The notes: generated by a model not told the origin, from the letters alone. A stretch of DNA of 37,504 nt from Methanoregula sp. (GCA_026394595.1 JAPKXX010000102.1:1-37504); one strand, 5' to 3'; shown: positions 1-37,504, counted from the stretch's first letter. Program-made: numbers and translations.

Positions 1-212
1 TGATACTGCGGTTTTTGTTGTGCGATAAACGCAAAGGCATCCTCAAAATCGAATTTTTTATACCGGACACCCGCAGTATTCACCCGTTCGCCGTTGCTGT
101 CCGGTACATAACGGAGTACGCACCCGACGTTTTCTTTGTTGTCATATGAAGATACGGCATAGATCCAGCCATCCGCATCGACGATAAAATCCCTCAGTCG
201 TATCGGTTCCAT
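1..212 (-). CDS. Partial CDS (N-terminus; runs off the left edge), conserved archaeal nucleotidyltransferase-like protein
   Basis: Minus-strand reading MEPIRLRDFIVDADGWIYAVSSYDNKENVGCVLRYVPDSNGERVNTAGVRYKKFDFEDAFAFIAQQKPQ..., open to position 1; family recognised from memory only. Confidence 0.6.
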   Translation of the reverse strand, partial: MEPIRLRDFIVDADGWIYAVSSYDNKENVGCVLRYVPDSNGERVNTAGVRYKKFDFEDAFAFIAQQKPQY

Positions 213-222
213 GCATCCTCCC

Positions 223-795
223 CTAAAGAGAGAGAAGGAACTGTTCGATCCGGTCAGCCTGGACGCCCCGGCGCAGGACCTTCCGGTTTACAAGGTCGAC
301 GACCGTACTCGGTGTACCGGGGAGCCGCCCGCCATCGATCAACAGGTTCCGGGGCACAGTACACTCGTCAGGTGTTGCAGGGTCTTTTGCGCCATGGAGG
401 TTTGCACTCGTTGCGGTAATCGGTGCATCAAAACCCTCGATTAAGCGCAGTGCAACTTCGTGGGCGGGGATCCGCACGCCAATCATGCCAGTACCACCGG
501 TAAGCATCTCGGGTAGGGAGTGTTTTGCCCTGAGCACTACCGTGACCGGACCGGGAAGGAACGTCTGGATAAACTCCTGCAGGGAGGAATCGATGAACGC
601 GACCGCAGCAAGCATCTCAAAACTGCTCACCGCGATCGAGATCGGTTGACCGAGGGGTCGCTTCTTTGCCTCGTACACTTTCAGGATTGCATTCTCAGAA
701 AATGCATCAGCTCCAAGACCATACACCGTTTCCGTGGGATAAATAACAATTCCGTCATGCATCAACACCGAAACGGCATTGTCGATACTATCCAT
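223..795 (-). CDS. L-threonylcarbamoyladenylate synthase (Sua5/YrdC/YwlC family)
   Basis: IYPTETVYGLGADA and KRPLGQPISIAV motifs typical of the YrdC domain. Confidence 0.93.
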   Translation of the reverse strand: MDSIDNAVSVLMHDGIVIYPTETVYGLGADAFSENAILKVYEAKKRPLGQPISIAVSSFEMLAAVAFIDSSLQEFIQTFLPGPVTVVLRAKHSLPEMLTGGTGMIGVRIPAHEVALRLIEGFDAPITATSANLHGAKDPATPDECTVPRNLLIDGGRLPGTPSTVVDLVNRKVLRRGVQADRIEQFLLSL

Positions 796-1479
796 TCAGA
801 ACTCTCGCCCGCGGACACGGTGGATATCAAAAACCGCTTTGCTGCTCACATGCATGACCGCAAAAACTCCCGCCTGGATCGGGTCGGTCACGACAAGGTC
901 GGCATGATCGGGAACGCTGCCCGCCATCCTGAGCGCGATCACGGGGATCCCTGCCTCCCTCACCCGGTCCACCGCCCGTGAGATCTCACCGCCCATGAGG
1001 GACCCGGCCAGCACAAGGATCGACGCCCGCGGCAGCCGGGCAACCGCATCAACAGCGAGGGCGAGTGTCCGCTCTCCGACCAGCGGGATCGTATCCACCG
1101 AGATCCGCTCACCTCTGATGTTGTGCCGGTCCGCCTCGTTCACCGCACCGAGCGCCACCTGAGCCACCTGTGCACCACCCCCGATGATAATCACCCGCGA
1201 GCCGAAGATGTTCCCAAATGGCTGGTAGGTTTTTAACTCGTGAACCGAGGGGATACTGTTTAAGTCGGCGATCATCTGGCTATAGTCATCAGCGGGGGAT
1301 GGTTCGTATTCAAAATAGAGCTCCGCCATTCCGGCAAAAGGACCGGAATCGAACGTTTCCTGGCTGATCATGACGATATTTGCTTCATGAGCGGCAACCA
1401 CTGTCGCAATATCACGAAGGACGCCACGGCGGTTTTCAGCAATGATCCGTATGGCACAGCGTTCTGGTTCTGTCTCCAT
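796..1479 (-). CDS. ACT-domain-containing conserved archaeal protein (DUF5612-like)
   Basis: N-terminal ACT-like IRIIAENRRGVLRDIATVVAAHEANIVMISQ; C-terminal Rossmann-like part; abuts the YrdC gene. Confidence 0.75.
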   Translation of the reverse strand: METEPERCAIRIIAENRRGVLRDIATVVAAHEANIVMISQETFDSGPFAGMAELYFEYEPSPADDYSQMIADLNSIPSVHELKTYQPFGNIFGSRVIIIGGGAQVAQVALGAVNEADRHNIRGERISVDTIPLVGERTLALAVDAVARLPRASILVLAGSLMGGEISRAVDRVREAGIPVIALRMAGSVPDHADLVVTDPIQAGVFAVMHVSSKAVFDIHRVRGREF

Positions 1480-1483
1480 GGAA

Positions 1484-1554
1484 TGCGATAGCCGGGGATC
1501 GAACCCGGGTTAGAAGCTTGGGAAGCTCCTGTCCTGCCGCTAGACTACTATCGC
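1484..1554 (-). tRNA. tRNA-Gly(CCC)
   Basis: Cloverleaf by eye: acceptor GCGATAG/CTATCGC, anticodon arm GGAGC-TTCCCAA-GCTTC, T-arm CCGGG-TTCGATC-CCCGG; no encoded CCA. Confidence 0.93.
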
Positions 1555-1796
1555 GTCTGAATTCTGACTAACATATTACGTGAGTTTGAAGATAAAAGTA
1601 TCCCGATACAATAGGTCCACCTCAGGTATTATTATGAAAGCAGGTTGATTACATAGTAAAGCAAACACCGCCGTTCGTGCTTCTATAGTACAGGTGGGGG
1701 AGGAGCAATGAGGTCATTCCTTCCTGCCGGCACGGAGTCTCCGGATGAGACGAGGAGGTAGAACGGTAAAAATCTCAGGTTTAGGAGTCAGAACTG

Positions 1797-2756
1797 ATGA
1801 AGATACAATTCAGGATCCTTGGGCTGGTATGTATTACCTGCGCCCTCCTTCTGGTACAACCCCTGCAGGCACAGGTCACAGGTGAGCAGAATATTATCTA
1901 CCAGAATTCATTTACCACAAATCCCGGCTGGCAGACAAATAATCCCTCAAGCGACTACTGGGACCCAAACAAAGCCATGTACCACTATAGCATCGAACCA
2001 AGCACGGGCAATTACGCGTACGTAACGGTGGATTACGACCGCGGTCCGTTTACCCTCGAATATGATCTCCTGCCTGAAAAGACCGATGAGGCAGCCACGT
2101 TCCGGTTGGGGTTTGGGAGCAAGGAGATGGACCGGAGCAAAAACACCATTGTGTTGTCTGAATTCACCAATGGAAAGAACGGAAAACTGATGTACCTCCG
2201 CGTCATTACTCCGGGTAGCAAACTTGTATCAGTGGCATCCGGGCAGGGTGAGGGGGATATGCCATGCTATGGGGGATACAAGGATGGAAAACCGGATTGT
2301 GGCCCGACGGTCAGGTTTGAGGATAACAAGACCTATCATGTTGCCCTGAAATACGACCAGGCACAAAAGCAGGTCTCCATGGCTGTGAGCGAGAAGAATA
2401 CGGGCAGGCAAATCTGGAGTTATTACGTTAATACATGGGAGGATCTCGCCGGAATGAACCGGATCTTTTTGGGTTCGGTTGGTGATTATGGCATGATGGG
2501 CAGATATGCTTCGGGGTATATTGATAACGTCAAGCTCTATACGGAATCAACCGTAACAGCCACACCTACTGTGGTCACCTCTCTGCAAACCACAGTACCG
2601 GTCACGTATACGACCCGCCCGACTCCCAGACCAACCACGATGCTCCCTTCACCCACACCAACACCCACATCGCCTCCTTCGCCCCTTTTACCCCTTGCGG
2701 CACTCGGAGTCGCCGGTGCCGTTTTCTGTTTCAAAAAAATACGCCCGAGACTGTAA
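1797..2756 (+). CDS. Secreted/surface-anchored protein with Thr/Pro-rich stalk and C-terminal TM anchor
   Basis: Signal peptide ILGLVCITCALLLVQPLQAQ; PTPTPTSPPSP stalk; C-terminal LLPLAALGVAGAVFCFKKIRPRL. Confidence 0.8.
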   Translation: MKIQFRILGLVCITCALLLVQPLQAQVTGEQNIIYQNSFTTNPGWQTNNPSSDYWDPNKAMYHYSIEPSTGNYAYVTVDYDRGPFTLEYDLLPEKTDEAATFRLGFGSKEMDRSKNTIVLSEFTNGKNGKLMYLRVITPGSKLVSVASGQGEGDMPCYGGYKDGKPDCGPTVRFEDNKTYHVALKYDQAQKQVSMAVSEKNTGRQIWSYYVNTWEDLAGMNRIFLGSVGDYGMMGRYASGYIDNVKLYTESTVTATPTVVTSLQTTVPVTYTTRPTPRPTTMLPSPTPTPTSPPSPLLPLAALGVAGAVFCFKKIRPRL

Positions 2757-2769
2757 GTGGGGCGTACTC

Positions 2770-2807
2770 TTTTTTTTAAATAATACAGTGTTGACTGTAT
2801 GTTTTTT
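2770..2807. terminator. Terminator region between convergent genes
   Basis: T8 run followed by hairpin ATACAG-TGTTGA-CTGTAT and T6 run. Confidence 0.55.
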
Positions 2808-2831
2808 AAGGCTATTCCCCTCACCAAAATT

Positions 2832-5207
2832 TTATCCATATTTTCGGAACAATGCCGGGTTTTGTCTCCGAATCCACCAGCGTCGTATAAGCAGGGCAAC
2901 TCCGATAAGAATGATGATTCCGACGACTCCGATAATCATAACCGGGAACCCGAATGAGGGTTGGATCGCCGGTTGTGCCGGAGGTGCTGCCGTTGTCTGT
3001 GTGGCTATGGGCGTGTGTGCCACGGTAGATACCACGGGTGCTGTAGTAGCCTGGACCATATCGCTGAGGGTCTGGTTATTTGGAGTCTGCTCCTGCACCG
3101 CTCCGGCTGGATCGATCTCTCCGGTGATCGCAAACCGCGAGAAGACGGGGCTCACTGCCGTGTAATACGCTTGTCCGTTCTCTATTTTCACCAGCGTTGT
3201 GGGCAGTGCATTCCATGTTTTTCCCGCTTGATGGTTCATGATGATATCCTGCGGAGTGAGGTGGTGCTCTTCCAGCCACGAGACCGGCACCGTGAACGAG
3301 ATGACCGCATTGTCAATGGTGGTGTATCGCGCCGGTGTGATATCCATATACTCGTACACGTTACCGACCGGTGGCGCATTGTCCTGCCCCGGCCCGGAGA
3401 CCACGGTACCGGTTACGATGAGATCGGAGATCCCGGTGCCGGTAACCGCAACCTGCGTGACGGCAGAATTACCGCCAACATTTACTTCGCTGGTACTGGA
3501 TGCTTCCTCTGCCGGGGCAAGCATCGCAAGCGATGCCGGGGCGGATGCCGGGGCGGATGCCGGGCTGGAGCCGTCGCTACCACCGTTGTCTGGTGGAGGA
3601 GCCGGGGCCGGCATAGCGTTGGTGACTGCCTGGTCGGTGAAGCTTTCAAGCACGCCGGTGTCTGCGGCGGTTACGGTGCCTTTCGTGTAGCTGACCGTAA
3701 CAGTATTACCGTACGCGATGGCTGTGCCGGACGTTGTCAGGTCGATCTTGGTGGGGTCAGAATTGAGAGCGGCCGCACTGAACGTCTTGCCTCCTGCAGC
3801 ACCGATCTTGTACGTGAACTGAGCTTCTTTGCCGGAAGGGTTAGCCATCGCCTTGTTAAAGGTGATGGTGATGACGGTACCGGCTGCGTTGGTCGTGGCT
3901 GATGCGAAGGTAGGGGCCGGCGTGATGTTCGTTACTGCAAACCCGCCGAGGAGCGACCCCTCCTGGTTGTCCAGGTTGATGACCGTGACGTTCCAGGCTC
4001 CGACCGTCTTGCCGGTCAGATCAAACGTACACGTGATCTTCGTGGCTGAGTCCACCGACACAATGGTCGCCGTGATGTTGGATTCACCGGTCTTCGTCAG
4101 GTTGACGGTCGGTGTCCCGTAGAACCCGGTTCCCGCAAGGTTCGTGATGCTGATCGTTGTCGTGTTCTGACCGGAACTCGGCGTGATGCCGGTGACGGTC
4201 GGAGCTGCGTTGGTGACGGTGAACCGGTTGTTTCGTGTCACGGTCTTCCCATCGGTATTGGTATACCGGGCGGTGTACAATCCGGTAGTTGCTCCTGCGG
4301 GAATATCTATGGTGAATATGACCTGCGTGGGGGAGACCACGTTGACGTTGTAGGCAGTAATTGTCGTCGGGCTACGGTTCAACACAACCGACATGCCGGG
4401 CTGTAACTCAGTTCCCGGGGCGGTGATAGTGAGACCTGTTGTGCCCTGGGCCGTGGTATTTGGCGAGAAGAATGCCGGGTTGGGTGGAATTGTCGGTGCC
4501 GGGCTGCTTAGCGTGAAATAGGTTGCCCGCATCCCTTCTTTCATATCAGGGTTGGTCACCACGATGTTATACCCGTTTGTCGGGCTCTCATCCTTCCCGA
4601 GCAGGTCGAAGGTACAGTACAGTCTCGTAGCGGATACACACGTGCAGGAGGTGGAGAAGATATCCACGAAGCCGGTCCCGTTGAACCGTGCCGTTGCACC
4701 GCTCACGAAGTTTGTTCCCGTAATGTTTTCAACCACGACCCAGCCACGGTAACCGGTCCGGTTTGTTATGCCGGTGACAGTCGGCGCCAGTGCGGCGGAG
4801 GCTGGTGGCAGCAGGACGGAGAGTGCCAGGAGGAAAATGAGTGCAAACAACACCACCCGCCGCACTGCCGGTGGTCTGGTGGCATGGAAACCGGCCCGTT
4901 TTTTCAGGGCGCTTCCCGCACCATATCTGTGTCCGGGGACCGGCTTGTTATCAGGAAAGATCACGGTTGTGCTGAGATTGCCGCCAGCCAAATGCTGATC
5001 ATTCTGATCAAGGTAAATGGGGGTAATATCGTACTGATCAGAACGTATCAGGATCGGGTTGGGTAATGTTGGGATATGGCTGCCGGAAAGAGGGGATGTA
5101 ACGTCAGGTATTTCCCATTTTTTAATAATGGCAGCTGTCATCCCCCCCGCTCCCGGCAATGCAATAGGTACGTTGTCAATAAAAATGTAAAAACTTTGTG
5201 AATACAA
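2832..5207 (-). CDS. Large surface protein with IPT/TIG-like and PGF-pre-PGF-like domains and a C-terminal TM anchor (start codon uncertain)
   Basis: Repeated Ig-like segments ([14 protein letters not shown]...), signal-like [55 protein letters not shown]-terminal [23 protein letters not shown]. Confidence 0.8.
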
Positions 5208-5760
5208 ATCTGTACAGGAATGGCAATCGGGTCATCCTGGAGACCAGCGGCATTCCTATCCTGGATGAGCAGTGCAGGCTCACGGGTTATCGTGGTGTGA
5301 ACAGGGACATCACCGAACGCAAAGCATTTGAGAAACGCCTGATGCAGTTTAACGAGGAACTGGAAAAAGGAATTGCGGAACACACGGAACAGCTGAATAC
5401 ATCGCTCAAAGAAAAAGAGGTGCTCCTCCGCGAGGTCCATCACCGGGTCAAAAATAATCTCCAGATCGTGGCAAGTCTTCTCAACCTCCAGTCACGCTAC
5501 ATAAAAGATGAACATGTGCTGAATACGATCCGTGAGAGCCAGAACCGGGTGAAGGCGATGGCCCTTGTCCACGAGAAACTGTACTGGTCAGAGAATATAT
5601 GAGAAATTGCTTTGGAGAATTATGTGAAGTTCCTGACTGACAACCTCTTCCGTTACTATGGGGCGAACCCCCAGACGATCATGCTCACCATCAACATCAG
5701 GAATGTGAAGGTGGACATCAACAGGGCAATTCTCCTCGGTCTCATTACCGGGAACCATCA
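5198..5760 (+). pseudogene. Sensor histidine kinase fragment (PAS C-terminus + HisKA_2 + start of ATPase), truncated at both ends with an in-frame TGA
   Basis: [49 protein letters not shown] at about 5600, then same-frame EIALENYVKFLTDNLFRYYGANPQTIMLTINIRNVKVDINRAILLGLI, then unrelated sequence. Confidence 0.85.
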
Positions 5761-6294
5761 GAAACACCATCAGCACGAATGTGAGTGCATATATTGCTGA
5801 TCAGTTCCAGACGGCTTTTTCTCAGAGTAATCTTTCGCTGGAGAAAGTTGCCTATACCATGGACGTGGGTCGGATCAACTTTCCCAGAACAGGTGCAGCG
5901 AACGTGACCTTCACCATACCGGTATCGTGGGTGGACCAGTACGGCGGAAAAGACGCAGTGCGGATCGTCCGATTCAGTGACGAGACCGGTATCCCCAAGC
6001 TCTTTAGCACGGTCTATTCTGGTCTTGATCAGAGAGGTAACATGGTCTTCCGTGGCGATTCCCCGAACGGTTTCGTCGATTTTCGGCATGCTGACCGCCA
6101 AAGCGACTGCTGAAAAACAGCAGGAACAACCGAATGCAACGATCCAGCCTCTCAAGAAACCCGCGATTGTTACGGATGTTGGGATGTTTGCGTGGCTGCT
6201 GAGGATCCTGCAGCAAAACCCGGTGATGATCATTTTCGCGGTTGCCATCCTCGCAATGGTGGCATACTTCGGCTGGTGGAAACGGAAATACTAA
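5740..6294 (+). pseudogene. 3' fragment of a PGF-pre-PGF-type surface protein, frameshifted
   Basis: ANVTFTIPVSWVDQYGG...VYSGLDQRGNMVFRGDSPNG in one frame; SSIFGMLTAKATAEKQQEQPNATIQPLKKPAIVTDVGMFAWLL...IIFAVAILAMVAYFGWWKRKY in the next frame. Confidence 0.8.
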
Positions 6295-6314
6295 ATTCAG
6301 CTCTGTTGAAACGC

Positions 6315-6335
6315 ACCTGAGTCACGGACTCAGGT
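6315..6335. terminator. Perfect inverted repeat ACCTGAGT-N5-ACTCAGGT, hairpin candidate
   Basis: 8-bp perfect arms downstream of the decayed surface protein; followed by a second IR ACCATGA/TCATGGT (6337-6367). Confidence 0.4.
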
Positions 6336-6797
6336 AACCATGATGAATATCCGTGGTTTTTCATGGTAAATCCTCATTTTTATGTAACTATTCAGCCTGA
6401 AAATCGCCATCTTAATTAGTTTCAATAATTTTGGACAAACGCGATTCATCGAGAACGGCGGAGTGCAGGGCTGGGTCGAGTCTAATATCTAATGGTAAGA
6501 TACCAAGAACCCCGTTCTCCACGTCCTAGATTGTTCTCGATCTTCTCATCCTACACCGCATTCCGTGCCTCCAACCTCACACTTGCCATACATTTCGGAC
6601 AATGAACTTTCACGGGTCTTCGAGACCTGGCGAGCCTTGCAACTTGAATCCCCATGTATACCCATGATTGATGGCAATGATGGCAATCGGCTGGCAGTAT
6701 TGCCCGGTCTGCGGGCTGATGCTGCCGGATTGATGATTTTTGGATGGCCCCAAGATGTGGGATGATGGAGAAGGATGCAAAACAATTTGGGAACGAG

Positions 6798-8030
6798 ATG
6801 GAAAAAAAAAACCAAATTCAACTTGAACCAAAAGAATCGAAAAAGAAAGGATTGAAAAAAAAGTATCTTGTTATTTTCATATTTGCGTTGATTCTAGCAA
6901 CAATTGGTATCGGATATATCTTCTCTCGAAGTAACCTTTCCATTCAATCTAGCCCCTCTGGATCTGAAGTATATTTGGATTCTGAATTTAAAGGAACAAC
7001 TCCGTGCGTAATCCCTTTTGTGATTCCAGGAATCCATCAAATTGAATTTCGTCATGAAAAATACCCGCCTTGGAAAAAAACCATCACTCTTAGTTTAGGT
7101 CAAACGGAAAACATCAATGCAGATTTATCAGATAATCTAATTCCGAACGTAATTCTTGTATGTAAATCCAAACTTTCAACTGCGGATGCTACAGAAAAGG
7201 GGTTAGATTTGAAGGGCTGGTCAAGTGATTGTATCTATGCCCAAAATGAAGAGATCCAACTTTCGGGTATTGCAGTAAGACCACATCCAGAACAAAATCC
7301 GAATGTGCATTTATCTATTAAAAATATTGATCAAAATACTCTTTTTTCAACTAAGGAATATGATGTTAGGATAGACGAAGATTTCACTTACGGTAACACA
7401 ATATCAAGTAATGGATTCCCAAGTGGTAATTATCAAATAACCGCCACAATTCCATCCGGTCAAACTTCAATTGTAGATTTCACGATAGAAAGTCCAGCTG
7501 ACACAAATATTCGAATTCTAAAGCAACTTGTAGAAGACTATCATAAAACGCACACCTACAGTTTATCTGACATGTTTGTATGTGGCGATATGGCAACTGA
7601 TGTATGGAATATGGTAAAAACTCAAGGAATTAATGCGGTTATTTATGTAGGCAACGTTGACAAAGACATTACCACAATTCAAGAAGCAAATCATGTCTGG
7701 GTAATGGCTGAGACATCTCCCAATGAATGGCTTGCATTAGAGACCACAGGAGGATTTATCGCATGTAATAATCAACAGATCTGCTCTGTTAATAACCCTC
7801 GATATTACAATGGATGGAAATTTAATAACCCATTAGAATTGAAAGATGCATTAGACAAATTAAAACATCCTTGTTCTGATGGCTATATTCTTGGGAACGA
7901 TAATCTATGCCACCAATCTTGCGGTGGCAATACCTACTGTACTGGAAACAGTGTTTGTATAAATGGGCAATGCCGAGGATGCAGTCCTGGATACTACCTC
8001 GGAACAGATTTACGGTGTTACAAAGCATAG
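6798..8030 (+). CDS. PEGA-domain membrane protein with transglutaminase-like region and Cys-rich C-terminus (ORF track start 6744)
   Basis: TM YLVIFIFALILATIGIGYIF; PEGA-like LSIQSSPSGSEVYLDSEFKGTTPCVIPFVIPGIHQIEFRHEKYP; CGDMATDVWNMVKTQGI...NHVWVMAETSPNEWLALETT; C-terminal Cys-rich module. Confidence 0.75.
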   Translation: MEKKNQIQLEPKESKKKGLKKKYLVIFIFALILATIGIGYIFSRSNLSIQSSPSGSEVYLDSEFKGTTPCVIPFVIPGIHQIEFRHEKYPPWKKTITLSLGQTENINADLSDNLIPNVILVCKSKLSTADATEKGLDLKGWSSDCIYAQNEEIQLSGIAVRPHPEQNPNVHLSIKNIDQNTLFSTKEYDVRIDEDFTYGNTISSNGFPSGNYQITATIPSGQTSIVDFTIESPADTNIRILKQLVEDYHKTHTYSLSDMFVCGDMATDVWNMVKTQGINAVIYVGNVDKDITTIQEANHVWVMAETSPNEWLALETTGGFIACNNQQICSVNNPRYYNGWKFNNPLELKDALDKLKHPCSDGYILGNDNLCHQSCGGNTYCTGNSVCINGQCRGCSPGYYLGTDLRCYKA

Positions 8031-8158
8031 GAGATTAAAAAAATCCATCCGTATCTCCCCACCATGCGTTTCTGTTGGCGTATCTCTGCGCTCATGGGAA
8101 AGTAATGCGGCAGGTGAAAAGAAGCCCGGATTTAATATCTGGAAGCTGAGTTAGTATC

Positions 8159-8374
8159 ATGCCATACGAGCCGTGCCCCATTGCAACCGTAAAGGAAATC
8201 CTATTTTATCCCCGGAACATGGCGATTACTTTTTGCAGCGGGATCGGATTGGGTCTATTACTCGAAGGTGTGTTGGAGGTCTTCGCACAATCACAATACA
8301 TGCCCGTAGTGTTTGTTGGAGTTACCGCAATAGTGTGTATGGCACTTGTTTATTGGATGGAGAAGAGACGTTAA
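8159..8374 (+). CDS. Small two-TM membrane protein, unknown function
   Basis: 71 aa, MAITFCSGIGLGLLLEGVLEVF and MPVVFVGVTAIVCMALVYWMEKRR hydrophobic segments. Confidence 0.5.
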   Translation: MPYEPCPIATVKEILFYPRNMAITFCSGIGLGLLLEGVLEVFAQSQYMPVVFVGVTAIVCMALVYWMEKRR

Positions 8375-8817
8375 GTCCCCGTTCTCCTTGATCACCGAAT
8401 CTCAATACTAGGTCGGCACGTGACTGTGCGTTGAAAACAAAGTATCTTTTGAGTGGAATACCCGTCGAAGTGTACTTTTCCCCATTAAACAACGTCTGTG
8501 CACGTTTTATGATGGCTCTATACCGTGAACGACGCGGTCAAGATCCCCGTTCTCGTTGTTATACCACTACAAATATCCCCTACCGGAATACGTCTACGCA
8601 AACTACATGCAGTACTGGGATTCAGTGCATCTATTGGAGAAAGAGATACCCACAGAAATCCCAAGAACAAATGGGTTTAAAATTGCGCAACCGAGACGGG
8701 CTTTCACCGGCGGGTTCTGTTGCATCTGCGGGACGTTTAAATACTCGATATTGAAGTGTTCTGACGATATCATTTTTATTAAGTCCCGTTAACGCAACAG
8801 CACCCACCCGGTAAGAT

Positions 8818-8831
8818 TAATATATATATAC
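8818..8831 (+). promoter_or_regulatory. Archaeal TATA-box-like element
   Basis: AATATATATATACA about 25-37 nt upstream of ATG 8855. Confidence 0.45.
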
Positions 8832-8854
8832 AAGTGATGACAGAGTGTCAAACC

Positions 8855-9469
8855 ATGAGACAGGGTGAAATGCTCCATAAGTTCATCCACGAACATATCA
8901 TCTGGATATATCTCATCATCGCATCCTCACTTGTAGTGATACTGACTGCCGTGTTCAGCCTGTCCCATGGCATCAATGACATATTCCCCTATTTCTTCCT
9001 TGTCCCGGTGCTCTTGGTGGCATATGCCTTTCCCCACAGGGGGGCAATGGTCACGATCACCCTTGGCTGGATTTACATCGTGCTGGTGTACGTGTTCGGA
9101 ACATTTTCTGCCAGGATAATCGCAGTTCACACCGCATGGTTTTTCATCTTTGTCTCTCTTGGTATTGTGATCTCGTATTTTGCTGAAAGTTCCAGAGCCA
9201 GTAAAACACAGGTCGAACTACTGAAGAGGGAAGCATTCCAGCAGATTGAACACAACATAGAACAATTTGCGATTCTCAATGACCAGATCAGAAATCCCTT
9301 ACAGGCCATTTTGCTGGATACCACAACGCTTGATGAAAAAGAAATGGCTCTCGTCTCAGAACAGGTGCATATAATCGAAAAAATTCTCGACACGCTTGAT
9401 GAGAAGTATTTAGAGTCTGAAAAGGTCAGGAAAATTTTACGAAAATATTATGGTTTTGGGAAAAAATAG
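8855..9469 (+). CDS. Multi-TM protein with histidine-kinase DHp-like tail but no ATPase domain
   Basis: Five or so TM segments, then QIEHNIEQFAILNDQIRNPLQAILLDTTTLDEKEMALVSEQVHIIEKILDTLDEKYLESEKVRKILRKYYG. Confidence 0.7.
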   Translation: MRQGEMLHKFIHEHIIWIYLIIASSLVVILTAVFSLSHGINDIFPYFFLVPVLLVAYAFPHRGAMVTITLGWIYIVLVYVFGTFSARIIAVHTAWFFIFVSLGIVISYFAESSRASKTQVELLKREAFQQIEHNIEQFAILNDQIRNPLQAILLDTTTLDEKEMALVSEQVHIIEKILDTLDEKYLESEKVRKILRKYYGFGKK

Positions 9470-9471
9470 AG

Positions 9472-9585
9472 GTCAACCCGACTCCATGGGATCCTGCCGC
9501 AGACTTCAATGGTGACACCAGGGTCGATATCGGAGATGCATCGAAAATCGCATGGTATTACGTTGGCAAAGTCGCGGAATTATAA
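9472..9585 (+). pseudogene. Dockerin type I-like repeat fragment (C-terminal relic of a surface protein)
   Basis: Open frame VNPTPWDPAADFNGDTRVDIGDASKIAWYYVGKVAEL*; DxNGDxxVDIxDA Ca-binding motif, no start codon. Confidence 0.65.
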
Positions 9586-9686
9586 TCAATCTCCCCTTTC
9601 TGAAATACCCAACAAGACCCCGCTCACTAAGGGATTCAAGGTGATGAGTATTGATGTAGGGAGAACTGAGAACGAGGCGGTCGGGG

Positions 9687-9881
9687 ATGGGGAAATGGAC
9701 CAAAAAACACTATGAAAAGGCACCCTGCGCACATTGCGGCGGCATTGGGTGCTGCTATTGTGATAAAACCGGGTGCGTGCTCGTTGCCACCCCACGACGC
9801 ACCTGTCCGCACTGCGGGGGTGTCGGCTGCATCTACTGCGGGTTTACCGGCTGGGCGGGGTTAAAGGGGAAGTACGACTGA
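9687..9881 (+). CDS. Small DnaJ-like/CPxCG zinc-ribbon protein
   Basis: 64 aa with duplicated CAHCGGIGCCYC ... CPHCGGVGCIYC modules. Confidence 0.7.
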   Translation: MGKWTKKHYEKAPCAHCGGIGCCYCDKTGCVLVATPRRTCPHCGGVGCIYCGFTGWAGLKGKYD

Positions 9882-9908
9882 CGACCTGCAGGTTACCTCT
9901 TTCCTGAG

Positions 9909-10001
9909 CTATCGTTTCCAGGGGAACGCATCCCCGTTCCAGCGGCAAAAGACCATGATGACCAGCAGGAGAAATCCCGCTCTCGACGACCATTGCTCCA
10001 T
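9909..10001 (-). pseudogene. Possible N-terminal relic of an NSS-family (neurotransmitter:sodium symporter-like) transporter
   Basis: Minus-strand MEQWSSRAGFLLLVIMVFCRWNGDAFPWKR*; resembles the NSS opening W-S-R-x-G-F-x-L...G-N-x-W-R-F-P-W, then stop. Confidence 0.35.
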
Positions 10002-10098
10002 GTGTTTCCTGCAGGTTATCTGTGGTATGTTTGTTGGCAGTTGGCGTTAAACTGATTTTTCACCGATCAATCGGGCAGAAATCCGAAAGGCGGGATCG

Positions 10099-11343
10099 TC
10101 ACGCGAACTTCCCCTCGACCCTTCGCGGGATGACGATCTCCTCAAACCGTTTTGCGAAATACCGGTCTGTCATACCGGCAATATAATCACGGACAAGCTC
10201 TGCATTCGTTGCGGCATCGCGGTAGGTATGACTGATCCAGTGAGCCCTGATAAAGTCAGTAAAGATCACCGAGGATGTACGCTGATTTTCAATGTCTTCG
10301 ATATATGCGGTAAATAACGTCCAGTACATTTTCTGGATCTTTGTGCGTTCAGAGGTGAGCTTTGGGTTGTCATAGATCTGCTTGCGGGAAAATTCCCGCA
10401 GCCTGATGAGTGCACCTTCAACATCCCTGCTGTATGAGATATAGCCCTCATCCACAGAATCGCTGTTTTCCATAAGGTCATAGATCAGGGTATTGATAAT
10501 CTCTCCATTGGTAGTGCCCAGCACCTCACGGCAGTCGATGGGGATTGGGGTCGTTGTGTCCAGCAGCCCGATATCCCATGCGTCCTGCAGGTCCCTGCCG
10601 ATATAGGCAATGGTGTCGGCGAATTTGACCACGCACCCCTCAAGTGTCATTGGTGGACGGTTGCGCCTTCCATCAGCGTTGTCCTGAACCTTTTTGTCAA
10701 ACGCCGCCCAACTGGCGCACGGTTCCGGTGCGATCCGTACGTCATCCGCTTCACCATTGTGGCAGAGGATACCGTCAAGCACCTGCATGGTGAGGTCGCA
10801 GTCCTCGATCCGGTCAAGGAACTGGACGCTCTGGACATTGTGGAAGAACTTCCCGATACCGTGCCACTTGCAAAGATCCGAAAGGCAGCTCTCGCCGAAG
10901 TGCCCGTACGGGATGTGCCCGATGTCGTGCCCGAGGGCAATCGCCTCGATAAGGTCTTCGTTCAGGCGCAGGGAGCGCCCGATCGTGCGGGCGATCCTGG
11001 AAACGAGCTGGACATGGATAACCCGGTGGGTGATGTGGTCGTTCTCGACAAGGTAGAAGACCTGCGTTTTATCGATATACCGGGTGTACGCCCGGGTGTG
11101 GATGATCCTGTCTGCATCGCGGGAATAGGGAGTCCGGATATCTTCAGCTTTGCGGTTATGGCGGCGGACAGCGTCGGCGCTCGTTGCGGCAAGTGGCGAG
11201 TAGAGCGATTCATGCTTTCCCGTGTATGTCCTGATAAGGGATTCTAAGGCAGGGTCCGGAGGACGACGTTTGTCGCGGGTGCGGGGCATCGTTACGGTGA
11301 ATCTGGCGTATAAGATATTAAGGGTGACGAACGGGGAGGACAT
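10099..11343 (-). CDS. HD-domain phosphohydrolase, dGTPase-like
   Basis: RDADRIIHTRAYTRYIDKTQVF, ALGHDIGHIPYGHFGE, VVKFADTIAYIGRDLQDA. Confidence 0.9.
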   Translation of the reverse strand: MSSPFVTLNILYARFTVTMPRTRDKRRPPDPALESLIRTYTGKHESLYSPLAATSADAVRRHNRKAEDIRTPYSRDADRIIHTRAYTRYIDKTQVFYLVENDHITHRVIHVQLVSRIARTIGRSLRLNEDLIEAIALGHDIGHIPYGHFGESCLSDLCKWHGIGKFFHNVQSVQFLDRIEDCDLTMQVLDGILCHNGEADDVRIAPEPCASWAAFDKKVQDNADGRRNRPPMTLEGCVVKFADTIAYIGRDLQDAWDIGLLDTTTPIPIDCREVLGTTNGEIINTLIYDLMENSDSVDEGYISYSRDVEGALIRLREFSRKQIYDNPKLTSERTKIQKMYWTLFTAYIEDIENQRTSSVIFTDFIRAHWISHTYRDAATNAELVRDYIAGMTDRYFAKRFEEIVIPRRVEGKFA

Positions 11344-11607
11344 CCCCCCTCCTTCTTCAACATCCCTTCTTGGGATACATGAACCGGTACGGAAAAAACA
11401 TGATCCGGATTCGGCACCGTTCCTGCTGCGAGGGCATCACACCGTACGCTATTTTATATGCGATCCATCACCCTCTTATTCAGTGAATCTCTTTATCTCA
11501 TGAGGGATGTGAGTGGGCAATAAAGCGCATGGATCCCCAATCCTTCAGGTTCATCCGGACACCTTACAAAACGACGTCAGACGCTCCATACCTGTTTGCG
11601 ATATGCC

Positions 11608-12063
11608 TTATCGTGTGCAGACCGCATCAGTCATACCATACTGGACAATGTGACCCTGCATCGCAGCGTTGAGCTGGTACTTGGTGGAACCACCGTATAG
11701 ATCGATTTCTTCATCAAGCCCGTATACCCGGAACACGTATCGGTGCGATTCGCCGGGGCGAGGGCAGGGTCCGGTATAGCCGATCTGACCGGTATCATTT
11801 GTTCCCTGGATCGCAGACACAGGTGAAATGATAATCCTGCCGTGCGGGATACCGGCAGGGATGACCGGTTGGGCAGGAATGTTCCAGATAATCCATGGAG
11901 TGAACGAAAGGCAGTTCCTGATAGAAGTGTCAAACACCATGATGACAATTGATGCGCCCTTCAGTCCTTTCAATGAAATTTTTGGGGAGAGATTTTCACC
12001 GTGGCACGTATGGGCAGGCGGAAATTCCAGAAAGTCAAGGCTCACTCCAAGTTCCTCTATCAT
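11608..12063 (-). CDS. YbhB/YbcL family Raf-kinase-inhibitor-like (PEBP) protein (likely start ATG 12063)
   Basis: GENLSPKISLKG, VMVFDTSIRN..TPWIIWNIP, GYTGPCPRPGESHRYVFRVYGLD. Confidence 0.88.
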   Translation of the reverse strand: MIEELGVSLDFLEFPPAHTCHGENLSPKISLKGLKGASIVIMVFDTSIRNCLSFTPWIIWNIPAQPVIPAGIPHGRIIISPVSAIQGTNDTGQIGYTGPCPRPGESHRYVFRVYGLDEEIDLYGGSTKYQLNAAMQGHIVQYGMTDAVCTR

Positions 12064-12184
12064 TCTCTCACGTCTGGTATATCGATGATATACGGACAGT
12101 GTAATAAAGATAGTGTCTCTTGACGGCTCTCCAACACCAGCCTCATATAGCGCGGGAGAGAGAAAAACAAAAGGATGTACCGGA

Positions 12185-12656
12185 ATGAAGAATAAGCAAA
12201 AACCGTTTGTGCTAACTCCTGTTGGCGTGATACATTCCCCATATCTCACGAACACGGGTGCCCCGCACCTGGGGCGGTTTTTAAAAAAAGGAATCAGACA
12301 TAGGTATCGATGACGCGTTTGCAGCCGGGCTCGCCGATATCGAATCCCACCCGTATTTGATCGTGCTCTGCTGGTTTGACCCTGCAGACCGGACTGCGCT
12401 CACGGCAATCCCTCCCCATGATCCAATGCAGCGGGTGCATGGGGTGTTTGCGACTCGCTCGCCCAACCGCCCCAAACCATCGGGTTTTTGTGTTGTTGAC
12501 CTCATCAGGCGGGAAGGGCGTGTCCTGCGGGTGCGGAGACTGGATGTTTTGATGGAACACCGGTACCTGACATCAAGTCATATTCCCGTGGGATCGATTG
12601 TATTCCCGAAAGCACGGCAGGTAAAAAGAAAGAGAAGAGACGTGAGAATGTCCCAT
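12185..12656 (+). pseudogene. trmO: TrmO-like (tRNA t6A37 N6-methyltransferase) gene, disrupted by two frameshifts
   Basis: Frame 1 MKNKQKPFVLTPVGVIHSPYLTNTGAPHLGRFLKK; frame 2 ESDIGIDDAFAAGLADIESHPYLIVLCWFDPADR...VHGVFATRSPNRPKPSGFCVVDLIRREGRVLRVRRLDVL; back to frame 1 DGTPVPDIKSYSRGIDCIPES. Confidence 0.85.
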
Positions 12657-12773
12657 AAGCTGCATGAAGGTGAGGGAAAATCTGCAGCTTTCCATGCATG
12701 CACTGATACATCTTTATGGTCATTGAAACAGAATTGATGAGATTACATGCATTGATTTTTTTGGAGCAAAGAA

Positions 12774-13667
12774 ATGGCAAAGAAACATACCAGTACTACC
12801 CCAACAAAAGAGGAGTGCGCCCATGAATGCAACGGATGCCCGAGCGCAAGCAACTGCTCTGAGGCAAAAGGTGCCAGCGGTCTTCCCCCGAAGGCAAATA
12901 TCGATGTCAGACATGTGGTGCTTGTCCTGTCCGGCAAGGGCGGCGTCGGTAAGTCGACCGTGTCCGTGAACCTCGCGTTTGCACTCGCTAACCACGGGTA
13001 TCACGTCGGTTTGTTAGACCTTGACATGCACGGCCCCAATATCCCCAAGATGCTGGGCATCGAGGACCAAAAGTTTGCCATGATGGGAAACAAGATCGAA
13101 CCGGTGCATGTCACCGGCACACTCTCGGTCGTCTCCATCGCCTTCGTGCTTCCCGATACGAGCACCCCGCTCATCTGGCGGGGGCCGATGAAGATGGCGG
13201 CGATCCAGCAGTTCCTTGAAGATGTAAACTGGGGCGCACTCGATTACATTGTAGTCGATCTTCCACCCGGCACCGGTGACGAGGCGCTCACGATCGCCCA
13301 GCTTGCCCCCAATGTAAAAGGGGCAGTGGTTGTCACGACCCCTCAGGATGTTGCAACGCTCGACGCCCGGAAATCCATTAAGTTTGTCGAGAAGCTCGGG
13401 CTCCCCGTGCTGGGAGTCATCGAGAACATGAGCGGGATGCTCTGTCCCCACTGCGGACAGGAGATCGACCTGTTCGGCAAAGGCGGGGGAAAGAAGATCG
13501 CAGAGGAGATGCATGTCCCCTATCTCGGCGCCATCCCCATTGATATCGAAATGCGCAAAGCCGGCGATGAAGGAAGACCGTTCATCATTCGGCGTGGAGG
13601 AGAAAGCGCCAGCTGGGCGAGCGTCGATACGGTGATGGAAGCACTGATCAAAGAGGTTGAGGGCTGA
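12774..13667 (+). CDS. Mrp/NBP35-family P-loop ATPase, Fe-S carrier
   Basis: LSGKGGVGKSTVSVNLA, IVVDLPPGTGDEALTIAQL, ENMSGMLCPHCGQEIDLFGKGGG. Confidence 0.95.
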   Translation: MAKKHTSTTPTKEECAHECNGCPSASNCSEAKGASGLPPKANIDVRHVVLVLSGKGGVGKSTVSVNLAFALANHGYHVGLLDLDMHGPNIPKMLGIEDQKFAMMGNKIEPVHVTGTLSVVSIAFVLPDTSTPLIWRGPMKMAAIQQFLEDVNWGALDYIVVDLPPGTGDEALTIAQLAPNVKGAVVVTTPQDVATLDARKSIKFVEKLGLPVLGVIENMSGMLCPHCGQEIDLFGKGGGKKIAEEMHVPYLGAIPIDIEMRKAGDEGRPFIIRRGGESASWASVDTVMEALIKEVEG

Positions 13668-13668
13668 T

Positions 13669-13977
13669 ATGGACTATATGCGGGTTCTTTGCGGCAGGGA
13701 GAAACCTCTTGCCATTTACAAGGGTGTCATCACGTGCCTTGAGAACCCGCAGGCGTTTCCGGATCTGCTCGAACCGATCTACCGCGAGGCGATGAACCTT
13801 GATGACGACACACTCGACCGGTTCCGGTTTGCCCTGATGCGCCTCCAGCTGTATGCCGACATCCACCGCAATGAGGATCTGGAGAAGGCAATGCAGATCA
13901 AATATATTGCGCAGGTGCTCGAAAAGGTGGTATTCGGGACGCTTGTTATGGAGCGCGAGGAGTTTGCCGCTGATTAA
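13669..13977 (+). CDS. Conserved hypothetical protein
   Basis: 102-aa ORF immediately downstream of the Mrp gene, ATG 13669. Confidence 0.7.
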   Translation: MDYMRVLCGREKPLAIYKGVITCLENPQAFPDLLEPIYREAMNLDDDTLDRFRFALMRLQLYADIHRNEDLEKAMQIKYIAQVLEKVVFGTLVMEREEFAAD

Positions 13978-14166
13978 TGTCCACGGTGAGCGGGGTGTGC
14001 GCACCACCCGGTACAGGAGTGTCACGACCACATGCACGGGTGATATGTATAAGTGCACACCCATCCTTTATCTGGTGGCATTTATCAGGATGGACGCAGA
14101 CGCTGTAAGACCAGCGGATCTCATACTTTATAAACCATCCACCATGATACAATCACAGGAGCACTT

Positions 14167-14640
14167 ATGACATCACGCATGCATGCCCCGCACACAACGT
14201 GCCCGGGGTGCCACGAAGAGGTTTTTCTGGACGAGCTCGTGAGCGGCAAATGCCCGCTGTGCGGCTGCTCGCTTGAGGAGTTTGAGGATTCGTTCGGTGA
14301 TTTTGAAGGGATTATCGAGCGCTCCGATCTCTCATGGCTCATCTTCAATTACTTTGTCTTTAAACAATTTGTGGACCTTGGTGTTCCCCCGCAGCAGATC
14401 ATGGGATTTATCACTGCATACGAAGAGAATGCGGACAAACCTGTGGAGGAGTGGACAAAAACGGATTTCACCCTTGAGATTCCCCTGGACAGGTGGGACC
14501 GGATCCGGCCGAAACGGTGCGCGAAATGCGGGAAATGGTTTGTTTCGGGCGGAAAGAAGGTGATCGAGGGAGACATGCGGCACCCGCAGGTCGCAGTGAC
14601 ATTCGTGTGTGGCGGGTGCCCGGAGAAAAAGACCGAATAA
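14167..14640 (+). CDS. Zinc-ribbon conserved archaeal protein
   Basis: CPGCHEE...KCPLCGCSLEEFED and CAKCGKWFVSGG...VCGGCP. Confidence 0.75.
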   Translation: MTSRMHAPHTTCPGCHEEVFLDELVSGKCPLCGCSLEEFEDSFGDFEGIIERSDLSWLIFNYFVFKQFVDLGVPPQQIMGFITAYEENADKPVEEWTKTDFTLEIPLDRWDRIRPKRCAKCGKWFVSGGKKVIEGDMRHPQVAVTFVCGGCPEKKTE

Positions 14641-14690
14641 AATTTGGTAATTATCAATGATCAAACCCTAAGATATTTGATTTTTGTATA

Positions 14691-14706
14691 TACCCTGAAA
14701 AAACCG
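14691..14706. repeat. Direct repeat copy 1, TACCCTGAAAAAACCG
   Basis: Exact 16-bp match to 15357-15372. Confidence 0.8.
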
Positions 14707-14854
14707 ATAAATGGGATATCATGATTGGGGATCCCCGGGCAGTGGGGGCATACAGATCAAAACTATTCCTCCGGATAGTTACTCCAGTTTACCCTTCCCT
14801 TTGGGGAACGGCAAACACTCCCAAGAACGGTTAGAGACTGTTTCTAGAACTTCT

Positions 14855-15268
14855 CTAGAGTATCTTATCTTCTTCAGTATTTTCTGAGTCAAGCCGTCGT
14901 TTCTTATACCAGATGACTGCTGTCAGTAAGCCGCACGCCCCTGCAATGAGAATAACCAGAGTCGCCGGCGTTGTCGCTATCCGGATGTAGCGCGGGCCAA
15001 ATCCCATAGAACGCGGGCCGGGGAAGGTCGTCTGGTTCATTTCCAGATTTATCAGAGTGACAACCGGGTCCGGCTCGTGATACGGTTGCGCTCCAAGATA
15101 GCCCGGGAACGAGGCGTTCTCTAATCCTGTACCAAGTTCTGGAAGTACGTCCGGGCTCACAGGCTGATCCGGTATTGCGGCAGACACTACGGAGATCGGG
15201 ACACACAATACTATCATTGCGATGAGCAGGACATGGAAAAAATGCAGTTCCCGTACTGAAATTCCCAT
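14855..15268 (-). CDS. Small exported protein with signal peptide and C-terminal TM
   Basis: FHVLLIAMIVLCVPISVVSA and PATLVILIAGACGLLTAVIWYKKRR. Confidence 0.65.
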   Translation of the reverse strand: MGISVRELHFFHVLLIAMIVLCVPISVVSAAIPDQPVSPDVLPELGTGLENASFPGYLGAQPYHEPDPVVTLINLEMNQTTFPGPRSMGFGPRYIRIATTPATLVILIAGACGLLTAVIWYKKRRLDSENTEEDKIL

Positions 15269-15356
15269 GAGGATTGCCTCAGTTACCCGGAGTTTTTTTG
15301 GTTCAATAGGCTGGTGGTTGGAATAACCGGCTTTTCAGAGTATGCACCAGGTATGG

Positions 15357-15372
15357 TACCCTGAAAAAACCG
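15357..15372. repeat. Direct repeat copy 2, TACCCTGAAAAAACCG
   Basis: Exact 16-bp match to 14691-14706. Confidence 0.8.
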
Positions 15373-15397
15373 GGTCGCATTATCAGGGGAAAAGGGC

Positions 15398-16840
15398 TCA
15401 GTACACCCTTCCAACCAGCGTTGCCTTCCCCGGTTTATCGCAGATGATGCAGGCACCTTCGGTCGAAGGGACATAGGCAGATCGTACATCCGTGCCGAGG
15501 ATACTACCGTTTGTTTTTTCTTCGATCGCATCCCCGCACGGGCGCCCACCGCACCAGTGCACGACCGCGATCTTTCCGTCATTGAGGGCAGCAGTAAGCG
15601 GTTCGATCGAGATCACGCTGCACAGCCGGTCCTTCATGTGTTCCTCTGCTCTCTGCCGCATTGCATCTGAAATTTCGGCAAGTACGCCTGCGACGCCCGA
15701 TTTGATATCCTCACGGTCGAAGCTGACTTTGCCGCCAGTCCGCTTCACCGCTATCACTTTGCCCGCGTCAATGTCCCGTGGGCCGAGCTCGAGCCGCAAC
15801 GGGACACCCCTCAGTTCCCACCAGTAATATTTCGCACCGGGGCGCATCTCACGGGTATCGAGTTTTGTGCGGAAACCCGCTTGCCGCAGTTCCTGTTCCA
15901 GCGATCGTGCCGAGGCAATCACGTCCTCATGCCGCTTGCCGATCGTAATCGGGACGATCACCAGCTGGACCGGGGCGACTTTTGGCGGGAGGACAAGCCC
16001 CTTGTCATCCCCATGCACGCTGAGGAGCGCCGCGATACACCGCTCCGAGATCCCGTAGCAGGTCTGCTGGGCATACTGCTGCTCACCGCTGGCATCCTCG
16101 TACTTGATCTCGAACGTCTTCGAGAAGTGGTCGCCGAGATGGTGGACGGTGCCGATCTGGAGCGACTTTCCGTTCGGCATTATTGTATCAACGGCAATCG
16201 TGTAGTCGGCGCCTGGGAACTTGTCCCAGTCCGGCCGCTTTGATATCATTACCGGGATGCACAATCCGTTGTAGAACTCCTTATACAGCCTGACCGCTGT
16301 TTCGACCTGCTGCTGCGCCTCTTCCCATGTCGCATGGACGGTGTGGGCTTCCTTAAACGACGTGATTTCCCGGAGCCGGATCAGGGGGCGGGTCTGTTTT
16401 GTCTCGTACCGGAACGTGTTCACGATTTGGTAAATCTTCAGGGGAAGATCGGCATGCGAACGCACCCAGAGGGCATACATCGGGTAGATCGCAGTCTCGC
16501 TCGTCGGGCGCAGGGCGAGTTTGACATCCAGAGGGGTTGTCCCCCCGTGCGTCACCCAGTAGACCTCATCCTCGAATCCCTTGATGTGCTCCGCTTCCTT
16601 CATGAACTCCTGCTCCGGGATGAGGAGCGGGAAGAGCGCTTCCTGGTGGTCCCTGTCGAGAAGGTCGCGCAGGCGCTGGTACACATGTTTGCGGATCGCA
16701 AACCCGTACGGGTACCAGACATACAGCCCTTTTACCGGGTAGCGGACATCCATGATCTCCGCACGCCACAAAATGTTGTTATACCATTCGGAAAACTGGT
16801 GTTTTGGCGGCAGTGCGCCCGCGTCCTCGTCCATGAACAA
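15398..16840 (-). CDS. proS: Prolyl-tRNA synthetase (archaeal type)
   Basis: [66 protein letters not shown] class II motifs. Confidence 0.96.
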
Positions 16841-16842
16841 CC

Positions 16843-17409
16843 CTAAACCACCAATTGTATGATATGAGGCGTAATAAAAGCCTCGACCACCGCCGCAATG
16901 CTGATAAGAGGAAGTACAAGGAGGACGAAGCGCCGCGCAAGCTGCTGCGCATCCACCGCAGCATCGCCAGAACCATAGTACTCGTTCACCAGTGACTGGG
17001 AGAACATGACTCCCAACGCACCTGCAATGACAAATCCGGGGATCTCAAAGATCCCATGCGGGAGGATTGCAGCAGCGACAAATGCGAAACTGTGCTGTTC
17101 GTGGACAAGCTCCATAATGGCGCCGATCACAATCCCGTTGAGGCTCATGATGAAGATGGTCAGGATGCCAAAAGATGCCCCTCCTAAAAAGAGCAGGAGG
17201 CAGGCTTCGAGGTTGTTGGCAAAGATCTTCCCGCTGATTTCAAGGGAAGTGCCCCCCATTACCTGTCCTGCAACCTGCTTTTCGAAGAGGGCCATGAACT
17301 CCTCTCCAATCTCCGGGTGCTGCGCTGTGCCAACCCATCCAATCAGGATCGTAGAGAAGAACAGCAGAAAGATGATGATGATCGCGTTTTTCAGGCTGGC
17401 TTCAGACAT
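16843..17409 (-). CDS. SpoIIM (stage II sporulation protein M)-like membrane protein
   Basis: [55 protein letters not shown]. Confidence 0.88.
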
Positions 17410-18268
17410 AGAGCACCATCCGGGTCATGTCGCGGATGCCAGGGGCAAGTCCGACCACGATCATTGCGAGCATCACCAGGTACCAGAACGCCTGGTTTGC
17501 TTCTTTCCTGTAGAGCTCCATGATATAGATAGCGGGGAAGATTACAAGCAGTTTCAGGGGATACATCACAAAGGCAGTACCGGTCAGGTCGATAAGCGTT
17601 GACCCGACAACGTGTTGTTCGATATACTGCAGCGCAGGATGGAGATCGATACCGAAACTCGTTGCGCTTGCGTCCAGCATGTGCCCGAAGATAAGCGTGA
17701 GATAGAGCGGTTCGCTGGCATATTTCCATGAAAAAAGATACCTCACGCATGCCCAGACTGCAACGGTTGTGGCGAGTGCCATGACCATGATAATACAGAA
17801 TATCCCGGCATCAACCGTGGAATTGTTGATCCCCCAGGCAAGCAGTACGAGTGAGACGGTAATTACAGAAAGTATACCGGCAAAAGCGTATAGGGAGAGA
17901 ATATTTTTGGTACATCCCTGCAACGTCATGTATCGCGAGAGAAACAGCATGCCAATGGTGTAAAAAAAGAGGACGAAGTATATCAGCGGGGTGACAAGGA
18001 GGAACTGGAGATCCCCTTTGACCATCCCCGTGTCCTGTACAACCCTGAGAACCCCGCCCAGCACGACGTAGGGGAGGGTAGCAAGGATGAATGTCGTGTC
18101 AATTTTAAACCCGATATCCGAGAGCCACGTAGACTGCGACATCCAGCGATACAGCAAATACACACCGGCAACAAGAATGATCGCGTACGTGAGTGTATCG
18201 ACGACATTGTACGGCTGGCCGAGCCGTATGGGATCGATGTAGTATTTGTAGATGAACTCACTAATCAT
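17402..18268 (-). CDS. DUF63 family multi-TM protein
   Basis: FIYKYYIDPIRLGQPYNVVDTLTYAIIL, GHMLDASATSFGIDLHP; overlaps the SpoIIM gene by 8 nt. Confidence 0.9.
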   Translation of the reverse strand: MISEFIYKYYIDPIRLGQPYNVVDTLTYAIILVAGVYLLYRWMSQSTWLSDIGFKIDTTFILATLPYVVLGGVLRVVQDTGMVKGDLQFLLVTPLIYFVLFFYTIGMLFLSRYMTLQGCTKNILSLYAFAGILSVITVSLVLLAWGINNSTVDAGIFCIIMVMALATTVAVWACVRYLFSWKYASEPLYLTLIFGHMLDASATSFGIDLHPALQYIEQHVVGSTLIDLTGTAFVMYPLKLLVIFPAIYIMELYRKEANQAFWYLVMLAMIVVGLAPGIRDMTRMVLYV

Positions 18269-18279
18269 TTCTGATCTTA

Positions 18280-19359
18280 ATGAGCGCAGAGCCTATAAAA
18301 TTACTCAAATCGAAACCGTTCGACAAGTCACGGTGGATGCAGCTGCCCCGTGACGTGGTGATCGGTCACGACGTCCTCCCGCAGATCCCCTCGGTCTGCA
18401 AGGATCTCATGCTCGGGGGTTCCGCACTCATCATCTCAGGAAAAAGCACGATGGACCTTGCCGGGGACCGTGTGCGGGGCTATCTGGATGAAAACTATGA
18501 CATTACCTTGTTCACCGCAGAAACGATCAACGCGTCTGTCATCAAAGAGGGGGAAGCGGCGGCATTAGGCGTTGACTTTGTGATCGGTGTCGGGGGCGGC
18601 AGGGTGATCGATACCGCGAAGATCATCTCGTTCAACACCGACCGCCAGTTCATTTCGGTACCCACTGCGGCATCACATGACGGGATTGCATCAGCCCGTG
18701 CCTCTGTGCCAACCATGGAGGGGCACGCGTCCCTTGAGGCGCATCCGCCTATTGCGATCGTTGCCGATACGGGAATTATCGCCGCAGCCCCACACCGTCT
18801 CCTCGCCGCCGGATGTGCAGACATCATTTCCAACTATACGGCGATCCTTGACTGGGAACTCGCTCACAGGGTCAAGGGAGAACCGATGAGCGAGTACGCA
18901 ATGGCGCTCTCAAAAATGACCGCTGAGATCCTCGTAAAGAACGCTCACATAATAAAACCGCATACGGAACAGTCTGCATGGTTTGTTGTAAAGGCGCTTG
19001 TCTCAAGCGGAGTTGCGATGAGCATCGCAGGCTCCTCGCGCCCGGGGAGCGGGAGCGAACATAAGTTCTCCCACGCACTTGACCGGCTTGCACCGGGGAA
19101 AGCGCTCCACGGCGAGAGCTGCGGGATTGGCACGATCATCTCGATGTACCTTCACGGGGGAGACTGGAAAGGGATCCGTGCATCACTGAAAGCGATCGGG
19201 GCGCCCACAACACCACGCGAGATCGGGATCAGCGATGAGACCGCGGTCGACGCCCTCCTGATGGCAAAGACTATCCGTCCGGAGCGCTTCACTATTCTCG
19301 ATATGGGGCTCACCAGGGAATCTGCGGAGAAGATCGTCAGGATGTTGTACGTGGAGTAA
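18280..19359 (+). CDS. egsA: NAD(P)-dependent sn-glycerol-1-phosphate dehydrogenase
   Basis: LPRDVVIGHDVL, VIGVGGGRVIDTAK, SVPTAASHDGIASARAS, GSGSEHKFSHALD. Confidence 0.95.
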   Translation: MSAEPIKLLKSKPFDKSRWMQLPRDVVIGHDVLPQIPSVCKDLMLGGSALIISGKSTMDLAGDRVRGYLDENYDITLFTAETINASVIKEGEAAALGVDFVIGVGGGRVIDTAKIISFNTDRQFISVPTAASHDGIASARASVPTMEGHASLEAHPPIAIVADTGIIAAAPHRLLAAGCADIISNYTAILDWELAHRVKGEPMSEYAMALSKMTAEILVKNAHIIKPHTEQSAWFVVKALVSSGVAMSIAGSSRPGSGSEHKFSHALDRLAPGKALHGESCGIGTIISMYLHGGDWKGIRASLKAIGAPTTPREIGISDETAVDALLMAKTIRPERFTILDMGLTRESAEKIVRMLYVE

Positions 19360-19364
19360 CCGGC

Positions 19365-19811
19365 ATGGCGGAGACAAAGACCAAGGTCACGCTGATTGGC
19401 ACGGTGCATGCAAAACCGGGGGTCGAGTTCGTATTTGAGGGGGAGATTCCTGCATGCGATAACTGCAAGGTGAAAAAAGCATGCCACAACCTGCAGAAAG
19501 GCCACAAGTACCGCATTGTCACCGTCCGCACCACGCACCATGAATGCAGCGTGCACCTGAACGGTGTGACGGCAGTTGAAGTGATGGAAGCCCCGATCAC
19601 TGCGCTCATCAGTGCGGATATGGCGATTGCCAATTCAAAGATCACTTTCGAAGCCTCCTGTAACAAGGCGGACTGCCGGAGCTTCGAGCTCTGCCACCCC
19701 GACGGGATCGTCGATGGCGAAAAATATGTTGTTATCGATGTTCTTGGCAATGCTCCCGACATCTGCAGCAAAGGCCGGTCGCTTAAACTTGTCGAACTGA
19801 AAAGCCCGTAA
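19365..19811 (+). CDS. UPF0179 family protein
   Basis: VTLIGTVHAKPGVEFVFEGEIPACDNCKVKKACHNLQKGHKYRIV. Confidence 0.88.
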   Translation: MAETKTKVTLIGTVHAKPGVEFVFEGEIPACDNCKVKKACHNLQKGHKYRIVTVRTTHHECSVHLNGVTAVEVMEAPITALISADMAIANSKITFEASCNKADCRSFELCHPDGIVDGEKYVVIDVLGNAPDICSKGRSLKLVELKSP

Positions 19812-19976
19812 CTGTTCTTTTCTCGTCTTCTCTCTTTCCCAATCCCCCCTTTTTTATTAAAATGCCACGAAAGCGGTGGAAAAATTCAACCCTGCCATAT
19901 CCTCTCATGTTCACGGGTACACAGGTACGGGAAGATGTATAGGGTAGAAGTGCAAAAACCAAAAACGAGGCATGAA

Positions 19977-20552
19977 ATGAAAGTTGTCGCATTCAACGGG
20001 AGTGCACGCAAGGACGGCAACACTGCCATCCTTGTCAATGCGGTGTTTAAAGAACTCAAAAAAGAGGGCATCAGGACCGAGCTCGTCCAGATGGCAGGTA
20101 AAAAGATCCAGGGCTGCATCGCGTGCGGGAAATGCTTTGAGAACAAGGACAAGCAATGTGCCGTGAAAGGCGATATTGCAAACGCATGCATCGAAAAGAT
20201 GCTGGATGCAGACGGCATCATTCTTGCATCGCCTACGTACTTTGCTGATGTCTCTGCCGGCATGAAGGCGCTGATCGAGCGTGCGGGATTTGTGGCAAGG
20301 GCAAACAACGATATGTTCCGGCGCAAAGTCGGCGCATCGGTGGTCGCAGTCCGCAGGGGGGGCGCGATCCACGCATTTGACACAATAAACCACTTCTTCT
20401 TCATCAGCCAGATGATTGTCCCCGGGTCATCCTACTGGAATATAGGGATCGGGCTTGCGCCGGGCGATGTAAAGGGCGATGATGAAGGGATTGCGACGAT
20501 GAAGACGCTGGGCGCAAACATGGCGTGGGTGCTCAAAAAGATAAAAGGGTAA
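19977..20552 (+). CDS. Flavodoxin/NADPH-dependent FMN reductase family protein
   Basis: MKVVAFNGSARKDGNTAILVN, GCIACGKCFENKDKQCAVKGD, LASPTYFADVSAGMKALIERAG. Confidence 0.92.
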   Translation: MKVVAFNGSARKDGNTAILVNAVFKELKKEGIRTELVQMAGKKIQGCIACGKCFENKDKQCAVKGDIANACIEKMLDADGIILASPTYFADVSAGMKALIERAGFVARANNDMFRRKVGASVVAVRRGGAIHAFDTINHFFFISQMIVPGSSYWNIGIGLAPGDVKGDDEGIATMKTLGANMAWVLKKIKG

Positions 20553-20622
20553 CAGCACACCCGGGTCCTGTAGGCTTTTGCACGAATGCAGGCCGGACTG
20601 GCGGTTCCTGACAGATGATTTT

Positions 20623-21510
20623 TTATATCTCTGCCACCAGCGCAAGTTCATGTGCCATTGACAGGATGCCGGAGTACCCTTCAAGGTCCCGCAGCCACCG
20701 TTCGGGGATCGCGCCCATTCCCCAGCAGGCGCCGGCAAGCGCCCCGCAGCAGGCGCCAACGGTGTCCGCATCCCCGCCAAGATTGACGGCTGAGATCACT
20801 GCGTCCTCAAATGAAGCGGCGTTCATAAAACAGAAGAGGGCAGCATGGGCACAGAGCAGTGCATCAAGCGAGGGGTCCGGGGGGTAGTTCTTATAGTTCG
20901 AAAGCATAGTAGAAACCTCATCATTCCGGCAGCGGGCGGAGGCAATGCGGTATGCATCATCCCTTGAGCTCCCGCGGCACATTGCACTGGTCATCGTGTT
21001 AAGCCAGACAGAACAGTGGGCGGCGACCATGTCATAGTGCGTGAGGCGCGAGCAGGCGATGCTCATCACCTCAACCGAAGCCGGCGTGAAGAACACCCCT
21101 ACGGGAAATCCCCGCATCACGCTCCCGTTGCTCCGGCTTGCGCCCAGCCGCTCATGCGCAATAGTGGCAGCCTGCTGAACCGGGACGCCTTCCCGTACAA
21201 GATCGAAGACCGCGGAAGACGTAGGACCGAACCACTGGGGGTTCCCGCGGTACGCTGCGACAAAACGCGCCATCATGTCATCAGGGTCGAACCTGCGGCA
21301 TGTGGCAAGCGATGCGGCAACTGCCAGTGCCTGCAGGGTATCGTCGGTGACCTCGCCCTTTGTCCTTGGGTGCCTGCCGCCCGGGAGCATGTCGGTCACC
21401 CGCTTGCGGGGTGCCGGTAATCCCTCAAGGGGCGCGCCCAAAGCGTCCCCAATTGCGAGCCCGATCAGGGTTCCGCAGCTGCGCACGTGATCTGATATAA
21501 AGGTCACCAA
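20623..21510 (-). CDS. ADP-ribosylglycohydrolase family protein
   Basis: GLAIGDALGAPLEG, GEVTDDTLQALAVA, AVNLGGDADTVGACCGALAGACWG. Confidence 0.93.
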   Translation of the reverse strand: MVTFISDHVRSCGTLIGLAIGDALGAPLEGLPAPRKRVTDMLPGGRHPRTKGEVTDDTLQALAVAASLATCRRFDPDDMMARFVAAYRGNPQWFGPTSSAVFDLVREGVPVQQAATIAHERLGASRSNGSVMRGFPVGVFFTPASVEVMSIACSRLTHYDMVAAHCSVWLNTMTSAMCRGSSRDDAYRIASARCRNDEVSTMLSNYKNYPPDPSLDALLCAHAALFCFMNAASFEDAVISAVNLGGDADTVGACCGALAGACWGMGAIPERWLRDLEGYSGILSMAHELALVAEI

Positions 21511-21561
21511 TAAGATATATTAGCAGATAAGGAAATGTAATTTTTTGCGGAAGGTGATAGT

Positions 21562-21828
21562 GTGCAAAAAGAAGAATTACTCCATTTACATATGCTGATG
21601 ATTCACATCAAAAAGTATTATGAAGGCATCACCAACGAAGAAATCCCAACAGAACGTTATAATTCCCTTACCATCTCTCCTGTCCACATTCATAAGGATA
21701 AAAAAGCCCACAAGGAAGCCCTCCTTGTCTTGGGCGATGAGATTGTACATCATATCCACGGGCAACGCGTGCCTGTGATAACCTATTCTTCTGAGACTGG
21801 TTCGACTCGGGTTGCAGCCGGACATTAA
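21562..21828 (+). CDS. UPF0058 family protein
   Basis: MQKEELLHLHMLMIHIKKYYE...SPVHIHKDKKAHKEALLVLGDEI. Confidence 0.88.
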   Translation: MQKEELLHLHMLMIHIKKYYEGITNEEIPTERYNSLTISPVHIHKDKKAHKEALLVLGDEIVHHIHGQRVPVITYSSETGSTRVAAGH

Positions 21829-21833
21829 TTTTT

Positions 21834-23414
21834 ATGGATGAGGTGAAGGCATACCGGGAGATCATCTCCCGCATCATCTCCCTCGAACCCGGTGATGAAC
21901 GGGTTGTTTCTGCCAAGATCGATGTGTGCCGGAAGTACGGACTCTCCCTTGTGCCCAGGAACTCTGCGCTGCTTTCGGCTGCACTTCCTGCCGAACGGGA
22001 GCGGTTGCGGAAGCTGCTGCTTGTCAAACCGACCCGCACGCTTTCGGGCGTGGCTCCGATTGCGGTGATGACTTCTCCCTCACCGTGCCCGCACGGCAAA
22101 TGCCTGCCATGCCCCGGCGGCCCGGATCACCCGTTCAAATCCCCGCAGAGCTATACAGGAGAGGAGCCTGCAGCACTGCGTGCCCGCGAGCATGACTACG
22201 ACCCTTACCGGCAGGTTCAGGCACGCCTTGCCCAGTTCGAGCTCCTCGGTCACCGTGTGGACAAGGCAGAGCTGATCGTGATGGGCGGCACGATGACCGC
22301 ACGCACACCAGAGTACCAAGAGGGATTTGTCTCCCGTTGCATTGAGGCGATGAATGAGTATCCGGATGGCTCTGCTAAACAGGCAGTATTTCCGGATTTC
22401 GAGACCGTGTCTTCTGCAAATGAAGAATCCGGCGTCCGCTGTGTGGCGATCACATTCGAGACCCGGCCGGACTGGTGCCGGCGCGATCACATTAGCAGGA
22501 TGCTTTCGCTTGGCGTGACCAAGGTAGAGCTCGGGGTCCAGCACACCGATGATCGCATCCTGCAGCTGAACCGGCGGGGCTGCACCGTAGAGGATACTAT
22601 AGAAGCAAACCGGCTCCTGCGGGATGCAGGGCTCAAAGTCGGGTTCCACATGATGCCCAACCTGCCGGGTTCCGATCCTGCATCAGACCGGGCGATGTTT
22701 GAGACAATCTTTTCCGATCCCCGGTTCCAGCCGGACTTTCTCAAGATATACCCGACGCTTGTCACTCCCGGCTCCGAGATCGAGACCCTCTGGCAGAGGG
22801 GTGAGTATGCCCCGTACAGCGAGGAGGGGATGATCGACCTTGTCGCGTACGCAAAATCGTTGATCCCCGAGTACACCCGGCTCCAGCGGATCCAGCGCGA
22901 CATCCCGGCCAAGCTGATCGTCGCCGGGTCGCGCCACTCGAACTTCAGGCAGCTTGCACAACAACGGCTGCGCGAAACAGGCAGAAGCTGCCGCTGCATC
23001 CGCTGCCGGGAGATCGGGCGCCTGCCATCAGGAGTGGATCCGGAACTGCAGATGCTCACGTACGAATGCTGTGGGGGAACTGAGCACTTCATCTCCGCCG
23101 TCTCCGGAGATTCGCTCATCGGGTTTGCACGCCTGAGGTTTCCCTCATCGATCTATTCACCGGAGCTTGAAGGGGCAGCTCTGCTGCGTGAGCTCCATGT
23201 GTACGGGAGTATCGTCCCGCTGGGCAGAGCCGCTGACGAGGAGGAGTACCAGCACCGCAGTCATGGCAAAGGACTCCTTTCCCGCGCTGAGGAGATCGCA
23301 CGCGATGCGGGATTCCGGCGGCTTGCAATCATGAGCGGGATCGGGGTGCGCCCTTATTACCGCAGACAGGGATATGAGCGGGCAGGACCATACATGGCAA
23401 AGGAGCTTGTATGA
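21834..23414 (+). CDS. Elp3-type radical SAM/GNAT tRNA uridine-34 modification enzyme
   Basis: CPHGKCLPCPGG radical SAM cluster motif, GGTMTARTPEYQ, C-terminal GNAT HRSHGKGLLSRAEEIARDAG. Confidence 0.96.
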   Translation: MDEVKAYREIISRIISLEPGDERVVSAKIDVCRKYGLSLVPRNSALLSAALPAERERLRKLLLVKPTRTLSGVAPIAVMTSPSPCPHGKCLPCPGGPDHPFKSPQSYTGEEPAALRAREHDYDPYRQVQARLAQFELLGHRVDKAELIVMGGTMTARTPEYQEGFVSRCIEAMNEYPDGSAKQAVFPDFETVSSANEESGVRCVAITFETRPDWCRRDHISRMLSLGVTKVELGVQHTDDRILQLNRRGCTVEDTIEANRLLRDAGLKVGFHMMPNLPGSDPASDRAMFETIFSDPRFQPDFLKIYPTLVTPGSEIETLWQRGEYAPYSEEGMIDLVAYAKSLIPEYTRLQRIQRDIPAKLIVAGSRHSNFRQLAQQRLRETGRSCRCIRCREIGRLPSGVDPELQMLTYECCGGTEHFISAVSGDSLIGFARLRFPSSIYSPELEGAALLRELHVYGSIVPLGRAADEEEYQHRSHGKGLLSRAEEIARDAGFRRLAIMSGIGVRPYYRRQGYERAGPYMAKELV

Positions 23415-24544
23415 AGCCCGCGACCCTCGAATTTGTCAGGCAGCGCTTTGCCGACTATTACAAAAAGGCTGTTCTGGTCGCACCTTCCTCAACTGAGCAG
23501 CGGGAGTGGGGTTTTGTCCTCTTCTCACCAGGATTTCCCGAGATTCACATGCGAAGGCATATCGGATTTCCGGGCAGGGACGAACTTTTTGAGTATGTAA
23601 AAAATCTCATCCCCGCTCATGTCTACTATTCCAGCGCCTACTACGAGCAGCCGGATGCCCCGACCATGAAGGATAAGCGCTGGCTGGGGGCTGACCTTAT
23701 CTTTGATCTCGATGCCGACCATATCATGAGGGGGCCGTACGATATCATGCTCGGCAGGGTAAAGGAGGAGACTGAAAAACTCCTTTCAATGCTGGTCGGG
23801 GAATTCGGCATCGATCCCAAGACTATCGATATCGTATTTTCCGGCGGGCGAGGCTACCACATCCATGTGAAGGATATCGCATTCCGCTCATGGGGAAGCG
23901 CCGAGCGCCGGGAGGTTATCGATTATGTCTGCGGGATTGGAATCGATCCTTCGGCAATGCTTTCAGGAAAAAAGACCGTTTCAGTCGGGTGGCAGGTGCG
24001 GTACCGTGAGTCGCTCATTGACTATCTCCGCTGGATCGGGACGCTGCCGGAGACCGATGCCCACGCCCACCTTGCCGGCATTCCCGGTATTGGTAAGATT
24101 ACCGCAGGCAAGATCCTCGAGAAAAGGGAGGTCATCATTGCCGAGCTCGTCCATTCCCCGGATCCCGTGCTGCTGAAAAAATTCCCTGGCTTATCCGGTA
24201 TTGTATCGGCAGATGAGAGCGGGTTTAAAAAACGCCTTCTGGAGCGGGCAGCACTTGCCGATGAGCCGGTCACCACCGATACAAAGCGCCTGATCCGTAT
24301 GCCCACGTCACTGCATGGAGGGAGCGGCATGCAGGTCCAGCACATCGAGATCCGGAACCTTGCCGGTTTTGACCCCCTGACCGATGCGGTGGTGTTCGGG
24401 ACGAGGGACGTGAGACTTGAGCTGACGGGCAATATCACGGTGCCGATGCTCGGAAGTACTTATCAGCTTACAAAAGGGATCAATAAAGTACCGGAAGCGG
24501 TGGCAGTCTTCCTCTGTTGCCGTGGGATTGCAGAGATTGCATGA
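23411..24544 (+). CDS. priS: DNA primase small subunit
   Basis: GADLIFDLDADH, VFSGGRGYHIHV; ATGA overlap with the Elp3 gene. Confidence 0.95.
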   Translation: MKPATLEFVRQRFADYYKKAVLVAPSSTEQREWGFVLFSPGFPEIHMRRHIGFPGRDELFEYVKNLIPAHVYYSSAYYEQPDAPTMKDKRWLGADLIFDLDADHIMRGPYDIMLGRVKEETEKLLSMLVGEFGIDPKTIDIVFSGGRGYHIHVKDIAFRSWGSAERREVIDYVCGIGIDPSAMLSGKKTVSVGWQVRYRESLIDYLRWIGTLPETDAHAHLAGIPGIGKITAGKILEKREVIIAELVHSPDPVLLKKFPGLSGIVSADESGFKKRLLERAALADEPVTTDTKRLIRMPTSLHGGSGMQVQHIEIRNLAGFDPLTDAVVFGTRDVRLELTGNITVPMLGSTYQLTKGINKVPEAVAVFLCCRGIAEIA

Positions 24545-24553
24545 GGTTTCTTT

Positions 24554-25192
24554 ATGGTGGGACTCGATGACCTTAGAAAAACACTCCTCTCAGAGCGTGA
24601 GACCGGGCGCCTGACCAAGATACCGCAGGATCTCTTCGAGCGCACCCATACCGCTGTCCTTGCCCTGCTCACCAGAATATACGCGATCGAAGACCCGCTC
24701 TCTGATGAAGCCCGCTCCCTGATCGAAGAGACCATGAGCATCCGGGAGACCGCCCACGACATCTTTATCATAAGGACAAAAAAGATCCTCGCCCTTGCTG
24801 AGAGCCAGGCGCAGGGGTATTATATCGACCGGGAAGAGATAAAAAAGATGATCCCCCCCGAACGGGAGATGTTCGACCGGATCGCCGATGCTATTGATAC
24901 CTGCAAGGGTGTGCTGGTACACAGTGTCAACCAGTCTCTACCCCTGCAGCATGAGAGCCCTTCCACAGGTTCGCAGGATCAGCCTCTCCCGCATGAAACC
25001 GCCGCTTCAGCACCCACTCCTGTTTCTCTCCAGTACTCACTTGTGCGTGTCCTTACCGACATGGAGGCGTTCATGGGGGTTGATGGCAGGATTTATACAC
25101 TCGCCCAGGGCGATATCGTGACATTGCCGGAACGGAATGCGGAGGTTCTTGTCGGGCGCAACATAGCATTAAATATGAATCTTAGTAAATAG
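24554..25192 (+). CDS. Archaeal GINS complex subunit
   Basis: Position after priS; helical N-terminus plus small B-domain [42 protein letters not shown]. Confidence 0.82.
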
Positions 25193-25203
25193 TAATGGTA
25201 TTC

Positions 25204-25213
25204 GATATATAAA
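25204..25213 (+). promoter_or_regulatory. TATA-box-like element upstream of the L44e gene
   Basis: GATATATAAAC just upstream of ATG 25227. Confidence 0.4.
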
Positions 25214-25226
25214 CGGGGTAATTATT

Positions 25227-25505
25227 ATGAAAATGCCAGCGAAATTCAAAACTTACTGCCCCTTTTGCAGGACCCACCAGGTGCACGAGGTTGAGAAAGT
25301 AAAGAAGGGTAAGACGACCGGGCTCCACTGGATCGACCGGCAAAAAGCGCGCAGGGGAACGGTTGGCAATATGGGCAAGTTTTCAAAGGTACCGGGCGGC
25401 GATAAACCGACAAAGAAGATCAACGTGCGGTACCGCTGTGTCACCTGCGGAAAGGCTCACCTGCGCAAAGGGTACCGTGTCTCAAAGTTCGAGCTGACGG
25501 AGTGA
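25227..25505 (+). CDS. 50S ribosomal protein L44e
   Basis: [29 protein letters not shown]...[16 protein letters not shown]. Confidence 0.96.
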
Positions 25506-25510
25506 GTGGC

Positions 25511-25699
25511 ATGGTACGCCAGATTCGGGAGAACCGGAGCCGGTTTTTTAAGGTAAAGTGTCCGGACTGCGAGAACGAACAGACCGTCTTTGAGAAAGCC
25601 AGTACAGTAGTGAACTGCGTTGTCTGCGGCAAGGAACTTGCCACTCCCACCGGCGGCAAAGCGAACGTAAAAGCTGAGATCGTCGCCGATTTCAGGTAA
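25511..25699 (+). CDS. 30S ribosomal protein S27e
   Basis: RENRSRFFKVKCPDCENEQTVFEKASTVVNCVVCGKELATPTGGKA. Confidence 0.95.
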   Translation: MVRQIRENRSRFFKVKCPDCENEQTVFEKASTVVNCVVCGKELATPTGGKANVKAEIVADFR

Positions 25700-25709
25700 T
25701 CAGGTCGGT

Positions 25710-26495
25710 ATGCAGGACAGAGATTGGCCGCAGGAATCGGAACTTGTCGTCTGCACAGTCGTGAACGTAAAGGATTTTGTTGCGTTCGTTTCGCTGGACG
25801 AATACAGCGGGCGGCAGGGGCTTATCCCTATCTCTGAAATTGCAACCGGCTGGATCAAGTATATCCGCGACCATATCCGTGAAGGGCAGAAGATTGTCTG
25901 CAAGGTGCTCAACGTTGACCGGAGTCGCGGACATATCGATTTATCCTTAAAAGATGTCAACGAGCACCAGCGGCGCGAGAAGATACGCGAGTGGAAGAAC
26001 GAGTCAAAAGCAAAAAAGTGGATCGGGTTTGTTGCAACTACTGCAGAAGAACCCGCACGTGCAATCGAAGACGTAATCCTTGAAAAATACGGTGCCCTTT
26101 ATCCTGTTTTTGAGGATATTGTTATCGAAGGCGAACCAGTGATAAAAAAGCTCGGGCTTTCTAAGAAAGCGGGTGATGCGCTGATGCACGTGGCGCAGGA
26201 GAATGTGAAAGTCCCACGGGTCGATGTGACCGGGCACCTTATCCTCACCTGCCCCCTGCCGGATGGGATATCCGTAATTAAAAAAGCGCTTAAAAGTGCA
26301 GAGCCAAAGATTGCCGGTGTCGATATCGAACTTCTCTACCTCGGCGCCCCCACGTACCGCATCAAGGTGACTGCGCCGGACTATAAGGAAGCGGAAAAGG
26401 CGCTCGAAAAAGCGGCAAACCTTGCGATTGCGGTTGTGGAAAAGGCAGGCGGCGAGGGCAAGCTCGTCAAGAAACCCAAGTCAGGAAAGAGCTGA
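25710..26495 (+). CDS. Translation initiation factor IF-2 subunit alpha
   Basis: S1 domain [45 protein letters not shown]. Confidence 0.96.
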
Positions 26496-26644
26496 TGACC
26501 GGCCGGATACGACGCTGCCCCCATGACCGGACCTATACGCTTGCAAAGACGTGCCCGGCATGCGGGTCCCCGACCGTAACGGCACACCCGGCACGGTTTT
26601 CACCCGAAGATAAGTACGGGAAGTATCGGAGGATGGTGCGGTGA
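26495..26644 (+). CDS. Nop10 (H/ACA RNP protein)
   Basis: 49-aa ORF not in the track: [49 protein letters not shown]. Confidence 0.94.
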
Positions 26645-27399
26645 TCGAGGATATCAGCGTCCGCTTCCTGGACAATTTTAAGGACCGGACACTGGTTTCT
26701 CCTGTCCTGATCGAAGGGTTGCCGGGTATTGGGCAGGTGGGCAAGCTCGTCGCGGAATACATGATCCACATGCTCGGCGCAGAAAAGATCGCCGAGATCC
26801 ATTCCATCTACTTCCCGCCCCACGTGATCATTGATGAGAGCGGTGTCACCCGGCTTGTGCGGAATGAGTTATACCTGCACCACACCGAGAACCGCGATAT
26901 TGTCTTCCTTGTCGGGGACTACCAGAGCACCTCAAACGAGGGGCATTACATCCTCACCGAACAGTACCTCGACATAGCAGAGGAACTCGGCATCAGGAGG
27001 ATCTTCACGCTCGGCGGGTTCGGTGTGGGGCACTTTGTCGAGGAATCACGGGTCTTCGGCGCAATAAACCGCCCTGAACTGCGCCCGGAGATCGAGGCGG
27101 CGGGGGTTGTCTTCCAGCGGGACGAACCCGGCGGGGGAATTGTCGGCACGGCAGGTCTCCTCCTCGGCCTTGGCGCCCTGCGGGAGATCGATGGCATCTG
27201 CCTTATGGGCGAGACCAGCGGCTACCTTGTCGACCCACGGAGTGCGGCAAGCGTGCTTGCCGTTATCTCCAGTCTCCTAAACGTCCCGGTCGACCCGACC
27301 CAGCTCAACGCCCGCGCCGCCGAAATGGAGCGTATGATCGAAGGATTGATCGAGGGCGAGAAGCTGCAGAGTGATGAAGAACTGAATTATATCGGGTAA
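26641..27399 (+). CDS. PAC2 / proteasome assembly chaperone family protein
   Basis: [55 protein letters not shown]. Confidence 0.9.
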
Positions 27400-27533
27400 T
27401 TGTTCTGAAACATTTTCGAAAATTTTCCGTATGCGAATTCTTGTTTTTTCAACTCTCTGATTACGGGCGTCACGACCATTTCATAATTCCTGTTCAGGGC
27501 ACACACGAAGTGGCTCATGATACGGGAAATCAT
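27387..27533 (-). CDS. Possible small ORF, unknown
   Basis: [48 protein letters not shown]; tail overlaps the end of the PAC2 gene antisense. Confidence 0.25.
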   Translation of the reverse strand: MISRIMSHFVCALNRNYEMVVTPVIRELKKQEFAYGKFSKMFQNNYPI

Positions 27534-27632
27534 CAGAAATACCGTGCATGCATATGGCGACAAATAATCGGTGTGCCCCAGGTTTGAAGCGAGAGAAAAG
27601 TCAGGATTTTATCCTCTGAAATTGAATTTATT

Positions 27633-28154
27633 ATGATGAAAACGATTGTGCTGGGTGCAATAATCCTCTGCCTGATTCTCGTTGCCGGTTGTACAACCGG
27701 TCAATCAAATTCCGGCGTACCGGCTCAAAGTCTGAAGATGAATGAACCGGCGGTTTTGCAGAATGGGAGTTACACGGTTACCACTCTGATCGATCACATT
27801 GATGTCGACTCGTCAAAACCCGGTAAAAAAATTATCGATATCTATATCAAGGCAATAAATTCCGGGACACAACCGATCCAACTGGTCTGGTACAGTAAGA
27901 TTACAGATCAGGCCGGTGTTTCGCACGGCGGCATCGGAGTCTCGCACGGGGGTTCAGGGGCAGAGACCCCCCCGCTTGATCCGGGATCATCGGCAACTGT
28001 ACGGGACTACGTTGTCATTGAATCTGACGCGGACTTTGCTGCACTGGCAAGAGGGGGAACGCTTGATGTATCATTCATCGGACAGCAGACGGAAAGCGGA
28101 CCAAGAGTGAATTTCCATGCATCCTGGCTTATTGATCCCAACCGTATCAAGTAA
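27633..28154 (+). CDS. Lipoprotein with DUF4352-like beta-sandwich
   Basis: Lipobox LILVAGCTTG; SYTVTTLIDHIDVDSSKPGKKIIDIYIKAINSGTQPIQL. Confidence 0.7.
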   Translation: MMKTIVLGAIILCLILVAGCTTGQSNSGVPAQSLKMNEPAVLQNGSYTVTTLIDHIDVDSSKPGKKIIDIYIKAINSGTQPIQLVWYSKITDQAGVSHGGIGVSHGGSGAETPPLDPGSSATVRDYVVIESDADFAALARGGTLDVSFIGQQTESGPRVNFHASWLIDPNRIK

Positions 28155-28281
28155 ATCCTTTTTTTATAGATACCAACATTCTGACCCCATTATGGGGATA
28201 CCCTGTCTTTCAATGATACACAGAAGAAGCATATTTGGATCTTACTCCTTTGACCTCGTTCCCGGTTCCCGGTTGTGTGAG

Positions 28282-28292
28282 AGAGATATAAA
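28282..28292 (+). promoter_or_regulatory. TATA-box-like element
   Basis: AGATATAAAGG about 30 nt upstream of ATG 28320. Confidence 0.4.
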
Positions 28293-28319
28293 GGCACGAC
28301 GTTCAAATCATACAATACA

Positions 28320-29438
28320 ATGCTCGCCAATGCCGACCTGCACATCCATTCCCCGTACGCGATCGCGGTATCCCGCTCGATGGTGCCGGAACACCTGATC
28401 ACGGCATGCGTGACCAAGGGGATCTCCGTACTCGGGACCGGCGATGCATTGCACCCGGCATGGCAGCAGGCCTGGCGACCATTCATGGAAAACGATGCTG
28501 GCATCGTTGTTGTCCCGACCGCCGAGGTGGAAGACCAGTCCCGGGTGCACCATCTGATCATTGCTGAAGACTTTATGCTGTTCGATGATCTCCGGGAACA
28601 GCTCGCAGCCCACAGCAGGGGCCTGGTATCAGTTGGACGGCCCCATGTCTATCTATCCGGCGAAGCGATCGCAAAGATCGTCCATGAAATCGGCGGGCTG
28701 ATCGGCCCGGCACATGCATTCACACCATGGACTGCACTGTACGCGTATTTTGACCGTGTAGCCGACTGCTATGGCAGTGAACCGATTGATTTTCTGGAAC
28801 TCGGCCTTTCTGCCGACAGCTCGTATGGTGCGGCGATCCCGGACCTGTATAACGTACCATTCCTCTCCAATTCCGATGCCCACAGCCCGGCACCGGATAA
28901 GTTTGCCCGGGAGTTCAACCGGCTCTGGCTCGCAAATCTCAGCGTCAAGGCCGTACTGGACTGCATCCAAAAAGGTGCGATCGAAATGAACGCCGGCTTC
29001 TTCCCGGAGGAGGGAAAATACAACCGGACTGCCTGCGTACGCTGCTTTACCCAATATTCCGGTGACGAAGCCATCCGGAACAACTGGCGTTGTCCGGCAG
29101 ATGGCGGCATCATCAAGAAGGGCGTATATGACCGGGCACGGGAACTCTCATATGGCGAGGCACGCCCCCGCCCACCCTACCTCCACATCATACCGCTCGG
29201 GCAGATCATCCAGACAATGGAGGGGGCATCATCGCCACACACAAAAAAGTGCACATCGATCTACACCTCCCTTATCAGCCCGTTCGGCAACGAGATCGAG
29301 GTGCTTACCAATACCCCCATTGATGAGATCCGGTCAATTCACCCAAAGGCAGCTGATGCGATCGAAGCCCTGCGGAGCGGCCGCGTAACCCTGCATGCCG
29401 GCGGCGGTGGAAAGTACGGTACGTTCTCGCTGGTGTAA
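28320..29438 (+). CDS. Endonuclease Q family (PHP-domain) protein
   Basis: ADLHIHSPYAIAVSRSMVPEHL, GTGDALHPAW, LSNSDAHSPAPDKFAREF. Confidence 0.88.
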   Translation: MLANADLHIHSPYAIAVSRSMVPEHLITACVTKGISVLGTGDALHPAWQQAWRPFMENDAGIVVVPTAEVEDQSRVHHLIIAEDFMLFDDLREQLAAHSRGLVSVGRPHVYLSGEAIAKIVHEIGGLIGPAHAFTPWTALYAYFDRVADCYGSEPIDFLELGLSADSSYGAAIPDLYNVPFLSNSDAHSPAPDKFAREFNRLWLANLSVKAVLDCIQKGAIEMNAGFFPEEGKYNRTACVRCFTQYSGDEAIRNNWRCPADGGIIKKGVYDRARELSYGEARPRPPYLHIIPLGQIIQTMEGASSPHTKKCTSIYTSLISPFGNEIEVLTNTPIDEIRSIHPKAADAIEALRSGRVTLHAGGGGKYGTFSLV

Positions 29439-29515
29439 ACTGTTGCACTCACGAAATTGCATCTTCCCTTTTTATCGTAAATATTAATGAAACAGGAGAC
29501 CAACATGATCACTCA

Positions 29516-29692
29516 ATGCTCAAAGTACATCGGGATATTTGCGGGTATTGCGGATGTTGTGTGTCGGTCTGCCCTGAAGGCGCCCTTGAACTGATCGACG
29601 CATACCTCTCCGTAGAGGACAATTGCACGAGCTGCGGTGTCTGTGCAAAAGTATGCCCTCTCGGAGCCCTGGAGGTCATCGATGAAAAATAA
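29516..29692 (+). CDS. Small 2x[4Fe-4S] ferredoxin-like protein
   Basis: 58-aa ORF not in the track: [58 protein letters not shown]; overlaps the start of the reductase gene. Confidence 0.93.
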
Positions 29693-30878
29693 GTACGACG
29701 TGCTGGTGATCGGCGGGGGTCCGGCAGGTGCACTTGCAGCAAAGACTGCAGTCGAGAAAGGGCTATCCGCCTGCATCGTCGAGAAGCGCCAAGCGATCGG
29801 CGCCCCGGTACGGTGTGCGGAGGGGATCGGACGCGAAGCCCTCCACGAGTTCATCGAACCTGATTCCCGCTGGATCTCCGCGGAGATGACCGGGGCCGGA
29901 ATCGTTGCACCCGACGGTTTTTTCATGAGACTCGAATCCGCGTACGCGGGCAACAAGGTCGGGTATATCCTCGACCGCAAATTTTTCGACCGCGAGCTTG
30001 TCTGGAGGGCGGCAGAAGCAGGTGCTGATGTCGCAGTCAAGTCGCGTGCGTCTGCTCCCCTGATGGATCATGGCGTTGTCAAAGGGGCAAAGGTCGAGTA
30101 CTGCGGAAAAGTCACGAAGGTGAGCGCTGAAGTTGTCATCGCTGCCGACGGGGTTGAATCAAAGTTCTCCCGGTGGTGCGGCATCGACACCACGGTGCCA
30201 GTCCGTGAGATCATGAGCTCGGTTCAGTATGTCATGACGGATATCGATATCGACCCGCACGCAACCATCTTTTATCTGGGTAATGAGGTGGCACCGGAAG
30301 GCTACCTCTGGGTATTCCCCAAAGGTGAACGGTCGGCAAATGTCGGGGTCGGCATTTCCGGGAAAAAGAGCGGGGAAGGGCACCGGGCTAAGGACTATCT
30401 CGACAGATTTGTGAAAAAGACATTCCCTAACGGGAAAACAATCGAATATATCCCGGGCGGTGTCTCGGTCTGCCGCCCGCTCGATAGTACGGTTGCAGAC
30501 GGTCTCATGATCACCGGGGATGCAGCACGGGTCGTCGATCCCCTTACCGGGGGGGGTATCTACAATGCGATGTATACCGGCAGGCTGGCTGCCCAGGTCG
30601 CTGCAGAGTGTATCAGTAAGGGGGATACCACCAGAGAGGCGCTCATGGTCTATGATAAAACCTGGCGGGCGTCGAAGATGGGTAAAGCCATCGAACGCAA
30701 CTACCACATCAAGGAATACTTGATCAGCATGCCCGATGAGAAACTGAATGCAATTATCCATTCCGTCGCAAAGCTGAACCTTTCCGAGTTCTCCACGCTC
30801 ACGCTGATCAAGGAACTGATAAAGGTAAACCCGAAACTGGTCCTCGAGCTGGGTGTGCTCGCCGCTTCACTACACTGA
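29682..30878 (+). CDS. Geranylgeranyl reductase family FAD-dependent oxidoreductase
   Basis: [61 protein letters not shown]. Confidence 0.94.
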
Positions 30879-31028
30879 AGTCTTGAACTGTTTGTTCAGA
30901 AGCTGCAGGCAGTCATCCTCCGCTTCCTTTTTCGTAAACACGGTGAACGTGTCGCCTGCCCGACGAGACTCCTTCCGATTCCACCCAGACCCACGATGAT
31001 AATTTACATATCTACCGGTTACTTTCAT
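30870..31028 (-). CDS. Small uncharacterised protein
   Basis: Minus-strand 52-aa ORF not in the track: [52 protein letters not shown]. Confidence 0.5.
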
Positions 31029-31063
31029 CACCATTGAAATAATTTGCGCATGAATATCTGTGT

Positions 31064-31696
31064 GTGATCTGCGGGGTGGACGAGGCGGGGAAGGGCTCGG
31101 TGCTTGGCCCGATGGTGGTTGCAGCGGTTGGGGCCCCTTCCGAGGAGGTCTTTTCCAATCTCCCTGTCAGGGACTCAAAACTCCTCACACCAAAAGACCG
31201 TGAACGGCTCTTTACGCTCATCAGTGAACGGTGCGGGGTAGCAACCGTGATCATCCCTGCAGAAGAGATCGATGAACACCGCAAAACCATGACGATGAAC
31301 CAGTGTGTTGCGCGGGCCCATGCTGCGGTGATCCGGCGTATCCACCCTGACATCGCATACGTGGATGCCTGCGATGTCAACCCAACACGATATGCCTGGA
31401 TGGTGCAGGAACATCTGGACACCGGCTGCGAGATCGTTTCAAAACACCATGCGGACCAGACATTTAAGGTGGTCTCGGCTGCAAGTATCGTCGCAAAGGT
31501 CGTCCGGGATCAGGAGATCAGGAGCCTCGCAGCCATCTACGGGGAGATCGGGAGCGGATATCCATCGGATCCGGTAACCATTGCATACCTCTCAGCATAT
31601 ATCGGCAAACACCACCACCCGCCGGCATGCGCACGGAAGAGCTGGAAGACGGTAGGCAACCTGATGGCAGCATTTGAACAGAGAAAACTGATTTAG
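31064..31696 (+). CDS. rnhB: Ribonuclease HII
   Basis: CGVDEAGKGSVLGPMVVAA, RDSKLLTPKDRERLF, ADQTFKVVSAASIVAKVVRD, GSGYPSDP. Confidence 0.96.
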   Translation: MICGVDEAGKGSVLGPMVVAAVGAPSEEVFSNLPVRDSKLLTPKDRERLFTLISERCGVATVIIPAEEIDEHRKTMTMNQCVARAHAAVIRRIHPDIAYVDACDVNPTRYAWMVQEHLDTGCEIVSKHHADQTFKVVSAASIVAKVVRDQEIRSLAAIYGEIGSGYPSDPVTIAYLSAYIGKHHHPPACARKSWKTVGNLMAAFEQRKLI

Positions 31697-32111
31697 GTGC
31701 CGGATTTTTTTATTTTAGACGGGATGCCCACATCAACCGGGTACCATTCCGTGGATTATCGATCATAGTCCTGATGCTTTTTTGTCTGTCCTATGCGCAG
31801 AAATGGTTATATGTGTAAAATTAATTCGGGATACCACACAAGTGGTACGAGATCTGTTTGCAGATCGCGTACCGGTCGGATTCTGTGCGTGGCTCATTTC
31901 GTTCATAATAATACCGCACCGGACATGTGTGGCAGTGTACAAGATCAGAGACCGCAACAGCCGCCATTTTTTCAGGCAGGTTGATTCCTCACTACATCGT
32001 GGGAGACAGTTCTGATTATACTTATTACTCCAGGTTTGCCTCACTTTGGCAAAGAATGTGCGAAACAATGCTGACCAATGTTTTCATACCTGCAAGGTAC
32101 ACCTGTACTCC

Positions 32112-32408
32112 ATGACAGGGCAGGAAATTTCCGTCAATATCCCGCAGACACTTGACCCGGTATACAGCAACATGATCCAGATCGCGTACAAGGAAGACGA
32201 GTTCACGTTTATCTTCCTCCATCAGATCCCCGCTGTCAACCAGGCACGGGCAAAGGCAATCGTTTCGATCACGCCGACGCATGCAAAGAACCTGCTTGCG
32301 GTCCTCCAGAAGAGTGTGGCGGATTTTGAGGGTAAGTTCGGCAAGATCGCAACACCGACCGACAAGACGGGGGACGGGAGCGTGACCACCCTGCGTGGTT
32401 ATTCGTAA
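32112..32408 (+). CDS. DUF3467 family protein
   Basis: VYSNMIQIAYKEDEFTFIFLHQIPAVNQARAKAIVSITPTHAKNLLAVLQKSVADFEGKFG. Confidence 0.85.
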   Translation: MTGQEISVNIPQTLDPVYSNMIQIAYKEDEFTFIFLHQIPAVNQARAKAIVSITPTHAKNLLAVLQKSVADFEGKFGKIATPTDKTGDGSVTTLRGYS

Positions 32409-32454
32409 CCACCATATTTTTATTACGATACGGGTCGATATTGTGAGGTATTGC

Positions 32455-32526
32455 GCCGCCGTGGCTTAGCGGCATAGCGGCTGATTCGTAATCAGCAGGT
32501 CGAGGGTTCAAATCCCTCCGGCGGCT
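32455..32526 (+). tRNA. tRNA-Thr(CGT)
   Basis: Acceptor GCCGCCG/CGGCGGC, anticodon arm GCTGA-TTCGTAA-TCAGC, T-arm GAGGG-TTCAAAT-CCCTC. Confidence 0.95.
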
Positions 32527-32613
32527 TCCTTCGCGCAGGTTGAAATCCCTGTAAAAACCGTTTCTCAGGATAACCTTTTCCCTAACCTCGGTAACCGGGG
32601 TGCCGGGACGACG

Positions 32614-33834
32614 ATGCGCACACTACAGGCACCTAACCGGCACTGCCGGCCGTTTCATAACGCAAAGAGTGTATACGCCGAACATTCCATCGATCATGCC
32701 ATCCAGGCCGGCCAGCTTACCGCCGATGATGCCCGGCTGATCCGGGACTTTATTGCGGAGATCAAGGTTACCCGGGGCATCGGGGTCTCTCGGGCCAACA
32801 AACTCACCTACATCCTGGTGTCGTGGCGGCAGTACATCGGGCCGTTCCGGACGAACACCGTGGCCGACCTCTACCGGGGGATCGAGGCCCTGCGGGAGGC
32901 GCGGCACGGCGATATGGACATACCCTATAAGCAGAACACCTTGAAAGATCACCTAACCCTGCTCAAGCGGTTCTCCCGCTGGCTGAGGGCGAACGGATAC
33001 TCGTCCGTGCAGGAAGACAAGATTGAGGGGATCAAGGCTCCCCGAGCGGACCGGATGACCAAGACCGCCGGCCAGATGCTCACGGAAGACGAGGTCCGGG
33101 CCATGATCGACGCGTGCCAGACGTCCCGGGACAGGGCGATTATTGCGACGTTATATGAGGGCGGTTTCAGGGTTCAGGAATTAGGCCGGCTCACCTGGGC
33201 GCAGGTAAAATTCGACGATTACGGCACGGTCATCAACGTCGACGAGAAGACCGGGGCCCCGCGATACATCCGGCTCGTGACGGCGACCCAGTACCTCATC
33301 CAGTGGAAGAACGATTTTCCCTTCCCGGTCACGCCGGACGCCCTGGTCTTTGTATCCAACCGGCGGCTGCCGGTCCAATATGCCGCCATCGCCGTGCAGC
33401 TCAAAAAAATCGCTCGCCGGACGGGTATCCGAAAAAAAGTTACACCGCACTTGTTCAGGCACTCCCGCGTCACCGAGATGATCCGGCAGGGATACAGTGA
33501 GTCAATCGTCAAGAAGACGATGTGGGGCAATTTAGACACGCTGATGTTCTCGAGCTACCTTCACCTGGTCGACAACGACACCGATAACGAGGTCCTCGAA
33601 AAGCACGGTATCCGGCGACCGGAGGAGCACCGGTCGGTCGCAATGGAGATCCGGCAGTGCGCTAACTGCAACACCGTCAACCCGCCGACATTCGCGTTCT
33701 GTTCGACATGTGGGGAGCCGTTGACCGAAGAGGCACGGTTGAGCGTGGAGCGGCTGAGAAGAGATATCGAGAAGTTGCCGGAATACAAGATGATCCTGGG
33801 TCTGGCACGCCAGAAACTTGTTGCCGGCACCTAA
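32614..33834 (+). CDS. Tyrosine recombinase/integrase with C-terminal zinc ribbon
   Basis: R box LYEGGFRVQELGRLTW, HLFRHSRVTEM (HxxR), Tyr in SSYLHLVD; CANCNTVNPPTFAFCSTCGEPL tail; starts 88 bp after tRNA-Thr. Confidence 0.93.
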   Translation: MRTLQAPNRHCRPFHNAKSVYAEHSIDHAIQAGQLTADDARLIRDFIAEIKVTRGIGVSRANKLTYILVSWRQYIGPFRTNTVADLYRGIEALREARHGDMDIPYKQNTLKDHLTLLKRFSRWLRANGYSSVQEDKIEGIKAPRADRMTKTAGQMLTEDEVRAMIDACQTSRDRAIIATLYEGGFRVQELGRLTWAQVKFDDYGTVINVDEKTGAPRYIRLVTATQYLIQWKNDFPFPVTPDALVFVSNRRLPVQYAAIAVQLKKIARRTGIRKKVTPHLFRHSRVTEMIRQGYSESIVKKTMWGNLDTLMFSSYLHLVDNDTDNEVLEKHGIRRPEEHRSVAMEIRQCANCNTVNPPTFAFCSTCGEPLTEEARLSVERLRRDIEKLPEYKMILGLARQKLVAGT

Positions 33835-34916
33835 CCTTTTTTCTCTTCTCCGTTGTCAGTCTTTTTAAAGACAGTTTTTCGCGCATGTTCGAGGGATAGC
33901 GGCCCCATCGGCAGGATATCTCCTGTTAGTGAATAAACAGGAGATCTGGCATCCAATGACTTGATGATGTCATTATACCACTTGCCCATGTCCTGTGCAG
34001 CCGCCGCCAATGATGCCGTATCCTTATAGTGCAGACGTTGGACAATTGCTTTGTATTTTTCTCCGATATCGTTGAAAAACGGTGGAACCTGACCATCGTT
34101 CATCCGGGTCGCATCGGCGCACCGAGCAAGGTTCTGCATCATGGTAAATGACAGGATATAGTTTATGGCCGCGAGTTTCATATCGAGAGATTTTTGGATC
34201 ATCTCCTTCCTGACCCGGGAGACCTCTCCCGGCAGGGTGTCTGCTTCAACCCCATACCGGTACTCAAGGAGCACACAGGTGAGAAACAGATCATAGATAA
34301 TACAGTTTCTCGTCAGCCATTTAAGAAGGGCATTGTCAATGCCCGGTGTATTTACCATAGGGAGGGAAGGCCCCGGGATCTCGCCAAGGTTTGCGTTTTG
34401 ATGAGCGTTGATAGTGCCCCGGAGATACCATTCAAACATCAGCCGGGATGTTTTCAGCATCTTTTTTACATCTTCAAGAAATTCTTTATCAGCCCCATAT
34501 TCCGGCAAATGTATATCAATGATGAGATCCGTTAGCCAAGGGGATGTCTGAAAATCCTGGCGGATCGATTCATACTTTTTATCATCGTAAATATGGCAGA
34601 TTGTTTCAGGATCCCGACAGATCCGATACCCCGGCCGTGACTCAGCAATATACTCAATGTAATTCCATGTCGATTCGAGTTTCTTAATCTGACGATCAAC
34701 GTTTGAATATTTGTCCGTTCCTTTCTCTTTGTAACCGCATTCATCTCCAATCTGACTTTCGGTAAGCACTTCGTGTTTCAGAAGTGCGGAGATAATTTCA
34801 GTATAGATCTCAAAATGCTTTTTTTTGACCTTTTCGGAGGGCGCGCCTGCCGAATCCACCTCAATTTGGCCTGCATTAGGGTTAACAGGCAGGGTGGGAT
34901 TACCGTTGTTTGTCAT
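33831..34916 (-). CDS. Uncharacterised protein with a possible N-terminal winged-helix-like region
   Basis: 361 aa; IYTEIISALLKHEVLTESQIGDECGYKEKGTDKYSNVDRQIKKLESTWNYIEYIAESRPGYRICRD resembles a wHTH; remainder helical, unknown. Confidence 0.7.
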   Translation of the reverse strand: MTNNGNPTLPVNPNAGQIEVDSAGAPSEKVKKKHFEIYTEIISALLKHEVLTESQIGDECGYKEKGTDKYSNVDRQIKKLESTWNYIEYIAESRPGYRICRDPETICHIYDDKKYESIRQDFQTSPWLTDLIIDIHLPEYGADKEFLEDVKKMLKTSRLMFEWYLRGTINAHQNANLGEIPGPSLPMVNTPGIDNALLKWLTRNCIIYDLFLTCVLLEYRYGVEADTLPGEVSRVRKEMIQKSLDMKLAAINYILSFTMMQNLARCADATRMNDGQVPPFFNDIGEKYKAIVQRLHYKDTASLAAAAQDMGKWYNDIIKSLDARSPVYSLTGDILPMGPLSLEHARKTVFKKTDNGEEKKG

Positions 34917-34938
34917 GCGAACATCACCAGGTTGAATA

Positions 34939-35045
34939 TGTTTAGTCTAGCAATATAATAACGAACACATTTTATTTAAATCTGTTTAGTACAAAAAACA
35001 GAGTTTTTGGAATTCTGTTTAGAGAAAACGGCTATAACGAACGCA
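34939..35045. promoter_or_regulatory. Divergent control region with repeated operator-like motifs
   Basis: TGTTTAG at 34939, 34983 and 35016; TCTGTTT/AAACAGA/TCTGTTT at 34981/34996/35014; ATAACGAACrCA at 34958 and 35034. Confidence 0.6.
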
Positions 35046-35093
35046 ATTCGAAAATAACTGTTAAATTGCCTTTATTTATCCAAATGAACCAAT

Positions 35094-35285
35094 GTGCTCC
35101 AGGGATTGTATTTGGATAAGAGCATTCCGCGAAGGAAAGTAAGCCGGGACCAATTGGAACGCCTTCCCGAAATACACCGGATGATTGCGGAGCAATACAT
35201 CCACGACGGCCGGTGGGACCTTATCGAAACCACACCCCCTTCTGCCGGTGGCAGAAAATCATCCAAGCGAGCCAGGGGGAAGTAG
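35094..35285 (+). CDS. Small uncharacterised ORF (GTG start)
   Basis: MLQGLYLDKSIPRRKVSRDQLERLPEIHRMIAEQYIHDGRWDLIETTPPSAGGRKSSKRARGK. Confidence 0.5.
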   Translation: MLQGLYLDKSIPRRKVSRDQLERLPEIHRMIAEQYIHDGRWDLIETTPPSAGGRKSSKRARGK

Positions 35286-35515
35286 GTACGTCTACAGCAC
35301 TGCGTGGATTCGCATTTTCAGCAAGAGAAACACTTGCAGCACTTAAACAACGGTTCGGCAGTTCGGAATTTTATTTCCGGCAGGCTCTTGACGAATGCCA
35401 TATCGATCCGAAAGCGTTTGCGAAACTTCGCGCTGACGGTATTGTCGTGAAACTTGACAGTCATTGGCCTTCACGCTGGAGAATTGCCAGCCAGTATGTT
35501 GCGACAACACCCTAA
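35213..35515 (+). CDS. Small uncharacterised ORF, possible HTH-like (start uncertain)
   Basis: FAFSARETLAALKQRFGSSEFYFRQALDECHIDPKAFAKLRADGIVVKLDSHWPSRWRIASQYVATTP. Confidence 0.5.
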   Translation: MGPYRNHTPFCRWQKIIQASQGEVGTSTALRGFAFSARETLAALKQRFGSSEFYFRQALDECHIDPKAFAKLRADGIVVKLDSHWPSRWRIASQYVATTP

Positions 35516-35550
35516 TCAACACTCCCCCAGCTCCATAAGAGGTGAACCTT

Positions 35551-36099
35551 ATGGTTGAAAACCTTAACAACGATTCGATTACACTTCGGTGTAAACCGTT
35601 GGACCCGAAAGATCCAACCATGTTGAGCTGTGAGATAATTCCGAATCCCGTCCTCACAAACAAAGGACGGGTTCCGGATGCATCTTTGAAGACATCGCTC
35701 CCTGACCAACCCGGGGCAGACGCAGCAAAACCGTCCTCTGATGGTCCCAGCGATGGCGAACACGGGGAGTACGAAACCGTGAACGTACGCAGGATTCAAA
35801 TCGATGGACAGGATTTCTTTAAGGTTCTTGACCCCAAGGGTAACCCTAGTTCGGGGGTTGACGAAATTCCTGTCGTTCAAAAGGGACCGTCTGACCTTAA
35901 AGATACGAAGGACCGGTTCCGTCGTCTAAAGAAGTGCAATGATCAACGATGTTCCGTATCCAGACCATTTGCAGAAAACCGGGATATCCCGATCAAAAGG
36001 GATACCACGGTGGAAGAGGGAGGGAAGACATGTACACAGCCAGGAAGGCATACTCCTGTCCGTGCAAGTCAAACAGACCAGACCAGAGAGGGGACATAA
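35551..36099 (+). CDS. Uncharacterised ORF of the integrated element
   Basis: 182 aa from ATG 35551, hydrophilic, no recognised family. Confidence 0.55.
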   Translation: MVENLNNDSITLRCKPLDPKDPTMLSCEIIPNPVLTNKGRVPDASLKTSLPDQPGADAAKPSSDGPSDGEHGEYETVNVRRIQIDGQDFFKVLDPKGNPSSGVDEIPVVQKGPSDLKDTKDRFRRLKKCNDQRCSVSRPFAENRDIPIKRDTTVEEGGKTCTQPGRHTPVRASQTDQTREGT

Positions 36100-36114
36100 A
36101 ATGTCCCTCTTTTC
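36086..36114 (+). terminator. Hairpin + T-tract terminator-like element
   Basis: AGAGGGGACAT-AAA-ATGTCCCTCT followed by TTTT; stop codon of 35551-36099 lies in the loop. Confidence 0.5.
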
Positions 36115-36132
36115 CCTAGGGAGTGTGTGATA

Positions 36133-36459
36133 ATGTCGGAAGTAACAATCAGAACCCTGGAATCGTGGGTGGGTCGGATCGTAGGATTCAGAACCGTATC
36201 CGGACGTGAAGATCCGAGTCTTTCCCGTGTAGTTTTTCTCTTGGGAGAGATACGGACAAAGAAGGATGTGCGCGACGTGTCTACTGTCATTGCCAGTCCC
36301 CCAAGGGAGCGATGCAAAATTGCAGCGTCCGAGTGTAGATCGCGATATATCGATTTCCATGCAGATTGTCGTACGATTGCAGTATCGATTACTACAGTAG
36401 ATTGCGATATAGAATGTAATTTGCAAAACCACGTTTGGATTTCGGGAGGCCGACTATGA
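36133..36459 (+). CDS. Uncharacterised ORF of the integrated element
   Basis: MSEVTIRTLESWVGRIVGFRTVSG...; ends with ATGA overlap to the next gene. Confidence 0.5.
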   Translation: MSEVTIRTLESWVGRIVGFRTVSGREDPSLSRVVFLLGEIRTKKDVRDVSTVIASPPRERCKIAASECRSRYIDFHADCRTIAVSITTVDCDIECNLQNHVWISGGRL

Positions 36460-36836
36460 AACGAAGTGAGTATCCGTCACAAAAAAATTATCGGGAAAAT
36501 AATCCTTCTGTATCGTTTCGACTGAAGATAGAAGACAAGGCACGGCTTGATGCAATCATCAAGGCAACTGGCAAACCCCTCTCACAGTGGATGACTGATT
36601 TTATTCATTATAAAATTGATCCCAATGAGGAAATTTCGGAACTGGTAGAAAGAATCGACACGCTTGAAGAATATATTAACGAATCGGACACTGGAGAGCA
36701 CTTCACCGTTCCATGTTCTGTTTGTGGAAAGCCCATGTATTTTTCATCCAAACATTCTAACTGGCAGACAGAGACTTACCCAAAATTGATAGAGGCATTT
36801 GGGAAAAGTCGTCATAAAGAATGCAAGCCCAAATGA
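36456..36836 (+). CDS. Ribbon-helix-helix-like protein with C-terminal zinc-finger-like motif
   Basis: SVSFRLKIEDKARLDAIIKATGKPLSQWMTDFIHYKI; CSVCGKPMYF...SRHKEC. Confidence 0.7.
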   Translation: MKRSEYPSQKNYRENNPSVSFRLKIEDKARLDAIIKATGKPLSQWMTDFIHYKIDPNEEISELVERIDTLEEYINESDTGEHFTVPCSVCGKPMYFSSKHSNWQTETYPKLIEAFGKSRHKECKPK

Positions 36837-36946
36837 GATCCATCACTATCAACAATAACTCTCGATGGGGATAGTGGTTCGGATCTCTCCCTCGCATTTC
36901 CCCATGATTATGGCATAATGCAAACGGGGAGAAATCTTTTCCTACC

Positions 36947-37504
36947 TGTAGAGTGCCACAATTAATGTCCGTTTTGTTGACAGAGTTTTTGTCCGCTTTT
37001 TAGATATTTTCTGTTTTTATTGAAATTGATTTCGTTATGATAAACTGATGCAGGAGTCAGCCAGTTTAGGATCTCCTGCTTGCGCCAGTTGTTATATTGC
37101 TGGTCGAAGTTCCAGAGTTCTCTCCTGAAAAGACTTAAAGAGCGGAACTCCTTGAGGGCGATGAGTTCCCGATAGAGCGTCTTGTGATAGCGTTCGATCT
37201 TGCCGCGACCACGCGGGTGATATGGCCGGCCGAAGATCAGTTTGATGCCATGTTTTTGAGATTCAGCTTTGAACGCTTTGGAGACGAACTGTTTTCCATT
37301 ATCGACATAGATCTCTCCGGGGATTTGTCCATTACGGAGTGCCCATTGTAAGGCATTGATCGCTGAGGCAGCATCTTTGTGCAGGTAGACCTTGCTTTTC
37401 ACGCGATAGCGTGAACAATCATCGGTAAACCCGGTGACGTAGACTTTGCCGATGCCTCGGATGCGGAACTGGAATGTATCGCCCTGCCACATGCTGTCGA
37501 CATG
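36947..37504. mobile_element. IS481-like insertion sequence, truncated by the window edge
   Basis: Transposase ORF plus subterminal repeats TGTCCGTTTT (36966) and TGTCCGCTTTT (36990); exact end not determined. Confidence 0.65.
36962..37504 (-). CDS. DDE-type (rve) transposase, IS481-like, partial
   Basis: GFTDDCSRYRVKSKVY, VDNGKQFVSKAF, GRPYHPRGRGKIERYHKTL; frame open to 37504. Confidence 0.88.
   Translation of the reverse strand, partial: HVDSMWQGDTFQFRIRGIGKVYVTGFTDDCSRYRVKSKVYLHKDAASAINALQWALRNGQIPGEIYVDNGKQFVSKAFKAESQKHGIKLIFGRPYHPRGRGKIERYHKTLYRELIALKEFRSLSLFRRELWNFDQQYNNWRKQEILNWLTPASVYHNEINFNKNRKYLKSGQKLCQQNGH

Follow-up and report, generated by a model that had tools for sequence, protein, structure and literature searches.

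A probable mobile element in tRNA-Thr of a Methanoregula-like archaeon has inverted T-loop-like sites around its attachment core

Why integrases prefer tRNA genes is an old question, and the usual answer is the symmetry of the tRNA stems. A tRNA-Thr(CGT) gene followed by a tyrosine integrase in a Methanoregula-like archaeon raises that question at a single locus: is an element integrated here, where does it end, and which sequence does its integrase read? We analysed 37,504 nucleotides (the window), the whole of contig C112 from a genome of 1.58 Mb in 121 contigs that is 83.5% complete; the closest named relative found was the Methanoregula MAG STB_131 (L008, G214). The evidence base for the element is this one draft genome, as sequence. 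In all likelihood, a mobile element is integrated in the 3' end of tRNA-Thr(CGT), with the ends and arms described below (Table 1). In kind it is an ordinary element, a tRNA-targeted integrative element or genomic island.

The preliminary description had placed beside tRNA-Thr(CGT) an intact tyrosine integrase with an R..HxxR..Y set and a zinc ribbon, and all of this was confirmed. The integrase contains a Phage_integrase domain (E = 4e-21), its frame is open, and its catalytic set is complete (R185, H279xxR282 in the form HLFR, and Y315). A C-terminal C4 zinc ribbon occupies residues 349–370; such a ribbon was found in 33 of the 34 family members examined, indicating that it belongs to the integrase family. 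The gene is unsplit, which sets it apart from the SSV-type (suicidal) integrases.

A genome search with the 21-nt tRNA 3' segment first proposed, allowing three mismatches, returned the original copy, two other tRNAs and nothing else. It missed the right end because the common stretch is 15 bp, comprising the final 13 nt of the tRNA and 2 nt beyond. We located the right end through the genes that lie downstream of tRNA-Thr(CGT) in relatives, tracing these to contigs of the element's own genome. Genomes of the same genus keep the DUF3467–tRNA-Thr(CGT) block with other genes directly after it. In five of them (G001, G002, G003, G004 and G005) the element is absent and a methyltransferase-like gene follows the tRNA, preceded in two of the five by a gene for a small membrane protein (PF06695). 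The own-genome homologue of the methyltransferase-like gene is on contig C57, where a copy of the core falls exactly at the synteny break; beyond it come the PF06695 and methyltransferase-like genes, as in the empty-site relatives. Read towards the latter gene, C57 runs GGATTTCAACC-agcgaccgggctg-CCCTCCGGCGGCTTC-ttggtattc. By our estimate, chance alone would place any particular 15-mer in a genome of this kind about 0.003 times. Joined at the core, the flanks aligned on both sides with the empty sites of G001 and G004 (against G001, 82% over 309 bp on the left and 69% over 540 bp on the right), indicating that the element resumes at position 7949 of C57 and continues to 4568. Together with the window from 32514 to the contig end, this gives an extent of at least 8.3 kb; we infer continuity from attL to attR across the interior between these two separate contigs.

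The integrated-element reading had been staked on empty sites in relatives and on a tRNA-derived repeat downstream. Both exist, the former in G001–G005 and the latter as 15 bp on C57, and that reading survives. Of the proposal of an integrated 'virus, plasmid or ICE', integration stands, with both ends and empty sites in hand, whereas the 8.3 kb seen do not decide the kind of element: this portion contains no capsid, terminase or spike genes, no relaxase or type IV secretion genes, and no replication gene.

Table 1 Features of the element in the window and on contig C57 (locus L081)
Feature	Location	Strand	Remark
tRNA-Thr(CGT), target gene	32455..32526	+	ARAGORN; block conserved in relatives up to tRNA end
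T-loop 9-mer of tRNA-Thr(CGT), GTTCAAATC	32506..32514	+	Resembles the element's arm sites
Attachment core, attL, CCCTCCGGCGGCTTC	32514..32528	+	Exact second copy on C57
P' arm, GGTTGAAATCC	32538..32548	+	T-loop-like; 33 nt beyond the T-loop of the tRNA
Tyrosine integrase, 406 aa	32614..33834	+	Start 87 nt past tRNA-Thr(CGT)
Convergent protein, 361 aa	33831..34916	-	No relatives found
Cassette gene, 63 aa	35094..35285	+	54% identity to L008 frame
Small basic cassette protein	35213..35515	+	48% identity to L008
Cassette protein, 185 aa	35542..36099	+	Relatives in L008 (G214), G211, G221
Cassette protein, 110 aa	36127..36459	+	55% identity to G221 neighbour, same order
Protein with CxxC, 126 aa	36456..36836	+	64% identity to G221
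Partial IS481-family insertion sequence	36947..37504	-	Interrupts element; contig ends inside it
attR core copy, 15 bp, C57	L081:4568-4582	-	Exact match to CCCTCCGGCGGCTTC
P arm, GGATTTCAACC, C57	L081:4596-4606		Exact inverted partner of GGTTGAAATCC; 13 nt before core

When the two ends were rejoined as attP, the core lay between two inverted sites, P and P', 48 bp apart from start to start. These form an exact 11-bp inverted repeat (11/11), and each occurs once in the window and C57 combined. Their centre of symmetry falls inside the core, suggesting that strand exchange probably takes place there, in the 3' strand of the T-stem and acceptor. By our count the tRNA's T-loop is about 9 bp from this centre, and P and P' are about 24 bp out; the core-binding site of a tyrosine recombinase is usually about 9 bp from the exchange centre.

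We then aligned the tRNA-to-integrase spacers of related loci. Twelve nucleotides past the tRNA, at a distance of 33 nt from its T-loop, was a T-loop-like 9-mer with the consensus GTTCRAWTC, usually followed by pyrimidines and in every case placed between the tRNA and the integrase start. Site scores averaged 7.3 of 9 at 20 integrase-bearing tRNA loci versus 3.4 of 9 at 54 tRNAs without an integrase of this family, against a background of about 3 (Mann–Whitney P = 1.6e-9, the related loci not being fully independent). Scores of at least 7 were reached by 17 of the 20 versus 5 of the 54, and the site spanned eight tRNA types (Thr, Glu, Ser, Cys, Leu, Gly, Gln and Met). A good P' site was missing at three of the 20 integrase loci, and four of the five high-scoring integrase-less tRNAs were tRNA-Thr; T-loop-like sites were commoner at integrase-less tRNA-Thr loci than at other integrase-less tRNAs (P = 0.011). 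After the tRNA-Thr(CGT) of G011 (L066) we found a very similar attL spacer with the P' site and no integrase behind it, either a relic or an element whose integrase is elsewhere. A tRNA-Gly(GCC) in the element's own genome (L120, C40:6856-6927) had a T-loop-like site scoring 8/9 at the arm position with no integrase nearby, and is a possible emptied or decayed insertion site.

Arm and core together were also used as a rule for finding right ends: downstream of each tRNA/integrase pair, we sought the reverse complement of its own arm and then its own core, at varied gaps. With gaps of 9–17, the best match fell at 14 nt (in the register of the search) in eight loci, including the one described here. 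With gaps of 5–23, seven of the eight stayed at 14 and one (G068) shifted to another gap. Control arms (direct, reversed or complemented) gave lower scores in nearly all loci and no common gap. For the other elements, ranging from 5.6 to 60 kb, the rule yielded four firm right ends (G004, 30.1 kb; G019, 22.8 kb; G021, 5.9 kb; G002, 5.6 kb), two weaker ones with scores near the shuffle maximum (G071, 24.6 kb; G032, 60.0 kb) and one that was ambiguous (G068, 39.7 kb); the arm-plus-core search found none for four further loci (G081, L008, L070 and L077). The smallest of these elements, downstream of tRNA-Thr(TGT) in G002 (L079, G002:C4:310000-329000), has an integrase of the same family and an attR. 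Its genes include one for a rolling-circle Rep protein (REP_ORF2-G2P, E = 7e-10), and it is apparently an integrated small plasmid; the integrase family is thus used by at least one plasmid-like element in the integrated state. The rule exposes the far ends of archaeal islands whose 12–15-bp repeats escape ordinary searches, as was the case for the window.

The view of this stretch as the best candidate for a new system is borne out by the attachment-site design but not by the cargo. The cargo is, as had been said, largely undescribed, and the five short plus-strand ORFs are all real genes, given their conservation in L008, G211 and G221. Three ORFs are shared with STB_131 and three with G221, in the same order. 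The true start of the gene at 35213..35515 is probably near 35285. The 126-aa protein, whose start overlaps the preceding stop (ATGA), has a weak ribbon-helix-helix-like N terminus, which may suggest a role of the cassette in regulation or maintenance. The convergent 361-aa protein matched no family in Pfam, NCBIfam or PADLOC, 100 related genomes yielded no relative, and neither it nor the 185-aa protein had a match in IMG/VR scans. A helix-turn-helix hint in the 361-aa protein reached only E = 0.18, and its AlphaFold model from the single sequence (pLDDT 43) had an uninformative fold; that it is a regulator of the element is our guess. Cassette and 361-aa protein together are probably regulation or maintenance genes.

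In G221, both the tyrosine recombinase and the convergent protein next to the 185/110/126-aa cassette are different ones, indicating that the layout of integrase, convergent regulator-like protein and small-gene cassette recurs with unrelated parts. The G221 cassette (L153:2034-10181, G221:C2) is located between a long CRISPR-like repeat array, itself preceded by a Cas2 gene, and the unrelated recombinase beside tRNA-Leu. We rejected a run of apparent small viral genes there (L153:2842-8791), as these 'ORFs' are translations of the repeat array, which is evidently CRISPR. On the element side of C57 are an HNH endonuclease, a protein of the uncharacterised family phrog_30545 (E = 2e-36) and two proteins without a family. 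The phrog_30545 protein (177 aa; L081:5149-5682, minus strand) has 41% identity to one annotated as hypothetical in Erwinia phage pEa_SNUABM_54, whose genome is 273 kb.

The IS481-like transposase proved to be of the IS481 family and is incomplete, running off the contig end from an outer IS end at 36947. Contig C103 overlaps the window end by 141 bp inside the IS481, yet no target duplication surrounds the IS (CTACC versus ATTAG); C103 has neither a right end nor a syntenic flank, and was excluded from the element. A second integrase family is encoded on C103 with a convergent winged-helix-like protein (L007, 6442-8465), the two having 44% and 68% identity to the G221 pair.

In the most likely account, the integrase recombined the 15-bp core (from the T-stem to the tRNA end, plus two bases) common to the chromosome and the element circle. 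Integration restored the tRNA at attL, with its 3' end re-supplied by the element, and left the 15-bp copy at attR on C57. As a proposed mechanism, the P and P' arms in attP would be bound by the integrase, and in attB the genuine T-loop would present it with the same sequence. From these sequences we infer that the integrase may bind the arms and that the element may still be able to move. A wider and more tentative suggestion, which we consider less likely than not, is that the zinc-ribbon integrase family, which is widespread, archaeal and of the Methanomicrobiales, reads the universal T-loop, both in attB and, in attP, through two inverted copies that mimic it. An integrase contacting the T-loop sequence in both places would explain how one family uses many tRNAs.

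Mobility is where a rival account comes closest. It is quite possible, at a little under an even chance, that the element integrated long ago, was broken by IS481 and is now immobile: an IS481 copy lies inside it, the contig breaks there, and closely related genomes do not have the element. Against such a dead remnant, the integrase frame is open and its catalytic set complete, the two core copies are identical and the arms match 11/11. The last two also speak against a reading in which the window end and C57 are not parts of one element, through either two different elements or an assembly error, which we consider very improbable. Although these are separate contigs, and it is C103 rather than C57 that overlaps the window end, the inverted arms show the geometry of other elements and empty-site synteny holds right at the core; the C103 link itself has no supporting target duplication.

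The T-loop-like sites could have other origins or other readers. Binding by another element protein, such as a regulator or directionality factor, or control of the integrase promoter would fit the constant position of P' ahead of the integrase and the putative regulators encoded nearby, but the sites go with the integrase family, whereas the remaining genes vary between elements, and we regard this reading as rather unlikely. That the sites are fossils of the tRNA 3' part, remaining from previous insertions into that tRNA, could account for their excess at the same place in some integrase-less tRNA-Thr loci. Such fossils would hardly be expected to keep one fixed distance across elements in the eight tRNA types, to resemble the T-loop but not the acceptor stem next to it, or to have an inverted partner beyond the core, making this improbable. 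The element's site copies the least-varying sequence of the tRNA, at a fixed geometry, in elements of eight tRNA gene kinds. If the T-loop reading is true, the same enzyme design would move between tRNA genes by changing the short core only, and target choice would be modular. The mirror-image T-loop-like copies at both ends suggest how this integrase family may find its targets.

Short att cores (8–14 bp) and tRNA targeting are already known in archaea (PMC8371274). The attachment-site design with T-loop-like arms is apparently undescribed so far: we found no description of such arms or of the zinc-ribbon integrase family in the literature searched, an absence that is not proof, the SNJ2 integrase's own description being outside its coverage. 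Among the nearest named viral integrases are those of Geoglobus acetivorans pleomorphic virus 1 and pleomorphic virus ThalV2 (BK065156, BK065158), with 25–30% identity over 70–88% of the protein. These viruses carry virion genes, and a search upstream of their integrases found no T-loop-like inverted arms; nor were such arms found upstream of the integrase in pleolipovirus and vir524 regions. The classical (unsplit) archaeal integrases of pNOB8 type, found in plasmids and proviruses, have R..YxxR..Y and att sites of 40–50 bp (Badel et al. 2021, PMC8371274). Like them, the element has an undivided integrase gene next to a tRNA that is restored at attL, and a tRNA-derived repeat bounds the island; it differs in HxxR (HLFR), the 15-bp core, the zinc ribbon and the T-loop-like arms. 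SNJ2-type integrases of pleolipoviruses are described as confined to Halobacteria, with orf2/orf3 helpers in an operon (PMC8371274). They share with the element a very short core (13–14 bp) in a tRNA gene and an unsplit integrase, whereas the element's next gene is convergent and unrelated, a weak distinction as some SNJ2-like operons also lack helpers; the separation follows the published description rather than a tree. In the lambda-type attP, extra element-side sites flank a 15-bp core (PMC8371274). The element shares the 15-bp core with flanking sites on the element side, but has no known accessory-protein sites and instead a single inverted site on each side, about 24 bp from the centre and T-loop-like.
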